Assembly: GCF_026000375.1 (NCBI RefSeq)
Contig: NZ_AP026708.1
Coordinates: forward strand, 1,304,501-1,368,500
Length of the DNA: 64,000 nucleotides
Direction of reading: 5' to 3'
Origin: Pseudodesulfovibrio portus
Lineage (GTDB): Bacteria > Desulfobacterota > Desulfovibrionia > Desulfovibrionales > Desulfovibrionaceae
Of the stretch, positions 1 through 64,000 are shown piece by piece. Below the pieces are notes generated by a model, which did not search any database, had not been told where the DNA came from, and was given only the letters and a program-made list of their open reading frames with translations. Positions within the stretch are counted from its first letter, which is position 1. Each line of letters begins with the position of its first letter. The position numbers and the translations under genes were made by a program.

Positions 1-252
1 TCCTTCCGCGTGCAGATGGTGCCGGACATGTGGTCCGGGCGATTCGGCAACGCCCCCATGGTGCGCGGCATCGCGGCCTTTGTCGGCGGCGTCGTGGCCA
101 TATACGGCGCGCGGCTGGCGGGCGGCTGCCCAAGCGGGCACGGGTTGTCCGGGTTGGCCCAGATGTCCATGAGCGGGTTCATCGCCGCCGGGTGCTTTTT
201 CATCGGCGGCATCGTCATGGCCCGGCTGGTATACGGGAGGGCGGCGCAATGA
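1..252 (+). CDS. YeeE/YedE family sulfur-compound transporter, 3' part
   Basis: Inner-membrane protein of the YeeE/YedE (TsuA-like) family, which imports thiosulfate or related sulfur compounds. The reading frame is open at the left edge, so the N-terminus is missing. The visible part has two hydrophobic segments and the family signature around AGGCPSGHGLSG, whose cysteine lies in the transport path in characterised members. The stop overlaps the start of the next gene by four bases (ATGA), so the two half-size YeeE/YedE proteins are translationally coupled. Substrate is inferred from family only. Confidence 0.8.
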   Translation, partial: SFRVQMVPDMWSGRFGNAPMVRGIAAFVGGVVAIYGARLAGGCPSGHGLSGLAQMSMSGFIAAGCFFIGGIVMARLVYGRAAQ

Positions 253-773
253 CACTCGTATACGGACTGATCACCGGCGTCATCTTCGGCTTCCTGCTCC
301 AGAAGGGGCGGGTACTTCGCTACGACAAGCAGCTGGGCGCCCTGCGCCTCATTGACATGACCATCGTCAAGTTCATGCTGTCCAACATCATCGTGGCCAT
401 GGTCGGCCTCTACCTGCTGCGCGACCTCGGGCTGGTCAAGCTCTCGCTCAAGGCCACGACCCTGGGACCCAACATCGTCGGCGGGCTCCTGTTCGGCCTG
501 GGCTGGGGCGTGGTCGGCTACTGCCCCGGCACCTCGGCCGGAGCATTGGGCGAGGGCCGCTTCGACGCCCTCTGGGCCATCCTCGGCATGCTGGTGGGCG
601 CGTCCATCTTCGCCCATACCTTTCCCATGCTCAAGTCCACGGTCTACACCTGGGGCGAGCTGGGCAAGATCACCCTGCCCGACGTGCTGGGCATGAACCA
701 CTGGGTCGTCATCGGCGCGCTGGTCGTGATCTACGCCCTGGTCCTGCGGCTCATAGAGCGAAAGGGGCTCTAG
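249..773 (+). CDS. YeeE/YedE family protein, second half-transporter
   Basis: A 174-residue membrane protein, second member of a split YeeE/YedE pair. The ATG at 249 overlaps the previous stop; an in-frame opening further upstream lies inside the previous gene and is not used. It contains about four hydrophobic helices and the second cysteine signature, WGVVGYCPGTSAGALGEGR, matching the conserved GYCPGT motif of the family. With the upstream half it probably forms one sulfur-compound permease in the inner membrane. A strong terminator follows, so it ends the operon. Confidence 0.82.
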   Translation: MTLVYGLITGVIFGFLLQKGRVLRYDKQLGALRLIDMTIVKFMLSNIIVAMVGLYLLRDLGLVKLSLKATTLGPNIVGGLLFGLGWGVVGYCPGTSAGALGEGRFDALWAILGMLVGASIFAHTFPMLKSTVYTWGELGKITLPDVLGMNHWVVIGALVVIYALVLRLIERKGL

Positions 774-804
774 ACAGGGGCCCAGCCCCACTCACTCGAA
801 CACG

Positions 805-838
805 AAGCGGGGCCCGGCAGCGGGCCTCGCTTTTTTTT
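805..838 (+). terminator. Rho-independent terminator after yeeE/yedE pair
   Basis: A ten-base-pair GC-rich stem (GCGGGGCCCG with CGGGCCTCGC, one G-T pair) around a GCAG loop is followed by eight T. It lies 32 bases after the stop codon. Confidence 0.85.
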
Positions 839-922
839 GCGTCCGTATGCCCGAAAGCCTGAGGCCCGCGTCCACTTTTTCCGGATTTTTGCGCTTCTTT
901 ATTTTATAAACAAAATATTAAA

Positions 923-960
923 CGCAATTTCAGTCAATTGCGTAAAAGGTACAGAAAATG
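923..960 (+). promoter_or_regulatory. AT-rich promoter region with inverted repeat, upstream of CTERM protein
   Basis: The 880-1010 stretch is far more AT-rich than its surroundings. It holds a perfect inverted repeat CGCAATT-N6-AATTGCG (923-942). A plausible -35 (TTGCGT, 938-943) overlaps the repeat, and a weak -10 (CATTAT) lies 17 bases further on. A repressor or activator site is inferred; the regulator is unknown. Confidence 0.35.
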
Positions 961-1023
961 CATTATACCAAATGAAACATAATTCATAACCACTAAGGTT
1001 CGTTTTTAACGGAGGATATCGGG

Positions 1024-1695
1024 GTGAAATCATTCAAAACCATTTTTATGGGCGCAATCATCGCGGGGATGCTGCTTGTCGCCGCAAACAGCGCCATGGC
1101 GGCCTACACCGGGTTGTATGAAAACGAAAACGACAGTTCGTTATTCGTTAATCTCGGTACCGGATACTTCGACGTCAACGGCATCGATCATTACGATGTC
1201 ACCTACGTCAATCCTGAGCAAACTCTCTGGTATGCGGAAAAAAACAGTGGTGGTTACATCTACGGCGCAAGCCAGGGCAGCCGGTTTGCCTTCATCCAAT
1301 CGGGCACACTGCTGGACCCCAGCCTTTTCGACGGGCTTGCGGCCAAGATCGACGGCTTTGTTACGGCTGTTGAAACGAATTCCATCATCAACAGCACTTC
1401 GCCGCTTATAACCAACGAGGTAAAGTTTGCCGTTCTCGTAGGCCTGGCCGGTTCGTATTTCGGCGACCTCTCCGTACCCATCCTTACCAGCGATTGGTTC
1501 GGATTCGGTGAATTCGCCGCCGACGGCAGCAGCTTTGACGTCACCGTGGGTGATCTTTCCCTGGAAGGACTGCAAGCCATGCTCTGCGACGACTGCACCG
1601 AGACCTACAGGGCCACGCCCATTCCGGGCGCAGTCTGGCTCCTCGGCTCCGGCCTGGTCGGCCTGGTCGGCCTGAGGCGGCGCATGCGCGGCTGA
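1024..1695 (+). CDS. VPLPA/PEP-CTERM sorting domain surface protein
   Basis: A 223-residue exported protein. It starts at GTG 1024, with GGAGG eight bases upstream. Residues 1-27 form a signal peptide ending in an Ala-rich cleavage site (AMAA). The C-terminus has the tripartite exosortase sorting signal: an IPGAVWLLGSG motif, a hydrophobic helix and an RRRMRG basic tail, of the VPLPA-CTERM type. Such proteins are cleaved by an exosortase and attached to the outer envelope or matrix. The middle part has no recognised domain and carries a CDDC motif near residue 188. No exosortase gene lies in the window. Confidence 0.75.
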   Translation: MKSFKTIFMGAIIAGMLLVAANSAMAAYTGLYENENDSSLFVNLGTGYFDVNGIDHYDVTYVNPEQTLWYAEKNSGGYIYGASQGSRFAFIQSGTLLDPSLFDGLAAKIDGFVTAVETNSIINSTSPLITNEVKFAVLVGLAGSYFGDLSVPILTSDWFGFGEFAADGSSFDVTVGDLSLEGLQAMLCDDCTETYRATPIPGAVWLLGSGLVGLVGLRRRMRG

Positions 1696-1718
1696 GCACC
1701 AACCACACACGCTACAAG

Positions 1719-1749
1719 AAAGGCCCCGGGAGACATCCCGGGGCCTTTT
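1719..1749 (+). terminator. Rho-independent terminator
   Basis: A twelve-base-pair stem AAGGCCCCGGGA/TCCCGGGGCCTT with a four-base loop and a short T tract lies 24 bases after the CTERM protein stop. The A-rich 5' flank could let it work in both directions. Confidence 0.8.
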
Positions 1750-1800
1750 CATTCATGGGAGCATTCCGGCACAATCCCGCATCTTCCCCCAAAAAACCCT

Positions 1801-1851
1801 TTGCATGAATGTAAATAGTTAGTATTATCATTTACATAGATTTTATCTATG
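1801..1851 (+). promoter_or_regulatory. Promoter and overlapping palindromic operators of the peroxiredoxin gene
   Basis: TTGCAT (1801-1806), a 16-base spacer and TATTAT (1823-1828) form a sigma-70-like promoter. An inverted repeat ATGTAAAT-N13-ATTTACAT (1809-1837) brackets the -10 box. A second perfect palindrome, CATAGAT-TTT-ATCTATG (1835-1851), covers the expected start point. Two nested palindromes over a promoter suggest repression, for instance by a peroxide sensor, but the regulator cannot be named from sequence. Confidence 0.45.
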
Positions 1852-1887
1852 CCTGTGTATTCATATTTTCAATCAATGGAGACTGCC

Positions 1888-2610
1888 ATGCCCACTGAGC
1901 AAAATCCCGCATGCGAGCGCCCGGCCCCCAAGGTCGCAAAAGTTCCGCAGCCCGAAGCGGAAGCCCAGTCCCAAACCCCGGAAAAACAAGGAGGCCCCAT
2001 GATTCGCGTTGGCCAAAAAGCCCCCGATTTCACTGCCGCCGCATACGTGAACGGCGGTTTCGGCTCCGTGACCCTGTCCGAATACCTCGGAAAGTGGGTC
2101 GTGCTCTGCTTCTACCCCGGCGACTTCACCTTTGTCTGAGCAACCGAAATCTCTGCGGTCGCAGAGAAGCACGACGAATTCGAGAAGCTCGGCGTCCAGG
2201 TCCTGTCCATGTCCACGGACTCCATGTTCGTGCACAAGATGTGGGAGGAACATGAACTTTCCAAGATGGTCACGGCAGGGAAGATTCCCTTCCCCATGCT
2301 GTCCGATGGCGGCGGCGCCGTGGGCTCGGTCTACGGAATCTATGACGACGCCTCGGGCGTGGACGTGCGCGGCCGGTTCATCATCGATCCCGACGGAGTG
2401 GTCCAGGCCTTCGAGGTCCTGACCCCGCCGGTCGGTCGCAACGTGTCCGAGAGCCTGCGCCAGATCCAGGCCTTCCAGCTGGTGCGCGAGTCCAAGGGCG
2501 CACAGGCCACACCGTCCGGATGGAAACCCGGCAAGGCCGTGCTCAACCCCGGCCCCGGCCTGGTGGGCAGGGTATGGGAGGAATGGAAGGTCCAGCAGGC
2601 CTTCGACTAG
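1888..2610 (+). CDS. prxU: Selenocysteine-containing peroxiredoxin (TGA at 2137 read as Sec)
   Basis: AhpC/Prx-family peroxidase reducing H2O2 or organic peroxides in the cytoplasm. The frame is interrupted once, by TGA 2137-2139, exactly where the peroxidatic cysteine belongs: PGDFTFV-TGA-ATEIS instead of FTFVCPTE. The same frame continues with normal Prx sequence to 2610, so the codon is read as selenocysteine. A hairpin suited to SelB lies directly downstream. The start is either ATG 1888 (GGAG six bases before, 240 residues, Pro/Glu-rich lead) or ATG 1999 behind a perfect AAGGAGG, which puts Sec at residue 47 as in ordinary Prx. The usual resolving cysteine (VCP motif) is replaced by Thr ([10 protein letters not shown]), so the enzyme looks one-Cys-like. 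A plain nonsense mutation is the less likely alternative. Confidence 0.85.
2137..2167 (+). promoter_or_regulatory. Bacterial SECIS-like element after the UGA codon
   Basis: Seventeen bases after the TGA a seven-base-pair stem TCTCTGC/GCAGAGA (2150-2156 with 2161-2167) closes a GGTC loop. Bacterial SECIS elements are coding-region hairpins with an apical loop 16-37 bases after UGA and a G among the first loop bases; this one fits both rules. SelB would bind it to insert selenocysteine. Confidence 0.7.
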
Positions 2611-2630
2611 AATTGACCGTGACGGCAACC

Positions 2631-2666
2631 AGGGCCCTCTGCTATGTTCGGAGGGCCTTTTTTCAT
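2631..2666 (+). terminator. Rho-independent terminator after peroxiredoxin
   Basis: GGCCCTC (2633-2639) pairs with GAGGGCC (2651-2657), followed by six to seven T. It lies 22 bases after the stop at 2610, which also supports 2610 as the true gene end. Confidence 0.75.
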
Positions 2667-2691
2667 GGAACCAACAACCAACGGAGCAACC

Positions 2692-3033
2692 ATGTACTGC
2701 CTGTATGCCTTCAACGGCGAAATGATGTGTTTCGTCCACGTACTCCTGAATGCGCTGGACATGCATGACAAGGGGACCGGGTGCGTCATCGTCTTCGAGG
2801 GCGCGTCGGTCAAACTGATCCCGGAACTGGAGAGCGGCAAATCCCCCTTCTCGCCCCTGTATTTCAAGGCCAGGGAAGCCGGGCTCATCGACGGCGCGTG
2901 CAAGGCCTGCTCGGCCAAGATGGGCGTGCTCGAAGCGGTCGAGGCATCCGGGCTGGACCTGCTCGACGACATGTCCGGCCACCCGTCCATGTCCTCGTAC
3001 ATGGTCCGGGGATACAGCATCATCACCTTCTAG
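2692..3033 (+). CDS. DsrE-like small cytoplasmic protein
   Basis: A 113-residue protein starting at ATG 2692, with GGAG five bases upstream; an in-frame ATG at 2644 lies inside the preceding terminator and is rejected. The pattern of a short beta start (MYCLYAFNGEMMCFVHVLLNA), a VIVFEGASVKL strand and a C-terminal GYSIITF strand resembles DsrE/YchN-fold sulfur-relay proteins. Two cysteines sit close together (ACKACSAK, about residues 79-82), suitable for sulfur or metal binding. It has its own downstream terminator. Family assignment is tentative. Confidence 0.6.
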   Translation: MYCLYAFNGEMMCFVHVLLNALDMHDKGTGCVIVFEGASVKLIPELESGKSPFSPLYFKAREAGLIDGACKACSAKMGVLEAVEASGLDLLDDMSGHPSMSSYMVRGYSIITF

Positions 3034-3050
3034 ACCGGCCGATCCGACCC

Positions 3051-3086
3051 AAAAACCCCCGGAGCCTCATCGGTTCCGGGGGTTTT
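3051..3086 (+). terminator. Rho-independent terminator
   Basis: AAAACCCCCGGA pairs with TCCGGGGGTTTT across a short loop, followed by T-rich sequence. It begins 18 bases after the DsrE-like gene and is symmetrical enough to act in both directions. Confidence 0.8.
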
Positions 3087-3395
3087 ATACGGTCCGGCCC
3101 CCGCCCCGGCACCGAACCGGATTCAGAAAACAAATATTATTCGTAGTTCCTTGTTTATATCAGACGATTGGTCGGCGTTTTCCGCTTTCCGCAAGTGGAC
3201 AACCGCTGACAAATCCATTAAAGGAACTTCGTTATTCGGACGCGTTCCGAAGGCGGACAGAGCGATGGGGTGCCGACAACGGTCACCCCGTTTGCATTTC
3301 CGCAACCGGGGAAATCAACCACTTTCCTTTCCCCGCATGGCTTTTCCCGCCTGCCAGTGGCGGGACAGACTCTCAAAACACACAGGTGATTCAAT
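3087..3395. other. 309-base intergenic leader of the NSS transporter, no gene seen
   Basis: No coding frame here looks real. A hairpin GGGGTG(CC)/(GG)CACCCC lies at 3267-3289, and a CCCGCC/GGCGGG stem lies close to the transporter start. The long leader could hold a cis-regulatory RNA, but I could not match it to a known riboswitch class. Confidence 0.3.
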
Positions 3396-4880
3396 ATGGC
3401 TCAACGTGAACAATGGGGCTCCCGCGCAGGCTTTGTCCTGGCGGCGGTCGGCTCCGCAATCGGCTTGGGAAACATCTGGCGTTTCCCTTACATGGCCTAT
3501 GAGAACGGCGGCGGCGCCTTCCTCATCCCCTACATTTTCGCCCTGCTGACCGCGGGCATCCCCTTCATGATCCTCGAATTCGGCATGGGCCACAAGCACC
3601 GCGGCTCCGCGCCCAAGGTCTTCCGGGCCATCGGCTCCAACTGGGAGTTCCTGGGCTGGATGCAGGTCATCGTGGCCCTGGTCATTTCCATCTACTACGT
3701 GGCCGTGGTCGGCTGGACCATCAACTACACGGGCTTTGCCTTCAACCAGTCCTGGGGCAGTGATCCCAAGGCGTTCTTCTTCGGCGAGTACCTCGGCCTG
3801 ACCGGCTCCCCGTTCGAGCTCGGCTCCATCCGCTGGCCCATCCTCGGCGCATGCACCCTGGCCTGGGGCGTGACATGGCTGGCCATCACCTCCGGCGTGC
3901 GCAAGGGTATCGAGCGCGCCTGCAAGGTGCTCATCCCCCTGCTCTTCCTGCTGGTGCTGGTGCTCATCGGCCGCGTGGTCACGCTGGACGGCGCCATGAC
4001 CGGCCTGAACTACCTGTTCAAGCCGGACTTCTCCAAGCTGGCCGACTTCTCGGTCTGGGCCGACGCCTACGGGCAGATATTCTTCTCCCTGTCCATCGGC
4101 TTCTCCATCATGCTGGCCTATTCCAGCTACCTGCCCAAGAAGTCCGACATCAGCAACAACGCGGCCATGACCGTGTTCATCAACTGCGGCTTCTCCATGC
4201 TCGCGGGCGTCATGATCTTCTCGGTGCTCGGCAACATGGCGTTCGCCACCGGCCAGTCCGTGGCCGACGTTGCCGGGTCCGGCGTGGGGCTGGCCTTCAT
4301 CACCATCCCGGCGGCCATCAACACCATGCCCGCCCCGGTCTTCTTCGGCACCCTGTTCTTCCTCTGCCTGACCATGGCCGGCGTCAGTTCCCACATCTCC
4401 ATCGTGGAAGCGGTCAGCTCCTCGTTCATCGACAAGTTCGGCTGGTCCCGCAAGGCCACCGCCACCGCCGTCTGCCTCTTCGGCTATGCGGCCACCCTCA
4501 TCTTCACCACCGGGGGCGGCCTGCTCATCCTGGACATCGTGGACCACTTCATCAACAACCTGTGCATCCTCGGCCTGGCGCTGCTGGAAATCCTGCTCAT
4601 GGGATACATCGTGGGTCTGGAGCCCATCGAGCGCCACGTCAACCTGTCCTCGGACTTCCGGGTGGGCGCGGCCTGGCGGCTGTGCCTCCGGCTCGTCACC
4701 GTGGGCGTGCTCGGCTACTCGTTCGTCATGAACGTGGTCACCGACCTGGGCACCCCGTACGGCGGCTACGCGTCCAGCGACCTGGCCCTTCTCGGCTGGT
4801 CCCTGCCGCCCGTGGCCTTTGTCCTGTCCCTGGCCCTGAACAGGAAGCAGCCCGCGTGCAGCTTCGTCCGCAACGACTAG
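3396..4880 (+). CDS. NSS-family sodium-dependent amino acid symporter (MetP-like)
   Basis: A 494-residue inner-membrane symporter of the neurotransmitter:sodium symporter (LeuT) family with about twelve hydrophobic helices. The N-terminal signature GSAIGLGNIWRFPY (about residues 19-32) is the unwound TM1 that binds Na+ and substrate. It is followed directly by a 33-residue MetS-like small subunit, a pairing known for the MetPS methionine/alanine importer of Corynebacterium, so methionine or alanine uptake is the best guess. The length is normal for bacterial two-subunit NSS proteins. Confidence 0.88.
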   Translation: MAQREQWGSRAGFVLAAVGSAIGLGNIWRFPYMAYENGGGAFLIPYIFALLTAGIPFMILEFGMGHKHRGSAPKVFRAIGSNWEFLGWMQVIVALVISIYYVAVVGWTINYTGFAFNQSWGSDPKAFFFGEYLGLTGSPFELGSIRWPILGACTLAWGVTWLAITSGVRKGIERACKVLIPLLFLLVLVLIGRVVTLDGAMTGLNYLFKPDFSKLADFSVWADAYGQIFFSLSIGFSIMLAYSSYLPKKSDISNNAAMTVFINCGFSMLAGVMIFSVLGNMAFATGQSVADVAGSGVGLAFITIPAAINTMPAPVFFGTLFFLCLTMAGVSSHISIVEAVSSSFIDKFGWSRKATATAVCLFGYAATLIFTTGGGLLILDIVDHFINNLCILGLALLEILLMGYIVGLEPIERHVNLSSDFRVGAAWRLCLRLVTVGVLGYSFVMNVVTDLGTPYGGYASSDLALLGWSLPPVAFVLSLALNRKQPACSFVRND

Positions 4881-4892
4881 GAGGAGACCCAT

Positions 4893-4994
4893 ATGTCCAC
4901 CGCAGCAATCATAATGATGGTCTTCGGCCTCGGCATCACCTGGGGCGGCGCAGCCTGGTGCATCCGGCTCGCCATGAGCAAACAGAGCCGCTAA
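4893..4994 (+). CDS. MetS-like NSS transporter small subunit (33 aa)
   Basis: A 33-residue single-helix membrane protein beginning MSTAAIIMMVFGLGITWGG and ending in a short basic tail (MSKQSR). It starts 12 bases after the transporter stop, with GGAGGAG just upstream. Length, the MSTxAIxMM start and position match the methionine/alanine importer small-subunit family, whose characterised member (MetS) is needed for transport by MetP. It is shorter than usual gene-finding cut-offs and easily missed. Confidence 0.8.
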   Translation: MSTAAIIMMVFGLGITWGGAAWCIRLAMSKQSR

Positions 4995-5013
4995 ACATCA
5001 CCCCACTCGAATC

Positions 5014-5049
5014 AAAAGGCCGGGACGCTCCAACGTTCCGGCCTTTTTC
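5014..5049 (+). terminator. Rho-independent terminator
   Basis: AAAGGCCGGGACG pairs with the complementary CGTTCCGGCCTTT arm around a short loop and is followed by five T, 20 bases after the small-subunit stop. Confidence 0.85.
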
Positions 5050-5063
5050 ATTGCGCAACTGAC

Positions 5064-5173
5064 AGCGAAACTATCGAGAGTGGTGCAGCGCCAAGGCGCA
5101 AGGGCGAAGCTGTGGCCTTCCACAGCGATGCCCGCAGCAACGCAGGAGATGCGCCGCTATCGATAGTTTCGCT
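5064..5173. repeat. Palindromic intergenic repeat, family A, copy 1
   Basis: A 110-base element with perfect 14-base terminal inverted repeats (AGCGAAACTATCGA / TCGATAGTTTCGCT), extending imperfectly to 24 bases. It encloses a nested hairpin GGGC-GCTGTGG-CCTT-CCACAGC-GCCC. Its right end overlaps the stop codon of the minus-strand hemolysin III gene. A second copy at 50510-50630 shares the GAGAGTGG...CCGCTATCG core. Confidence 0.75.
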
Positions 5174-5813
5174 AAACGTACCAGTACATGAGGACGAAGT
5201 GGCAGAAGCTGCCGCCGATGACGAAGAGGTGGAATATCTCGTGAAAGCCGAAGCGGTCGGGCACGGGGTCGGGCCACTTGAGGCCATAGATCACCGCGCC
5301 CAGGGAATAGATCACGCCGCCGCCCACCAGCCAGGCCACGGCCGGACCGGGCATGGACAGGTAGATCGGATAGATGCCGATGATCGCCAGCCAGCCCATG
5401 CCGAGATAGATGGCGGTGGAGAGCCGGCGCGGGGCCGTGATCCAGAAGATTTTCATGACGATGCCGGACAGGGCCACTCCCCAGACCACGCCGAACAGGG
5501 ACCAGCCCCACCCGCCGCGCAGGGGGATCAGGCAGATGGGCGTGTACGTGGCCGCGATGTAAAAGAAAATCATGGAGTGGTCCACCCGCCGCAGGAAGCG
5601 CACCCGATCCTCGCTGACCGGCAACCAGTGGTACAGGGTGGAGGCCGTGTACAAAAGAATCATGCCCCCGCCGAAGATGGAGAAGGTCACGATGTGCCAC
5701 GGCAGGGCCGGACCGACCGAGCGCAAAATGAGCAGGACCGTGGCCAGCACGGCCAGGGCGGCTGCAATGCAGTGGGTCAGCCCGCTGACGGGATCGCGAA
5801 GGGCCAAAATCAC
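5172..5813 (-). CDS. Hemolysin III / PAQR-family membrane protein
   Basis: A 213-residue protein with seven hydrophobic helices and the PAQR/hemolysin III signatures: RDPVSGLTH at the start, STLYHW (about residue 60), RRVDHSMIFFYIAATYTP and a C-terminal FHEIFHLFVIGGSFCHF with the metal-binding histidines. I chose GTG 5813, preceded by GGGAG, because family members begin at this point; a TTG at 5876 would add 21 residues. Bacterial members are probable membrane hydrolases. The gene is monocistronic, and its 3' end merges with the family A repeat. Confidence 0.85.
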   Translation of the reverse strand: MILALRDPVSGLTHCIAAALAVLATVLLILRSVGPALPWHIVTFSIFGGGMILLYTASTLYHWLPVSEDRVRFLRRVDHSMIFFYIAATYTPICLIPLRGGWGWSLFGVVWGVALSGIVMKIFWITAPRRLSTAIYLGMGWLAIIGIYPIYLSMPGPAVAWLVGGGVIYSLGAVIYGLKWPDPVPDRFGFHEIFHLFVIGGSFCHFVLMYWYV

Positions 5814-5911
5814 ACTTTCTCCCGGTTGAAGGTTCCGCTCATCTCTTTGGTTACACGACCCGCAGCGTTTAAACAAGTGTTTGAACGCCGCAGATTCCGG
5901 TGCCGGAGATG

Positions 5912-6358
5912 CTAGAGAAGCTCCATGGGCCGGGAGTCAGGGTTGGCGCAGGCCTCGGCGTCCTGGAGCAGGTCGGCCAGGGTGAAGGTGTTGAGCCGGG
6001 AGTACATGGCGTCCGCCGCCTCCTGCCACAGCCGCCGCGTGAGACAGATGTCCATGCGGCTGCACCCGTTCTTGCCGGACCGGCATTCCACCAGGGAGCC
6101 GTCGCCTTCCAGGGCGTGCACCACCTTGCCGATGGGAATTTCCGTGGCCGGGACCGCCAGGGCATGCCCGCCCCGGGGGCCGCGCTTGGACTTGACGTAC
6201 CCGGCGTCCTTGAGCTTGCGTATGAGTTTTTCGAGATACTTGGCCGACACCCCCTGGCGCGAGGCGATGTCCTGGATGCGGACCGGCCCGTCCTGGCAGT
6301 GCTGGGCGATGTCGAGCATCATGCGTGTTCCGTAGCGGCTGCGTGTGGTAAGTTTCAT
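5912..6358 (-). CDS. Rrf2-family transcriptional regulator, IscR-like Fe-S type
   Basis: A 148-residue DNA-binding protein. The N-terminal winged helix (MKLTTRSRYGTRMMLDIA..) is typical of Rrf2 regulators. Residues 92-106 carry three cysteines (C-x6-C-x5-C in ECRSGKNGCSRMDIC), close to the C-x5-C-x5-C cluster ligands of IscR, so an Fe-S cofactor sensing iron-sulfur status, oxygen or NO is likely. No isc or suf genes are adjacent in this window. A TAGGAG ribosome site precedes the ATG. Target genes cannot be read from context. Confidence 0.87.
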   Translation of the reverse strand: MKLTTRSRYGTRMMLDIAQHCQDGPVRIQDIASRQGVSAKYLEKLIRKLKDAGYVKSKRGPRGGHALAVPATEIPIGKVVHALEGDGSLVECRSGKNGCSRMDICLTRRLWQEAADAMYSRLNTFTLADLLQDAEACANPDSRPMELL

Positions 6359-6415
6359 ATACGCTCCTATGTAGCTGACAGATATGGCGGATAAAAAATA
6401 TCGAATCCAGCGTCG

Positions 6416-6727
6416 TCAGATGCCGACCAGCCCGGCAATCAACTGCACGACGCCCAATACCACCATCGCCTTGGCGAGAAAGGCCCATCCCCTATACCCC
6501 TGGTATCGATCGGCGCTTCGCCAGACGGCAACGGATATGAACACCTGGTAAACAATCAGGAAAACGCCGAAGGACAGCAGGACAGCGGCAAATCCAATGT
6601 TTTTTTCAGCCAGCACGGCCAACAGCAGACCTGCCCCCCTGAAAAGCACGCCGACAGTAAAGCCGAAGACCCAGAACGTCCGCGCCAGATCGACTTCCCC
6701 TCTCCACAGCCGCTTGATCAGTCCCAT
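6416..6727 (-). CDS. Small three-helix membrane protein, unknown function
   Basis: A 103-residue protein beginning MGLIKRLWRGEVDLARTFW and containing three hydrophobic helices (about residues 18-38, 45-66 and 82-100). The ATG at 6727 follows a GAGG site; an extension to 6775 would lack support. The basic/aromatic start and helix layout recall small inner-membrane proteins of unknown role in other proteobacteria. It lies between the Rrf2 regulator and the NikL gene on the same strand, but a terminator separates it from NikL. Confidence 0.6.
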   Translation of the reverse strand: MGLIKRLWRGEVDLARTFWVFGFTVGVLFRGAGLLLAVLAEKNIGFAAVLLSFGVFLIVYQVFISVAVWRSADRYQGYRGWAFLAKAMVVLGVVQLIAGLVGI

Positions 6728-6777
6728 GTGAGCACCTCGGATGAATTCGGATTCGTTTTGTAGGGGAATTATCACAA

Positions 6778-6811
6778 AAAAAAGGCCGCGACAATCAAAT
6801 CGCGACCTTTC
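6778..6811 (-). terminator. Rho-independent terminator of the cbiM-nikL operon
   Basis: Read on the minus strand, AAAGGTCGCG and CGCGGCCTTT form a ten-base stem with one G-T pair, followed by a long T run. It lies 25 bases after the NikL-like stop, so the ECF ATPase genes do not continue this operon. Confidence 0.8.
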
Positions 6812-6835
6812 CAGTATGTTTATTTGGATCGTGAA

Positions 6836-7459
6836 CTATTTTCGGCTCTTGAAATAGGCGGCCACTCCGAACAGGCCGAAGATATAGCCGATGCCGCCCA
6901 GGATTTCGGTCACGGACGGGCCGGGCCGGCTCAAGTCCGCGAGCATGCGCTTCACCGGTTCCAGCTCGCGCTTGACCACGGCCTCCACGGCACCGATGTC
7001 CGCCTTGGGCCCGGCGACGATGACGGCTTGTGCGGGTGCCGCAGCCGGAGCCGCGTCGCTTGCGGTCTCGGTTTGGGTGGCCGGGGTCCCGGCCTCGGCA
7101 GCCGGGGCGTCGCCGACCATGTACTCCTCGGCCTTGACCACCCAGTCGCCCTGATGGCCGACTCCGGCCTTGACCAGCAGTTGCAGGTCCAGTCCCTGTT
7201 CGCGGGCCTTGTCCGGCACCTCGAAGCTGAAATTGCCCTGCTCGTCGGTGGTGCCGGTGAGCAGCAGTTCGCCGGAGGCGGCGTCATGGACCTCGACCAC
7301 GCCCTTGTTGACGCGGCTGGACCGGCTGTACCCGGACTCCGTGACAACGGTGTTGCCTTCCACATAGGCGAAGATGTTCACCTTGTGGGCGTCGGACGCG
7401 GCGGACAGGCAGAGCGTGGCGGCCAGGGCCGCACAGATGATGAGCAACAGTCTTGTCAT
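6836..7459 (-). CDS. NikL/CbiL-like component of a nickel/cobalt ECF uptake system
   Basis: A 207-residue protein with a signal peptide (residues 1-22), a carboxypeptidase-regulatory-like beta domain beginning HKVNIFAYVEGNTVVTESGYS, an Ala/Pro/Thr-rich linker (about 120-145) and a C-terminal membrane helix (IGYIFGLFGVAAYF). This is the layout of the extracytoplasmic NikL/CbiL accessory proteins of Ni/Co transporters. The new N-terminal His after signal cleavage may bind metal. Its start overlaps the CbiM stop (ATGA), so the two are coupled. Confidence 0.75.
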   Translation of the reverse strand: MTRLLLIICAALAATLCLSAASDAHKVNIFAYVEGNTVVTESGYSRSSRVNKGVVEVHDAASGELLLTGTTDEQGNFSFEVPDKAREQGLDLQLLVKAGVGHQGDWVVKAEEYMVGDAPAAEAGTPATQTETASDAAPAAAPAQAVIVAGPKADIGAVEAVVKRELEPVKRMLADLSRPGPSVTEILGGIGYIFGLFGVAAYFKSRK

Positions 7460-8052
7460 GCGGTGAGCACCTCCGGCTTGACTTTGGCGAGAAACGAGTA
7501 GGCGAAAGCGGTGATTACGCCCTCGGCGATCATGATCGGGATGTGGCTGTAGAAAAGCACCCAGGCGGCTTCCACGAAAGCGTCCCCCGACAGCGACAGG
7601 GCTCCGGCGGTGAGCACTGTGGACAGCAGGATGGACATGGAGCCGCAGCAGAAGGCCGCTGCGAACCGGCTGCCGTTGTTCTTGGCCAGCAGGGGCCGGA
7701 ACACGTAAAAACAGAGCACGGCCGGGGTGGCCATGGTGAAGGTGTTCAGCCCGAGCACGGTCAGGCCGCCGAACTGGAAGAGCACGGCCTGCAGGGTCAG
7801 GGCCACCAGTATGGACGGGAACGCGGCCCAGCCCAGCACCACGCCGAGCAGCCCGTTCAGGATCAGGTGTCCGGAAGCGGGCCCGATGGGCACGTGGATG
7901 AGCGAGGCGATGAAAAAAACGGCGGACAGGATGGCCACCGGCATTATCCGGTCGTAATCAATCCGCTTCAGTCCAACGGCGGTGCCGACAGCGGCCAGAG
8001 CCGCTCCGGACAGGAGGACCGGGCCGGATAGCACCCCTTCAGATATGTGCAT
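7456..8052 (-). CDS. cbiM: CbiM/NikM-type nickel/cobalt substrate-specific ECF component
   Basis: A 198-residue integral membrane protein beginning MHISEG; in this family His2 and the N-terminus coordinate Co2+ or Ni2+. I chose ATG 8052 over GTG 8058 because the conserved start is Met-His. It also shows the conserved HVPIGPASGHLILNG and ALTLQAVLFQFGGLTVLGLNT stretches. The downstream partner is NikL-like, and no CbiQ or CbiO is visible. Nickel for hydrogenase or cobalt for corrinoids are both plausible substrates. Confidence 0.87.
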   Translation of the reverse strand: MHISEGVLSGPVLLSGAALAAVGTAVGLKRIDYDRIMPVAILSAVFFIASLIHVPIGPASGHLILNGLLGVVLGWAAFPSILVALTLQAVLFQFGGLTVLGLNTFTMATPAVLCFYVFRPLLAKNNGSRFAAAFCCGSMSILLSTVLTAGALSLSGDAFVEAAWVLFYSHIPIMIAEGVITAFAYSFLAKVKPEVLTA

Positions 8053-8110
8053 GCACACCCCTTCCCTTGGGCCGGCCGTGAAAATCGTGATGAAATTCGG
8101 GGAAACGCCG

Positions 8111-8148
8111 ACACCGTGTTAACAATCGGAATTTTGTATACACGGTGT
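8111..8148 (-). promoter_or_regulatory. Inverted repeat operator candidate upstream of cbiM
   Basis: A perfect nine-base inverted repeat ACACCGTGT-N20-ACACGGTGT lies 59-96 bases upstream of the cbiM start. Nickel genes in delta-proteobacteria are often controlled by NikR at GTGTTAC-type half sites; the GTGTTA at 8117 resembles one arm. Regulation by NikR is inference. Confidence 0.4.
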
Positions 8149-8171
8149 GCCAGATTTATTCAAGAGGTGCC

Positions 8172-9419
8172 CTAATCAAAATCCGCAAGCAGGGCGGAAA
8201 TCTGGATGCCCGCGACCACGGGCCGGGAGTTGTACTTCTGGCGGATGCGGTACAGGGCGTGGTGCAGCTGGTCGGACGAGATGCCGTTCCGGAGGGCGGT
8301 GTGCGCCTCTATGTATGCGGCCAGGGCGTCGGACACCTTGAGCAGCGGGCCGTCCTTGGGGTCCAGGGTGTCCTGGTTGTATTCCCCGGCCAGTTGTTCC
8401 TCCGAGGCCTCCAGCACGCGGTCGTTCCTGCACACCGTGGCCTTGAACTCGCTGCCCACTTCAAGACCGAGCAGGTATTCCAGCCTGTCGGCCACGTCCG
8501 TGTACCCGCCCTCCTTGAGGGGGGCGAGCACCACGCGGTCCAACTCCCTGATCTCGTACTCGTGGATCAGCTCGCCGATCTCGAACGACGCGCCCTTGAC
8601 CGGGGAGATGATGTCGCGGGTGAGCAACTCGGGCAGGTCGTGGAACAGGCCGGAGAAGAAATTGTTCTGGCTGCGGGCGCGGCACGCGCCGACCTCCATG
8701 GAGAAGAACCAGGAATAGGAGGCCACGATGAACATGTGGCCCAGCACCGAGGTCTCGGGCACGCGCGGGGTCTGGGACCACCGTTTCTGGAAACGCAGCC
8801 TGCCGCACATGCGGGCGAACAGGCCGAGCACGTTGTTGTCCTCGTCCAGCAGCTCGGACACGCCGGTCAGGTCGCGCATGGCCTCGAGCCGGTCGATGAA
8901 GCTGTCCTCGATCTCGGTCAGTTCGTGATCCATGGTGTTGATGGACTTGAGCAGCTTGAACTCCGAGTAGCTGGCGTACAGATGGGCGGCCTTGAGGATG
9001 CGCCGGGCCAGCCCCGTGTCCTCGGGCTGATTCAGGTACTCCTCCATGCGGCGCATGAAGTCCTCGCCCAGCGGGCTGATGCGCGGCTTCAGCGAGTTGA
9101 GCACCCAGTTGGACAGGGTCCGGTAGTCGTCCGGGTTCTCCTTGATGCGGTAGAAGACCGGCGGCTTGATGTCGGTGATGACCAGCCGGTAGAGGTAGTC
9201 GTACAGCCCCCCCTCGATGATGGCCTCGCCCAGGGCCCTCTTGCGGGCCACGTCCATGTCGCGGGAGTTGAGCAGGAAGAGCAGCCAGGCCACGATCATC
9301 TTGTGCCCCTGCTTGTCCACCTCGACCAGTTCCATGGGCCGCAGCTTGTCGTTCCACCGCTTCATGAATGCGCCGGAAAAAATCAGTTCCAACAAGCTCT
9401 TTCTGATGACAATCGACAT
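8172..9419 (-). CDS. HD-domain metal-dependent phosphohydrolase
   Basis: A 415-residue soluble protein. The second half holds an HD hydrolase domain with GHMFIVASYSWFF (first metal His) and GLFHDLPELLTRD (HD pair plus Glu), followed by a helical region, as in the YfbR/COG1896-type nucleotidase and dNTPase group. The N-terminal ~170 residues are helical and unassigned. ATG 9419 (MSIVIRKS) follows GGGAG and is preferred over ATG 9431. It is divergent from the SBP gene. A nucleotide-hydrolysing role is inferred from the domain only. Confidence 0.72.
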   Translation of the reverse strand: MSIVIRKSLLELIFSGAFMKRWNDKLRPMELVEVDKQGHKMIVAWLLFLLNSRDMDVARKRALGEAIIEGGLYDYLYRLVITDIKPPVFYRIKENPDDYRTLSNWVLNSLKPRISPLGEDFMRRMEEYLNQPEDTGLARRILKAAHLYASYSEFKLLKSINTMDHELTEIEDSFIDRLEAMRDLTGVSELLDEDNNVLGLFARMCGRLRFQKRWSQTPRVPETSVLGHMFIVASYSWFFSMEVGACRARSQNNFFSGLFHDLPELLTRDIISPVKGASFEIGELIHEYEIRELDRVVLAPLKEGGYTDVADRLEYLLGLEVGSEFKATVCRNDRVLEASEEQLAGEYNQDTLDPKDGPLLKVSDALAAYIEAHTALRNGISSDQLHHALYRIRQKYNSRPVVAGIQISALLADFD

Positions 9420-9514
9420 GCTCGCTCCCATGGATGCTCAATGATTGCCCAGAGTGCCGGATTACTCCGGAGTTGGCAACAAGTGAAGGAAGCCGCCGAT
9501 GAGTCATCCCGCCG

Positions 9515-9543
9515 TTGCCCAACGACAACATTTTGCATATAAG
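9515..9543 (+). promoter_or_regulatory. Sigma-70 promoter giving a leaderless SBP mRNA
   Basis: TTGCCC (9515-9520), a 17-base spacer and TATAAG (9538-9543) are followed after six bases by ATG 9550, so the expected start point coincides with the start codon. The same arrangement occurs at 10347-10375. Confidence 0.6.
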
Positions 9544-9549
9544 GCACAT

Positions 9550-10311
9550 ATGGCGCCTCGTATCCTCACCCTCTGTCTGTGCCTTGCTCTCCTCTTCCTG
9601 CCGCCACTGCCTGCGCCGGCCGAAAGCGGGGTGCTTCGCGTATCCTTCAACCCGCTCCCCCCGTGGAAGGTGCTCGGCGACGACGGCACGCCCGGCGGCA
9701 TCGACATCGAATTTCTCCACCTGCTGGCAAAACGGATGGATCTGGCACTCGATTTCGTCCAGCTCCCCTTCAAGCGGGGCCTCAAGATGGTGGAACACGG
9801 CGAGATCGACCTCATGGTCGGCGTGCTCCGCCGCCCGGAACGCGAGGGTTATGCCCACTTCCTGACGCCCCCGTACAAGAACCGGACGAACAAGGCCGTC
9901 TACGTCCTCAAGGGCCGGGAAGACACCATCACCCGATACGAAGACATGCGCTCCCTGGTCATCGGGACCCAGCTAGGCAGCAAATATTTCCCCCGCTTCG
10001 ACTCGGACGCGGCCATAGAGAAATCCGAGGTCAAGACCATAGACCTGAACATCAAGATGCTGCGCGCCGGGCGCATCGACGCTTTCATCAACACCGAAGC
10101 GTCGGCCGACTACCTCCTGGCCCGGATCGGCCTGACCAATGTCATCGGCAAGGCCCGATACGCCTACCACGAACACCAGGACGTCCACATGATCCTGTCC
10201 AAACGCTCCCCCCATGCCTACCGGGTCGCCGAATTCGACAAGGTCATGCGCGACCTTGTCGAACACGGTGAATTCGAACGCATCAAGGATGACTTCCTTT
10301 CCAGGCATTGA
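9550..10311 (+). CDS. Periplasmic solute-binding protein, SBP_bac_3 type (orphan)
   Basis: A 253-residue exported protein: signal peptide (MAPRILTLCLCLALLFLPP, cleavage near PAPAES) and then a bilobal amino-acid-type binding domain (VLRVSFNPLPPWKVL...GGIDIEFLHLLAKRM). An in-frame ATG at 9499 would put 17 polar residues before the signal peptide and lies upstream of the promoter, so ATG 9550 is chosen. No ABC permease or ATPase is adjacent. Such orphan SBPs may feed a distant transporter or a sensor. A truncated paralogue follows immediately. Confidence 0.8.
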   Translation: MAPRILTLCLCLALLFLPPLPAPAESGVLRVSFNPLPPWKVLGDDGTPGGIDIEFLHLLAKRMDLALDFVQLPFKRGLKMVEHGEIDLMVGVLRRPEREGYAHFLTPPYKNRTNKAVYVLKGREDTITRYEDMRSLVIGTQLGSKYFPRFDSDAAIEKSEVKTIDLNIKMLRAGRIDAFINTEASADYLLARIGLTNVIGKARYAYHEHQDVHMILSKRSPHAYRVAEFDKVMRDLVEHGEFERIKDDFLSRH

Positions 10312-10346
10312 AAACAGCCGCCACGGGACAATTTCCGGACTTGCCG

Positions 10347-10375
10347 TTGCCCATCCGGCTCTTTTTACCTATAAG
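10347..10375 (+). promoter_or_regulatory. Second leaderless-type promoter, same geometry
   Basis: TTGCCC (10347-10352), 17-base spacer and TATAAG (10370-10375), then six bases to ATG 10382. The box sequences and both spacings are identical to the promoter at 9515, while the spacers differ. Confidence 0.6.
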
Positions 10376-10381
10376 CCCCCG

Positions 10382-10663
10382 ATGGGATTGCGCTCGATTC
10401 TTCTCGCCATCATGTGGTTCATGTTGTTTTCCTTGCCGACCCGGGCCGCTGACAATGTGCTGCTGGTGTCTTTCAACTCCTTCCCCCCAAGCAAGGTCAA
10501 AACCGAGGACGGCTCCTACGGCGGTTCGGATATCGACATGCTCCAGCTCCTGGCGGAGCGCATGGGGCTGCTCGTCGAATTCGACAGGATACTGAAGGCG
10601 CAGCACTCCCGTGCGCGGGAACAGAGGCAGCAAAAGGGCCCCATCCCGACGCAGCTCCCGTAG
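10382..10663 (+). pseudogene. Truncated solute-binding protein paralogue
   Basis: The first ~70 codons encode a signal peptide and the start of an SBP lobe (LLVSFNSFPPSKV...GGSDIDMLQLLAERMGLLVEFDRI). This aligns with residues 1-75 of the preceding SBP. After about 10590 the similarity stops and the frame runs through unrelated Gln/Arg-rich sequence to a stop at 10663. The remaining ~170 residues of the domain are missing, so this is a 5' remnant of a tandem duplicate, probably cut by the rearrangement that brought in the acyltransferase. Confidence 0.7.
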
Positions 10664-11324
10664 CCGACCCGGCCATGCGCCATGGGGCGCGGAGCGCTAC
10701 GAACTCGAACGTGTAAAGACACAATACCTTTCCAAGGGCACAGACCAGGGGAAGGGACGTGGCCGGAAACAATGGAGGTCAGTACCCTTGCAGGACATCC
10801 GAACAAAGTACGTGACTATCGGCACAGGGACCAACATCAACGGCCCGTCCTTTTTGCGCGGCCATGAATCCTGCCCGATAACGATAGGCAGATACTGCGC
10901 TATCGGGTGCAATCTCTGCATACAGAGCAAAACGCACGACATCGGCCATGCCAACTTGAACGTCGGGCTCCAGGACAAGCACCGATTCACTTCAATCAGC
11001 AAGACCAAAGGCCCCGTGAACATCGGCAACAACTGCTGGATCGGGGACAACGTCTGCATCATGTCCGGGGTGACTATCGGCGACGGGGCCGTGCTCGGGG
11101 CAGGCTGCGTCGCGACCAGGGACATCCCCCCCTTTGCAGTGGCATATGGCGTACCGGCAACCGTGGCGGGCTATCGCTTCAGCCGACACGTCATACAGGA
11201 GTTGCTGGAAATAGCCTGGTGGGACTGGGATGAATCGACCATCGCCGCGAACAGCGCCTTTTTCAACCTCGACCTGACAGAACACCCTGAGGCCGACCTG
11301 CGTTCATTGATCGTAACAGGCTAG
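10611..11324 (+). CDS. Hexapeptide-repeat acyltransferase (CatB/XAT-like), start uncertain
   Basis: A left-handed beta-helix acyltransferase. Its imperfect hexapeptide repeats are ITIGRYCAIGCNL, VNIGNNCWIGDNVCIMSGVTIGDGAVLGAGCVATRDI and the closing PFAVAYGVPATV. The catalytic-type His is in QSKTHDIG. The C-terminal WWDWDE stretch is typical of the xenobiotic/CatB-type group. The frame opens at GTG 10611, inside the SBP remnant, but the first ~55 residues look non-native. TTG 10788 behind GGAGG (178 residues) is a good alternative. The acceptor substrate is unknown. Looks like a horizontally acquired or rearranged insertion. Confidence 0.7.
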   Translation: MRGNRGSKRAPSRRSSRSRPGHAPWGAERYELERVKTQYLSKGTDQGKGRGRKQWRSVPLQDIRTKYVTIGTGTNINGPSFLRGHESCPITIGRYCAIGCNLCIQSKTHDIGHANLNVGLQDKHRFTSISKTKGPVNIGNNCWIGDNVCIMSGVTIGDGAVLGAGCVATRDIPPFAVAYGVPATVAGYRFSRHVIQELLEIAWWDWDESTIAANSAFFNLDLTEHPEADLRSLIVTG

Positions 11325-11446
11325 CGGAACAAGAGATATCCCGAAACCGTTCTTCCGGAGCGCACGGCGGCACGCAGCTTCTAATATCTTTACAGGAAAA
11401 TATGTGCCAACCTGCCTCCGAACCAACCTTATGCCAGGGAGAACGT

Positions 11447-11824
11447 ATGGGTTTTTCCTATGACTCCCGGATCAGGGACGACTATCTGCTCGTGACGTGC
11501 ACGGGAGCGCCGGAGTCCCCCGAGGAGTTCTTCGAATATATCAGGTCCTCCATTCTCAAGGCCCGCGCAAACGACATACAATACGTGCTCTTCAACGAGA
11601 GCGAAGCGACCTTGAAATTCCAGGTCTATGACGCCGTCCTGATGTCCGAGATGCTGGACAAGGAGGGGCTGCAGACCTACGGAATCCGTGGCGCCGTGGT
11701 CTGCAGTCCCCACGACTTCACGGCGTGCAAGTATTTCGAGACATCGCTGCGCAACCGGGCCTTCAACGTGATGATGTTCGACGACATCGAGAAAGGGAAG
11801 GCGTGGCTGCTGAAAGATCGCTGA
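11447..11824 (+). CDS. SpoIIAA/STAS-like domain protein
   Basis: A 125-residue cytoplasmic protein. ATG 11447 has GGGAG five bases upstream; an in-frame ATG at 11402 lacks one. It shows the SpoIIAA-like alternation of strands and helices (YLLVTCTGAPESPEEFFEYI, YVLFNESEATLKF) and ends with FDDIEKGKAWLL, a typical ending of that family. Such proteins are usually small regulatory or lipid-interacting modules. No partner gene is adjacent. The assignment is at fold level only. Confidence 0.6.
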   Translation: MGFSYDSRIRDDYLLVTCTGAPESPEEFFEYIRSSILKARANDIQYVLFNESEATLKFQVYDAVLMSEMLDKEGLQTYGIRGAVVCSPHDFTACKYFETSLRNRAFNVMMFDDIEKGKAWLLKDR

Positions 11825-11876
11825 AGCCACCCGCGAACGACGGCATGCCGTGGCGTTCGGGGCCATCAATGACAGG

Positions 11877-11912
11877 AAAAGGCCTTGACGGAATACCCCG
11901 TCAAGGCCTTTT
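11877..11912. terminator. Bidirectional Rho-independent terminator
   Basis: A perfect 14-base stem AAAAGGCCTTGACG/CGTCAAGGCCTTTT with an eight-base loop sits between two convergent genes, the STAS-like gene and the rlmD-like gene. A tracts and T tracts on both sides suit termination in both directions. Confidence 0.85.
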
Positions 11913-11939
11913 GAACTGCATCGGATGCGTTGCCGGGAC

Positions 11940-13322
11940 TCAGCGCCTTTCCAGCAGGCAGACCGTCTCCACGTGGTGGGTGTGCGGGAACATGTCCACG
12001 GCGCGCGCCCGTTTGACCTCGTAGGCTTCGGACAGCCGCTTGACGTCCCGGGCCAGGGTGTTGGGGTCGCAGGACACGGCCACGATCTTCTCCGGGGCGA
12101 GCTTGAGGATGGCCAGCACGGTTTTCTCGTGCATGCCGGACCTGGGCGGGTCCACCACCAGGACGTCGGGCTTGGGCAGGGAGGCGATGTCCTCGATGCC
12201 GTTGTCCAGGTTCCCGACCACGAAATCGCAGTTGGTCAACCCGTTGAGCTTGGCCGAACTCCACGCCTTGGCCACGGATTCCTCGCTCATCTCATAGCCG
12301 ATGACGCGCTTGGCAGCGTCGGCCAGGAAGATGCCGATGGCCCCGGAGCCGCAGTAGAGGTCGAGCACGGTCTCCGCGCCGGTCAGCCCGGCGTATTCGC
12401 GCACCGCGCCGAACAGCTCGCCCGCTCCGGAGCTGTTGGTCTGGAAAAACGCATTGGGGGAAATGTGGTAGCGCGCCTCGCGACCGCCGTGGGCGACCAT
12501 CTCCTCCACGGCCTTGGTGCCGAGCCGGAATTCCACCAGCTCGCCCGCAGCCGCGACGCTGCGCCGGGTGCGGGAGGAGTGGGCGAACGAGGTCAGGGCC
12601 GGGAAGCGGTCCACCAGGGCCGCGCCCAGGGCTTCCACCTGCCTGTACTTGCGGCTGTCGGGCGCGGTGATGACATGGACCAGCACCTCGCCGAGAGCGG
12701 TGCGCCGGATGACAAGGTGCCGCCAGAACCCGTTGCCGGTCTTGGGATCATAGGCGGCCACGCCGGACTCGCGGCAGAAATCGCGGACCGCGCGCAAAAT
12801 ATCCACGTCCCTCTCGGCGCACAGATGGCACTCCTCGATGTCGAGCACCGGGGGCAGCCCCTTTTCCCCGGCCGGGAGCCGGCCGCGCAGGCCGAGGTGC
12901 AGGCCGCCGTCGCGGCGCTCGAAGGCGAACTCCATCTTGTTGCGGTAGCGCCAGACCTGGGGCGAACCCACGGGGTCGTCCATTGGGACGTCAACGCCGC
13001 CGATGCGGGCAAGGGCGTTGTTCACCTGGTCGCCTTTCTGCCTTACCTGTTCCGGGTATTCCAGATTCTGCAGGGCGCAGCCGCCGCAGGCCCCGAAGTG
13101 GGGGCAGACGGGCTCCACCCTGAAGGGTGACGGGGTGAGTACGGCCTCGGCCTCGGCCTCGGCGAACCGCTTCTTGGCCCGCGTCACGCGGGCGCGCACC
13201 GTGTCTCCGGGCAGGCCACCGGCCACGAACACGGCCATGCCGTCCACGCGGGTCACGCCGCGACCGCCAAAGGCCAGGGATTCGATGGTGCATTCGATGG
13301 TGTCGTCTTTCTTGAGGGACAT
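11940..13322 (-). CDS. rlmD: 23S rRNA (uracil-5-)-methyltransferase, RlmD/TrmA family
   Basis: A 460-residue SAM-dependent RNA methyltransferase. It has an N-terminal TRAM domain (ECTIESLAFGGRGVTRVDG), an iron-sulfur cluster motif CPHFGACGGCALQ with a further Cys downstream (about residues 75-170), the SAM site VLDLYCGSGAIGIFLA, the DPPRSGM motif and the catalytic Cys in VAVSCDPNTLARD. ATG 13322 (MSLKKDD) follows GGAGA; the 28-residue upstream extension would be translated from the repeat region and is rejected. The exact site (U1939, U747 or tRNA U54) cannot be told from the sequence. Confidence 0.88.
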   Translation of the reverse strand: MSLKKDDTIECTIESLAFGGRGVTRVDGMAVFVAGGLPGDTVRARVTRAKKRFAEAEAEAVLTPSPFRVEPVCPHFGACGGCALQNLEYPEQVRQKGDQVNNALARIGGVDVPMDDPVGSPQVWRYRNKMEFAFERRDGGLHLGLRGRLPAGEKGLPPVLDIEECHLCAERDVDILRAVRDFCRESGVAAYDPKTGNGFWRHLVIRRTALGEVLVHVITAPDSRKYRQVEALGAALVDRFPALTSFAHSSRTRRSVAAAGELVEFRLGTKAVEEMVAHGGREARYHISPNAFFQTNSSGAGELFGAVREYAGLTGAETVLDLYCGSGAIGIFLADAAKRVIGYEMSEESVAKAWSSAKLNGLTNCDFVVGNLDNGIEDIASLPKPDVLVVDPPRSGMHEKTVLAILKLAPEKIVAVSCDPNTLARDVKRLSEAYEVKRARAVDMFPHTHHVETVCLLERR

Positions 13323-13361
13323 GATTATCTCCGGTTCAATTACAGGCCTTTCAAAAAACTC

Positions 13362-13538
13362 AGACTGTTCAAAAACAGTGAGATGCGAGGCGCGAGAAAA
13401 ATTCAAGGCCGAAGCGTACCTTCCCGGTACGTGAGGGGTTGAACTTTTCGAAGCATACCTGAGGCATAAGATTTTGCAGCCTCGCGGTGCCCGTCAACAA
13501 TTCACTTAACGCCGCAGATCGCTGTTTTCCAACAGGCT
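13362..13538. repeat. Palindromic intergenic repeat, family C
   Basis: A 177-base non-coding element with 17-base imperfect terminal inverted repeats (AGACTGTTCAAAAACAG at the left, CTGTTTTCCAACAGGCT at the right; 14 of 17 pair). Inner pairs are GCGAGGC/GCCTCGC, AATTCAA/TTGAA and a CGTACC-GGTACG hairpin. It resembles the CTGTT...AACAG palindromic elements scattered between genes in related bacteria. Confidence 0.65.
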
Positions 13539-13589
13539 GAAGGAGCCGTGGTTTGACACGATTCATACCCGCTGTCTATCTTTGCGTCC

Positions 13590-13895
13590 ATGATAGACAA
13601 GGCCACCGGAGTGGAAACCGTGATCCGCAAGCTGAAAAAGCTCCCCGTTGGCCACGCCGTGGACCTGCGCACATACAAGCGCAACCGCTCCGTGGTCATC
13701 CGGCGCACCGCTGCGGACGAATTCGACGTGGTGGAGAACGGCTTTTTCCAGGACCGCTTTCAGGTCGATCTCTCCAAGATGAAAAAGCTGCTCAAGACAC
13801 TGTTCAAAAAGGAATTTCCCCGCTCCACAAAAATCCGCCTGTACGACCTCGGCCAAGCCGATGCGGACGTGCACGTCAAACGGAAGAAGATATGA
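13590..13895 (+). CDS. Small basic protein, first of a tandem paralogous pair
   Basis: A 101-residue Lys/Arg-rich cytoplasmic protein of unknown function. The core RKLKKLPVGHAVDLRTYKRNRSVVIRR and the later MKKLLKTLFKKEFPRSTKIRLYDL are repeated almost in full by the next gene. It contains no known catalytic motif; charge and size would fit an RNA- or DNA-binding or regulatory role. The stop overlaps the next start (ATGA). An in-frame twin pair suggests a heterodimer or a recent duplication. Confidence 0.65.
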   Translation: MIDKATGVETVIRKLKKLPVGHAVDLRTYKRNRSVVIRRTAADEFDVVENGFFQDRFQVDLSKMKKLLKTLFKKEFPRSTKIRLYDLGQADADVHVKRKKI

Positions 13896-14167
13896 TCGAT
13901 ATCGCCGGGGCCGTTCCCACCATTCTTTCCCGACTCAAAAAGCTCCCCGTGGGCCATGGGCTGGAACTGCTGACCTACAAACGGGATCGCGGACTGCGTG
14001 TCCGCCGCATGGACGGGGACCGGTTCGCGGCCACGGAATTCGGATTCCGCGCCGAAACCGTCGAGACCGACCTCAAGGGGATGAAGCGGGTGCTCAAAAG
14101 CGTGCTGAAACGGGAGTTCCCCCGCTCCAACAAGGTGCGCGTGAATACGCTGGAGGACGGCGGCTAG
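13892..14167 (+). CDS. Small basic protein, second of a tandem paralogous pair
   Basis: A 91-residue paralogue of the preceding protein: SRLKKLPVGHGLELLTYKRDRGLRVRR and MKRVLKSVLKREFPRSNKVRVNTL align throughout. ATG 13892 overlaps the upstream stop by four bases, indicating translational coupling. The reading frame is open far upstream, but only the part from 13892 aligns with the twin. Its 3' end overlaps the DUF3108 gene on the other strand by four bases. Function unknown. Confidence 0.62.
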   Translation: MIDIAGAVPTILSRLKKLPVGHGLELLTYKRDRGLRVRRMDGDRFAATEFGFRAETVETDLKGMKRVLKSVLKREFPRSNKVRVNTLEDGG

Positions 14168-14934
14168 TTTTCAGCCGCCACGACTGAGGGCGGCCGGTAT
14201 CCCACCAGCTCCATGGAGAAGTGGCCCACCGACACCTTGGACTTGACCCTGACCGGGATGCGGCGGGCGTCGGCCGTAAACCAGACGTAGAGCGAGGCGT
14301 CCTTGGACTTGTTGAACACGCCGGACAGGTGCTTGACGTCGATCCTGACCTTGAAGCAGCGGAATGCTCCCAGGTCGGTCTCCACATCCTCGGCCTTCTC
14401 GACAAAGGCCTCGCTGACCACGGATTTCTTGCCGTCGGACACGTTGGCCGCAAAATGCATGCCCTCGTAGAGGTCATACTTGCGGAAGGCGAACAGGATG
14501 GACATTGGGTCGAAGACGTCCACGGGCTGCACCAGGGACATGGAATACTTGCCGCGCGAATAGCGGTGGGAGAGATTGGATTTCTTGTCGAAGACCAGGT
14601 CCACCTTCTTGTGGTAGGACCCCTCGTTCTGGTCCTTCATGTAGCGCAGGGAATAGCCGACGTCCATGTCGGTCCAGGACTCGATGGTGTCGCGCACCCG
14701 GTAGATGTTGTCGATCCACTCCGCGCTTCTGGCCGTGGCCTTGAAATACCGGGCGGGCTCCCCGCGCATCTCGGTGTCGTCCATGACCTCGAGCACCGCG
14801 TCCGCCGCATGGAAAACGGTCCAGTATATCTCGTACTCCATGCGCTCTCCGGGGCCGAAGGGCAGCTCCCCGGCACGGCCCGGGAGCACGGTGAGGACAG
14901 CCAGGACCGCCGCCAGAAAGGTGATCTTCTTCAT
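14164..14934 (-). CDS. DUF3108 family exported protein
   Basis: A 256-residue protein with a signal peptide (MKKITFLAAVLAVLTVLPGRA) followed by a DUF3108 domain: GERMEYEIYWTVFHAADAVLEV, an Arg/Tyr-rich beta-barrel-like middle and a C-terminal YVWFTADARRIPVRVKSKVSVGHFSMEL. Members are predicted periplasmic or outer-membrane-associated proteins of unknown function, perhaps lipid-handling. ATG 14934 is preferred for the signal peptide; ATG 14958 is possible. It is convergent with the small-protein pair. Confidence 0.75.
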   Translation of the reverse strand: MKKITFLAAVLAVLTVLPGRAGELPFGPGERMEYEIYWTVFHAADAVLEVMDDTEMRGEPARYFKATARSAEWIDNIYRVRDTIESWTDMDVGYSLRYMKDQNEGSYHKKVDLVFDKKSNLSHRYSRGKYSMSLVQPVDVFDPMSILFAFRKYDLYEGMHFAANVSDGKKSVVSEAFVEKAEDVETDLGAFRCFKVRIDVKHLSGVFNKSKDASLYVWFTADARRIPVRVKSKVSVGHFSMELVGYRPPSVVAAEN

Positions 14935-15172
14935 GGGGAGAACATTTGCATCATCCATGCCCGAGTCAAGGCGAAAACCGTTCGCGGACGGCTTTTATAA
15001 ATTTTTCTTCGTCATTTCGTACAGTTGCCGACAACCCAAGAAGGAACAACTCCGGGAGGGTTTGCGGTGGCGGCGCGTTACCCGTTGTTTATATGGACAA
15101 AAAAATGCTCTGGCGGTACTTAATGTTGCACAACACTGACTGACAACCGTAATTCATCGGAGGATAGCCCAT
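14935..15172. other. Divergent intergenic region, no gene seen
   Basis: 238 bases between the divergent DUF3108 and CBS genes. A T-rich patch around 14995-15015 and a GTTGTTTATATGG patch near 15080 could hold promoters for the two directions, but no clear -35/-10 pair or hairpin stood out. Confidence 0.3.
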
Positions 15173-15661
15173 ATGATGCTCAGAAAACGCGCCTGGGACA
15201 TGATGCGAGACGAATTTCCCACCGTGCGGGAAGACGCCAGCCTGGCCGAAGCCATCCGCGTCATGCGCGAGGCCATGGTGGAAGCGCCTGATTCCCAGGT
15301 GGTGGTGGTCCTGAACAAGGGCGGCAAGCTGGTGGGGGCCATCAACCTCTGGAAGCTGTTCAAGGCGGTCAAGCAATCGGTCCTCAAGGACGACAACCTC
15401 AAGGCCGACGGCTCCGTGGACTGGGACCAGCAGTTCGCCAACGCATGCCTCATCTGCACCCAGGAACGGCTGGAGGACTCGCTGATCACCGACCCGCCCT
15501 TGCTCAAGCCCAACGACCCCATCCTGGTGGTCCTGGACGTGTTCCTCAAATCCCGCCGCGACTGGGCCCTGGTCATGGAAGCGGACAAGGTCATGGGCGT
15601 GGTCTACGTCACCGACGTGTACCGGGAAATGACCCGCGACATGGTCCAGATTTTCAAGTAG
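15173..15661 (+). CDS. CBS-domain protein (two CBS motifs)
   Basis: A 162-residue cytoplasmic protein made almost entirely of a CBS pair (Bateman module). The first CBS is at residues ~8-65 (FPTVREDASLAEAIRVM...LVGAINLWKLF), the second at ~100-155 (PLLKPNDPILVVLDVFL...VMGVVYVTDVY). CBS pairs bind adenine nucleotides and sense energy state. GGAGG precedes the ATG. No enzymatic domain is attached, so it is a stand-alone regulator whose partner is unknown. Confidence 0.82.
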   Translation: MMLRKRAWDMMRDEFPTVREDASLAEAIRVMREAMVEAPDSQVVVVLNKGGKLVGAINLWKLFKAVKQSVLKDDNLKADGSVDWDQQFANACLICTQERLEDSLITDPPLLKPNDPILVVLDVFLKSRRDWALVMEADKVMGVVYVTDVYREMTRDMVQIFK

Positions 15662-15678
15662 GCGCATTCGACGCACGC

Positions 15679-15711
15679 AAAAGGCCGGTCCCCGGGGGAC
15701 CGGCCTTTTTT
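15679..15711. terminator. Bidirectional Rho-independent terminator
   Basis: AAGGCCGGTCCC pairs with GGGACCGGCCTT around CGG, with an A tract before and a T tract after. It serves both the CBS gene (+) and the convergent pyk-HD-GYP operon (-). Confidence 0.85.
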
Positions 15712-15733
15712 CATGCCGAAAAAACGACACCGT

Positions 15734-16744
15734 CTACGGCTTCAGCTTCAGGTCCAGCAACAGGAACACCTGCAACGCCTTGGTCAGCTCCCGATCATAG
15801 GCGGCATCGTTCGCAAGGGAAGCCGCCGCCTTCATGAAGCCCATGCCCTCGGCGTAGGGCCGGTTGGCGATCATGGCGCAGAACGAGTCGGCGACGGCGC
15901 AAAGGCGGCCCGCGAAGTCCTGCTTCATGGACTTGAGCGGATACCCCGAGCCATTGGCCCGTTCGTGATGCTGGGTGACGCACTGCTCCATCTCGGGATA
16001 GCGCAGCTCCAGCTTGTGCAGCATTTCGAAGCCGACCTTGATATGGGCGTTGACCTTGTTGCGCTCGTCGATGGTCAGAGGCTGCTTCTTGCTCCTGATG
16101 AACTCCGGCACCTTGGTCATGCCCATGTCATGCAGGAACAGGCCGACCATGGTGCGGTCGAAGACCTTGCGCTTGATCGCCTCCGCAAAATCCTCGCCCT
16201 TGAGCCTGCCCCACAGCGCCGCTCCCATGATCGCGGTGTTCACCGAATGGTTTTCCAGGGTGTGCTCGGTGTGCAGCCGCCGGGCCAGGGCCCTGGTGCG
16301 CGACATGTCCGAGTAGAGGTATTCGGTCAGGACCATGACGTCCACCCAGAGCTTCTCGAACACGGCCTTCACCGGCTGCTCGAAGAACTCCGCCAGCCGA
16401 CGGGTCAGCGCCTGGATGAAGATGTCAGCTATTTCGCGCTCGATGAGGTTGCCGTCCACCAGCACCAGGTCGAGCTGGTAGCTGATGTGCTTGACGTAAA
16501 CCGGATGGTCGTCGCGCGAAACGAAAATCAGTCCCTGGTTGGTCAGTCCCTTGAGTTCCTCCACCTGCTCGTTGGAAAGCCGCCCGCCCACCTTGTAGTA
16601 GGGCATGATGCGCGCCACATCCTCCTTGAACATGTAGATGTTGAGCGGCGGACGGTACTTGTTGAAGCTGCCGAGGATGTCGGCGCTGATCTGGTAGTAT
16701 TCCTCGTTGAGTCCGTCGGAGATGTTCTGGTTCTGGGTTTGCAT
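15734..16744 (-). CDS. HD-GYP domain protein, probable c-di-GMP phosphodiesterase
   Basis: A 336-residue cytoplasmic protein. The C-terminal half carries the HD-GYP signature set: ENHSVNTAIMG, VGLFLHDMGMTKVPEFI (HD pair) and QHHERANGSGYP (HHE and GYP). The usual HHE..DG is here HHERANG, a small deviation. The N-terminal ~150 residues show no recognised sensor. The start ATG overlaps the pyruvate kinase stop by one base, so it is co-translated with a central glycolytic enzyme. Hydrolysis of c-di-GMP is inferred from the family. Confidence 0.82.
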   Translation of the reverse strand: MQTQNQNISDGLNEEYYQISADILGSFNKYRPPLNIYMFKEDVARIMPYYKVGGRLSNEQVEELKGLTNQGLIFVSRDDHPVYVKHISYQLDLVLVDGNLIEREIADIFIQALTRRLAEFFEQPVKAVFEKLWVDVMVLTEYLYSDMSRTRALARRLHTEHTLENHSVNTAIMGAALWGRLKGEDFAEAIKRKVFDRTMVGLFLHDMGMTKVPEFIRSKKQPLTIDERNKVNAHIKVGFEMLHKLELRYPEMEQCVTQHHERANGSGYPLKSMKQDFAGRLCAVADSFCAMIANRPYAEGMGFMKAAASLANDAAYDRELTKALQVFLLLDLKLKP

Positions 16745-18186
16745 CAGCTCGCTTCTTTGCTCAGTTTTTCATACAGCTTGACCACGTTGGTCTGGGTCAC
16801 GGACTTGCCCTTTTCGGGCTGCCCGGCGGTAACGATGACGATGTCGCCCTCCTCGAAGACGGGCGACTGCCGGACAAAGACCTCGGCCCGTTCCTGGTGG
16901 TCGTCGATGACGACCAGGGGTTCGGCGGGGATGACGCCCCAGGAAAGGTTGGTGAAGTGCCGGACCGTGTGGTCCGAAGACAGGGCGTAGATCGATTGTT
17001 TGGGACGGCAGGAGGACAGCAGCCGGGTGGTGGCGCCGGAAGTGGAATGGCAGACGATGGCCTTGGCATTGGTCTTGCCCGCCAGCATGGCTGCGGCATA
17101 CGCCAGGAAGGTGGAGGGGTTGTCCCGCTCCCCGCCACGGTCGATCTCCAGCCTGCCGGGCTCGAACATGTACGCCTCGATCTCGTAGGAAATCTTGCGC
17201 ATGAACCGGACGGTCTCGCCGGGATAGCGCCCGATGGCGGTTTCCTCGGAGAGCATGACGCAGTCCGCGCCGTCCAGGATGGCGTTGGCCACGTCCGTGG
17301 TCTCGGCCCGCGTCGCCATGGGCGAGTTGACCATGGACAGCAGCATCTGGGTGGCCACGATGACCGGCTTGCCCGCGTTGTTGCAGGCGTTGATGATCCG
17401 TTTCTGGGCCACGGGCAGCTCGGCCAGGTCGAGCTCGAGGCCCAGGTCGCCGCGCGCCACCATGATGCCGTCCGCCTCTTCCAGGATTTCTTTCAGCCGT
17501 TCCAGGGCGGCGATGCGTTCCAGCTTGGCGATGATGGGCACCCGCCTGCCGTACTGGATCATCTCGGCGCGCAGGTTGCAGATGTCCTCGGGCTTCTGCA
17601 CGAAGCTCATGGCCACCACGTCCACGCCCAACTGCATGCCGATGGCCAGGTCCGCCTTGTCTTTTTCGGTTAGCGGGGCCAGCGGCGTGGTCATGCCGGG
17701 GAAGGTGATGCCCTTTCTGGGCGGACAGAGCCCCGAGTTGGTGGCCTCCAGCCTGATGAGGTGCTCTTCCTCGATCTTGATCACCTTGAACCGGATGACG
17801 CCGTCGCCGAGGGCTACGGGATCGCCTTCCTTCACGCCCTCGTACATCTCCGGGATGTCCAGGCAGATGAACGGCTCCTCGACCTTCTCGAACTTGTCCG
17901 AAGTGCCGAGCAGCACCTCCCCGCCCTTGCTCACCTCGAAGGGCGGCAACCCCACGTCGCAGGTGCGGATCTTCGGGCCCGACAGGTCCTGGAGGATGGT
18001 CAGGGTCAGCCCGGTCTCTTTTTCGAGCCTGCGGATGATGTCCACCATCTTGGCGAAAAATTCACGTCCGCCGTGGGAAAAGTTGAGCCGGAAGATCTTG
18101 GCTCCCGACTCCACCAGTTCCTTGACCGCTTCATAGGTTTCGGTGCCGGGCCCCAGTGTGGCGATGATCTTGATGTGCCTGTCCAT
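16744..18186 (-). CDS. pyk: Pyruvate kinase
   Basis: A 480-residue glycolytic enzyme converting phosphoenolpyruvate and ADP to pyruvate and ATP. Signatures: N-terminal IIATLGPGTETYE and LNFSHGG; the PK signature IIAKLERIAALERLKEILEEADGIMVARGDLG with the catalytic Lys; VIVATQMLLSM; and a C-terminal nucleotide/effector domain (AIVCHSTSGATTRLLSSCRPK). ATG 18186 is preceded by a GGAGAC site. It is first in a two-gene operon with the HD-GYP gene and divergent from mraZ. Length is normal. Confidence 0.95.
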   Translation of the reverse strand: MDRHIKIIATLGPGTETYEAVKELVESGAKIFRLNFSHGGREFFAKMVDIIRRLEKETGLTLTILQDLSGPKIRTCDVGLPPFEVSKGGEVLLGTSDKFEKVEEPFICLDIPEMYEGVKEGDPVALGDGVIRFKVIKIEEEHLIRLEATNSGLCPPRKGITFPGMTTPLAPLTEKDKADLAIGMQLGVDVVAMSFVQKPEDICNLRAEMIQYGRRVPIIAKLERIAALERLKEILEEADGIMVARGDLGLELDLAELPVAQKRIINACNNAGKPVIVATQMLLSMVNSPMATRAETTDVANAILDGADCVMLSEETAIGRYPGETVRFMRKISYEIEAYMFEPGRLEIDRGGERDNPSTFLAYAAAMLAGKTNAKAIVCHSTSGATTRLLSSCRPKQSIYALSSDHTVRHFTNLSWGVIPAEPLVVIDDHQERAEVFVRQSPVFEEGDIVIVTAGQPEKGKSVTQTNVVKLYEKLSKEAS

Positions 18187-18371
18187 GGACGTCTCCTTGC
18201 CGCGATCCGTGTGGCGTAACCGCGTCTTTTGACCGCTTCTTTAATCTTACATGTTGGATTTATTGTATTTATACATACGATCTCAACAAAGATGTGGGCT
18301 AAGTCTAGGCGTACCCCCCGGAAAAATCAATGAGACTCCTTTTATTATGTCCATCATTTTGGGCCAAGCGG

Positions 18372-18450
18372 TTGACTTTCCCTTGATTTTCTAGCACACG
18401 TGGGAATAAGTGGAATTTAGTGTAATAAAGGTGTAAAGATGTGGGGCAAG
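18372..18450 (+). promoter_or_regulatory. dcw promoter region with MraZ-type direct repeats
   Basis: Five copies of a TGGGA-like pentamer occur with near ten-base spacing at 18401 (TGGGA), 18411 (TGGAA), 18421 (TGTAA), 18432 (TGTAA) and 18442 (TGGGG). MraZ binds TGGGN repeats separated by five bases and represses its own operon. A TTGACT at 18372 and TTGATT at 18383 are candidate -35 boxes. Only the first and last repeats are perfect matches. Confidence 0.6.
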
Positions 18451-18470
18451 GGATTGCTCCGGGGGAAATG

Positions 18471-18917
18471 ATGAAATTCAGAGGTCACGCACACAGAAGC
18501 CTGGACGACAAGGGTCGGCTCATACTGCCGCCCGAGTTCCGGGATATGATCCGCGCCGCACTGCCGGACGCGGTCATCGTGCTGACCATCTACGACAAAC
18601 ACGTCATCGGCATCACCCCTGAACAGTGGACCCGGCTCGAAGCCGAGCTTGAGAAGATCAAGACCCCGAGCCGCGCCCTCCAGAACACCATCCGCCTGTT
18701 CAACTCCGGCTACACGGAGGCGCATGTGGGCAAGCAGGGGCGCATCGCCATTCCCGCGCACCTTCGCAAGTCCGGCAAGCTCGACGGCGAGGTGGTGGTC
18801 ATGGGCGCGGGCAAACGGTTCGAGATCTGGTCCGCCGAATCCTTCGAACGGCTGCTTGACGAGGACTACGACGTGTCCACCGAGCTGGCCGAAAACAACG
18901 TCTCCATGCCCTTCTGA
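18471..18917 (+). CDS. mraZ: Transcriptional regulator MraZ
   Basis: A 148-residue protein with two SpoVT/AbrB-like halves: FRGHAHRSLDDKGRLILPPEFR (about residues 3-24) and HVGKQGRIAIPAHLRKSGKL (about 84-103). It is the first gene of the dcw cluster and a DNA-binding autoregulator. ATG 18471 sits four bases after GGGGGA; ATG 18468 is too close to it, and the frame start at 18441 falls in the repeat region. Its stop overlaps the rsmH start (TGATG). Confidence 0.92.
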   Translation: MKFRGHAHRSLDDKGRLILPPEFRDMIRAALPDAVIVLTIYDKHVIGITPEQWTRLEAELEKIKTPSRALQNTIRLFNSGYTEAHVGKQGRIAIPAHLRKSGKLDGEVVVMGAGKRFEIWSAESFERLLDEDYDVSTELAENNVSMPF

Positions 18918-19897
18918 TGAAGCCGGAGACGTTCGATCCCGCATCGCTGCACACGACGGTTCTTTTACATGAAGTGGTTGAGTGGCTCCGCCCCGCACCC
19001 GGAGGCCGTTATCTGGACGGCACCCTGGGCATGGGCGGCCACAGCCTGGCCATCCTGAGGACGGCGGGCGAAAAGGCCGAGCTCGTAGGGCTTGACCGGG
19101 ACCAGGAGGCATTGGCGCTTGCAAGGACGCGCCTGGCGGAGTTCGCGGACCGCGTTCATCTGTTCAACCTGCCTTTCTCCCGGTTTGAGGAGGCCCTTGA
19201 CGAGGTCGGCTGGGATACGGTGGACGGCGCGGTCCTGGACCTCGGCGTCTCATCCATGCAGCTGGACGTTGCTGAAAGAGGATTCAGCTTCGTCCACGAC
19301 GGACCGCTCGACATGCGCATGGGCACGGATGCCGCGGCTTCGGCCGAGGAACTGGTCAATACGCTGAAACATGGTGATCTGGCGCGGATCATCAGGGCCT
19401 ACGGGGAAGACCCCCTGGCCGGGAAAATCGCGTCGGCGATACTGAAGGCACGGGACAAGGAGCGCATCACGAGGACGCTCCAATTGGCCGAGATAGTGAG
19501 GTTGGCCTACCCGCCCAAGATGCGGCACACCGCCCGCAATCATCCGGCAACCCGTACCTTCCAGGGACTGCGAATAGCGGTCAACAGGGAAACTGAGGAA
19601 CTTGAACGCTACCTTCAAACCATAGTCGGACGCCTGAAGCCGGGCGCGAGGCTGGCCATCATTTCGTTTCACTCCCTGGAAGACAGGGCCGTGAAGCACG
19701 CATTTCGGGATGCCGCCAAAGGGTGCAAATGCCCCCCGCATCAACTCCACTGCACCTGCGGCGGCGTACCCGAGATGAAAGTGCTCACCAAGAAACCGCT
19801 GGCCGCCTCGGACGCCGAAAGGGATGCGAACCCGCGCGCACGGAGTGCCAAGCTCCGGGTGGCGGAAAAGCTCGCACCCGACGGAGATGATGCATGA
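18917..19897 (+). CDS. rsmH: 16S rRNA (cytosine1402-N4)-methyltransferase RsmH
   Basis: A 326-residue SAM-dependent methyltransferase that modifies C1402 in the ribosomal decoding centre. Signatures: HTTVLLHEVVEWL, the SAM loop YLDGTLGMGGHSLAIL, DLGVSSMQLDVAERGFSF, NPATRTFQGLRIAVNRE and IISFHSLEDRAVKHAFR. It contains a CKCPPHQLHCTC cysteine cluster near residue 275, as in many family members. It overlaps mraZ and ftsL by a few bases, consistent with tight coupling. Confidence 0.95.
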   Translation: MKPETFDPASLHTTVLLHEVVEWLRPAPGGRYLDGTLGMGGHSLAILRTAGEKAELVGLDRDQEALALARTRLAEFADRVHLFNLPFSRFEEALDEVGWDTVDGAVLDLGVSSMQLDVAERGFSFVHDGPLDMRMGTDAAASAEELVNTLKHGDLARIIRAYGEDPLAGKIASAILKARDKERITRTLQLAEIVRLAYPPKMRHTARNHPATRTFQGLRIAVNRETEELERYLQTIVGRLKPGARLAIISFHSLEDRAVKHAFRDAAKGCKCPPHQLHCTCGGVPEMKVLTKKPLAASDAERDANPRARSAKLRVAEKLAPDGDDA

Positions 19898-20172
19898 GCA
19901 AGACCGACAAGACGCTCCTCTGGATGGTGATGTGCCTGCTGGGCATGGCGCTGTCCCTTGGCCTTGGGGCGGTATGGTTGAACATCGAGCGTATGGATAT
20001 GGCTTACGACCTGCGCAAGATGGAGAAGAGCCTCGGCCGGAAAGAGGATCTGGCAGCGAAACTGGCGGTTGAGAGGAACAACCTGGTTTCGCCTTACGAG
20101 CTCAAGAAACTCGCGGGCCGACTCGGCCTGGGAGTGGCTGCGCCTGGACAAATCAGGCGAATAGCCGACTGA
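19894..20172 (+). CDS. ftsL: Cell division protein FtsL
   Basis: A 92-residue bitopic inner-membrane protein: short cytoplasmic start, one transmembrane helix (about residues 8-30) and a periplasmic coiled-coil-prone segment (MDMAYDLRKMEKSLGRKEDLAAKLAVE). Sequence similarity in FtsL is low; size, topology and position between rsmH and ftsI identify it. The start overlaps the rsmH stop (ATGA). It bridges FtsQ and FtsI/FtsW in the divisome. No separate ftsB is visible in the window. Confidence 0.85.
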   Translation: MSKTDKTLLWMVMCLLGMALSLGLGAVWLNIERMDMAYDLRKMEKSLGRKEDLAAKLAVERNNLVSPYELKKLAGRLGLGVAAPGQIRRIAD

Positions 20173-20174
20173 CA

Positions 20175-20196
20175 GCGCGTTTTATCATAAACGCGC
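20175..20196. repeat. Hairpin between ftsL and ftsI
   Basis: A perfect eight-base stem GCGCGTTT-TATCAT-AAACGCGC lies three bases after the ftsL stop and 20 bases before the ftsI start. There is no T tract, so it is more likely an mRNA-processing or stability element than a terminator. Confidence 0.5.
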
Positions 20197-20216
20197 CGTG
20201 GATAGTGGGAGTCTGG

Positions 20217-22181
20217 ATGACGAGTGGAAAGAATGGGCGCAAGGATCGCAGCGGGATCAAGATAGGGGTCGTCATGGCCCTCTTCGCGATTGCGCTTTCC
20301 GGTCTTTGGGTCCGCACAGCATGGGTGCAGCTCTTCGAGGGCGACACCCTGGCCGACCGGGCCTCGCGACAGGGCCACGCCGCCGAGTACGAATACGGCG
20401 AGCGGGGCCGCATCCTCGACCGCAACGGCGAGATGCTCGCGACCTCGGTGGAGGCCAAGTCCGTCTGTGCCTATCCCTATGAGATCACCCGCCCCGACCA
20501 CACGGCCGCCGTGCTGGCCAAGACCCTCAAGCTCTCCGTGGCCGAGGTCAGGAAAAAACTCACCTCCGCCAAGCAGTTCGTCTGGATCAAGCGCCAGGTC
20601 ACGGACCGCGAGGCCGTCAGCGTGGCCCGCGCAGGTCTGGCCGGGGTGCACCAGCTCAGTGAATTTTCCCGCATCTACCCCAACGGCCACCTGGCCGGGC
20701 AGGTCCTCGGCTTCGTGGACATCGACGGCAAGGGACGCGAGGGCGTGGAGCGCGTGTTCGACGACCGGCTCGAACCGGGCAAGGCGCGGTTCGTGGTCCG
20801 GCGCGACCGCAAGGGCCGCCGCTTCTACCTGGACGGCGAGGGCCGCGAGGTGGACATCAACGGCCATGACGTGAAGCTGACCATCGACACCCACATCCAG
20901 CACGCAGCGGAACAGGCCCTGGCCAAGTCCATCGCCAAGTACGACGCCCGCGCGGGCATCGTCCTGGTGGTGGACGTGGAATCCGGCGACATCCTGGCCA
21001 TGGCCAACCAGCCGTTCTTCAATCCCAACACGGTCCGCCATTCCTCGCCGACCCAGCGCCGTCTGCGGGCCATCACCGACATCTACGAGCCCGGCTCCAC
21101 CATGAAGCCCTTCCTGTTCGCCGCCGCCCTGGAAGAGGGCGTCATCGAGCCGGACACGCTCATCGACTGCGAAAACGGACGCTGGAAAGTGGCCCGCAAG
21201 GTCATCCGCGACACCCACCCGGCCAAATGGCTGCCCGCCAACAAGGTGCTCCGCTACTCCTCCAACATCGGCTGCGCCAAGATCGGCACGGACATGGGCG
21301 CGGACGTCTACCACTCCTACCTGTCCAAGCTCGGCTTCGGCGACCGGACCGGGGTCATCCTGCCCGGCGAGTCACCCGGCATCCTGCACCCGGCGGCCAA
21401 GTGGACCTCCGTGGACCTGGCGGCCATCAGCTTCGGCCAGGGCGTCGGAGCCACGGCCCTGCAGTTGGCCAAGGCGTTTCTCTGCCTGGCCAACCAGGGA
21501 GCCACCAAGTCCCTGCGGCTGGTCAAGGAGCCCCGTCCGGAGCACAGGAACGCCGCCATCCAGGTGTTCAGCCCCGAGACCGCGGCCAGGGTCCTGTCCA
21601 TGATGAAGGACGTGGTCCACGAGGACGGCACGGGGCGCAGCGCCCGCATCGAGGGCATCACCATGGCGGGCAAGACCGGCACGGCCCAGAAGGCGTCGCC
21701 CGACGGCGGCTACGGCGACCAGTATCTTTCCTCCTTCGTGGCCCTGGTCCCTGCGGACGAGCCCGAGCTGCTGGTCATCACCATGATCGACGAGCCGCAG
21801 AAGGCCAACTACGGCTCCATGGTCGCCGCCCCGGTCTGCCGGGAAATCACGGTTCGGACGCTGGCCTACCACGGCAAGCTGTCCGAGACCCTGCACGCCG
21901 ATGCCGGTGAGACCACGTCCCTGGTCGAGGCGGAAGCGCAGCCCCTGGACCGGGCCGTGGACGCCCCGACGGATAGGACGGCCTCCGGGAACACGGTGCC
22001 GAACATCCAGGGCATGCCCGTGCGCCGGGCGCTCGAAATGCTGGTCAAGATGGGAATCGTCCCGGTCATCAAGGGACAGGGAATGACGGTCGATCGTCAG
22101 GAGCCCGCACCAGGGAAGCCCTGGCCGGCCGGCCAAACCAAGGAGGGTTCGGACAATGTTTTTGTTCTCTGGCTCTCATAG
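20217..22181 (+). CDS. ftsI: Peptidoglycan D,D-transpeptidase FtsI (PBP3) with PASTA domain
   Basis: A 654-residue class B penicillin-binding protein that cross-links septal peptidoglycan. It has a membrane anchor (about residues 15-38), a pedestal domain with RGRILDRNGEMLATS, and a transpeptidase domain with the active-site EPGSTMKPF (Ser of SxxK), the SSN motif (YSSNIGCAK) and KTGTAQ. A C-terminal PASTA domain (TVPNIQGMPVRRALEMLVKMGI) is present, a feature of delta-proteobacterial and Gram-positive homologues and absent from E. coli. ATG 20217 follows GGGAG; GTG 20205 would lie upstream of that site. Confidence 0.93.
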   Translation: MTSGKNGRKDRSGIKIGVVMALFAIALSGLWVRTAWVQLFEGDTLADRASRQGHAAEYEYGERGRILDRNGEMLATSVEAKSVCAYPYEITRPDHTAAVLAKTLKLSVAEVRKKLTSAKQFVWIKRQVTDREAVSVARAGLAGVHQLSEFSRIYPNGHLAGQVLGFVDIDGKGREGVERVFDDRLEPGKARFVVRRDRKGRRFYLDGEGREVDINGHDVKLTIDTHIQHAAEQALAKSIAKYDARAGIVLVVDVESGDILAMANQPFFNPNTVRHSSPTQRRLRAITDIYEPGSTMKPFLFAAALEEGVIEPDTLIDCENGRWKVARKVIRDTHPAKWLPANKVLRYSSNIGCAKIGTDMGADVYHSYLSKLGFGDRTGVILPGESPGILHPAAKWTSVDLAAISFGQGVGATALQLAKAFLCLANQGATKSLRLVKEPRPEHRNAAIQVFSPETAARVLSMMKDVVHEDGTGRSARIEGITMAGKTGTAQKASPDGGYGDQYLSSFVALVPADEPELLVITMIDEPQKANYGSMVAAPVCREITVRTLAYHGKLSETLHADAGETTSLVEAEAQPLDRAVDAPTDRTASGNTVPNIQGMPVRRALEMLVKMGIVPVIKGQGMTVDRQEPAPGKPWPAGQTKEGSDNVFVLWLS

Positions 22182-22209
22182 CGGCAAGGAAGAAGAGGTG
22201 ACGGGCGTC

Positions 22210-23682
22210 ATGGAATTTCAGAGCCTGCTCAAAAAAGCGGAAAAGGGCCTCATGGTCCGCACGGATTCACGCAAGGTCCAGGAAGGCGAATGCTTCGTGG
22301 CCATGCCCGGAACCAGCGTGCGCGGCATCGACTACATCCCCGCCGCCCTGGACAACGGCGCGGCCTTCGTGGTGGCCGCCGAGGCCGACCGCGACCTGGT
22401 GGCTCCAGTGGTGGAGGACAGGGCCGCCGCCGTGTACGTGGACAATCCCGCCGCCGCCTTGGGCGAACTGGCCCGCGCCTTCTTCAAGGTGGAACAGCGC
22501 GACATCAAACTGGTGGGCATCACCGGCACCAACGGCAAGACGACCACCTCCTATATCATCGAGCACCTGTTCGCCGCCGCCGGGCTCAAGGTGGGCGTGC
22601 TGGGCACCGTCACCTACCGCTGGCCCGGCTTCGAAATGGACGCCCCCCTGACCACCCCTGACTGCTGGATGCTCCACGAGCTGCTCTTCAACATGAAGAA
22701 GGCGGACGTGGACGTGGTCGTCATGGAGGTCTCCTCCCACGCACTGGACCAGTACCGGGTGGCCGGGCTGGACTTTCACGCCGGGGTATTCACCAACCTG
22801 ACCCAGGACCACCTCGACTACCACGAGACCATGGAAGAATACTTCCGGGCCAAATCCATGCTCTTCATGGACTACCCCCTGCCGCGCAAGGCCAACGTCC
22901 TCAACTACAACGACACCTACGGACGCCGGTTGCTCAAGGCGTGCGAGGACGGCGTGGGCTACGGCATCGGCGACACCGCCCTGGTGGAGCAGGAGGTGGG
23001 CAAAAAGCCCCTGGTCCAGGGCCGCATCCTGTCCATGACCGGCCAGGGCATCGAGCTGGAGACCTCGTACAAGGGCAAGAGCTGGGTGATCCATTCCCCG
23101 CTCGTGGGCGCGTTCAACGCCATGAACCTGCTGGCCGCCCAGGCCGTGGGCCTGCAGCTGGGCCTGAACTGCAAGGACATGCGCAAACTGTCCACCTTCC
23201 CGGGCGTGCCGGGCAGGCTGGAACGGGTCATGAACGACGCGGGCCTGGACATCTTCGTGGACTACGCCCACACACCGGACGCCCTGGAGAACGTGCAGCA
23301 GGCGCTCAAGAAGCTGGATTTCAACAGGCTGATCACCGTGTTCGGCTGCGGCGGCGACCGCGACCGGGTCAAGCGTCCGCTCATGGCCGAGGCCGTGGCC
23401 CGCTACGCCGACATCGCGGTGCTGACCTCGGACAACCCGCGCACCGAAGACCCGCTGGCCATCCTGGACGACGCCCGGCCCGGCCTCAAGGGCGCGGCCC
23501 GCGTCCTGGAACACGTTGACCGGCAGACCGCCATCACCATGGCCATCGGCGAGATGCGCCCCGGCGACGCCCTGCTCATCGCGGGCAAGGGGCACGAGGA
23601 CTACCAGGTCATCGGCAAGGAAAAACGCCATTTCTCCGACAAGGAAGCCGCCCTCAAAGGCATCGAGGAAACCCGTTCGTGA
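22210..23682 (+). CDS. murE: UDP-MurNAc-tripeptide synthetase MurE (meso-DAP adding)
   Basis: A 490-residue Mur ligase adding the third residue of the stem peptide. It has the ATP loop GITGTNGKTTTSY (about residue 105), HALDQYRVAG, the carbamylated-Lys region and the C-terminal domain with DNPRTEDP; the DNPR motif is characteristic of enzymes that select meso-diaminopimelate. The start is ATG 22210 (MEFQSLL); GTG 22198, seven bases after AAGGA, is a serious alternative adding four residues. It lies 28 bases after ftsI. Confidence 0.93.
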   Translation: MEFQSLLKKAEKGLMVRTDSRKVQEGECFVAMPGTSVRGIDYIPAALDNGAAFVVAAEADRDLVAPVVEDRAAAVYVDNPAAALGELARAFFKVEQRDIKLVGITGTNGKTTTSYIIEHLFAAAGLKVGVLGTVTYRWPGFEMDAPLTTPDCWMLHELLFNMKKADVDVVVMEVSSHALDQYRVAGLDFHAGVFTNLTQDHLDYHETMEEYFRAKSMLFMDYPLPRKANVLNYNDTYGRRLLKACEDGVGYGIGDTALVEQEVGKKPLVQGRILSMTGQGIELETSYKGKSWVIHSPLVGAFNAMNLLAAQAVGLQLGLNCKDMRKLSTFPGVPGRLERVMNDAGLDIFVDYAHTPDALENVQQALKKLDFNRLITVFGCGGDRDRVKRPLMAEAVARYADIAVLTSDNPRTEDPLAILDDARPGLKGAARVLEHVDRQTAITMAIGEMRPGDALLIAGKGHEDYQVIGKEKRHFSDKEAALKGIEETRS

Positions 23683-25070
23683 ACATGACCCTGGCCGATA
23701 TTGAACGCTGCCTCGGCAACATGGCCGAAGAGGGCCACCAGGACATCCGCGTCGCTTCGGTGAAGACGGACTCGCGCACCGTCGAGGCGGGCGACCTGTT
23801 CGTGTGCATCGCCGGGGAGAACTACGACGGCCACGAGTTCGCACCCCAGGCCGCCAGGTCCGGTGCGGCGGCCATCGTGGCCTCGCGCATGCTGGACGAC
23901 GTGGACGCCCCGGTGATCATGGTCCGCGACTCGCTGGGCGCGCTGGGTCGGCTGGCCGCCTGCTGGCGCGACATGTGCGGGGCCAAGCTGGTGGCCGTCA
24001 CCGGCACGGCGGGCAAGACCACGGTCAAGGAGATGCTCTACGCCGTGGTGTCCCGGAAATTCGAGACGGCCAAGAACTACCGCAATTTCAACAACCAGAT
24101 CGGGCTTCCCATGTCCATGCTCAAGGCCGCGGCAAAACAGGAAGTCTGGATCATGGAGCTGGGCATCTCCCGCAAGGGCGACATGGAGGAGCTGGCTCCG
24201 GTGGCCTCGCCCGACCTGGCCGTCATCACCAACGTCGGCCCCGGCCACCTGGAAGGCCTCGGCAACGAGGCGGGCGTGGCCCAGGCCAAGACCGCCCTGC
24301 TCCGCTACCTGCGCCCCAACGGCCGGGCCGTGGTCTGCGCGGACTACCCGCTGCTCTGGGACGCGGCCCGAGAAATCGTGGACGCGCCCATCGGATTTTC
24401 CACCAACGCCAATTCCGACACCTCCTATGTTGCCTCGTTCCTCGGGGGCTCGGACACCGAAAACTGGGGACGTTTCCGGTTGAAGACCCCCGAGGGCGAC
24501 GGCGAACTGACCGCCCCGTTCTGCGGCGAACACTACGCCGAGAACCTGGCCTGCGTGGCCGCTGCCGCGCACCAGCTGGGACTGTCCCGCGACGACGTCA
24601 TCAAAGGCGTCAGGGACATGGCCGTGGACGGCCAGCGGTTCTGCTGCAAGGTGGGAGGCGGCGTCACGGTCATCGACGACACATACAATGCCAACCCCCT
24701 GTCCATGGCCCGATCCATCCGCACGGCCACGACCATGGCCGACGAGGCCCCGCTGGTCCTGGTGCTGGGCGACATGCGCGAGCTGGGCGCAGAAGCGACC
24801 CGACGCCACGAGGAGCTGGGAACCCTGGTGGCCGAGGCCGCCCCGGCAGCGGTGTTCTACAAGGGCGACCACCTGGCCGACGTGGCCCGCACCTGCGGCG
24901 GCGCCGTGATCCCGCTGACCACGCCCGACGAATTTCTTCGAGCCTGGCGCGAAACGGGCATCGACCGGGGCGTGGTCCTGGTCAAGGGTTCGCGCTCCCT
25001 AAAAATGGAAGAGTACGCCAATGCGCTCTGCCGCGAATTGAACGCGGGAGCACCTGGAGGCAACAAATGA
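23679..25070 (+). CDS. murF: UDP-MurNAc-tripeptide:D-Ala-D-Ala ligase MurF
   Basis: A 463-residue Mur ligase attaching D-Ala-D-Ala to complete the UDP-MurNAc-pentapeptide. It shows [27 protein letters not shown] (UDP domain), the ATP site [37 protein letters not shown] and the C-terminal [11 protein letters not shown] and [12 protein letters not shown] 23679 overlaps the murE stop (GTGA). No ddl gene is next to it, so D-Ala-D-Ala must be made from elsewhere in the genome. Confidence 0.94.
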
Positions 25071-26143
25071 TTTACAACCTGCTTGTACCGCTCAGCACCG
25101 ACGTCGGCGTCCTGAACGTCTTCCGCTACATCACCTTCCGGTCGGTGTGGGCGCTCCTGACCGCCCTGATCATATCCATCCTGTTCGGCCCGGCCATGAT
25201 CCGCTGGCTCAAGCGCATCAAGTGCGGCCAGTACATCCAGGCGGACGGCCCGCAGCATCAGGCCAAGGAAGGCACCCCGACCATGGGCGGGGTCATGATC
25301 TTCATCGCCGTGGGCGTGTCCACCCTGCTCTGGGGAGACCTGTCCAACGTCTACGTCTGGCTGACCCTGCTCGTGTTCGGCGGGTTCTCGGCCATCGGGT
25401 TCGCGGACGACTACATCAAGGTGGTCAAGCGCCGCAACGAGGGCCTGACGGCCAAGGCCAAATTCCTGCTCCAGTGCATGGTCGCCGGGGCGGCCATCGC
25501 CCTGCTCATCCAGCAGCCCGCATACTCCACCCAGCTGTCCGTGCCGTTCTTCAAGAATTTCCAGCCGGACCTCGGCTGGTTCTACCTGCCCTTCGCCATG
25601 GTGGTCATGGTGGGCGCCAGCAACGCGGTCAACCTGACCGACGGCCTGGACGGGCTGGCCATCGGCCCCATGGTGGTGGCCATGGCCTGCTTCGCCATCT
25701 TCATCTACGTGTCCGGCCACGCCACCATGGCCGACTACCTCCAGGTGCAGAACATCCAGGGCATCGGCGAGGTCACGGTCTTCTGCGGGGCCATGGTCGG
25801 CGCGGGGCTGGGTTTCCTCTGGTTCAACGCCCACCCGGCACAGGTGTTCATGGGCGACGTGGGCTCACTGGGACTGGGCGGCGCCCTGGGCTTCGTGGCC
25901 GTGCTGGCAAAGCAGGAACTGCTGCTGGCCATCGTGGGCGGCGTGTTCGTGTTCGAGACCCTGTCGGTCATTCTCCAGGTGGGCTACTTCAAGCTCACCG
26001 GCGGCAAGCGCATCTTCAAGATGGCCCCGCTGCACCACCATTTCGAGCTCAAGGGCATCCCGGAATCCAAGATCATCGTCCGCTTCTGGATTCTGTCCAT
26101 ACTCATGGCCCTCATGGCCCTATCCACGCTGAAACTGAGGTAG
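25067..26143 (+). CDS. mraY: Phospho-MurNAc-pentapeptide transferase MraY
   Basis: A 358-residue enzyme with about ten transmembrane helices that transfers phospho-MurNAc-pentapeptide to undecaprenyl phosphate, making lipid I. Signatures: [41 protein letters not shown] (Mg/substrate Asp residues), [14 protein letters not shown] and the [12 protein letters not shown] loop. ATG 25067 overlaps the murF stop (ATGA) and follows TGGAGG. An open frame continues far upstream inside murF; it is a shadow. Confidence 0.95.
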
Positions 26144-26147
26144 TTCC

Positions 26148-27452
26148 GTGAATCGAATCGTTCGCAACTTCATCGATCAAGCGATCCTCACGGGCAAGCA
26201 GGCCGTGGTGGTGGGCACCGGCAAGTCCGGCCTGGCCGCCGCCCGTCTGCTGGACGTGCTCGGCGCGCGCGTGCGCGTTGCGGATCGCAAGGACGACCTC
26301 ACCGAGGACGTGCTGGGACCGCTCAAGGGCAAGGCGGAACTGGTCGCGGGCGAGCACAAGAAGGAGCACTTCGCGGACGCGGACATCATCGTCTTTTCCC
26401 CTGGCGTGCCGGTCAGGAAACTCGCCCCGGTGCTTGAAGGCATTCCCGCGCGCAAGATCGTGGCCGAACTGGAATTCGCCTCCTGGTTCATCGAGGCCCC
26501 GGTGCTGGCCGTGACCGGGTCCAACGGCAAGACCACGACCACCACCCTGATCTCCGAGATATTCGCGCAGGCCGGACGCCGCGCCTTTACCGGCGGCAAC
26601 ATCGGCGTGCCCCTGTGCGAATACCTGCTGGACATGGAACCCGCCGAGATCATCGTGCTCGAGGTGTCCAGCTTCCAGCTCCAGAACTGCCGACTGTTCA
26701 AGCCGCACGTCGGCGTGTTCCTCAACTTTTCGGCCAACCACCTCGACTACCACGAGGACATGGACGAATACCTGGACGCCAAGCTCAACCTCTTTTCCCA
26801 GATGACCGGCGAGGACACCGCCCTGCTGCACGAGTCGCTGCGCCCGGTGCTCAAGGACCGCTCCTTCACCAACGCCCATGTGGAATGGTTCGACGCCACG
26901 GACCGCTTCGACGCCCCGCACCTTCCGGGCGAGCACAACCGGTCCAACGTGGAAGCGGCCTGGCAGGCCGTCAGGCGGTTCGGCGTCACCGAGGAGCAGG
27001 CGGCCGCGACCATCATGAATTTCAAGCCCCTGGCCCACCGCATCGAGCCGGTAGGCGAAAAAAAGGGCGTGCTCTACGTCAACGACTCCAAGGCCACCAC
27101 CCTGGACGCGGCCCTGGCTGCGGTCCGCTCATTCGACCGCCCGGTGCGCATCCTCATGGGCGGCGTGTGGAAGGGCGGCGACGTGGCCCGGTTCGCCCGG
27201 GACGTGGACGGCAGGGTCGTGCAGGTAGGCCTGTTCGGCGGTGCGCGCGAGGACCTGGAGCCGGAACTGGCGAAACGCTTCCCCGTAAGCTGGGACGAGA
27301 CCCTGGAAGGCGCGACCAAGCGGCTGGCCGCCGGGGCCGCCCCGGGCGACGTGGTCCTGCTCTCCCCGGCCACGGCCAGCTTCGACCAGTACAACGGCAT
27401 GGCCGAACGCGGCGCGGACTTCAAGCGCGTGGTGGGGGGGCTGCATGACTAG
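26148..27452 (+). CDS. murD: UDP-MurNAc-L-alanine:D-glutamate ligase MurD
   Basis: A 434-residue cytoplasmic Mur ligase that adds D-Glu to UDP-MurNAc-L-Ala. It has an N-terminal Rossmann-like domain (VVVGTGKSGLAAARLLD), ATP site VTGSNGKTTTTTLI, GGNIGVPL, the EVSSFQLQ segment, NHLDYHEDMDEY and the C-terminal VNDSKATTLDAALAA. GTG 26148 has GAGG seven bases upstream. It lies four bases after mraY and overlaps ftsW by eight bases. Confidence 0.94.
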   Translation: MNRIVRNFIDQAILTGKQAVVVGTGKSGLAAARLLDVLGARVRVADRKDDLTEDVLGPLKGKAELVAGEHKKEHFADADIIVFSPGVPVRKLAPVLEGIPARKIVAELEFASWFIEAPVLAVTGSNGKTTTTTLISEIFAQAGRRAFTGGNIGVPLCEYLLDMEPAEIIVLEVSSFQLQNCRLFKPHVGVFLNFSANHLDYHEDMDEYLDAKLNLFSQMTGEDTALLHESLRPVLKDRSFTNAHVEWFDATDRFDAPHLPGEHNRSNVEAAWQAVRRFGVTEEQAAATIMNFKPLAHRIEPVGEKKGVLYVNDSKATTLDAALAAVRSFDRPVRILMGGVWKGGDVARFARDVDGRVVQVGLFGGAREDLEPELAKRFPVSWDETLEGATKRLAAGAAPGDVVLLSPATASFDQYNGMAERGADFKRVVGGLHD

Positions 27453-28569
27453 CGGCATCAACGCCAAGAAAAGCGCGGGCAACGCAGGGCGCATCGATCA
27501 CTGGCTCCTGGTGGCCACCCTGGTGCTCGGGGCCTTCGGCCTGATCATGGTCCTGTCCTCCTCGGGCATCATGGCCGAGCAGAAGTACCAGGACACCTAC
27601 TACTTCTTCAAGCGCCAGCTCGCCTTCACGGGCGTGGGGCTGATCATCATGCTGGCCTGCATGTACGTCCCCCGCAACCTGCTCTATTCACTGACCTACT
27701 TCTGGGTGGGGCTGGCCGTGATCATGCTGGGCCTGTGCCTCTCCCCCCTGGGGGTCAGCGTCAACGGCGCCAGCCGCTGGATACGCCTGGGGCCGGTCAA
27801 CTTCCAGCCCCTGGAATACGCCAAGATCGCACTGGTCTTCTATCTCGCCTATTTCTTCTCCCGGAAACAGGACATGGTGCGCACCTTCTCGGTGGGCTTC
27901 CTCCCCCCGTTCCTGGTCACCGGCTTCCTGTGCGGCCTGCTGCTCCTGCAGCCGGACTTCGGCGGCGCGGTGGTCCTGTGCGGCCTGCTCCTGTTCATGT
28001 GCATGGTGGGCGGCACGCGCATCAGCTACCTGCTCCTGTCCCTGGTCTTCGCGGGCGGCGCGGGCTACATGCTCATCTCGTCCTCGCCCTACCGGCTGAA
28101 GCGGTGGACCGCCTTCCTCAACCCGCACGAGCTGGCCCAGAACGAGGGCTACCAGCTGGTCCAGTCCCTGTACGCCTTCGGCTCGGGCAAGCTCTTCGGC
28201 AAGGGCTTCGGCGCGGGACAGTCCAAGCTCTTCTTCCTGCCCGAGGCGCACAACGACTTCATCATGGCCGTGGTCGGCGAGGAACTGGGTTTCGTCGGCA
28301 TGTCCATCTTCTTCTGCATCATCGGATTTTTCCTGTATCGCGCGCTGCGCATCGCCATGCGGCTCGAAGAGCTGCAGGACCGGTTCACGGCCTTCGGCCT
28401 GACCTGCATCATCGCCCTGGGCATGATCCTGAACCTGGCCGTGGTGCTGGGCACGGTGCCGCCCAAGGGCGTGGCCATGCCGTTCATCAGCTACGGCGGA
28501 TCGAGCCTGACCGTGTCCTTCATCTGCGCGGGCATCCTGCTCAACCTCTCCAGGAGGGCAAAGGCATGA
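27445..28569 (+). CDS. ftsW: Septal peptidoglycan glycosyltransferase FtsW
   Basis: A 374-residue SEDS-family membrane glycosyltransferase polymerising lipid II at the septum with FtsI. About ten hydrophobic helices; conserved SSSGIMAEQKYQDTYYFFKRQ, NGASRWIRLGPVNFQPLEYAKIAL, LLQPDFGGAVVL (with the catalytic-type Asp), LPEAHNDFIMAVVGEELGF and PFISYGGSSL. ATG 27445 lies inside the murD end, an eight-base overlap. Confidence 0.93.
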   Translation: MTSGINAKKSAGNAGRIDHWLLVATLVLGAFGLIMVLSSSGIMAEQKYQDTYYFFKRQLAFTGVGLIIMLACMYVPRNLLYSLTYFWVGLAVIMLGLCLSPLGVSVNGASRWIRLGPVNFQPLEYAKIALVFYLAYFFSRKQDMVRTFSVGFLPPFLVTGFLCGLLLLQPDFGGAVVLCGLLLFMCMVGGTRISYLLLSLVFAGGAGYMLISSSPYRLKRWTAFLNPHELAQNEGYQLVQSLYAFGSGKLFGKGFGAGQSKLFFLPEAHNDFIMAVVGEELGFVGMSIFFCIIGFFLYRALRIAMRLEELQDRFTAFGLTCIIALGMILNLAVVLGTVPPKGVAMPFISYGGSSLTVSFICAGILLNLSRRAKA

Positions 28570-29645
28570 TCCTGAACCGCGTCATCCTGACCACCGGCGG
28601 CACGGGCGGCCACATCTTCCCGGCCCTGGCCACGGCCACGGAACTGACCCTGCGCAACAAGGGCGTGGACATCCTGTTCATGGGCGGCCCGGGCGTGGAG
28701 GGCGACATGGCCCGCAAACACGGCCTGCGATTCCTGGAACTCCCGGCCTCCGGCATCATGGGGCGCGGCATCCCCGGCGTCCTCTCCGGCCTGGGCTGGC
28801 TGGGCACGGGCGTGCCCAAGGCCCTGGCAGCGGTCTGGGGCTTCAAGCCTGACGCGGTCATCGGCTTCGGCGGCTATGCCGGATTCTGCCCGGTCCTGGC
28901 CGCGCGCATCCTGGGCATCCCCACGGCCATCCACGAACAGAACTCCGTGCCGGGCGTGGCCAACAAGATGCTCGGCAAGGTGGTGAAACGAATTTTCCTG
29001 AGCTTCCCGGACAGACTGCGCGTCTTCCCGGCCCACAAGACCTACCTGACCGGCAATCCCGTGCGCCAGGAGATTCTCCAGGCCGCGAAGCGGCGCAGGG
29101 GGCGGGCAACGGGACGGCGGGTCCTCGTCCTGGGCGGCAGCCAGGGAGCCAGGCCCGTCAACGACGCCATCATCGAGGCGCTGCCCCGGTTCATGGAAGC
29201 GGGCATCCGGCTCGTGCACCAGGCGGGCAGGACGGACTACGTCCGGGTACGCGCGGCCTATGAAGCCGCTGGCGCCGACCCGGCGCAGGTCCGGGAATTC
29301 ATCGAGGACATCGGGGCCGAATACGCGCTCTGCGACCTGGCCGTATGCCGGGCCGGGGCGTCCACGGTCTTTGAAATCGCGGCGGCAGGGGTACCGGCCA
29401 TCTTCGTGCCCTTTCCCCAGGCCACGCACGACCATCAAACAATGAATGCCAAGGCCATGGCGGACCTGGGCGCGGCGGAACTGATTCCCCAACCGGCACT
29501 GACCGGCGAGGGGCTGTTCCGGGCCGTGAACAGGCTGCTCGGCGACGCCGAGAGGCTGTCCGCCATGGAAGAGGCGGCGCGGGGCTTTGCCAAGCCCGCC
29601 GCAGCCGCGGATATAGTGGCCGGTCTGGAAGGACTGGCGGCGTAG
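28566..29645 (+). CDS. murG: UDP-GlcNAc:lipid I N-acetylglucosaminyltransferase MurG
   Basis: A 359-residue peripheral membrane GT-B transferase converting lipid I to lipid II. N-terminal [14 protein letters not shown] loop, [28 protein letters not shown], the C-domain [13 protein letters not shown], and the UDP-GlcNAc site [34 protein letters not shown] 28566 overlaps the ftsW stop by four bases. A much longer upstream open frame is a shadow of ftsW. Confidence 0.94.
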
Positions 29646-29661
29646 GCAGGAGGACAGGATT

Positions 29662-31122
<1,461 letters not shown>

Positions 31123-31130
31123 GGACGACC

Positions 31131-32012
31131 ATGGCCCTGGAACGCATTGCCCGACCATCGCTTGCCGAGCGGACCACGCTGCGGCTCGGCGGCACCGCCG
31201 AGGTGGAACTCGTGGCCCGCGACGAGCGGGACCTTGACGAGCTGGGCGACTTCCTCATGAAGGAGCCCCTGCGGCCGTTCGTCATCGGCGAAGGCAGCAA
31301 CCTCCTGGCGCCCGACACCCACCTGGACGTGGCGCTCATCCGCACGGCCACGCCTCCCGGCCCCGAGCGCGTGGAAAAGGTCGGCGACAGGCTCATCGTC
31401 CGCTGCGGCGGCGGGCAGCGGCTGCCCGGCCTGCTCGGCTGGGCGCAGATGGCCGGGCTGTCCGGCCTGGAAGGGCTGACCGGCATCCCCGGCTCCGTGG
31501 GCGGGGCCGTGGCCATGAACGCCGGGTCCTACGGCACCGAGATCGGCGACGTGGTCAGCCGCGTCCGGCTCTGGTCGCCGGGCCAGGGGCTGTTCTGGCT
31601 GGACCGGGAACAGTGCGACTTCGGCTATCGCCGCTTCACGCCCGGGATTCCCATGGCCAAGGCGCTCATCTGGCAGGTGGAACTGGCCCTGACCGAAGGC
31701 CAGCCAAAACAGGTGCGCAAGACCATGCAGGACAACTACGACAGGAAAAAAGCCACCCAGCCCGTCACCGCACGCAGCGCGGGATGCATTTTCAAGAACC
31801 CGGAGGGAGAGTCCGCCGGGATGCTGCTGGACAAGGCGGGCATGAAGGGCGCGCGCCTCGGCGGCATGGCCTTTTCGGACATCCATGCCAACTTCCTGAT
31901 CAACACGGGGGGCGGCACCTCCCAAGACGCCCTGGAGCTCATCGACCAGGGCCGCGAAAAGGTGAAGGAACAATTCGGCATCATCCTCGACATGGAGGTC
32001 ATCATACTGTGA
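31131..32012 (+). CDS. murB: UDP-N-acetylenolpyruvoylglucosamine reductase MurB
   Basis: A 293-residue FAD enzyme reducing enolpyruvyl-UDP-GlcNAc to UDP-MurNAc. Signatures: TTLRLGGTAEVEL, the FAD site VIGEGSNLLA, LTGIPGSVGGAVAMNAGSYG, DFGYRRF, a catalytic-type SAGCIFKNPEG and AFSDIHANFLINTGG near the C-terminus. The shorter C-terminal arrangement suits a type IIa-like enzyme, though I did not classify it further. ATG 31131 lies eight bases after the murC stop, behind AAGGACG. The stop overlaps ftsQ. Confidence 0.93.
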   Translation: MALERIARPSLAERTTLRLGGTAEVELVARDERDLDELGDFLMKEPLRPFVIGEGSNLLAPDTHLDVALIRTATPPGPERVEKVGDRLIVRCGGGQRLPGLLGWAQMAGLSGLEGLTGIPGSVGGAVAMNAGSYGTEIGDVVSRVRLWSPGQGLFWLDREQCDFGYRRFTPGIPMAKALIWQVELALTEGQPKQVRKTMQDNYDRKKATQPVTARSAGCIFKNPEGESAGMLLDKAGMKGARLGGMAFSDIHANFLINTGGGTSQDALELIDQGREKVKEQFGIILDMEVIIL

Positions 32013-32899
32013 GTACCCTGACAATCGGCAAGCAGAGCCGCATCACGCTGGGCAGCAAGCGCAAGAAGCGCTCCAACTCCTTCCGCACCCAGAAAAGGAC
32101 CACCCTGTCCAACACCCGGAAAAGGCCGCAGCGCAGGCTGGCCGGGATCGGCCAGTTCATGGTCCGCTGCGTGATGCTCATGCTCACCCTCTCCCTGGTG
32201 GCGGTCCTCGGCGTGGGCCTGCTTTTCGGCTACCGCTACCTGACCACCCACCCCTATTTCGAACTCAAGGAAATCCACGTCACCGGTATCGACCGGCTGA
32301 ACCGTGGCGACATCCTGAAAAGCGCGAACATCGGTCTCGGCCTCAACTGCCTGGACATGAACGTGGGCGAAGTGGAGCAGCGGCTCTCGGCCAACCCGTG
32401 GATCGAGTCCGTGACCGTGCGCCGGGAATTTCCCAACCGGCTCCGCATCGGCGTGGAGGAAAAGGTCCCGGCCTTCTGGATTCGCCAGGGCGACGGCCTC
32501 TACTTTGCGGACGCCTCGGGCCGGGTCATCGCGCCCATGCACCCCGGCGAAATGGCCTCCCTGCCGATCCTGACCGTGGCCGAGGGGCTGGACGAAGGCC
32601 CGGCGGTGCTCAGGGGCATTCTGGAAAAGATGAAGGAAAAGAAGACCCCCTTCACCCAGAGCCAGACGGCCTGGATCAAGCTGACCAGCGCCCACGAACT
32701 GGAAATCTACCTGGACGGCCACGCGGGCGGACGAGGCCTGACCGTCAGGTTCGGCACCGACCAATGGGAGACGCAGCTTGAACGGATGAAGGTCGTCTGG
32801 CGCGACCTGCTCAGGCGCAACGAATTCAAGGACGCGGCCATCATTGCGGCCAGCGGCGAAAAAATCTGGATCAAGAAGCGCGAGCCCTCCGAGGGATAG
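32009..32899 (+). CDS. ftsQ: Cell division protein FtsQ
   Basis: A 296-residue bitopic divisome protein: basic cytoplasmic N-terminus (about 50 residues, Lys/Arg-rich), one transmembrane helix (MLMLTLSLVAVLGVGLLFGY, about residues 56-75), a POTRA domain (HPYFELKEIHVTGIDRLNRGDIL) and a beta domain (NPWIESVTVRREFPNRLRIGVEEKVPAFWI). GTG 32009 overlaps the murB stop (GTGA); a GGAGG lies about 11 bases upstream. It recruits FtsL/FtsB to the septum. Confidence 0.92.
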   Translation: MSTLTIGKQSRITLGSKRKKRSNSFRTQKRTTLSNTRKRPQRRLAGIGQFMVRCVMLMLTLSLVAVLGVGLLFGYRYLTTHPYFELKEIHVTGIDRLNRGDILKSANIGLGLNCLDMNVGEVEQRLSANPWIESVTVRREFPNRLRIGVEEKVPAFWIRQGDGLYFADASGRVIAPMHPGEMASLPILTVAEGLDEGPAVLRGILEKMKEKKTPFTQSQTAWIKLTSAHELEIYLDGHAGGRGLTVRFGTDQWETQLERMKVVWRDLLRRNEFKDAAIIAASGEKIWIKKREPSEG

Positions 32900-32919
32900 C
32901 GCTCTGGATAGTACTTAAG

Positions 32920-32943
32920 GATACAGGGAACAACATTGAGGAG
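32920..32943 (+). promoter_or_regulatory. ftsA leader motif shared with ftsZ
   Basis: GATACAGGGAA at 32920-32930 and a GAGGAG ribosome site at 32938 precede ftsA. The same GATACAGGGAA occurs at 34200-34210 before ftsZ with a similar distance to GAGGAGG. The shared leader may balance FtsA and FtsZ translation or mark related promoters. Confidence 0.35.
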
Positions 32944-32952
32944 TGTTTGTTT

Positions 32953-34191
32953 ATGGCTAGAAATGATCTGATCGTGGGCCTCGACGTGGGCACCACCAAA
33001 ATCTGCACCGTGGTGGGCGAAGCATCGGACACCGGCGTCGACATCATCGGCATCGGCACGGCACCGTCCACCGGGTTGCGGCGCGGCGTGGTCGTCAACA
33101 TCGAAAAGACGGTCCAATGCATCAAGAAGTCCCTGGAGGACGCGGAACTCATGGCCGGGTGCGACATCCGCACCGTGTACGCGGGCATCGCCGGGTCCCA
33201 CATCCAGGGGTTCAATTCCCACGGCGTCATCGCGGTCAAGGGCGGCGAAGTCACCCAGCGCGACGTGGACCGCGTCATCGAGGCGGCCAAGGCCATCGCC
33301 ATCCCCATGGACCGCGAGGTGCTGCACACCCTGCCCCAGGAGTTCATCGTGGACGACCAGCGCGGCATCGCCGATCCGCTTGGCATGGCGGGCGTGCGCC
33401 TGGAGGTCAAGGTGCACATCGTCACCGGCGCGGTGACCTCGGCCCAGAACATCATCCGGTCGTGCAACCGGTCCGGCCTGGACGTGTCCAACATCGTCCT
33501 CGAGTCGCTGGCCTCCAGCAAGGCGGTGCTCTCCCCCGAGGAAAGGGAGATCGGCGTTGCCCTGGTTGACATCGGCGGCGGCACCACGGACATCGCGGTC
33601 TTCTCCAAGGACTCCATCAAGCACACCAGCGTGCTGGCGCTCGGCGGCCACAACCTGACCAACGACATCGCCTACGGGCTGCGCACGCCCATGATGTCCG
33701 CCGAGAAGATCAAGATGGAATACGGCTGCGCCATGGCCGACCTGGTGACCAGCGAGGAGATCATCGAGGTGCCGAGCGTGGGCGGTCGCGAGTCGCGCAA
33801 GATGAGCAAGCGCGTGCTGGCGGAAATCTGCGAGCCGCGCTGCGAGGAGATACTCGCCCTGGTGGACCAGGAGCTGATCAAGTCCGGCTTCAAGAACATG
33901 ATCGCTGCGGGCGTGGTGCTCACGGGCGGCACGGTCATGATCGACGGCATGCAGGAGCTGGCCGAGCAGATCTTCGACCTGCCGGTGCGCATCGGCGCGC
34001 CAGAGGAAGGCATCGGCGGCCTGGCCAGCGAGGTGCACAGCCCCAAGTACGCCACGGCTGTCGGCCTGCTGCTCCACGGAGCGGAAGAGGAAGGCCTGCA
34101 CAACAAGGTCCGTCCCTTCAAGATTCGCGACGATTCCGGCTTCGACCGCATCGTCTCGCGCATGAAGAAGTGGTTCACGGACATCAAGTGA
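32953..34191 (+). CDS. ftsA: Cell division protein FtsA
   Basis: A 412-residue actin-like ATPase tethering FtsZ to the membrane. Signatures: VGLDVGTTKICTVVGE (phosphate 1), an SHS2 insert around residues 85-160, VDIGGGTTDIAVF (phosphate 2) and VVLTGGTVMIDGM (adenosine). The C-terminus ends in an amphipathic FDRIVSRMKKWFTDIK, the membrane-targeting helix. ATG 32953 is nine bases after GAGGAG; TTG 32947 is less likely. The 53-base gap from ftsQ leaves room for an internal promoter. Confidence 0.94.
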   Translation: MARNDLIVGLDVGTTKICTVVGEASDTGVDIIGIGTAPSTGLRRGVVVNIEKTVQCIKKSLEDAELMAGCDIRTVYAGIAGSHIQGFNSHGVIAVKGGEVTQRDVDRVIEAAKAIAIPMDREVLHTLPQEFIVDDQRGIADPLGMAGVRLEVKVHIVTGAVTSAQNIIRSCNRSGLDVSNIVLESLASSKAVLSPEEREIGVALVDIGGGTTDIAVFSKDSIKHTSVLALGGHNLTNDIAYGLRTPMMSAEKIKMEYGCAMADLVTSEEIIEVPSVGGRESRKMSKRVLAEICEPRCEEILALVDQELIKSGFKNMIAAGVVLTGGTVMIDGMQELAEQIFDLPVRIGAPEEGIGGLASEVHSPKYATAVGLLLHGAEEEGLHNKVRPFKIRDDSGFDRIVSRMKKWFTDIK

Positions 34192-34239
34192 GTTTTGAAG
34201 ATACAGGGAAAACAGGGAAAATACTGAGGAGGAAGACAC

Positions 34240-35496
34240 ATGGAATACTTTGAAATCGAACACGAAAGCAGCGCCAAGATCAAGGTCGTGGGCTGCGGCG
34301 GCGGTGGCGGCAACGCGGTCAACAACATGATCATGTCCGCTCTCAAGGGCGTCAAATTCATCGTTGCCAACACCGACAACCAGGACATCAACAAGTCCAT
34401 GGCCGAACACAAGATCCAGATCGGCGAGAAGCTGACCAAGGGTCTCGGCGCGGGCGCCAACCCGGAGATCGGCCGCAACGCCGCCCTGGAGTCCGTGGAG
34501 CAGATCCGCGAGGCCCTGGACGGCGCGGACATGGTCTTCATCACCGCCGGCATGGGCGGCGGCACCGGCACCGGTTCCGCCCCGGTCGTGGCCCAGGTGG
34601 CCAAGGAACTGGGCGCGCTCACCGTGGGCGTGGTCACCAAGCCCTTCTACTTCGAAGGCCGCCGCAGGCTGGAACAGGCCGAAGAGGGCACCCGGGCGTT
34701 GTCCGACGTGGTGGACTCCATCATCACCATCCCCAACGACCGGCTGCTCCAGCTGGCCGCCAAGAAGGCGTCCTTCTCCGACATGCTCAAGAAGGCGGAT
34801 GAGGTCCTGTACTACGCGGTCAAGGGCATCGCCGACCTGATCACCGTGCACGGGCTGATCAACCTGGACTTCGCGGACGTCAAGGCCGCCATGTCCTGCT
34901 CCGGCATGGCGCTCATGGGCACCGGCATCGCGTCCGGCGAATCCCGGGCCAAGGAAGCGGCCATGAAGGCCATCACCTCCCCGCTGCTGGAAGACGTGTC
35001 CATCGAGGGCGCCAAGGGCGTGTTGATCAACATCACCTGCGGCCCGGACATGCTCATCGACGAGGTCTCCGAGGCTGCGGACATCATTTACAAGGAAGCC
35101 CACGACGACGCCGAAATCTTCTTCGGCACAGTCTTCGACCCGGACGCGGGCGACGAGATGCGCATCACGGTCATCGCCACGGGCATCGACCCGGCGGCGG
35201 AAGAGCCGGAACCGGTCCTTTCCAAGGCGGAACAGCAGAAACTGCTGCTGCTCGGCAAGCCGCGCGGCATGGAACAGGCAGTGGCCCAGCCCAAGCGGGC
35301 GGTCCACCAGAAGGTGCTCAACACCGACCGCAACATCCCGGCGTACCTGCGCAAGGCGGGCGGCGAACTGAACACCACCGAAATGCCCAACGTCCGGATG
35401 AGCCAGCGGGCCGTTGCCGGTCCCGGCGAAGAGGAATTCATTTTCGAGGAGGACAATCTCGAAGTCCCTGCCTTCATTCGCAAGAATGTAGACTAG
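34240..35496 (+). CDS. ftsZ: Cell division GTPase FtsZ
   Basis: A 418-residue tubulin homologue forming the Z ring. N-terminal [16 protein letters not shown], the tubulin signature [15 protein letters not shown] (about residues 107-121), [18 protein letters not shown] (T7 loop), a variable linker (about 330-400) and the conserved C-terminal peptide EVPAFIRKN that binds FtsA. A strong GAGGAGGAAG site precedes the ATG. Last gene of the dcw cluster proper. Confidence 0.96.
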
Positions 35497-35522
35497 GATG
35501 CGTACCTCGCGCGCTGTAGGGG

Positions 35523-37199
35523 GATACCGTCATAGGTAAGCGAACCCTGTATCATGGCGTCCGGGAGCCCCTGGCTCCCGACCTCGGAGGACGGCTGCCC
35601 GTAGCGCTGGCCGTCCCCGGAGGCGACAAGGCCGCCATATCCGCCCTGGGCTGGCAGTCCGTATACCGGACGCTGGCCGAGGAGCCCGGCCTGGCCGTTG
35701 AACGTGTCTTCCCGGACAAGCTGGGACTGACCGATGGCGAAAGCCCCGTCACGCGCGAATCAAAAAGCCCACTATCCTCATTCCCTGTAATAGCCTGGAG
35801 CATTACGTTCGAGGAAGATTTCCTCAGTCTTCCTCGAACGCTCCGGGCGGCGGGCGTTCCGCCGCTTGCGGCGGAACGCCCTTCTCTCCCGCTGGTCATC
35901 GCGGGAGGGCCCATCGCCTTTCTCAACCCGGCCCCCATCGCCCCCTTCGTGGACCTCTTCTGGGTGGGCGAGGCCGAAGAGCATTTCCTGAACCTGTTCG
36001 AGACCGTGAAGCAGCTCGTCTTCGACGGCCTGGGCAGAGACGACATCCTCGAAGCCGTCAAGGACCTGCCCGGCGTGTACGCTCCCGGCCGCTCCAAGAC
36101 CCCGGTCAGACGCATCGTGTCCGGCAAACCCGGCCCGCTGACGGACCCGGCCTTTTCCTGCTTCATCTCCGGCACCGCCGCCTTCCGCGACACCCTGCTG
36201 CTGGAGGTCAACCGGGGGTGCCCCTACGGTTGCCGGTTCTGCGCCGCCGGGTTCATCTACCGCCCGCCCCGGCACGCCAGGCTCGACGAGCTCAAGCGCA
36301 TCGTGGAGCTGGCCGACCCGCCCAAGGTGGGGCTGGTGGGCACGGCCCTGACAGACTGGCCGGACCTGCTCCCCTTTCTCAAGTGGCTGCACGAAAAAAA
36401 GAAGAAATTTTCCCTGTCCTCCATGCGCGCGGACGGCATCACCGAGGAGCTCCTCACCTACCTGCGCGAACGCGGCATCCGCACCGTGACCCTGGCCCTG
36501 GAAGGGGCTTCCGAACGGCTGCGGCGCATGATGAGCAAGAAGCTCGACATCAGGGATTTCAAGAACGCGGTCCGGCTCTGCGCCCGGTACGGGGTCAACC
36601 ACCTCAAGCTCTACCTGATCGCGGGCTGGCCCGGCGAGACCGACGAGGACTACACCGAGCTGGCCGCCCTGCTCGAAGAGATCGTGGCCATCCGCAGTGA
36701 GGAGCCCGGCGGCCGCAAAAAGCAGTTCATGCGCATCACCATCGGGGTCAGCTCCCTGGTGCCCAAGCCGTTCACCCCGTTCCAGTGGGCCCCCATGATG
36801 GGCGATGCCGAACTCAACGCGCGCATGAAGCAGCTGACGCGCATGGCCAAGCCGTTCAAGGGCGTGACGCTCCAGCACGACAATCCGTTCCAGGCCCGGC
36901 TCCAGGGGTTGCTCGCGCGCGGCGGCGAAGAGGTGGCGGACTTCATCCAACTGGCTGCCGAACAGGGCGGCTGGAAAAAGGCGCTCAAGCTGTGGAAGGG
37001 CGACCCGGCAACCATCCTCGACCGCGAACGGGCCCGCGACGAGCCCTTCCCCTGGGACGTCATCGACATCGGCGTGAACCGCGAACACCTGTGGAAGGAA
37101 TGGCAACGCGCCAAGGCCGCCAAGGTCTCCCCCGGCTGCTCGGCCAAAGGCTGCGCCCAGTGCGCCGGGTGCGGGCTGGAGACTCCCTCGAACGAATAA
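35523..37199 (+). CDS. Radical SAM protein (B12-binding-like N-terminus), start codon problem
   Basis: Radical SAM enzyme with the cluster motif CPYGCRFCAAG (CxxxCxxC) and a C-terminal part with a Cys-rich tail (CSAKGCAQCAGCG). The first usual start codon in this frame is GTG 35949. Yet the frame upstream, from 35523, encodes family-like sequence: RVFPDKLG, SFPVIAWSITFEEDFLSLPRTLRAAGVP, PLVIAGGPIAFLNPAPIAPFVDLFWVGEAEEH. No ATG, GTG or TTG lies between the stop at 35517 and 35949. Either a rare start (for example ATA, ATT or CTG) is used or a one-base frameshift separates the gene from ATG 35498, two bases after ftsZ. The reaction is unknown. Confidence 0.7.
   Translation, partial: DTVIGKRTLYHGVREPLAPDLGGRLPVALAVPGGDKAAISALGWQSVYRTLAEEPGLAVERVFPDKLGLTDGESPVTRESKSPLSSFPVIAWSITFEEDFLSLPRTLRAAGVPPLAAERPSLPLVIAGGPIAFLNPAPIAPFVDLFWVGEAEEHFLNLFETVKQLVFDGLGRDDILEAVKDLPGVYAPGRSKTPVRRIVSGKPGPLTDPAFSCFISGTAAFRDTLLLEVNRGCPYGCRFCAAGFIYRPPRHARLDELKRIVELADPPKVGLVGTALTDWPDLLPFLKWLHEKKKKFSLSSMRADGITEELLTYLRERGIRTVTLALEGASERLRRMMSKKLDIRDFKNAVRLCARYGVNHLKLYLIAGWPGETDEDYTELAALLEEIVAIRSEEPGGRKKQFMRITIGVSSLVPKPFTPFQWAPMMGDAELNARMKQLTRMAKPFKGVTLQHDNPFQARLQGLLARGGEEVADFIQLAAEQGGWKKALKLWKGDPATILDRERARDEPFPWDVIDIGVNREHLWKEWQRAKAAKVSPGCSAKGCAQCAGCGLETPSNE
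35806..35912. repeat. Three consecutive strong hairpins inside the radical SAM N-terminal region
   Basis: CGTTCGAGGAAGA/TCTTCCTCGAACG (13 base pairs, 35806-35840), GGGCGTTCCGCCGC-TT-GCGGCGGAACGCCC (14 pairs, 35852-35881) and CTCCCGC/GCGGGAG (seven pairs, about 35885-35908) follow one another. The frame stays open and family-like through them, so they are coding, but the density of perfect palindromes is unusual. Confidence 0.7.
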
Positions 37200-37299
37200 T
37201 CCCCGCTCTCTCCCCCTCCCGCCGATTTTGCTTCCCATAGACCACCCCTGTTGTGGTATATTGATGGCAATCAACTCCGTTCAAACCAAGGAGATTGCC

Positions 37300-38040
37300 A
37301 TGAAGCATCTGCTCATCATACTGACGTTGCTGATGATCCCCGTCACGGCCATGGCCGGGATGGGCGGGGCCGTGCCGTACACCGTGAACGGCGAATCCTT
37401 TGAAGGCTATTTTGTCAGCCCTGCGGACAAAGCGCCGCTGGTGCTGCTCGTCCATGACTGGGACGGCTTGACCGACTACGAGGTGAAGCGGGCCGACATG
37501 CTGGCCGAGCTGGGTTACGCGGTGTTCGCCGTGGACCTGTTCGGCGCGGGCGTGCGGCCCACCGAGACCGAGGACAAGAAGCGGCTGACCGGCGCGCTCT
37601 ACGCCGACCGGGGCCGCATGCGCGCCCTGCTCGACGGGGCGCTGGACAAGGCGCGGGCGCTGGGCGGCGACACGGCCAACGCCGTGGCCATGGGCTACTG
37701 CTTCGGCGGCACCGCCGTGCTGGAGCTGGCCCGGTCGGGTGCGGACCTCAAGGCGTTCGTCCTCTTCCACGGCAACCTGGCCACGCCCGAGGGGCAGGAC
37801 GTTTCCGCCGTCAGGGGATTCGTTCTGGTCTTCCACGGCTCGGCCGACCAGGCCGTGTCCATGGATGAATTGGCCGGGCTGGCCAAGGAGCTTGAGGCCG
37901 CCGGGATCAGGCACGAGATGAACATCTACAGCGGCGCGCCCCACGCCTTCACCGTGTTCGGCTCGCCGCGCTACCGCGAGGACGCCGACAAGAAATCGTG
38001 GGCCCGGTTCACCGGTTTCCTCGAAGAAACCCTCAAGTAA
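37300..38040 (+). CDS. Exported dienelactone hydrolase-family protein
   Basis: A 246-residue alpha/beta hydrolase of the dienelactone hydrolase family with a signal peptide (MKHLLIILTLLMIPVTAMA), hence periplasmic. The nucleophile elbow is GYCFGG (Cys nucleophile, about residue 131); the acid is probably in FHGSADQAVSM, and the His is in GAPHAFTVFG. The start at ATG 37300 follows AAGGAG; the open frame from 37228 lacks support. The physiological ester substrate is unknown. Confidence 0.85.
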   Translation: MKHLLIILTLLMIPVTAMAGMGGAVPYTVNGESFEGYFVSPADKAPLVLLVHDWDGLTDYEVKRADMLAELGYAVFAVDLFGAGVRPTETEDKKRLTGALYADRGRMRALLDGALDKARALGGDTANAVAMGYCFGGTAVLELARSGADLKAFVLFHGNLATPEGQDVSAVRGFVLVFHGSADQAVSMDELAGLAKELEAAGIRHEMNIYSGAPHAFTVFGSPRYREDADKKSWARFTGFLEETLK

Positions 38041-38094
38041 TACCGCGCTCCGCGCTCCCGCCCAAGGCGGATACAAACAGTTCTGAAGGGAAGT

Positions 38095-38142
38095 CCCGAG
38101 GGGAAACTCTTTCAAGAGTTTCCCCTCGGGCCGCCGGAGGCA
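38095..38142. repeat. Palindromic intergenic repeat, family B, copy 1
   Basis: A perfect 17-base stem CCCGAGGGGAAACTCTT/AAGAGTTTCCCCTCGGG with a two-base gap, followed by GCCGCCGGAGGC. It lies between two convergent genes, ending at the stop of the SLC13 gene, and may terminate or protect both transcripts. A related copy lies at 55349-55420 in the opposite orientation. Confidence 0.7.
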
Positions 38143-39978
38143 TCAAAGGTAAAACATGGGCAGGAGCACGGACAGCGTGCCCCACATGACCAGGACCAGG
38201 GGGACGCCGACCTTGACGAAGTCGGAAAAGGAGTATTCGCCCGCGTTCATGACCAGCAGGTTGGTCTTGTAGGCCATGGGCGTGGCGTAGCTCATGTTCG
38301 CGCCGAACAGCACGGCCAGGACGAACGGCAGGGGCGGGAGCCCCATCTGGGTGGCGATGGAGATGGCGATGGGCGTGCCTATGACTGCGGCGGCGTTGTT
38401 GGAGATGATGTTGGTCAGCACGGCCATGAGCAGCATGAGCCCGGAGATGACCACGTGCGGCGACGTAGTGCCGGTGGCGGCCACGAAGAGCGTGCCCAGG
38501 TACTCGGCCGCGCCGGTCTTGAGCATGGCCGCGCCCAGGGCGAGGCTGGCCACCACGATGAGCACCACCTGCACGCTCAGGGCGCGGGTGGCTTCGTTCC
38601 AGGTCAGGCAGCCGGTGAGGATCATGAGCAGCGCACCGCAGGTGGCGCTGATGGCGATGGGCAGCCAGCCCAGGGCCGCCACCAGGATGATCCCGAGCAT
38701 GATGGCCAGGGCGACGGGCGCCTTTTCAGAGGACGGCACGTCCATGATCGAGTCGAGCACCAGGAACTCGCCGGTCCGCTTCAACTCGGCGATCTTCTCC
38801 TCCGCCCCCTGCACCAGCAGGATGTCGCCCGCGCGGAGGCGGACGTTGCGGACCTTTTCCACCATCCGGGTCACCTGCCTGCCGGGCCGATGGAGGGCCA
38901 GGACGGTCAGCCCATGGCGCTCGGCGAACCGGTGGTTCTCAAGGGTCCTGCCAACCAGGGGCGAACCTTCGTAGATGGCGATCTCCGCCACCTTCTGGTC
39001 CGCCGCCTGCAGCGGGTTGTCTTCGCAGATGGGCTGGTCCTCCGAGCCCACGGGGAAGAGCGTGCCTTCCAGCACCTGCTCGAACTCCTTGAGATTGTCG
39101 GGCGTGTCGCTGACCACCAGGTGGTCGCCCTCCCTCAGGGTCACGTCGGGCAGCAGCATGATCTGGTTGCCCTCGCCCCGCTCCAGGGCCGTGACCTTCA
39201 TGCGGCCGTCGGTGAGTTCCAGAGCCCTGGACAGCGGCTGGCCCACCAGAAGGCTCTCTGCGGTAACGCCCAGGTGGGCGGTAAAGATACGCGGAGACGG
39301 GTCGGTCAGGGAAATGTCCCGCTTGGGGATCAGGCGCGGAGCCACCAGCCAGAGATAGAGGATGCCGACGCCGCCGGCCATGACGGCCGGAAGCACGAAG
39401 TCGAACATGCCCAGCCGTTCGAGGCCCATGTCCACGGCCACGGACACGACCAGCAGGTTGGTGGACGTGCCGATGGTGGTTGTCGTGCCGCCCAGCAGGG
39501 TGGAAAAGCCCATGGGCATCAAAACGGACGTGGCCGGCTGTTTGGTCTTGAGGGACACGGACACCAGCACGGGAAGCAGCAACACGACCACCGGGACGTT
39601 GTTGATGAACGCGCTGGCGAAGCCTCCGAGGATAAGGGTCAGCAGCAGCGCGCCCTGGGGGCTGACCTTCCAAAACCGGGCCAGCATCCGCCCCATGGGG
39701 TCCAACGCGCCGGTCCTGAGCAGCCCCTGCCCGGCGATCATCAGCGCGCAGACCGCTATCAGGGCCTCGTTGCCGAAACCGAGGAAAAAGTCCACGGCGT
39801 GGAGCGTCCCCCGGTCCGTTTGAAAGGGAAACACCTCGAAGCCGACGATCAGCGCCACCATAACGAGCAGGCTCGACGTCTGCAGCGGCAGCTTCTCGCG
39901 GCTGAACAGGACAAGGGCGACGCCGGTCAGCGCCAGGACGGCCAGGGCATGAACGTTGGGGGGAGGCGGTAGAATCAT
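38143..39978 (-). CDS. SLC13/DASS-family permease with two RCK_C domains
   Basis: A 611-residue inner-membrane transporter. Two blocks of hydrophobic helices (about residues 10-215 and 400-611) flank a cytoplasmic region with two TrkA_C (RCK_C) regulatory domains (about 225-300 and 315-390; ALELTDGRMKVTAL, VRLRAGDILLVQGAEEKIAEL). The repeated SNT-type motifs are GTSTNLLV and SNNAAAVIG. Such permeases carry sulfate, dicarboxylates or similar anions with Na+. ATG 39978 sits behind GGAGGAAA. Sulfate or another sulfur anion is attractive in this organism but unproven. Confidence 0.85.
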   Translation of the reverse strand: MILPPPPNVHALAVLALTGVALVLFSREKLPLQTSSLLVMVALIVGFEVFPFQTDRGTLHAVDFFLGFGNEALIAVCALMIAGQGLLRTGALDPMGRMLARFWKVSPQGALLLTLILGGFASAFINNVPVVVLLLPVLVSVSLKTKQPATSVLMPMGFSTLLGGTTTTIGTSTNLLVVSVAVDMGLERLGMFDFVLPAVMAGGVGILYLWLVAPRLIPKRDISLTDPSPRIFTAHLGVTAESLLVGQPLSRALELTDGRMKVTALERGEGNQIMLLPDVTLREGDHLVVSDTPDNLKEFEQVLEGTLFPVGSEDQPICEDNPLQAADQKVAEIAIYEGSPLVGRTLENHRFAERHGLTVLALHRPGRQVTRMVEKVRNVRLRAGDILLVQGAEEKIAELKRTGEFLVLDSIMDVPSSEKAPVALAIMLGIILVAALGWLPIAISATCGALLMILTGCLTWNEATRALSVQVVLIVVASLALGAAMLKTGAAEYLGTLFVAATGTTSPHVVISGLMLLMAVLTNIISNNAAAVIGTPIAISIATQMGLPPLPFVLAVLFGANMSYATPMAYKTNLLVMNAGEYSFSDFVKVGVPLVLVMWGTLSVLLPMFYL

Positions 39979-40065
39979 GGTATTTCCTCCTACCACAAGA
40001 CCCACCCCATTGGAACACGAACCCGGTCCCGTCGAAGGGGAAAACGGCCTTGGGGCGGCGGGGAA

Positions 40066-40797
40066 TCAGTGTCTGAAATTGCGTCTCATGATGGCATCAT
40101 AGGTCCCGTCGGCCTTGAGCTTGTCAAGGGCCTCCTGCCATCGGGCAATGGTCTCGTCGGGGATGTCCCTGGAAAACGCCAGCCAGGCCGAAGACCTGGC
40201 AAATTCGTAATCCGTGCGCTCGAAATCGTTGGGATCGAGTCCGGCCTGCTTGACCATGTAGTAGTGGGTTCGCTCACCCATGAGCACGAGGTCCACACGG
40301 CCCTGGACCAGTTTTTTGTAACTGGACTCGTAACTCGGCCCCACGTCGAGGTTGACGAACCCCTCGGCATGAAGGGCCTGATGGGTATAGCCGTCACGGC
40401 GCACGGCGATGCGGGCGGCCCTGCGGGCATCGTCCAGGGTCCTGATGTTCAGGTTGGCGCCCCGCTTCTGAAAGAAATAATCGCCTTCGCTGAAGACCGG
40501 CCCGACCCACTTGAAAAGCTTCTCACGCTCGGGGATGCGGACAATGGCGACCAGGGCGTGGCGATTGCCGCTCTTGGTCAGCTCGTACGCTCTCAGCCAG
40601 GGCATGACCACCAGCGGGTTGGTATCCCCCAACTCCGCCTGAATGGCCCTGACCACTTCGGGGGCCACGCCATACACTTCACCATTTTCTTCATAAACCA
40701 GAGGAGGATAGACTATCGCCTGCATGGTGATGGCCTCGGCAAGGGCAGCCGGGCACCACAGAAGCAATACGGCAGTCACCAGTGTATAGACACGCAT
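40066..40797 (-). CDS. Periplasmic solute-binding protein, SBP_bac_3 type (orphan)
   Basis: A 243-residue exported protein: signal peptide MRVYTLVTAVLLLWCPAALA, then an amino-acid-type binding domain (ITMQAIVYPPLVYEENGEVYGVAPEVVRAI; VMPWLRAYELTKSG; IPEREKLFKWVGPVF). ATG 40797 is chosen for the signal peptide. The MPWxRAY and PEREKLFKWVGP segments are shared with the partial SBP at the end of the window, so they are paralogues. There is no permease nearby. Confidence 0.82.
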   Translation of the reverse strand: MRVYTLVTAVLLLWCPAALAEAITMQAIVYPPLVYEENGEVYGVAPEVVRAIQAELGDTNPLVVMPWLRAYELTKSGNRHALVAIVRIPEREKLFKWVGPVFSEGDYFFQKRGANLNIRTLDDARRAARIAVRRDGYTHQALHAEGFVNLDVGPSYESSYKKLVQGRVDLVLMGERTHYYMVKQAGLDPNDFERTDYEFARSSAWLAFSRDIPDETIARWQEALDKLKADGTYDAIMRRNFRH

Positions 40798-40932
40798 AAT
40801 CACCCCAATAAGGATTTCCGCCAGGACGAGACGCATACATCATCGTCCACTTCATGTCTACCAGTCTGCCCATCTCCATGCACTTCTATATCTGTTAATC
40901 TCATTACTGCCCCCCCGGACAGACCGCCCCAA

Positions 40933-40968
40933 TAAAAAACCCGCACCAGCGTCAGCCGGCACGGGTAT
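40933..40968 (-). terminator. Rho-independent terminator of glyA
   Basis: On the minus strand ACCCGTGCC pairs with GGTGCGGGT (with G-T pairs) and is followed by six T. It starts about 23 bases after the glyA stop. Confidence 0.7.
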
Positions 40969-40990
40969 TTCATTTGTCGTCGGGTGTGAT

Positions 40991-42229
40991 CTACCAGGCG
41001 AAGAGCGGGAATTCGCGAGCGAATTCCTCGACCTCATTGGAGATTTCCTCGAGCACCTTTTCGTCGTTCATGTTGTTGAGCGCGGCCACGATGGCTTCGG
41101 CGACCACGATCATGTCCTCTTCGATCATGCCCCGGGTGGTCAGGGCGGGAGTGCCCAGGCGGATGCCGGAGGTCTGGAACGGGGACTTGGTCTCGAACGG
41201 GATGGTGTTCTTGTTGGCGGTGATGCCCGCCTTGTCCAGGGCGATCTGGGCGTCCTTGCCGGTATAGTCCTTTTCGGACAGGTCGAGCAGCATCATGTGA
41301 TTGTCGGTGCCGCCGGAAACCAGATTGTAACCGGCCTCGGTCAGGGAGGCGGCCAACTGCTTGGCGTTCTTGACGACCTGCTGCTGGTACTCGACGAAAC
41401 CGGGGGACAGGGCCTCGCCGAAGGCAACGGCCTTGGCTGCGATGACGTGCATCAACGGGCCGCCCTGGATGCCGGGGAAGATGTTGGAGTTGAGCTCCTG
41501 CTCCAGGTCCTCGGCACCCAGGATCATGCCGCCGCGCGGGCCGCGCAGGGTCTTGTGGGTCGTGGTGGTGGTGTAGTGGGCGTGCTCGATGCAGGACGGG
41601 TGCTCGCCCGCCGCGATGAGACCGGCGATGTGGGCCATGTCAACCATGAGCTTGGCGCCGACCTCGTCGGCGATCTGGCGGAAGCGGGCGAAATCGATGA
41701 TGCGCGGGTAGGCGGACGCGCCCGCGATGATCATGGTCGGCTTGTGCTCCTTGGCCAGCGCCTCGACCTGGTCGTAGTCGATGGTCTGGGTCTCGCGGGA
41801 CACGCCGTAGTGCACCATGTTGAACAGCTTGCCCGAGAAGTTGACCGGGGAGCCGTGGGTCAGGTGGCCGCCGTGGGACAGGTCCATGCCGAGCACGGTG
41901 TCGCCGGGCTTGCAGGCCGCGAAGTAGACGGCCATGTTGGCCTGGGAGCCGGAGTGGGGCTGGACGTTGGCATAGGCCGCGCCGAAAATCTCCTTGGCGC
42001 GGTCGCGGGCCAGGTCCTCGACCTCGTCAACGAACTCGCAGCCGCCGTACCACCGTTTGCCGGGGTAGCCTTCGGCGTATTTGTGGGTCATGACCGACCC
42101 CTGTGCCTGGCGCACGGCCGTGGATACGAAATTTTCGCTGGCAATGAGTTCCAGCTTGGAGACCTGGCGGTCCACCTCGTCGGCGATGGCGGCGGCAACC
42201 GCCGGATCCTGGATAAGCAGTTCTTCCAT
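40991..42229 (-). CDS. glyA: Serine hydroxymethyltransferase
   Basis: A 412-residue PLP enzyme interconverting serine and glycine with tetrahydrofolate. Signatures: [39 protein letters not shown]-type stretch, [17 protein letters not shown] and the PLP-lysine motif [14 protein letters not shown]. The start is ATG 42229 (MEELLIQD); an extension to 42277 has no family match. Monocistronic with its own terminator. Confidence 0.95.
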
Positions 42230-42485
42230 GATGATACCCTCTGGTTGAAAGTGGATGCGAATGGCTTCCCACCCCAATCGGGCGGCGTGGCGGTCATGGC
42301 GTCATCGGCACCGGTCCGGCTTTTTCACCGTCCCGGCCCGGCGCTCCCGCCGCAACCCGTGGGCTGGAGATCCGTCCTTATATCGTCACGGAGAGGTCGT
42401 TCAACCCGTCCGATTATTCCCATTCAGGCCTTGCTTGTAGAGCGTTCGAGCGCAACCCGCAAGGATTAAGGCGTCATGAGCACAA

Positions 42486-42516
42486 TTAAAAAAGGGAGGC
42501 CGCGAGGCCCCCCTTT
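42486..42516 (-). terminator. Rho-independent terminator of fabF
   Basis: Minus-strand GGGGGGCCTCGCGGCCTCCC stem-loop (short loop at CGCG) followed by six T, 13 bases after the fabF stop. Confidence 0.75.
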
Positions 42517-42528
42517 GGTATCGTTCAG

Positions 42529-43767
42529 CTAGCCCGTGAACCGCTTGAACAGCACGCAGGCGTTGGTCCCGCCGAATCCGAACGAGTTGGACAGCGCGTA
42601 CTCGACCTGCTTCTCGCGCGGGCCGTCGGCGCAGACGTCCAGATCGCATTCGGGGTCCGGATTTGTCTGGTTGATGGTGCCGGGGATGACGCCCTCGGCA
42701 ATGGTCTTGACCGCGAACACCGCTTCCACGCCGCCGGCCGCGCCGAGCAGGTGCCCGACCTGGGACTTGTTGGCGCAGATGTTGATGTTGTAGGCGTGGT
42801 CGCCGAACACCTTCTTGATGGCCCGCGTCTCGCACAGGTCGTTCAGGTAGGTGGACGTGCCGTGGGCGTTGATGTGGTCGATCTTGGACGGGTCCACCCT
42901 GGCTTCGCGCAGGGCGCCCCCCATGGCGTAGGCCATGCCGGAGCCGTCCTCGGGCGGAGCGGTCATGTGGTAGGCATCGCCGGACGCGCCGAACCCGACC
43001 ACCTCGGCCAGGATTTCCGCGCCGCGCGCCTTGGCGTGCTCCAGGGATTCCAGGAGCAGCAGGCCGCAGCCCTCGCCCATGATGAACCCGGTGCGGTCCG
43101 CGTCGAACGGGCGGGAGGCCAGCTCCGGCTCGTCGTTGCGCACGCTCAAGGCCTTCATGGCGTTGAACCCGGCAATGCCGAGACGGGTGATGGTGGACTC
43201 CGCACCGCCGCAGATCATGGCGTCGGCCCGGCCCATGGCGATGTCGGTGTAGGCTGCGCCCACACCATGGGTGCCGGAGGCGCAGGCCGTAGTGGTACAG
43301 ATGTTGGGCCCCATGGCGCCGGCGGCTATGGACACCTGGCCCGCAGCCATGTTGGCGATGAGTATGGGGATGAAGAACGGCGATATCTTGCCCGGCCCAC
43401 GCTCCAGCATCTTGCTGTGCGTGGTCTCGATGGACTGCAGCCCGCCAAGGCCCACGCCGATGACGGTGCCGACCCGGTCCCTTTCGGATTCGGGCACGGT
43501 CCAACCAGCCCGATCCAGAAGCATCCTGCAGCTGGCCACCGCGTACTGGGTGAACGTCTCCATGCGCCGCGCTTCCTTCTTTCCGATAAACTCCGTGGGA
43601 TCGAAGTCCTTGACTTCGCCGGCGATCGTGGTGGCCAGATCGGCGGTGTCGATCCTGGTGATCGTCCCGATGCCCGATTTGCCCTCCAGGAGATTCTGCC
43701 AGCTGGTGTCCACGTCGTTGCCGAGCGGTGTGATGGCCGCGACGCTGGTAACGACTACTCTATTCAT
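42529..43767 (-). CDS. fabF: Beta-ketoacyl-ACP synthase II FabF
   Basis: A 412-residue thiolase-fold condensing enzyme extending acyl-ACP chains with malonyl-ACP. Catalytic Cys in TTACASGTHG (about residue 163), His in INAHGTSTYLND and His in SQVGHLLGAAGG, plus the C-terminal NSFGFGGTNACVLF. ATG 43767 follows GGCAGGT. It is the last gene of the lipid operon and is separated from acpP by an intrinsic terminator, so its expression is probably lower than acpP. Confidence 0.95.
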   Translation of the reverse strand: MNRVVVTSVAAITPLGNDVDTSWQNLLEGKSGIGTITRIDTADLATTIAGEVKDFDPTEFIGKKEARRMETFTQYAVASCRMLLDRAGWTVPESERDRVGTVIGVGLGGLQSIETTHSKMLERGPGKISPFFIPILIANMAAGQVSIAAGAMGPNICTTTACASGTHGVGAAYTDIAMGRADAMICGGAESTITRLGIAGFNAMKALSVRNDEPELASRPFDADRTGFIMGEGCGLLLLESLEHAKARGAEILAEVVGFGASGDAYHMTAPPEDGSGMAYAMGGALREARVDPSKIDHINAHGTSTYLNDLCETRAIKKVFGDHAYNINICANKSQVGHLLGAAGGVEAVFAVKTIAEGVIPGTINQTNPDPECDLDVCADGPREKQVEYALSNSFGFGGTNACVLFKRFTG

Positions 43768-43789
43768 GCTACCTGCCGTGTCTTGGTGT

Positions 43790-43834
43790 AATGAAAAAGG
43801 AGCGTCTTACACCTTATGGGTGCGTAAGACGCTC
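43790..43834 (-). terminator. Intrinsic terminator/attenuator between acpP and fabF
   Basis: On the minus strand GAGCGTCTTAC and GTAAGACGCTC (11 perfect pairs, plus inner CACCC/GGTG pairing) form a long hairpin followed by CCTTTTTC. It lies 31 bases after the acpP stop and 24 bases before the fabF start, so part of the transcripts should end here. Confidence 0.8.
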
Positions 43835-43864
43835 ACAATACGCAACTTCTTTAAAGCAGTCGAT

Positions 43865-44098
43865 CTAGAGAGCCTTCTCGATGTGGGAGATGGCGTCGCC
43901 GACCTTGAGGATCTTCTGGGCCTGCTCGTCATCGATCTCCAGGTCGAATTCCTCTTCCATGGCCATGATCAGTTCGGTCAGGTCCAGGGAATCGGCACCC
44001 AGGTCTTCAACGAAGGCGGCGGTTTCGACGACTTCGTCTTCGGACACGCCCAGCTGGTCGACAATGATCTCTTTCACTTTTGCTGCTACGTCGGACAT
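43865..44098 (-). CDS. acpP: Acyl carrier protein
   Basis: A 77-residue acidic four-helix protein that carries fatty acyl intermediates. The 4'-phosphopantetheine Ser is in [18 protein letters not shown] (about residue 37). ATG 44098 follows a GGAGG site; a TTG-started extension to 44116 is not supported. It sits between fabG and fabF as usual. Confidence 0.95.
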
Positions 44099-44129
44099 AA
44101 TTTCCTCCAATACCAATGTTTTTCTTACG

Positions 44130-44873
44130 TTACATGTACATGCCGCCGTTGACCCCGAGTACCTGGCCAGTGATGTACCCGGCTCCGGGACCCGCCAGGA
44201 AGGAGACGGCGGCTGCGATGTCCTCGGACTTTCCGAGGGATTTTAACGGAATCTGCTCCAACATGGCCTCCACCACCTTTTCGGGCAGGGCAGCGGTCAT
44301 GTCGGTCTCTATGAAACCGGGAGCCACGGCGTTGACCGTGATCCCGCGCGAGGCCAGCTCACGGGCGGCGGACTTGGTCAGGCCGATCAGCCCCGCCTTG
44401 GCGGAGGCATAATTTGCCTGGCCCGCGTTGCCCATCTGGCCGACCACGGAAGTGATATTGACGATGCGGCCCGCGCGCTGCTTGCCCATGATCTTGGACG
44501 CTTCCTTGAGGAAGACGAAGCAACCGGTCAGGTTGATGCGGAGGACCGTATCCCAGTCCTCGTCCTTCATGCGCATCATCAGCCCGTCGCGGGTGACGCC
44601 CGCATTGTTGACGAGCACCTCAAGGGACACCTTGCCCTTGATTTCATCCTTGAAAAAGGCTGCCACCGCGTCGCGGTCGCCGGAATCGAGCTGGAAGGCC
44701 CGGGCCTTGCCGCCCGCCTCCCTGATGGATGCAGCCACTGCTTCGGCTGCTTCGGGGCGACTGACATAGGTGAAATAAACCTCGAACCCGTCGGCGGCCA
44801 GCCGTTCGGCCACGGTGCGGCCGATGCCGCGGGACCCGCCCGTGACCAGGGCGACTTTGGGAAGATCGCTCAT
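44130..44873 (-). CDS. fabG: 3-oxoacyl-ACP reductase FabG
   Basis: A 247-residue short-chain dehydrogenase reducing 3-oxoacyl-ACP with NADPH. N-terminal nucleotide motif [25 protein letters not shown], catalytic Ser/Tyr/Lys in [23 protein letters not shown] and [13 protein letters not shown]. It is separated from fabH by 140 bases that may hold a promoter (a TACAAT box on the minus strand around 44955). Confidence 0.95.
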
Positions 44874-45013
44874 TGAGTAACCTCGTGATTCTCTCTTTGA
44901 TCAGCACCCCATATACCAATTGGTGCCGGACTGCAAATTATCGGGGCTTCGTAACAGGATTGTAGCGTATTCATCAATTAACGATAAAAAGCAACGAAAC
45001 ACCTGTTTTAATA

Positions 45014-46000
45014 TCAGAATTGAACCAGCGTCGCGCCCCAGGTGAAGCCCCCGCCGAAGGTGGTGAGCAGGACCAGGTCGCCGTCCTTGATGAACCCGGA
45101 CTCCACAGCCTCGGACAAGGCCAGGGGGACCGAAGCGGCGGACGTGTTTCCGTATTTATGGATGTTGCAGAAGACCTTTTCTTCCGGGATCTCGAGCTTG
45201 CGGCCCACGGCGTCGATGATGCGGTAATTGGCCTGATGGGGCAGGAGCACGTCCACGTCGGTGGTGGTCAGTCCGTTGCGCTCAAGCAGATCGTTGCAGA
45301 TGGAGGACATGGACCGCACGGCGTGCTTGAACACGTCGCGCCCCGCCATCTGGACGAAGAACTCCTCGCCCACGGGCTCGCCCAGCTTGTAGGTATAGGC
45401 CGAACCGCCGCCGTGCACGGTGAGCAGGTTGCCCAGCTTGCCGTCGGCGGCCAGCATGGAGTCCAGCACGCGCGGGCTCTCTTCTTCGGTGCCCGAGGTC
45501 AGGATCACTGCGCCGGAGGCGTCGCCGAACAGCACGCAGGTGGTCCGGTCCTCCCAGTTGACGCGCCGGGAAATGACCTCGGACGTGACGACCAGAATCT
45601 TCGCGTCAGGCTCCAGCATGAGGTAGCCGCGCGCTGTCTGGAGGGCGTAGAGAAAGCCGGAACAGGCGGCCTGAACGTCCACGCACGCCTGGCCGGAGAT
45701 GCCGAGCTTTTCCTGAACGATGCAGGCACAGGACGGGATCATCGAATCCGGGGTAAAGGTGCCGCACACGATATGCGTCAGTTCGGACGCATCCATGCCC
45801 GCGTCGGCCAGGGCCATCTTTGCGGACTCGAAGGCCATGTCCGAGGCGGCCTGGTCGTCGGCCACGACGTGCCGTTCCTTGATACCCGTCCGGGTGGTGA
45901 TCCACTCATCGGACGTATCGACGATTTTTTCGAGATCGGTGTTGGTCAGCACCTTTTCAGGAGCATACCTGCCAAAACCGCGAATGATGAAATTGATCAT
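45014..46000 (-). CDS. fabH: Beta-ketoacyl-ACP synthase III FabH
   Basis: A 328-residue enzyme starting fatty acid synthesis from acetyl-CoA and malonyl-ACP. Catalytic Cys in VQAACSGFLYAL (about residue 113), His in LLPHQANYRIID and Asn in YGNTSAASVPLAL. ATG 46000 (MINFIIRG) matches the family start but has no good Shine-Dalgarno; the frame extends 19 codons further upstream without family match. It follows plsX by 81 bases. Confidence 0.93.
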   Translation of the reverse strand: MINFIIRGFGRYAPEKVLTNTDLEKIVDTSDEWITTRTGIKERHVVADDQAASDMAFESAKMALADAGMDASELTHIVCGTFTPDSMIPSCACIVQEKLGISGQACVDVQAACSGFLYALQTARGYLMLEPDAKILVVTSEVISRRVNWEDRTTCVLFGDASGAVILTSGTEEESPRVLDSMLAADGKLGNLLTVHGGGSAYTYKLGEPVGEEFFVQMAGRDVFKHAVRSMSSICNDLLERNGLTTTDVDVLLPHQANYRIIDAVGRKLEIPEEKVFCNIHKYGNTSAASVPLALSEAVESGFIKDGDLVLLTTFGGGFTWGATLVQF

Positions 46001-46081
46001 GGAGGGGTGTGTATGCCAATGCACTCGTACGGTCAAGCCGGGCAAGGACTTGCACAAGGATTGGCCTGCGGGCTGACCGGT

Positions 46082-47131
46082 CTAGGCGGCGCTCTTCTCC
46101 GACTTGCCGTTCAGTCCCTGATGGTCGGCCAGCTTCTCCACCAGATGCTCGTGCGCCCGGTTGCGCACCGAGGTGGCGGCCATGCGGATGCAGTTGACCA
46201 TGGCCAGCTGATTGGACTTGCCGTGGGCGACGAGGACGATGTCCTTGAGACCCAGCAACGGCGCGCCGCCGTATTCGGCATAGTCGGTCACTTTCCTGAA
46301 CCGCTTGAACGCCCTCATGGACAACAGCGTGCCGAGCTTGGACAGCCAGCTCGACTTCAGCTCGTCCTTGAGGATGCGGCCGAGGGAAGTGGCCAGTCCT
46401 TCGGAGAGCTTCAGGGCCACGTTGCCCACAAAGCCGTCGCAGACCACGATATCCACCTCGCCGGTGAAGATGTCGCGGCCCTCGACGTTGCCGATGAACC
46501 GCAACTGGGACTTCTTGAGCAGGTCGAAAGCCTCGCGCACGGCAGCGTTGCCCTTGCCCTCCTCCTCGCCGATGGACAGGATGCCGACCGACGGTTTGTC
46601 CAGACCCAGGACGTCGCGCGCGAACACGTCGGCCATGAGCCCGAACTGGAAAAGGTGCTGGGGCTTGGAGTCCACGTTGGCGCCCACGTCGATGAGCACC
46701 ACCGGGTTCTTCTCGGTGGGCAGGATGCCCGCCAGCGCCGGACGCTGAACGCCCTTGATGCGGCCGAGCACGAACATGCCGCAGGCCACGGTGGCCCCGG
46801 AATTGCCTGCGGAAACCACGCCGTGGGCCTCGCCGTCCTTGACCAGACGGCAGGCCACCTGGATGGACGAGTCCTTCTTGCGCCGGAGCGCGTCGGCGGG
46901 CTTGTCGTCCATCTCCACGACCTGGGAGGCATGCACGACCCGGATGTCCAGCCCTTCGGCATCGCATCCGGCCAATTCCGCATTGACGACCGCTTCGTCG
47001 CCGACCAACGCAATGGCTATGCCCTCGCGCGCAGCTTCCACTGCGGCGGGCACGACCACCTGGGGACCGAAATCGCCCCCCATTGCATCCACGGCAATGC
47101 GCGGAGCCGATGTTGCGCCGGTGCTAGGCAT
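46082..47131 (-). CDS. plsX: Phosphate acyltransferase PlsX
   Basis: A 349-residue enzyme converting acyl-ACP to acyl-phosphate for phospholipid synthesis. N-terminal [83 protein letters not shown] and GGAPLLGLK. Its start overlaps the rpmF end by eight bases, the usual rpmF-plsX coupling. The last ~15 residues are a polar tail. Confidence 0.94.
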
Positions 47132-47303
47132 CGTCGCCGCTGACTACCTGACGACCCTTGTAGGTGCCGCAGACGGAACAGGCGCGATGAGGAAGAGTGG
47201 GTTCGCCGCATTCGCAGTAGACGACGTTGGGAGCCGCCACCTGATCGTGGGAGCGACGCATGCCCTTGCGGGACTTGGAAGTCTTTTTCTTGGGGACTGC
47301 CAT
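47124..47303 (-). CDS. rpmF: 50S ribosomal protein L32, zinc-binding form
   Basis: A 59-residue protein beginning [20 protein letters not shown], the standard L32 start, with the four zinc cysteines retained as CEC and CSVC in YCECGEP...RACSVCG. It lies between the DUF177 gene and plsX, an arrangement conserved across bacteria. Short enough to fall below common ORF cut-offs. Confidence 0.95.
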
Positions 47304-47377
47304 GATGTATACCTCTTAAGTAATATGATGTCGTTTGTCCGCCCGCCCGAATCCGTAGTCCGTCCGGGCAAGGGGCG

Positions 47378-47896
47378 TTACTTTATCTTCAAGTTGCGGA
47401 AAACCGCAAGTCTTTCGTCGCCCTCTTCCTGCTCACACACGCAGGCCTCGGTATTGAGGTCCTTGCCGCAACCGGGGCAGATGCCCTTGCACTCCTCGGA
47501 GCACAACGGCTTGAACGGCAGGGTCAGGGCGAATTCCTCCCAGAGGACCGCGCCCAGGTCGAGCTGGAGCTGACCGTTTTCCTCGCGCACCCTCGGCACT
47601 TCGTCGTACTCCCCGTCCGGGAGCTGCTCAAAGGTGTCGAAGGCGACGTCGATCTCCTGCTCGAACAACCCCGCGCACCGGTCGCAGGCCAGGTTCACGC
47701 TCCCCTTGAGGGTGCCGCGAACCAGCGCGCCGTTGTCGGACTGGGGAAGGATGGTGTATTCGGCCACCAGGTCGCGTCCCGGACGCACGGCGAGCTTGAA
47801 CTCCCGCCACGCCTCGCGCCAAAGCGCCTGGTCGTCAAAGGTGTAACTCCTGCCCTCGGCGGCGATGTCGCTGATCGGTAACCATAATTCAAACAT
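47378..47896 (-). CDS. DUF177/YceD family protein with cysteine knuckles
   Basis: A 172-residue cytoplasmic protein of the YceD (DUF177) family, linked to 23S rRNA accumulation and routinely encoded upstream of rpmF. It has the family LACDRCAGLFEQEID segment, a long acidic strand region and C-terminal cysteine pairs (CSEECKGICPGCGKDLN) that may bind zinc. ATG 47896 (MFELWLP) follows GGAGG; the extension to 47947 is rejected. First gene of the minus-strand lipid operon. Confidence 0.85.
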   Translation of the reverse strand: MFELWLPISDIAAEGRSYTFDDQALWREAWREFKLAVRPGRDLVAEYTILPQSDNGALVRGTLKGSVNLACDRCAGLFEQEIDVAFDTFEQLPDGEYDEVPRVREENGQLQLDLGAVLWEEFALTLPFKPLCSEECKGICPGCGKDLNTEACVCEQEEGDERLAVFRNLKIK

Positions 47897-48221
47897 ACTA
47901 TCCTCCGCCTGTCCGGTTGATCGGAGTATGCCATGTGCACGGCGCAAGGAAAAGGCCGCCCGGAGCGATGTCTACCATACGCGGGGACCGGACTTCTCCG
48001 CAGCAACGCAGCACACGGTGCGCTCTGGTCAACCAGCCGTTAGGGCTGGGCAACCGGTGCTTCCTATGTGGAACAATATCATCTGTCAAGAAAAAAACCC
48101 TTGCCATTTGCCTGCAGGCTGGGTAATGAATCACTCCCGCTGCCTGGGGGAGCTACCAACTCCGGGCGACGAGCAAAGATTTTAATTGAACTATTTCATT
48201 TGAATACATCAGGAGGTCGCA
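47897..48221. other. Divergent promoter region between DUF177 operon and rpmB
   Basis: 325 bases without a convincing gene. On the plus strand TTGCCA (48101-48106), a 17-base spacer and TAATGA (48124-48129) make a good sigma-70 promoter for rpmB with a ~90-base leader. On the minus strand no clear box pair was found; a CATACT near 47925 is a weak -10 candidate. Confidence 0.45.
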
Positions 48222-48437
48222 ATGTCCCAGGTTTGCGATATTTGTGGAAAAGGCCCCCAGAGCGGCAACAACGTCAGCCACTCCCACATCAAGACCAAAC
48301 GCCGCTTCATGCCCAACCTGCAGAAGGTTCGCCACCAGCTCGAATCCGGCCAGGTCGTCAGCATCAAGGCCTGCACCCGCTGCATCCGTAATGGTGCCGT
48401 GGTCAAGCCCGTTGCCCGCAAAAAAGAAGAAGCCTAA
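48222..48437 (+). CDS. rpmB: 50S ribosomal protein L28, zinc-binding form
   Basis: A 71-residue protein: [22 protein letters not shown]...[12 protein letters not shown] and [12 protein letters not shown]. The two CxxC pairs (residues 5-8 and 51-54) make this the zinc-binding (C+) form. AGGAGG precedes the ATG at a good distance. Monocistronic, with a strong terminator. Confidence 0.96.
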
Positions 48438-48469
48438 GTCCGCTTAGCTTTTCCGGCTTGTAAAGCTAT

Positions 48470-48503
48470 GCTGCCATCGTCACATGACGATGGCAGCTTT
48501 TTT
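48470..48503 (+). terminator. Rho-independent terminator of rpmB
   Basis: A perfect 13-base stem GCTGCCATCGTCA/TGACGATGGCAGC with a two-base gap, followed by six T. Confidence 0.9.
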
Positions 48504-48568
48504 GCGTTCTTTTGCCTGGCTCGTCATGGTCTTCGGAGAGGAGCCATGTGCAGTAATTGACGCCCGGA

Positions 48569-48588
48569 CTGTGCACCATACTGCACAG
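48569..48588 (+). promoter_or_regulatory. Predicted enhancer-binding-protein site upstream of SHOCT gene
   Basis: Perfect inverted repeat CTGTGCA-N6-TGCACAG, about 60 bases upstream of a sigma-54 promoter. The same TGTGCA-N6-TGCACA core lies upstream of the ZraP-like gene at 59042-59059, so one regulator probably binds both. Confidence 0.6.
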
Positions 48589-48647
48589 GTGCACATCCTC
48601 GCTCCGCCCGATTTCCTGCAACAACATGAAATCACGACATATTCGTT

Positions 48648-48665
48648 TTGGCACAGGGTATGCTT
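48648..48665 (+). promoter_or_regulatory. Sigma-54 promoter of SHOCT gene
   Basis: TTGGCAC...TGCTT with the invariant GG (48650-48651) and GC (48662-48663) exactly ten bases apart, the -24/-12 pattern of RpoN promoters. ATG 48699 is 36 bases after the GC. Confidence 0.7.
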
Positions 48666-48698
48666 AGTCTTCCGCAAACGACACGGAAGGTGACAGCT

Positions 48699-48977
48699 AT
48701 GGATTTTTTAAGTTTCAGTAATTGGTGCAACGGCCCCGGGTATTGGCAGGGCGGAGGCGGCGGAGGATGGAGCGGCTGGATGATGCCCTTCCATTTCGGC
48801 GGCATCCTGCAACTGGTCATCCTGGGACTGATCGTCTACTTCACGGTGCGGATGTTCCGCAAACCGACCAGCGCCGCAGGCCCGGACTCTGCGGAGGCAA
48901 CCCTCCGCGAACGGTTCGCCATGGGCGAAATCGATGCCCAGACATACGAGTCCATGCGAAAGGAACTCAGAAAATAG
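48699..48977 (+). CDS. SHOCT-domain small membrane protein
   Basis: A 92-residue protein. The N-terminus is Trp/Gly/Met-rich (residues ~5-30: NWCNGPGYWQGGGGGGWSGWMM), followed by one transmembrane helix (ILQLVILGLIVYFTVRMF) and a C-terminal SHOCT domain (LRERFAMGEIDAQTYESMRKELR). ATG 48699 follows GAAGGTG. It is driven by a sigma-54 promoter with an enhancer site shared with the ZraP-like gene, suggesting a role in an envelope or metal stress response. Exact function unknown. Confidence 0.75.
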   Translation: MDFLSFSNWCNGPGYWQGGGGGGWSGWMMPFHFGGILQLVILGLIVYFTVRMFRKPTSAAGPDSAEATLRERFAMGEIDAQTYESMRKELRK

Positions 48978-49008
48978 TTCGAGAACAGAATACCTCCTCT
49001 CCCCATGA

Positions 49009-49045
49009 GAAAGCCCCCGCCGGATTTATCCGACGGGGGCTTTCC
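49009..49045. terminator. Bidirectional Rho-independent terminator
   Basis: GAAAGCCCCCG-CCGGA pairs with TCCG-CGGGGGCTTTC between the convergent SHOCT and gltX genes, with short T/A tracts on both sides. Confidence 0.8.
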
Positions 49046-49063
49046 ATTGATCATGCCTGATGC

Positions 49064-50461
49064 CTAGAGTTCCACGGCCCTTCTCATGCGGGCCAGGGTT
49101 TGTTCCTTGCCCAACACCATCATGGTCTCGAACAGGCCCGGAGACTGGGTCTTGCCGACGATGGCCACACGGATGGGCTGGGCGATGACCTTGAACTTGA
49201 TGTCCTTTTCCTCGAGGAATCCGCGATGCAGGTCCTCAAGGGACTGCTCGGTGAATTCGGCCAGCGCCTCGATGCGGTCGGCGATGTCTTCGAGCAGGGG
49301 CTTGGTCTCGTCGGTGAGGAACTTCTTCACCGCTGCCTCGTCATAGGGCAGGAACGGGGCGTCCACGATGAAGGGACGGGATTGCTCCAGCATGTCGAGG
49401 ATGGACTTTGCCCGGGGCTGGAGGAGCGGCGCGATCCTGGCGAAATCGGCCTTTGACACGGCCCCGGCCTCTTCCTCGCCCACCTCGCGGGCCAAGAAGT
49501 CGCAGAGCAGCCCGGCCAACCGCTCGGGGTCGGCCTTCTGCATGTACTGGCCGTTGACCCACTCGAACTTGGTCAGGTCGAACACGGACGGCGAGTTGCC
49601 CAGGTTGTCCGTGGAGAAGAGCTTGACCATCTCCTCCATGGTGAACAGCTCCTGGTCGCCGTGGGACCAGCCCAGCCGGGCCAGGTAGTTGGTCACGGCC
49701 TCGGGCAGGTAGCCCATCTTCTCGTATTCCATGACCGACAGCGCGCCGTGGCGCTTGGAAAGCTTCTTCTTGTCCGGGCCGAGGATCATGGGCACGTGGC
49801 CGAACCGGGGGATGTCCCAGCCCAGGGCCTTGTAGATCAGGATCTGGCGCGGGGTGTTGTTGACGTGGTCGTCGCCGCGAAGCACGTGGTTCACGCCCAT
49901 GTCGTGGTCGTCCACCACCACGGCCAGGTTGTAGGTCGGCGTGCCGTCCGTGCGGCGGAGGATCATGTCGTCCATCTCGGAGTTCTCCACGGAGATGAAT
50001 CCCTTGACCATGTCGTCGAATCCGGTGGCGCCGTCCTGCGGGGCCTTGAGCCGGACCACGCCTTCGGTCAGCCCTTTTTCGCGGCAGGTGCTGTCGTACT
50101 TGGGCTTGCGGCCTTCCTTCATGGCCTTTTCGCGCATGGCGTCCACGTCTTCCTTGGAACACCGGCAGTAATAGGCATGGCCGGACTCGATGAGCCGGTC
50201 GATGACCTCGTTGTGGCGGTCGGCGCGGGCGGACTGGAACACGATCTCGCCGTCGTGCTCAAGGCCGAGCCACTTCATGGAGTCGATGATGGCGTCCGTG
50301 GCCTCCTGGGTGGACCGCTCGCGGTCCGTGTCCTCGATGCGCAGCCGGAACTCGCCGCCTGCGGCACGGGCCAGGAGCCAGGAAAAAAGCGCGGTGCGGG
50401 CACCGCCGATATGCAGGTATCCGGTCGGGCTGGGCGCGAACCGGGAAACGATCTTGGTCAT
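49064..50461 (-). CDS. gltX: Glutamyl-tRNA synthetase
   Basis: A 465-residue class I aminoacyl-tRNA synthetase. HIGH-type motif in PSPTGYLHIGGARTALFSWL (residues ~9-28), the EDTDRERS segment, a zinc-region CRCSKEDVD and the KMSKS-type KKLSKRHGALSV (about residue 240). A C-terminal helical anticodon-binding domain follows. Length is typical of bacterial GluRS. An intergenic repeat separates it from the upstream nfu gene. Confidence 0.96.
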   Translation of the reverse strand: MTKIVSRFAPSPTGYLHIGGARTALFSWLLARAAGGEFRLRIEDTDRERSTQEATDAIIDSMKWLGLEHDGEIVFQSARADRHNEVIDRLIESGHAYYCRCSKEDVDAMREKAMKEGRKPKYDSTCREKGLTEGVVRLKAPQDGATGFDDMVKGFISVENSEMDDMILRRTDGTPTYNLAVVVDDHDMGVNHVLRGDDHVNNTPRQILIYKALGWDIPRFGHVPMILGPDKKKLSKRHGALSVMEYEKMGYLPEAVTNYLARLGWSHGDQELFTMEEMVKLFSTDNLGNSPSVFDLTKFEWVNGQYMQKADPERLAGLLCDFLAREVGEEEAGAVSKADFARIAPLLQPRAKSILDMLEQSRPFIVDAPFLPYDEAAVKKFLTDETKPLLEDIADRIEALAEFTEQSLEDLHRGFLEEKDIKFKVIAQPIRVAIVGKTQSPGLFETMMVLGKEQTLARMRRAVEL

Positions 50462-50509
50462 GTGTATATTCTCCTTGAAAAATCGATCAACAGCCGGTTG
50501 ACGCCCTCA

Positions 50510-50630
50510 GGCTTTCGAGAGTGGGCCAGATTCGTAGGCGGAAGGGTTCGCGGTTCCCACAGCCGTATCTCAATACGGCGAGGACAGCCGCAACCTTTCC
50601 AACTGCGAAGATGGCCCGCTATCGGAAGCC
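50510..50630. repeat. Palindromic intergenic repeat, family A, copy 2
   Basis: A 121-base element with 19-base terminal inverted repeats (GGCTTTCGAGAGTGGGCCA vs TGGCCCGCTATCGGAAGCC; 16 of 19 pair). Nested inner hairpins are GGAAGGGTT/AACCTTTCC and CCGTAT-CTCA-ATACGG. It shares the GAGAGTGG / CCGCTATCG core and the position just after a minus-strand stop codon with copy 1 at 5064-5173. Confidence 0.7.
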
Positions 50631-50633
50631 GCG

Positions 50634-50855
50634 CTATACGGCCTCGACGCCCTTCACTTCGGGGATTTCCTTCAAAACGATTCGCTCGATGCCGTTTTTC
50701 AGCGTCATCTGCGACATGGGGCAGCCCTTGCAGGCACCGGTCAGGCGGACCTGGACAATACCGTTGTCGGTGATGTCCACCAGTTCCACGTCGCCGCCGT
50801 CGCCCTGAAGCATGGGCCGGACCTTGTCGAGAACGGATTCAACTTTTTCACGCAT
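50634..50855 (-). CDS. NifU-like Fe-S scaffold domain protein (Nfu)
   Basis: A 73-residue protein consisting of one Nfu domain: [24 protein letters not shown] and the cluster-binding [16 protein letters not shown] (CxxC, about residues 42-45). Such proteins carry 4Fe-4S clusters to targets. It is single-gene-sized and is not accompanied by nifS or isc genes here. The stop is three bases from the family A repeat. Confidence 0.92.
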
Positions 50856-50923
50856 GGGAAAGCCTCCGTGTAGGGTGTTCGGACGGATGGATTACGGCCT
50901 CGGGCCGGGGATGTCAAATACGG

Positions 50924-51985
50924 CTATTGGTCGATCAGGACGCGGAACGCCTCTTCCAGTTCCTCGTCAAGGTCCTGGACCATCTCGTCCATGCGGTCCG
51001 GGGTGAGGCCCATGGCCGCCCAGACCGCAGGGTCCGGAGGCTGGACAAAGTATTCGCCGCTGGAACCGATGCCCAGGCCTGTGGCGATGGTCTCGGCGCA
51101 ATGCACCAGATGCGGCTCCGGGTCCTTCTGCGTGGGCTTGGGGTGGTGGTGTTCGAGCACGGCGGTCACCAGGACAAAGGGGAAATTCCACTTCCTGAGC
51201 AGCATGCCGCCCAGGGTGGCGTGATCGAAGCCGAGCAGCTTCTTTTCCTCGGCAACGAGGAGCACGTCCTTGTTGCGGGCGTGGGCGTGCACGGCCGTGG
51301 CCCGCTCCGGCTCGGTCTGGAGCAGGATGAGCTGGCCGATGTCGTGCAGCAGCCCGGCCACGAACGCCCGCTCCGGGTCGCCCTGGCCCGTGATGCGGCA
51401 CAGCCGCCGCGCGATCAGGCCGCAGCCCACCGAATGCTTCCAGAACAGCTCCATGTCCAGGACGTCGGCGGGCACGTCCTTGAACAGGCTCATGACCGAT
51501 GTACCCACGGCCAGGGTGGAAAGCTGGTTGACCCCGACCACGGTCACGGCCCGGGAGATGGTGTCGATCTGCATGGGCAGGGAGTAGAAGGCGGAGTTGA
51601 CCATGCGCAGGAGAAAGGCGGTCATGCCGGGGTCCTGGCTGATGATCGCGGCCAGGTCGTCCGCCGAGGTCGATTTGCCCGCGATGGCCTGCTGCAGTTC
51701 CAGGAATATTTGGGGCAGGGCCGGAAGCTGGTGATCCTTGCGCAGGATGTCCAGCGGGTCCAGCGGAGTCACCTCGGGCAGGTCGGCTGCGGACTTCCCC
51801 TCCCTGTACCTCTCGGGATGCGCGGCCATGTCCCTGGCCACGTGATCGACCCCGAGACGGGCCAGCCGCTTCATGGAGTCGTCCGGCTCTTCGATATATT
51901 TGAATCGTCTGGAAAGCAGCTTTTTCGCCGCTTGAATTATTTCGGATGCAATTTCCTTGACCGGTTCCGTGCTGTTCTCTTCCAT
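50924..51985 (-). CDS. HDOD-domain protein
   Basis: A 353-residue cytoplasmic protein with an HDOD domain over residues ~85-290: LPALPQIFLELQQAIAGK, IISQDPGMTAFLLRMVNSAFY, AGLLHDIGQLILL and LEHHHPKPTQ. It keeps an HD pair (LLHDIG), although many HDOD proteins have lost catalysis. The N-terminus (about 80 residues) is charged and helical. HDOD proteins act in signalling networks including chemotaxis and c-di-GMP control. Partner unknown. Confidence 0.82.
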   Translation of the reverse strand: MEENSTEPVKEIASEIIQAAKKLLSRRFKYIEEPDDSMKRLARLGVDHVARDMAAHPERYREGKSAADLPEVTPLDPLDILRKDHQLPALPQIFLELQQAIAGKSTSADDLAAIISQDPGMTAFLLRMVNSAFYSLPMQIDTISRAVTVVGVNQLSTLAVGTSVMSLFKDVPADVLDMELFWKHSVGCGLIARRLCRITGQGDPERAFVAGLLHDIGQLILLQTEPERATAVHAHARNKDVLLVAEEKKLLGFDHATLGGMLLRKWNFPFVLVTAVLEHHHPKPTQKDPEPHLVHCAETIATGLGIGSSGEYFVQPPDPAVWAAMGLTPDRMDEMVQDLDEELEEAFRVLIDQ

Positions 51986-52085
51986 TGCGTCTTGTCCTCA
52001 GGGTTGGGGAAGCGAGCCTGGCTTTCAGCCTAAAATAAATCGCGAGGAAGAAAAAGATTTTTTTGATAAACAGCCGTTCAACAAC

Positions 52086-52712
52086 TCATTTCAGGAAATG
52101 GGGGTTGTACTGCTTCTCGTGGGCCACCGTGGTCATGGGTCCGTGGCCGGAGTAGATGCGGGTGGCGTCCGGCAGGCTCAGGATGCGCGACCGGATGGAG
52201 GCGAGAAGCTCCGGGCCGCTGCCCTGGGGCAGGTCGGTCCTGCCCACGGCGATCATGAAGATCAGGTCGCCCACGAACACGCAGCCCGCGGCCGGGAAGA
52301 AATAGGACAGCGATCCCGGCGTGTGGCCGGGGGTGTCCAGGACGAGCATGGGCTGGCCCAGCTCCCGGCGCCTGCCCGGCCCGATGCGCTCGTAGCCGAA
52401 GTCGATGTACGGGACCAGCTCGCGGATGCCCTTGGCCTCCAGGGAGATGTCCTTGAGGAACTCGTCCTCGCCGCTGGCGTACACCGACACGTCGAAGCGG
52501 TTAAGGAGTTCCTTGACCCCGCCGATATGATCCACATGGAAATGGGTGAGATACACGCCCGTGAGGTTCAACCCCAGCTCGTCGATGCGGTCGAGGAGAC
52601 GGTCCGGCTCGATGCCCGCGTCCACGACCACTGCGTCCCCGTCCGCACTCAGCAGGTAGCAGTTGGTCTCGTCCGGGCCGAGGATGAAGGTTTCGATGAT
52701 CAGCTTGCTCAT
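52086..52712 (-). CDS. MBL-fold metallo-hydrolase, glyoxalase II-like
   Basis: A 208-residue metallo-beta-lactamase-fold enzyme: GPDETNCYLLSADGDAVVVDAGI, the zinc motif THFHVDHIGG (HxHxDH, about residue 57), DTPGHTPGSLSYF, FVGDLIFMIAVGRTDLPQG and SGHGPMTTVAHEKQYNP. This is the compact hydroxyacylglutathione-hydrolase-like subgroup, often thiol-ester or persulfide related. ATG 52712 gives the family start (MSKLIIETFILGP); the frame to 52793 is rejected. Divergent from the WcbI-like gene. Confidence 0.87.
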   Translation of the reverse strand: MSKLIIETFILGPDETNCYLLSADGDAVVVDAGIEPDRLLDRIDELGLNLTGVYLTHFHVDHIGGVKELLNRFDVSVYASGEDEFLKDISLEAKGIRELVPYIDFGYERIGPGRRRELGQPMLVLDTPGHTPGSLSYFFPAAGCVFVGDLIFMIAVGRTDLPQGSGPELLASIRSRILSLPDATRIYSGHGPMTTVAHEKQYNPHFLK

Positions 52713-52773
52713 GAACGCGTTGCCGGGTAATGATGTTTCAAGAATTCTAAGGTGATACTCGTTAAGGATATAA

Positions 52774-53949
52774 ATGCTGTACTTTCTGGGCAACTGTCAA
52801 ATGGATTTCCTGTCCCGGTCCGTGGCCGACCTGGGGCTGCCCGCCGTCCACCGCGTGCCGGCCTCGCCCCTGACCTACGCCAGTTCCCCGGGCGCGGTGC
52901 CGGACGAGCTGGCCGGGCTGTTCCGCGACATGGGGCTCGACGACTACGTCCATGGCCGGACCCTGGACAACCAGTTCCGCATGATCACCCCGGAGGACGC
53001 GCCGCCCTCGCTCATCGTCCTGAACCTGTTCCACGAGAACACCCCGCTGATCATCCACAACCGGGACCAGTACATCTTCTTCATGGACCCCGCAGCATGG
53101 GCCGACAAGCCTGAGCTGGAAGCGTGGGCGCAACGGGAATGCGGCCTGATCCGGCCCAACCCGGCCACCTATCTGAAGCGATACGGCGAATTCCTGGCGG
53201 CGGTCCGGGCCCACTTCCCCGGCGTGCCGATCATCGTGGTCTCGCGCCTGTCCCACTTCCCGGCCTTCGGGCCGCAGCCCCACTCCTACCTGGAGGGCTG
53301 GGACCAGCTCTGCCGCGAGGCCCCGGCCCACTTCCGGGGCTGGCAGCGGGCGCTGGACAATCTCCACCTCATCGACATGGACCGGGTGTTCGGGGGAATA
53401 TGGGCGGAATCCGGGACCTCCATCGAGGCCCACTGCCCCTTCTTCAAGATTCAGCTGGAAGAGACGGACGACGCGGTCACGGCACTTTCCGCCAGCCGCG
53501 ACGTGGAGCACATCGGTTCCATGTGGCCGAGGCTGGCCGCCAAGATCGCGGGCTTTCTCAAGACCGGGAAGATTTCCTACGGCAGGAACGAAACCGTACC
53601 CCGGGAGTGGAACCGGGCCTGGCGTCCCCGCCCCATGGACCAGGAGACCATGTTGCACAAGCTCGCCTCGGGCGGCAACTACCTCTGCGCCGAGGCCGTG
53701 GGCGCGTTCTACCTCGACCTGCAGACCGACTACACCGAGCTCCTGGCCCGCACCGGCCACCTGACCCCGGTCTGCCACAACACCCTGCACATGATCCGGA
53801 ACTACGGTCGCATCTTCCGCAACCCGGCCATGGCCCTGTGGGCCGACGCCCACGAAAAAACCGCCCGGCAGTTCACGGCCAACGGGCCGCTGTACCAGGC
53901 GGATTATCTCAAGCGGATCGACGAAATCCGCGCCTTCGCGTTGTCCTGA
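52774..53949 (+). CDS. WcbI-like / SGNH-type protein of unknown substrate
   Basis: A 391-residue protein beginning MLYFLGNCQMDFLSRS; the LGNCQ start is the signature of the WcbI polysaccharide-biosynthesis family, which has an SGNH-hydrolase-like fold and is thought to move acyl groups. Later segments (VSRLSHFPAFGPQPHSYLEGWDQL; IDMDRVFGG) fit an SGNH-like fold with candidate acid and histidine. The C-terminal ~120 residues are helical and unassigned. No polysaccharide genes are adjacent. Classification is moderately sure, function open. Confidence 0.6.
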   Translation: MLYFLGNCQMDFLSRSVADLGLPAVHRVPASPLTYASSPGAVPDELAGLFRDMGLDDYVHGRTLDNQFRMITPEDAPPSLIVLNLFHENTPLIIHNRDQYIFFMDPAAWADKPELEAWAQRECGLIRPNPATYLKRYGEFLAAVRAHFPGVPIIVVSRLSHFPAFGPQPHSYLEGWDQLCREAPAHFRGWQRALDNLHLIDMDRVFGGIWAESGTSIEAHCPFFKIQLEETDDAVTALSASRDVEHIGSMWPRLAAKIAGFLKTGKISYGRNETVPREWNRAWRPRPMDQETMLHKLASGGNYLCAEAVGAFYLDLQTDYTELLARTGHLTPVCHNTLHMIRNYGRIFRNPAMALWADAHEKTARQFTANGPLYQADYLKRIDEIRAFALS

Positions 53950-53957
53950 CCGACGTC

Positions 53958-55346
53958 TTATCGCCTGGTCAGCCCGTACTTCTTCAGCTTGTACTGAAGG
54001 GTCCGGCGGCTGATGCCCAGCGCGTCCGCCGTGCGTTCGCGGTGGTTGCCGTTCTCCTCCAGGGCCTGGATGATGGCCAGCTTCTCGGCCTCCTCAAGGT
54101 TGGCCGGGGCGGAGGGCTGCTGGAACACGGGATCGACGTCGATGGAAATCCCCGCCTCGCGCGCGCCGGTGATCTGGGGCGGCAGCAGGTCCGTGCCCAA
54201 AGCGTCGGCCCGGGACAGGATCAGGGCGCGTTCCAGCACGTTTTCCAGCTCGCGCACGTTGCCGGGCCAGTCGTAGCCGGACAGGGCGTCCAGGAAGGCG
54301 GGCGTCACCGTGCGGATGATCTTGTTGTTCTTGTTGCCCAGCCGCCGCAACAGGAAGCTGACCAGCAGCGGCAGGTCCTCCTTGCGCTCGTTGAGCGGCG
54401 GGATGCGGATTTCCAGGACCGCCAGCCGGTAGTACAGGTCCTCGCGGAACCTTCCGGCAGCCACTTCCTTCTTCAGATTGCGGTTGGTGGCCGCGATGAT
54501 GCGCGTGTCCACGGAGATCGTCCTGACCGAGCCCAGGGGCTCGATGGTCTTTTCCTGCAGGGCGCGCAGCAGCTTGGCCTGCAGGGGCGCGGGCATCTCG
54601 CCGATCTCGTCCAGGAAGAGCGTGCCGCCGTCGGCCAACTGGAACCGTCCCGGCTTGTCCTTGACCGCGCCGGTGAACGCGCCCTTCTCGTAGCCGAACA
54701 GTTCGGATTCCAGAAGATCGTCGGGCAGGGCCGCGCAGTTGACCTTGATCAGCGGCCGGTCGGCCCGGTTGGACGCCCGGTGCAGCCCTTCGGCGACCAA
54801 CTCCTTGCCCGTGCCCGAAGGCCCGAGAATGAGCACGGTGGCCTCGGTGGGCCCGGCCTGGCCGATGAGGTCGCGCACCAGCTCGATTCCGGGGCTGGCC
54901 CCGATGAAATCCGCCTCGCCGGACACCGCCTCCCTGAGGCGCGCGTTTTCCTCCAGCAACCGGTGATACTCGAAGGCCTTGCCGAGCACGGCGATGACCT
55001 CGTCGTTGTCCGCAGGCTTGGTCAGATAGTCGAAGGCGCCCCGCTTCATGGCGTCCACGGCGGACCCCACGGACCCGAAGGCGGTCAGCAGGATCACGGG
55101 CATGCTCGGGCGGCGCACCTGCAGCTCCTTGAGCAACTGCATGCCGTCCATGCCGGGCATTTTCATGTCCACCATGGCCACGTCCGGGTAGGTGCCCGAC
55201 TCGGCCTCCTCGGCCAGCACGGTCAGGGCGCGCTCGCCGGAATCGGCTTCGAGCACGGTCCAGCCGTCATCTTCCAGCACGGCCCGGACCATCATCCTGT
55301 GGCCGGGCTCGTCGTCGACTATCAATGCGATGCGTTCTTCGTTCAT
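53958..55346 (-). CDS. Sigma-54-dependent response regulator, ZraR/AtoC-like
   Basis: A 462-residue enhancer-binding protein: receiver domain (residues ~6-120; DD at 11-12, phospho-acceptor Asp60 in VDMKMPG), AAA+ domain with Walker A GPSGTGKE (175-182), the sigma-54 contact loop GAFTGA (222-227) and Walker [12 protein letters not shown], and a Fis-type helix-turn-helix at the C-terminus ([26 protein letters not shown]). ATG 55346 follows GGAGGC; the extension to 55442 runs through a repeat. It follows the kinase gene and is separated from it by a large palindrome. Likely activator of the sigma-54 promoters at 48.6 and 58.97 kb. Confidence 0.92.
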
Positions 55347-55348
55347 GG

Positions 55349-55460
55349 TTGCCTCCGGCGGCCGGGGGAAGGGAGGGGAACACCCTTTGAAAAGGGTTTT
55401 TCCCCTCCCTTCCCCCGGACCCCCATCCCTCCCTTTTCCCAAACTTTTTGCAAGCGCATC
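55349..55460. repeat. Palindromic intergenic repeat, family B, copy 2
   Basis: GCCTCCGGCGGC, then a 19-base perfect arm CCGGGGGAAGGGAGGGGAA (55362-55380), an inner ACCCTTT-GA-AAAGGGT hairpin and the complementary arm (55400-55418). The whole 57-base palindrome is almost perfect. It is followed by CCCCATCCCTCCCTTTTCCCAAACTTTTTGC-type sequence to ~55460. It lies between the kinase and regulator genes and shares the GCCGCCGGAGGC end and the T/A-rich hairpin tip with copy 1. Confidence 0.75.
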
Positions 55461-55492
55461 CGCGCGGTTCGGGTTAAAGAACGGGTTGTGGT

Positions 55493-57361
55493 CTATTCGT
55501 GACTGCGCCCTGAGGCGGCTGCGTCCTTTTCGTTGTCAAAAGTATCATTCGCCGGTCCTGCCGGACCGTCTGGGAAAAACAATTTCATTTTCGTGCCCTC
55601 GCCGGGCTCGGATTCGATGACCACCCGGCCCTTGTGGGCGCGCATGATGTTCTGGACAATGGCCAGCCCCAGGCCGGTGCCGGTCTTCTTGCCGGTAATG
55701 AACGGCTTGAACACGTCGTCGCCCAGGTCCGGGTCCATGCCCGGCCCGTCGTCGGCCACGGTGATCCAGACCCCGTTGTCTCCCGGCTCGGAGGTCAGCC
55801 TGATGTGGCCCGGCTTGTCGCACTCCGGGCAGCCTTCGATGGCGTCCAGGGAATTGGAAATGAGATTGAGCAGCACCTGCCGAAGCGCGTCCTGGTCCGC
55901 ATACACGGGCTCGGCCCCGAACTCGAAAACCGGTTCGGTCTGCTTGTTCTCGAAGTCGAACCGCATGAGCTGCTTCAGGGAATCGCCCACGCCTGAGAGG
56001 TCGATGGCCACCGGGGCGAGCTGACGCGGCCGGGCCAGATAGAGCAGGTCCGTGACCACGCGGTTGAGGCGGTCGGCCTCCTGGACCATGGCCGTGGCGT
56101 ACTGATCCAGCGGAGCCTGGCCCTTGAGCTTGTTGGCGAACAGCTGGGCGAAACCGCGCAGGGACGAGAGCGGGTTGCGCACCTCGTGGGCCACGCCCGC
56201 AGCCAGGGAGCCGATGGCGGCCAGCCGCTTGGCCTCGTTCAGGTCCTCTTCCAGGGAACGGATGCGGGTGCGGTCGCGGATGAGCACCAGCTGCCGCCCC
56301 TCCTCCGGGTCGCCCCCCTCCTCGTGGGCCATGAGCGCCAGGGTGAGAATCTCCAGCCTGCGCCCCTGGTAGTCGTACTGCTGCCACTTGTAGGGGGAGG
56401 ACGCGTCGCCGTCGCCCTCGGGGTGGCCGAGGTCGAGGTCGCGCCAGTTGGAACCGATGATCTCCGGGGGTTCCTCGGCTCCGGCCGGGGAGAAAAGCTT
56501 CTTGGCCGAGTGGTTGGCGGCCATGATCTCGCCGTCGGCGGCCAGGGTGACCAGGCCGTCGGGCATATTGTCCAGAAGCTGGTTCTGGAACCGCTCCATG
56601 CGCAGCAGCTTGCGGCTGGCCTCGCGCCGCCTCAGATAGGCAAACGCCAGGGACCACAAGACCACTGCGGCCAGGAACACGTACCCGGTCTGGTAGGTGG
56701 CCGCCTGCCGGTACTTGCGGAACTGGGCCAGATGCTTCTCGGCGTTGAGGCCGACCACCAGGAAGACCGGCGGCCCGTCCGGGACCTGGTCCTGGCCCAT
56801 CATGCCGCCCATATTCATGCCGCGCCCCCGCCTCTGGCGGTGCTCGGATTCCGACCCGTCGTCCGGGAGGCCGCTCAGGACGGCGATTCCCTGCCGGGCG
56901 CGCAAGCCGGAGACGAGCACGCCCTTCTTCTGGACCTCGGCCATGACGTGCCAGGCCCGGCCCGGTTCCAGATCGACCTTCACCGAGTCGGGCAGCTTGA
57001 AGATGGGTGTTTGCTCACGGCTGGCCGAGGACACCAGGGGCTGGCCGTCCGGACCGAACAGGGTGATGAACACGATGTCGTCGGACTTGGACAGTTCCTT
57101 GAACAATTCCTCGGCCATGGCCCGGAAGACCTGGGAGGACTGCGCGCCCATGCGCAGGCTCCGGCCGATGCGAAAGATGTTGTTGTCCACGCCGCGCAGG
57201 ATTGAGTTGCCGGTCATGATCATGTGGTCCTCGACGATCTTGCGCTGCTGCGCAATGGACTGCCAGGTCAGATACAGGCTGCCCAGCCCCAAAACTATGA
57301 GCGCCAGAACCAGGGCCACCAGAGGGCCTTTCTCATTGCTGTCTCGGCGTGCGACTTCCAT
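55493..57361 (-). CDS. Sensor histidine kinase, ZraS-like
   Basis: A 622-residue membrane kinase: first transmembrane helix (residues ~13-33), a periplasmic sensor domain (~34-222) with a striking Arg/Met/Gly-rich loop (HRQRRGRGMNMGGMMGQ, ~174-190), second helix (~225-244), PAS domain (~255-365), HisKA with the phospho-His in GVAHEVRNPLSS (His392) and an HATPase with NLISNSLDAIEG, DDGPGMD and GTGLGLAIVQNI. It lies six bases after the DUF4405 gene and upstream of the sigma-54 regulator. The Met-rich loop suggests a metal signal (inference). Confidence 0.9.
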   Translation of the reverse strand: MEVARRDSNEKGPLVALVLALIVLGLGSLYLTWQSIAQQRKIVEDHMIMTGNSILRGVDNNIFRIGRSLRMGAQSSQVFRAMAEELFKELSKSDDIVFITLFGPDGQPLVSSASREQTPIFKLPDSVKVDLEPGRAWHVMAEVQKKGVLVSGLRARQGIAVLSGLPDDGSESEHRQRRGRGMNMGGMMGQDQVPDGPPVFLVVGLNAEKHLAQFRKYRQAATYQTGYVFLAAVVLWSLAFAYLRRREASRKLLRMERFQNQLLDNMPDGLVTLAADGEIMAANHSAKKLFSPAGAEEPPEIIGSNWRDLDLGHPEGDGDASSPYKWQQYDYQGRRLEILTLALMAHEEGGDPEEGRQLVLIRDRTRIRSLEEDLNEAKRLAAIGSLAAGVAHEVRNPLSSLRGFAQLFANKLKGQAPLDQYATAMVQEADRLNRVVTDLLYLARPRQLAPVAIDLSGVGDSLKQLMRFDFENKQTEPVFEFGAEPVYADQDALRQVLLNLISNSLDAIEGCPECDKPGHIRLTSEPGDNGVWITVADDGPGMDPDLGDDVFKPFITGKKTGTGLGLAIVQNIMRAHKGRVVIESEPGEGTKMKLFFPDGPAGPANDTFDNEKDAAASGRSHE

Positions 57362-57367
57362 TGGGAC

Positions 57368-58186
57368 CTACTCTCCCCGGAGGGCGGCGTACACGTCGCG
57401 CGGCACCGCGTTCGCCTTGGCCGCGATGTCCTTGATGGACAGGTCGGGCGCGGGCGCGAACGACTTTGCCTCGAGCCGGGCCATGGCCTCGTTGAGGTCC
57501 AGGCCGAAGGAGGCGCAGAGATCACTGAGCTTGAGCTTGCCCAGCCCCTCGGGCGGGGTGGCGGGCAGAGAGGAGAACGGGTCGCCGCCCAGCGCGTTCC
57601 GGATGTCGTCGAAGACCTGCTGCGGGCTGGCGTTCCGGGTGCGGGCGATGTCCTTGATCACGGACTGCTCGCCCTTTTCCAGGACATACCCCGCCTTTTC
57701 CAGGGCGGCCATGGCCTCGGCCTGGTCGAAGCCGAGATAGCCGCAGAACTTCTTGAGGCTGGAGTCTTCGGCGTGCCCGTAGGGCGGGTTGCCGTAGACC
57801 TCGGTGGCCGACTCCTTGATCTGCGTGGAGTAGTCGAGGAGCTGCCGCATGGGCGGCAGTCCCATGAGCGTCCCGGCAAAGACGTAGACCGTCAGGGCCA
57901 GGCTGATGACCATGGGCACGGTCATGACCACCATCTCGCGCGCCCGGTTCTTCATGTAGGCCATGAGCGGCTTCCAGTTGAGCCAGAGGTGGAGCAGCAA
58001 TGCGATGAAGAACAGGGTGCCCACGGTGGTGTGGGTGGCTCCCCAGTCATCCTTGCTCATGCCCCAGAACGTCCAGTCCGCCCAGTTGGCCACCCGGCCG
58101 TGGGGGACGACGTACAGGACCACGCTGGTGACGATCGAGACGATGAAGGTCAGAAAAGATGTCAGTGACGTAATTTTGCGCAACAT
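57368..58186 (-). CDS. DUF4405-type membrane protein with duplicated C-terminal motif
   Basis: A 272-residue inner-membrane protein. Three to four helices lie within residues ~1-115, with His-containing segments THTTVGTLFFIALLLHLWLNW as in DUF4405 proteins (possibly haem-binding, by resemblance to cytochrome-like domains). The cytoplasmic or periplasmic C-terminal half holds two similar units: FCGYLGFDQAEAMAALEKAG...VIKDIARTRNASPQQVFDDI and LCASFGLDLNEAMARLEAK...SIKDIAAKANAVPRDVYAAL. First gene of the operon with the kinase and regulator, so probably an accessory sensor or effector. Confidence 0.72.
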   Translation of the reverse strand: MLRKITSLTSFLTFIVSIVTSVVLYVVPHGRVANWADWTFWGMSKDDWGATHTTVGTLFFIALLLHLWLNWKPLMAYMKNRAREMVVMTVPMVISLALTVYVFAGTLMGLPPMRQLLDYSTQIKESATEVYGNPPYGHAEDSSLKKFCGYLGFDQAEAMAALEKAGYVLEKGEQSVIKDIARTRNASPQQVFDDIRNALGGDPFSSLPATPPEGLGKLKLSDLCASFGLDLNEAMARLEAKSFAPAPDLSIKDIAAKANAVPRDVYAALRGE

Positions 58187-58355
58187 GGGTTTCTCCTCAC
58201 GGGCTTGCGGGCCTTACGCCCTTCTCGACCTTGACCTGATACGGAACCTGCCTGCCGTGAATTATAATATCGGTTGCGGGACGACAAGCCACATCAGCTC
58301 GCCGCCCCGCACGCATCCTGTTTTCCGGGTTAACGGAAAATGTATTTCATGTCTG

Positions 58356-58880
58356 CTAGTTGGTCACGCAGGGGCCGTAGCCGGGGCCGTTGCCCATGCC
58401 GTAGCCGCCGCCCATGCCGTAACCGCCGCCCATGCGACCGGAGCCGTTGCCCATATGGCGACCGTAGCCGCGCCCTTGGGCAAAGCCGGGGCCGAAGCCG
58501 ACCAGGCCGGTTTCCTTCTCGATCTCGGCGCGCATGGCGTCACGGTTGTCGCGCATCTGGTCGCGCAGCTTGGTGATGTCCGAGGTCAGGCCGGCAATCT
58601 TCTTCTCGTCGGCGCTGCCGCCGTTGATCAGGGCCTGCAGCACGGAGTGCTTGGTCCACAGCTGGGTGCGCAGTTCGTCGAACTTGGCGTCGTACTTCTC
58701 GAAGATGGCCTGGACAGCCTGCTGCTTTTCAGGGGTCAGCTGGCTGTAGGGGCCGTTCTGCTGGTAACAGGAGCCACGGTTCGCGCCGCGACCCTGGCCG
58801 GGACCGGCGAAAGCCATTGCCGTCATGGAAAGAACCAGGAAAGCCGCCAGTGCCGCGATGGTAAGATTCTGCTTGTTCAT
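58356..58880 (-). CDS. ZraP/Spy-like periplasmic chaperone or metal sensor
   Basis: A 174-residue exported protein: signal peptide (MNKQNLTIAALAAFLVLSMTAMAFA), a helical hairpin region with SQLTPEKQQAVQAIFEKYDAKFDELRTQLW (the LTxEQ-like motif of the CpxP/ZraP superfamily) and a Gly/Met/His-rich tail (GRHMGNGSGRMGGGYGMGGGYG). In enterobacteria ZraP binds zinc and represses ZraSR. Here the gene is upstream of a DUF4405-kinase-regulator operon and has a sigma-54 promoter plus enhancer sites, matching that circuit. Confidence 0.87.
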   Translation of the reverse strand: MNKQNLTIAALAAFLVLSMTAMAFAGPGQGRGANRGSCYQQNGPYSQLTPEKQQAVQAIFEKYDAKFDELRTQLWTKHSVLQALINGGSADEKKIAGLTSDITKLRDQMRDNRDAMRAEIEKETGLVGFGPGFAQGRGYGRHMGNGSGRMGGGYGMGGGYGMGNGPGYGPCVTN

Positions 58881-58960
58881 GTTTGAACTCCTTTTGATTT
58901 GGTAAATGTTTCAATGCGCCAGGAAGATAGTGAGAGTGTGTATCTTCTTGCCACTGCATG

Positions 58961-58978
58961 AAGCATCTGCCGTGCCAA
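58961..58978 (-). promoter_or_regulatory. Sigma-54 promoter of the ZraP-like gene
   Basis: On the minus strand TTGGCACGGCAGATGCTT, with GG and GC ten bases apart and a near-consensus TTGGCACG-N5-TGCT. It lies about 80 bases before the start codon at 58880. Confidence 0.8.
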
Positions 58979-59041
58979 ACATGTAAGAGACTAGGAATAA
59001 AAACTATTTTGAAAATCGCACTGTCCCGAAACACTGTTTTT

Positions 59042-59082
59042 TGTGCACCCCAATGCACACACATTGCACAAACTCCGTGCAA
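59042..59082 (-). promoter_or_regulatory. Paired enhancer sites for the sigma-54 activator
   Basis: Two inverted repeats stand in a row: TGTGCA-N6-TGCACA (59042-59059) and TTGCAC-N7-GTGCAA (59064-59082). They lie 65-120 bases upstream of the sigma-54 promoter of the ZraP-like gene. The first has the same core and spacing as the site at 48569-48588. Confidence 0.65.
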
Positions 59083-59160
59083 AGTGCAAGCGGGAAGACC
59101 TTGACTTTCCCCGGGCAGCACCCACATTGAACGCATCAATTCTGTTTCGGAGAACACAGC

Positions 59161-59370
59161 ATGCCCATCTATGAATATGCCTGCAAGGAATGCGGCCACG
59201 AGTTCGAGGAACTCATCTTCTCGCAAAAGGACGAGGTCGTCTGTCCCCGGTGCGGATCCGGGAACACCGAAAAGCTGATGAGCGCCTGCGCGGCAAAGGT
59301 CGATAGCCCCGGCCCCGACTTCAACGCCCTGAAAAACACCGGCGGCGGATGTGGCGGCGGCGGGGGCTGA
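59161..59370 (+). CDS. FmdB-family zinc ribbon protein
   Basis: A 69-residue protein: MPIYEYACKECGHEFEELIF...VVCPRCGSGNTEKLMS, a zinc ribbon with two CxxC pairs (residues 8-11 and 28-31) of the FmdB type, followed by a Gly-rich tail with one Cys (GGGCGGGGG). A GGAG site precedes the ATG. These small proteins are common regulators or metallochaperone-like factors of unknown target. It is divergent from the ZraP-like gene and shares its upstream region, so co-regulation is possible though no second sigma-54 box was seen. Confidence 0.88.
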   Translation: MPIYEYACKECGHEFEELIFSQKDEVVCPRCGSGNTEKLMSACAAKVDSPGPDFNALKNTGGGCGGGGG

Positions 59371-59448
59371 TCCATCTGATTCATCGCCCCGGGCCGGGGC
59401 GAACGACCACCGGCGGCGCATCGCCGCTGCAGACTTTCAAGACAACCT

Positions 59449-60231
59449 ATGTTAGGAATGCTTCGCATGTTGCCCTTTTGCAAGACCTGCCTGATCGCTT
59501 GCTGCACCACGGCATTCCTGTTCGTGTCACCGCGCCTGGCCGCAGCCCAATCCTTCACCGTCATCACCAACTCCGTACCGCCCTTCAAATTCCTGAAGGA
59601 CGGGAAGCCTTCCGGCATGGCCGGCGATCTGCTCACCTACCTGTTCCGGATCACGGGACACTCCGTGGCGCAAAGCCGGAGCATACCCATGGCCCAGTTC
59701 CTTCAGCGGGACTACAAAGAGCCGGGCACCGTCTTTCTCGCCCTGTCCAAAAGCCACCAACAGGACCATGGCTTTAAATTGGTCGGCCCGATATTCACTG
59801 CCAAGTCGGGCATCATCGTCAAGAAATTCCGCCATTTTCGCCTGGCCCGCATCCACGACGCAAAAACGATGATCCTGGCGTCGGTCATCAACAGCGCACC
59901 GGAAAAAGGACTCATGGGGACAGCCATCGAGGAGAAACACTTCCTGCGCTTCCCCACGCCGCAGGGGGCCATCAAGGCCCTGGTGACAGACAAGGCGGAC
60001 GGACTTCTGCTGGCCACGGCGGCCGCCTACCATCTCATGGCCCGCGAGGGGATCGACACGAACCTTTTCGAAACGGCCCTGACCCTTGACTCCATCCCCC
60101 TCTACTTCGCCTTTCACGCCGACACGCCCGCCCGCGTCATCGAACACCTGCAAGCCACGCTGAACGAAATGAAACAACCCGACGAGACGGGCATGAGCCC
60201 CTACCTGAAAATCATCTCCGCGTACTATTGA
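59449..60231 (+). CDS. Periplasmic solute-binding protein (orphan)
   Basis: A 260-residue exported protein: signal peptide within residues ~1-33 (CKTCLIACCTTAFLFVSPRLAAA), then a divergent SBP_bac_3 fold beginning SFTVITNSVPPFKFLKDGKPSGMAGDLLTYLF and ending with the usual helical closure. Three cysteines in the signal region are notable, but no lipobox is evident. ATG 59449 is used; ATG 59458 sits right on AGGA. Stand-alone, with no transporter genes near. Confidence 0.75.
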   Translation: MLGMLRMLPFCKTCLIACCTTAFLFVSPRLAAAQSFTVITNSVPPFKFLKDGKPSGMAGDLLTYLFRITGHSVAQSRSIPMAQFLQRDYKEPGTVFLALSKSHQQDHGFKLVGPIFTAKSGIIVKKFRHFRLARIHDAKTMILASVINSAPEKGLMGTAIEEKHFLRFPTPQGAIKALVTDKADGLLLATAAAYHLMAREGIDTNLFETALTLDSIPLYFAFHADTPARVIEHLQATLNEMKQPDETGMSPYLKIISAYY

Positions 60232-60320
60232 CGCGCACCCGGAAGAGGGATTGCCCGACCGTTCCCTTTCGCGCCGAGAAATGATAGACGGACCGGACAC
60301 AACCCGCACGAGGATCGACC

Positions 60321-60779
60321 ATGTCCAACAGACTGCCCTGGCCAGAATATTTCATGCGCATAGCCCATCTGGTGGCCCAGCGTTCCACCTGCACCCGCCG
60401 CGCCGTGGGCGCCATCGCCGTGCGCGACAAGCGCATCCTGGCAACCGGATACAACGGCGTGCCCACCAACATCGCCCACTGCGAGGACGTCGGCTGCATC
60501 CGCGATCAGCTCGGCATCCCGTCCGGGGAACGGCACGAACTGTGCCGGGGACTGCACGCCGAACAGAACGTCATCATCCAGGCCGCCACCCACAACCTCG
60601 ACCTCAAGGGGTGCGACATCTACTGCACCACCAAGCCGTGCATCCTGTGCACCAAGATGCTCATCAACTGCGAGGTGCGAAACATCTACTTCTCCGAGAA
60701 CTACCCGGACGAGCTGTCCGAGCAGATGCTCGACGAGGCCGGGGTCCGCTGCATATACATGGAAGGGGACTTCAGCTAG
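60321..60779 (+). CDS. dCMP deaminase family protein
   Basis: A 152-residue zinc deaminase: GLHAEQN (His79 zinc ligand, catalytic Glu81) and KPCILC (Cys107, Cys110) form the active site. The insert [19 protein letters not shown] is typical of dCMP deaminases (ComEB-like) that supply dUMP for dTMP synthesis. It lies three bases before ribD, with which it shares the deaminase fold and probably an operon. Confidence 0.88.
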
Positions 60780-60782
60780 ACC

Positions 60783-61901
60783 ATGCCTGGGCACCACGAA
60801 CATTTCATGCGCCGGGCCATCGAGCTGGCCTACAGGGGACGGGGCACCACCGCGCCCAACCCCTGCGTGGGGGCCGTGCTCGTCAGGGACGGCAAGATCG
60901 TGGCCGAGGGATACCACACCCGGTTCGGCGCGCTGCACGCCGAGCGCGAGTGCCTGGCCGACGCCAGGGAAAAGGGCGTGGCCCCCGAAGGGCTGACCAT
61001 GTACGTCACCCTGGAGCCGTGCAACCACCAGGGCAAGACCCCGCCCTGTACGGAAGGGCTCATTGAGGCCAAGGTGGGCACGGTGGTGGTCGGGACCCGC
61101 GACCCCAACCCGGTGGCTGCGGGGGGCGTGGAGCGATTGCGCCGACACGGCATCAACGTGGAACTCGGCGTCTGCGAACAGGAATGCCTGGACCTCATCG
61201 GCGACTTCCTGCTCTGGCAGCACTCCCACTCGCCCTACAACATCCTGAAAATGGCGGCCACCCTGGACGGCAAGATAGCCTCGGCCCGCAACGAGCCGGA
61301 ACCGATCTCCGGCCCGGAATCCTTTGCCCGCGTCCACAAGCTGCGCAGCATGGTCGGGGCCGTGGTGGTGGGAGGCAACACCTTCTACGCCGACAACCCG
61401 AGCCTGACCTGCCGCATGAACGACCTGCCCGCAGGCTTCATCCAGCCCCTGGCGGTGGTGGTCACCTCCCGGCTGCCCGAAGCCCCGGCCGAGCATACCC
61501 TGCTCCGCGAACGGTCGAACCGAACCATCTTCATGACCTCGGACAAGGCCGCCCGGTCGAAACAGGCGGACCGCCTCCGCGAACGCGGCACGTCCGTCTG
61601 GCCCCTGCCCGGGGAGCCCGGCCGCCTCAACCTCTCGCCGGGCTTTGAACGCCTCCACGCGGAACAGGACTGCTATTACACATTGTGCGAAGGCGGCGGC
61701 CGGTTCGCCATGTCCCTCATCGAACAGGGGCTGGCCGACGAGGTGGTCCACTTCCTGACCCCGCGCATCCTGGGCGACAACACCGCGCCCTCGGCCTATT
61801 CCGGGCGCGACAACGTGACCATGGCCGACACCCGCGACTTCCGGATCACCCGCACGGAACGGCTGGGCGCGGACATCATGCTGACATTACTGGCAAAATA
61901 A
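60783..61901 (+). CDS. ribD: Bifunctional riboflavin biosynthesis deaminase/reductase RibD
   Basis: A 372-residue enzyme of riboflavin synthesis. N-terminal deaminase domain (residues ~1-145): NPCVGAVLVRDGKIVAEGYHTRFG, the zinc site HAERECLAD and EPCNHQGKTPPCTEGLIEA. C-terminal NADPH reductase domain (~145-372): ATLDGKIASA and VGGNTFYADNPSLTCR. Both halves are complete. No ribE, ribA or ribH is seen downstream in the window, so the pathway is at least partly split. Confidence 0.94.
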   Translation: MPGHHEHFMRRAIELAYRGRGTTAPNPCVGAVLVRDGKIVAEGYHTRFGALHAERECLADAREKGVAPEGLTMYVTLEPCNHQGKTPPCTEGLIEAKVGTVVVGTRDPNPVAAGGVERLRRHGINVELGVCEQECLDLIGDFLLWQHSHSPYNILKMAATLDGKIASARNEPEPISGPESFARVHKLRSMVGAVVVGGNTFYADNPSLTCRMNDLPAGFIQPLAVVVTSRLPEAPAEHTLLRERSNRTIFMTSDKAARSKQADRLRERGTSVWPLPGEPGRLNLSPGFERLHAEQDCYYTLCEGGGRFAMSLIEQGLADEVVHFLTPRILGDNTAPSAYSGRDNVTMADTRDFRITRTERLGADIMLTLLAK

Positions 61902-61943
61902 CTTCCGCCGCAGGCAAACACGGGCATCACCCATTTTTTTATG

Positions 61944-61972
61944 TTGACAACATGAACCTGAGTTCATATTCA
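61944..61972 (+). promoter_or_regulatory. Promoter with TetR-type operator in the spacer
   Basis: TTGACA (61944-61949), a 17-base spacer and TATTCA (61967-61972). The spacer contains the perfect palindrome ATGAAC-CTGA-GTTCAT (61952-61967). A bound dimer would block RNA polymerase. The TetR gene two genes downstream is the natural candidate repressor. Confidence 0.65.
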
Positions 61973-62000
61973 GTTTTTAACACAACACACGGAGGCGATC

Positions 62001-62570
62001 ATGTTGCATGCATACAAGGAACAGGGAGACCACATCATGTCGTGGCACCGGCAGTGGACCCTCAACAACCCCGTCCGGGCATTGATCCAGCCGCCTCGGA
62101 AGATGTTCAAGGGGTTGGTCGAGCCGGGCATGACCGTGGCCGACACGGGCTGCGGCACGGGCTTCTTTTCCCTGGCCCTGGCCCGCCTTGTGGGGCCGTC
62201 CGGCAAGGTCATCGCCGTGGACCTCCAGGCAGAGGCCCTGGCCCTGCTCGAAGAGAAGGCGGACGAGCTCGGCCTGGCCGACATCATAGAGACCTGGAAG
62301 TGCGATGCCGGGGACCTGGGCCGACTGCCCGAGGTGGACTTCGGGCTCTCGGCGTACATGGCCCACGAAACACCGGACATAGACGCCTATTTCAGGCGCA
62401 TGGCCCAATGCGTCAAACCCGGCGGGAAGCTGCTGCTGGCCGAGCCCCGGTTCCACGTTTCCCGCTCCCACTTCGATAACGAGCTGGCGGCAGCGGCCCG
62501 GACCGGATTCGTGCACACGGGCACCCCCGCCATCCGCCTCAGCCATGCCGCCGTCCTGGAGAGGGCTTGA
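62001..62570 (+). CDS. Class I SAM-dependent methyltransferase
   Basis: A 189-residue protein with an N-terminal RQWTLNNPVRALIQPPRKMF region and a Rossmann methyltransferase core: VADTGCGTGFFSLALARLVG (SAM loop), VIAVDLQAEALALLEEKA and KPGGKLLLAEPRFHVS. Substrate unknown. ATG 62001 follows CGGAGG. It forms a two-gene unit with a TetR regulator behind a promoter carrying a palindrome, so it is probably induced by the regulator's ligand. Confidence 0.8.
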   Translation: MLHAYKEQGDHIMSWHRQWTLNNPVRALIQPPRKMFKGLVEPGMTVADTGCGTGFFSLALARLVGPSGKVIAVDLQAEALALLEEKADELGLADIIETWKCDAGDLGRLPEVDFGLSAYMAHETPDIDAYFRRMAQCVKPGGKLLLAEPRFHVSRSHFDNELAAAARTGFVHTGTPAIRLSHAAVLERA

Positions 62571-62612
62571 TGCCGGACGCCGGGAACGGTACGCTGTCTG
62601 CCGGAGAAACGA

Positions 62613-63248
62613 ATGAGCAATGACACCACCGTCCGCGTGCCCCAGCAGGCGCGGTCCATCGAAAAGCGCAACCGCCTTGTGGACGCGGCCATGGCCCTGT
62701 TCGGCGAAAAGGGCTTCCAGGGCACCAACGCCAAGGAGATCGCCGGGAAGGCGGGCGTATCCGTGGGCACCTTCTATGCCTACTTCACGGACAAGAAGGC
62801 CCTGCTCCTCGAAATCCTCAGCCGGCACATGGCCGACGTGGACGCGGCCGTGTTCGAAGAGCTCCGGGCCATGGTCCGGGACGGGGCCACAGGCAGGGAG
62901 ATGATGCGCCTGACCATCCGGCTGGGACACGACTCCCACCACCACGCGCCCGAACTGCTGCGCATCATGCTGGCGATGCGCTACACGGATGAGGACTTCA
63001 CCCGCATGGTGGCCGTTGAAAACCGGGACATGACAGCCAAGATCGTCGGCCTGCTCTCCGCCATGGGCGACAACCTCCGGGTCACGGACCTCGACGCCGC
63101 TGCCCGGGTGGTGGCCAACGCCTTTGAGGAGACCATGCACTCCGTTGCCGTGTTCGGCCCGGACATCGAACAGGACCGCCTCTACGAAGCCCTCGCCGAC
63201 ATGACCGCCGTCTACCTCTTCAAGGACCCTGACGCACCCCTCAAGTAG
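62613..63248 (+). CDS. TetR-family transcriptional repressor
   Basis: A 211-residue regulator: N-terminal TetR helix-turn-helix (RNRLVDAAMALFGEKGFQGTNAKEIAGKAGVSVGTFYAYFTDKKALLLEI, residues ~19-68) and a helical ligand-binding C-terminus of the size usual in the family. A His-rich loop (HDSHHHAPEL, ~112-121) could bind metal or be part of the ligand pocket. It lies 42 bases after the methyltransferase, and autoregulation through the 61952 palindrome is inferred. Confidence 0.88.
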   Translation: MSNDTTVRVPQQARSIEKRNRLVDAAMALFGEKGFQGTNAKEIAGKAGVSVGTFYAYFTDKKALLLEILSRHMADVDAAVFEELRAMVRDGATGREMMRLTIRLGHDSHHHAPELLRIMLAMRYTDEDFTRMVAVENRDMTAKIVGLLSAMGDNLRVTDLDAAARVVANAFEETMHSVAVFGPDIEQDRLYEALADMTAVYLFKDPDAPLK

Positions 63249-63270
63249 GGGGCGCAGGTCCCGATTCCTG

Positions 63271-63299
63271 TTTACACCCAACGACGCACATGATATGTA
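63271..63299 (+). promoter_or_regulatory. Sigma-70 promoter of the last SBP gene
   Basis: TTTACA (63271-63276), 17-base spacer and TATGTA (63294-63299), followed 21 bases later by ATG 63320. Confidence 0.5.
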
Positions 63300-63319
63300 T
63301 CTCCCCATAATTACATAAT

Positions 63320-64000
63320 ATGCGTACGCCACCCTGCCAGACTCTCCCCGCAGAGGGGACCCCGCACGAGGCACCAGGGCCTTCCTTCCCTGCGATACTT
63401 TTCTGCGTCCTCGCCATCTGGCTGCCGATCCTGGCTTTTCTCGCCCTCACCCCCGCACCCGCCCATGCCGGGTGGGAGATCTCCTACCTGACCGAGGAAT
63501 ACTATCCGTTCAACTATACGGAAGACGGGGACCTCAAGGGGATTTCCGTGGACCTCCTGCGATTGATCTGGAAGGAACTCGGCCAACCCGACCACCCCAT
63601 CCAGGTCATGCCCTGGGCCAGGGCCTACGACCGCGTCTGCAACGTCAGCAACACCATACTCTTCAGCATGGCCCGGATTCCCCAGCGGGAAAACCTGTTC
63701 CGCTGGGCTGGCCCCATCGCCACCGTCCGCTTCGTGCTCGTCGCCAGGAAATCGTCCCGCATCGTCCTGGACGACCTGGACAAGGCCGAGGGATACCGCA
63801 TCGGCACCCTGCGGGAAGACATCACGGACGCGCTGTTGCAGAAGCACGGCGAGCGGAACAAGATCGAAGCCCTGGCGAACATGGAGCAGAACATCCTCAA
63901 GCTCATGGAGGGGAGGCTGGACATGGTGGCCTACGAGGAGCGGTGCTGGAAGCAGATCGCCATCAAGCACGGGCTCTCCCCGGATGATTTCGAGACGGTC
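63320..64000 (+). CDS. Periplasmic solute-binding protein, partial at window end
   Basis: An open frame from ATG 63320 to the window edge, without a stop. After a long N-terminal lead there is a signal-type helix (ILFCVLAIWLPILAFLALTPAPAHA, about residues 26-50), then an SBP_bac_3 domain: WEISYLTEEYYPFNYTEDGDLKGISVDLLRLI, VMPWARAYDRVC, IPQRENLFRWAGPI and YRIGTLREDITDALL. It closely parallels the SBP at 40066-40797. At least 227 residues are present; the end lies outside the window. Confidence 0.82.
   Translation, partial: MRTPPCQTLPAEGTPHEAPGPSFPAILFCVLAIWLPILAFLALTPAPAHAGWEISYLTEEYYPFNYTEDGDLKGISVDLLRLIWKELGQPDHPIQVMPWARAYDRVCNVSNTILFSMARIPQRENLFRWAGPIATVRFVLVARKSSRIVLDDLDKAEGYRIGTLREDITDALLQKHGERNKIEALANMEQNILKLMEGRLDMVAYEERCWKQIAIKHGLSPDDFETV

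Follow-up and report, generated by a model that had tools for sequence, protein, structure and literature searches.

The window analyzed here, a 64 000-nucleotide stretch of Pseudodesulfovibrio portus DNA, contains a gene that, judging by its sequence, encodes a genuine selenocysteine (Sec) peroxiredoxin of the known family PrxU. From comparison with its relatives, we propose that this protein is made in two forms, a tailed one of 240 amino acids and a tailless one of 203 amino acids, which differ by one redox cysteine. The overall reading, namely, a Sec-containing PrxU in which a hairpin would aid the reading of TGA, thiols would resolve the catalytic cycle and two starts would give two forms, is assigned a probability of about 0.7. 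What is new is the conservation of a second start, together with the cysteine that this start would remove, for which the sequence evidence is strong; the N-terminal tail, the tail cysteine, the second start and the conserved core cysteine C74 are all absent from an earlier note on this gene. The gene points to selenium-dependent peroxide defense in anaerobes and, if the second start is used, a conserved bacterial internal initiation would decide whether an antioxidant enzyme has a redox cysteine.

The gene and its surrounding signals are as follows.

1888–2610, forward strand: prxU long reading frame, 240 amino acids, Sec at codon 84, stop codon TAG

2137–2139, forward strand: TGA Sec codon 84 at the peroxidatic position, from frame reading and relatives

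1800–1828, forward strand: weak sigma-70-like promoter match, TTTGCA-17-TATTAT (9/12)

2631–2659, forward strand: terminator-like stem-loop followed by a T-run, 3' of prxU, from a sequence scan

Within 1888–2610, the only in-frame stops are codon 84 (TGA) and codon 241 (TAG), and the former lies in the context GDFTFV-TGA-ATE, with U in place of the peroxidatic Cys; the frame, the coordinates and the FTFV-TGA-ATE motif of an intact peroxiredoxin with a single TGA are those that the earlier note had given. As that note expected of an automatic gene finder, the list of open reading frames cuts prxU in two (1849–2139 and 2209–2610), and the annotation is now secured for a gene that plain ORF calling splits. 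The openness of the frame is weak evidence, given that 65 of 2000 base shuffles are as open (two stops at most), and the decisive evidence is homology. With the TGA read as Sec and passed on to the profiles as Cys, the product scores 407.2 bits in the comparison with PrxU that had been suggested as a check (NCBIfam equivalog NF040737, curated cut-off 270), and the alignment covers residues 8–236 of the protein and positions 3–232 of the profile, so that the model includes the tail. The Pfam domain AhpC-TSA is matched at 130.7 bits, the AhpC model TIGR03137 at 175 bits, under its cut-off of 272, and 1-cysPrx_C only weakly (22.9 bits against 21.1); C9 and C74 are candidate resolving cysteines. 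A thioredoxin-dependent peroxidase is what the name of NF040737 says, this name being the sole source for the activity. We infer that Sec is inserted at codon 84.

PrxU is reportedly the Sec peroxiredoxin of Eubacterium acidaminophilum described by Sohling et al. in 2001. The window protein is the same in kind as the PrxU of NF040737, with Sec at the peroxidatic position and the TxxU motif. In the parts of the literature consulted, Sec peroxiredoxins with this motif are already listed (PMC13188914, PMC1088965) and a Sec peroxiredoxin also appears in an earlier publication (PMC1794560); together with the NCBIfam equivalog, the papers with the TxxU motif uphold the view that selenium is known at this position in PrxU-type enzymes. 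The Clostridium sticklandii peroxiredoxin CLOST_2406, with Sec at position 84 of 240 amino acids (PMC3091704, Table 2, the part of that source used), equals the window gene in length and Sec position, a likeness that comes from the annotation and leaves the sequences aside. The passages of the PrxU literature consulted mention neither the tail cysteine nor a conserved second start, and a search by the titles and beginnings of abstracts, which mostly did not extend to subscription papers, found nothing on a second start in PrxU.

The TGA is retained with few exceptions. It occupies the same codon in all 110 loci first compared (L025–L134; 104 distinct), among them the copy in the window itself (L036) and L055, which is 88% identical to that copy. 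Across the family, 41 of 288 genomes exceed the PrxU cut-off, and all 43 matches have exactly one TGA; within the genus (the window genome and 35 others), PrxU was counted by eye in 17 of 36 genomes. At least 144 of the 394 genomes in a phylum sample and 13 of the 291 in a sample of Clostridia, every one of the latter with TGA, are above the cut-off. The best 80 of 436 relatives from a contig scan belong, by record title, to Desulfovibrionaceae, Desulfobacteraceae and other Deltaproteobacteria, and also to Spirochaetes, KSB1, Cloacimonadota, Anaerolineae and Clostridia, most of these 80 being metagenome bins with possibly wrong labels. The scan patterns did not contain the TGA, but two of them overlapped C74 and the last part of the linker, and the genes found by profile alone were therefore recounted for these features. 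In the larger set, 182 of 188 loci gave a readable protein (the six unreadable ones being L139, L178, L182, L192, L197 and L201; L142, a Cys peroxiredoxin of the ordinary kind, had been excluded beforehand), and the 165 distinct proteins comprise 134 tailed ones (133 Sec, 1 Cys) and 31 with Sec or Cys and without a recognized tail; Cys forms occur among the tailless relatives that are more distant. These relatives share ancestry, so that the counts do not represent independent events. L170, counted as tailless, resembles a tailed gene that has been interrupted upstream. L173, the only gene with TGC among the 134, retains both tail and internal start, and its genome also carries a Sec copy, L204.

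The machinery for Sec insertion is complete in the single 3.40 Mb contig that makes up the genome searched. The tRNA-Sec scores 83.6 bits (gathering score 47) and has the anticodon TCA according to ARAGORN, that is, tRNA-Sec(UCA); selA (613 bits, cut-off 268), selB (399.8 bits, cut-off 242) and selD (339 bits, cut-off 125) were all found, and the absence of these genes, which the earlier note would have counted against the Sec reading, does not occur. The selD gene of this genome (L018, G000:C1:2044643-2045572) itself has one in-frame TGA.

Immediately 3' of the TGA lies a predicted hairpin that qualifies as a SECIS-like element.

2150–2167, forward strand: SECIS-like hairpin TCTCTGCGGTCGCAGAGA with apical GU, from structure and covariation

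Counted from the T of TGA, the hairpin covers nucleotides 14–31, with 8 pairs, a placement that fits a bacterial SECIS. The stretch of 54 bases that begins at the TGA aligns gaplessly across 80 sequences, one from the window and 79 from the set of 80 named loci, L093 being left out; 98.9% of the 616 cells from the 77 distinct sequences are paired, compared with only 38–71% in controls with slid partners, and the apical GU is invariant across these 77. Four of the eight pairs are altered on both sides, in 93 cells in total; the covariation score was reached by none of 500 shuffles, and the number of doubly changed pairs was matched by 11 of 500. RNAalifold, run on 133 sequences with no knowledge of the site, recovers the same hairpin. 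Folding of nucleotides 0–45 is stronger than under synonymous redrawing in 95% of the 133 genes (mean z -1.1); for the overlapping segment 3–48 the mean z is -0.96, and segments elsewhere reach at most -0.72. At the gathering score, Rfam gives no match within the window and, to our knowledge, it holds no general family for the bacterial SECIS. The E. coli fdhF SECIS is a hairpin directly 3' of UGA with GU in the apical loop, and the prxU hairpin resembles it in the position after UGA and in the apical GU, stem sequences aside. SelB and tRNA-Sec would read the TGA at 2137–2139 as Sec with the aid of this hairpin.

A sequencing error or a pseudogene with a chance TGA, to which the earlier note would have turned if relatives had TGC or TGT at this codon, has a negligible probability. 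The codon is TGA in 110 of 110 first loci and in all but one (L173) of the 134 distinct tailed proteins, and the full Sec machinery and the covarying hairpin speak against it as well; together these observations refute it, unless all records share an error, and no point in its favor was found in the analysis.

The part of the protein that precedes the peroxiredoxin core, and the core itself, carry the two cysteines of interest.

1912–1914, forward strand: codon of the tail cysteine C9, in the motif C-E-R-P in the window

2107–2109, forward strand: codon of C74, which lies ten residues ahead of Sec and is Cys in all 134 distinct tailed proteins

The PrxU tail, here defined by a Cys criterion, mostly has the motif GC-x-RP, in many relatives GCARPTGG, and Pro stands three residues past the tail Cys in 128 of 130 cases; in many relatives, GCARPTGGPVGE lies about eight codons past the start and is followed by a low-complexity linker and then by the core. 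In an AlphaFold2 model built from 42 sequences, residues 9–11 and 18–34 have pLDDT values under 50, and the core blocks 79–97, so that the linker is predicted to be disordered. The pN/pS ratio of the tail is 0.33 (4669 pairs), compared with 0.14–0.32 in three parts of the core (0.32 in the C-terminal one), a rough ratio because pS is near saturation (0.7). By this rough measure, the tail is coding and is under protein-level constraint.

Two other ideas about the tail found no support. An encapsulin loading peptide was rejected because PF04454 has no matches in the genome of P. portus, the control search being positive in 3 of 14 cases. A DNA pattern for GCARPTGG yielded 55 matches in 388 genomes, 49 in PrxU and 6 elsewhere (by eye), compared with 5 for the reversed control, and hence there is no sign in these genomes of other carriers of the motif.

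Apart from the peroxidatic residue, C74 is the only core cysteine conserved in the tailed proteins; it is kept in 70 of the 70 tailed proteins found by profile alone and sits in strand 70–76 of the predicted model. The typical 2-Cys peroxiredoxins (AhpC, Prx1-4, plant PrxA) share the fold with the window protein, the nearest structures being 5zte, 1n8j and 7kj1 (38–42% identity), but they have a C-terminal resolving Cys where the window protein has Thr (TPSGW). This cysteine (CPA/S-x-W) is missing in 127 of the 134 tailed proteins. A strict either/or of tail and C-terminal cysteine does not hold: both occur in 7 of the 134 tailed proteins, and there are tailless Sec proteins that lack the two. 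In Clostridia, six such proteins (L221–L226) have a single cysteine, ten residues before Sec, and with neither a tail nor a C-terminal cysteine in them, the tail is not the sole route to resolution. In the proposed cycle, Sec84 would attack H2O2 or an organic hydroperoxide to yield a selenenic acid and, with the C-terminal resolving cysteine missing, C74, tail C9 or both would close the cycle, followed by an external reductant.

A quick tree of 115 rows, including 56 of the 134 tailed proteins, suggests that the tail arose when the C-terminal cysteine was lost. Most of the Cys-type tailless peroxiredoxins fall outside, the tailless Sec proteins with the C-terminal cysteine branch next, and the tailed proteins lie innermost together with three tailless groups lacking that cysteine; two of these groups have Tyr or Phe at the position ten residues before Sec, and the clostridial one keeps Cys. 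L188 and L200, two Cys rows that lack the C-terminal cysteine, are early branches, and support at several of the key forks is only 81–93. The three tail changes on the tree include an error, the tailed row L217 being scored as tailless by the pattern.

Normal gene signals on both sides, as described in the earlier note, are present, and those on the start side turn out to be double.

1878–1881, forward strand: Shine-Dalgarno GGAG of the long start ATG 1888, match length 4

1988–1994, forward strand: internal Shine-Dalgarno AAGGAGG before ATG 1999, 7 bases, conserved in relatives

1999–2610, forward strand: prxU short reading frame from the internal ATG, 203 amino acids, Sec at codon 47

Two starts, each preceded by a Shine-Dalgarno (SD) match, are conserved across the sequences compared. 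The long start has an SD match of at least 5 bases in 96 of 104 relatives, and the internal ATG is present in 99 of 104 distinct loci, with an SD match of at least 5 bases in 95 of these 99, compared with 57 of 578 other core ATGs. The linker often ends in KEV, KEE or QGG before Met, which amounts to AAGGAGG-like DNA before ATG; the internal match averages 6.72 bases, compared with 4.31 when the codons are redrawn synonymously. In the larger set, scored by the best start within nine codons with an SD of at least 5 bases, the internal start with its SD is found in 121 of 129 cytosolic Sec genes (a strong site is missing in the other 8), in the single Cys gene and in none of the four exported genes, the background, obtained by applying this procedure to other places in the cores, being 185 of 2341 windows; the exported group was recognized after the sequences had been seen, and its contrast with the cytosolic genes is post hoc. 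Of the 65 cytosolic Sec genes that the profile alone recovered, 59 have the internal start with SD, and clostridial tailed PrxU have an internal SD of at least 5 bases at 6 of 7 loci (L213 is the gene of L076 again). Among the 127 of 130 cytosolic genes with an internal ATG and a scorable long start, the two starts are matched in SD strength (6.63 and 6.65 bases, -11.2 and -11.3 kcal/mol), and in 112 both SDs reach at least 5 bases. The four exported genes (L140, L141, L205 and L209) have signal-peptide-like N-termini (by eye) before the tail, along with the tail cysteine and Sec, and appear to be exported.

Two in-frame starts on the mRNA would yield a 240-amino-acid form with the cysteine tail and a 203-amino-acid form without it, the latter with C74 only; the second start would be that of the tailless ancestors, and it is probably the older one, given that tailless relatives seem to have their start at this same point. 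The 4-base SD at the window's long start suggests that the long form may be minor in P. portus. Bacterial genes with two in-frame starts, in which internal initiation gives two proteins from one frame, have reportedly been described (N-terminal proteoforms, PMC11005335). PrxU differs from other two-start genes in that the starts are conserved across the Desulfovibrio kin, Clostridia and others, the product is a selenoprotein and the forms differ in a conserved cysteine.

Production of a single protein from the long start, with the internal AAGGAGG-ATG being a relic of the tailless ancestor or a pausing signal, is unlikely, even though an SD-like stretch could pause ribosomes instead of starting them, tailless relatives appear on reading to start at the same position, so that the site is probably inherited, the NF040737 model takes in the tail and the C. 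sticklandii protein is annotated at the full 240 amino acids with Sec 84 (PMC3091704, in the part consulted). A relic would be expected to decay across such divergence, yet the internal SD exceeds its redrawn counterparts and equals that of the first start, and the copies with signal peptides lack the internal site (0 of 4). Even less probable is the converse, that ATG 1999 is the true start, the upstream part a leader and only the 203-amino-acid form matters. It is true that, in the window, the SD of the internal start is longer than that of the long one (7 bases against 4), and the PrxU of E. acidaminophilum is said to have about 203 amino acids with Sec at position 47, a size that agrees with this possibility. 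Against it, the tail reads through in frame, with no stop, in 134 distinct genes, its motif is kept in the protein more than in the codons, as the pN/pS indicates, the long start has its own conserved SD and, in the copies with signal peptides, the tail follows the signal.

The reading with both forms can be extended, tentatively and at somewhat less than even odds, to two selenoenzymes. The long form would resolve its selenenic acid with its own flexible N-terminal thiol that replaces the C-terminal one, the short form would need C74 or an outside thiol, and initiation could set peroxidase or relay behavior; under the same proposal, the exported copies would have dropped the second start because a form made without the signal would end up in the wrong place. 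From these comparisons of sequences we infer translation from both starts, redox roles for C9 and for C74 and the involvement of an external reductant.

Upstream of prxU, the TATTAT of the promoter match is also found, by eye, in the close relatives L055, L042, L049 and L050. Two inverted repeats lie at 1809–1851, ATGTAAAT/ATTTACAT and CATAGAT/ATCTATG; a conserved palindromic operator was rejected as CATAGAT-TTT-ATCTATG is absent from the 17 other upstream stretches compared. Terminator-like sites number 2 in the stretch, compared with 1.3 expected from shuffling.

The recurrent neighbors of prxU, named by eye from the sequences within 3 kb at 80 named loci, look like oxidative-stress genes: a CoA-disulfide-reductase-like flavoprotein (17 loci), a PNPOx-like protein (7), a flavodiiron-like protein (5), two groups of rubrerythrin- or ferritin-like proteins (4 and 3), a Fur/PerR-like regulator (3) and a catalase-peroxidase-like (KatG) protein (one). 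In the window, two small YeeE/YedE-like membrane proteins (Pfam Sulf_transp) are encoded upstream at 10–773; they match NCBIfam thiosulfate and selenium transporter models under the cut-off, and the first may overrun the window start. The protein at 1024–1695 has a VPLPA-CTERM/PEP-CTERM-like C-terminus, also under the cut-off. Downstream, 2692–3033 encodes a small DsrE-like protein (by eye) with no Pfam or NCBIfam match, and DsrE-like proteins occur within about 450 bases of prxU at 4 of the 80 named loci, L109, L130 and L133 among them. L090, L093, L100 and L130 have, just 3' of prxU, a gene for a lipoprotein-like protein of peroxiredoxin/BCP-like type, in which an in-frame TGA appears to occupy the peroxidatic position (YPKDDT-x2-U); judged by this motif, the gene likely encodes a second selenoprotein next to prxU in Smithella, Syntrophaceae and a deltaproteobacterial bin.
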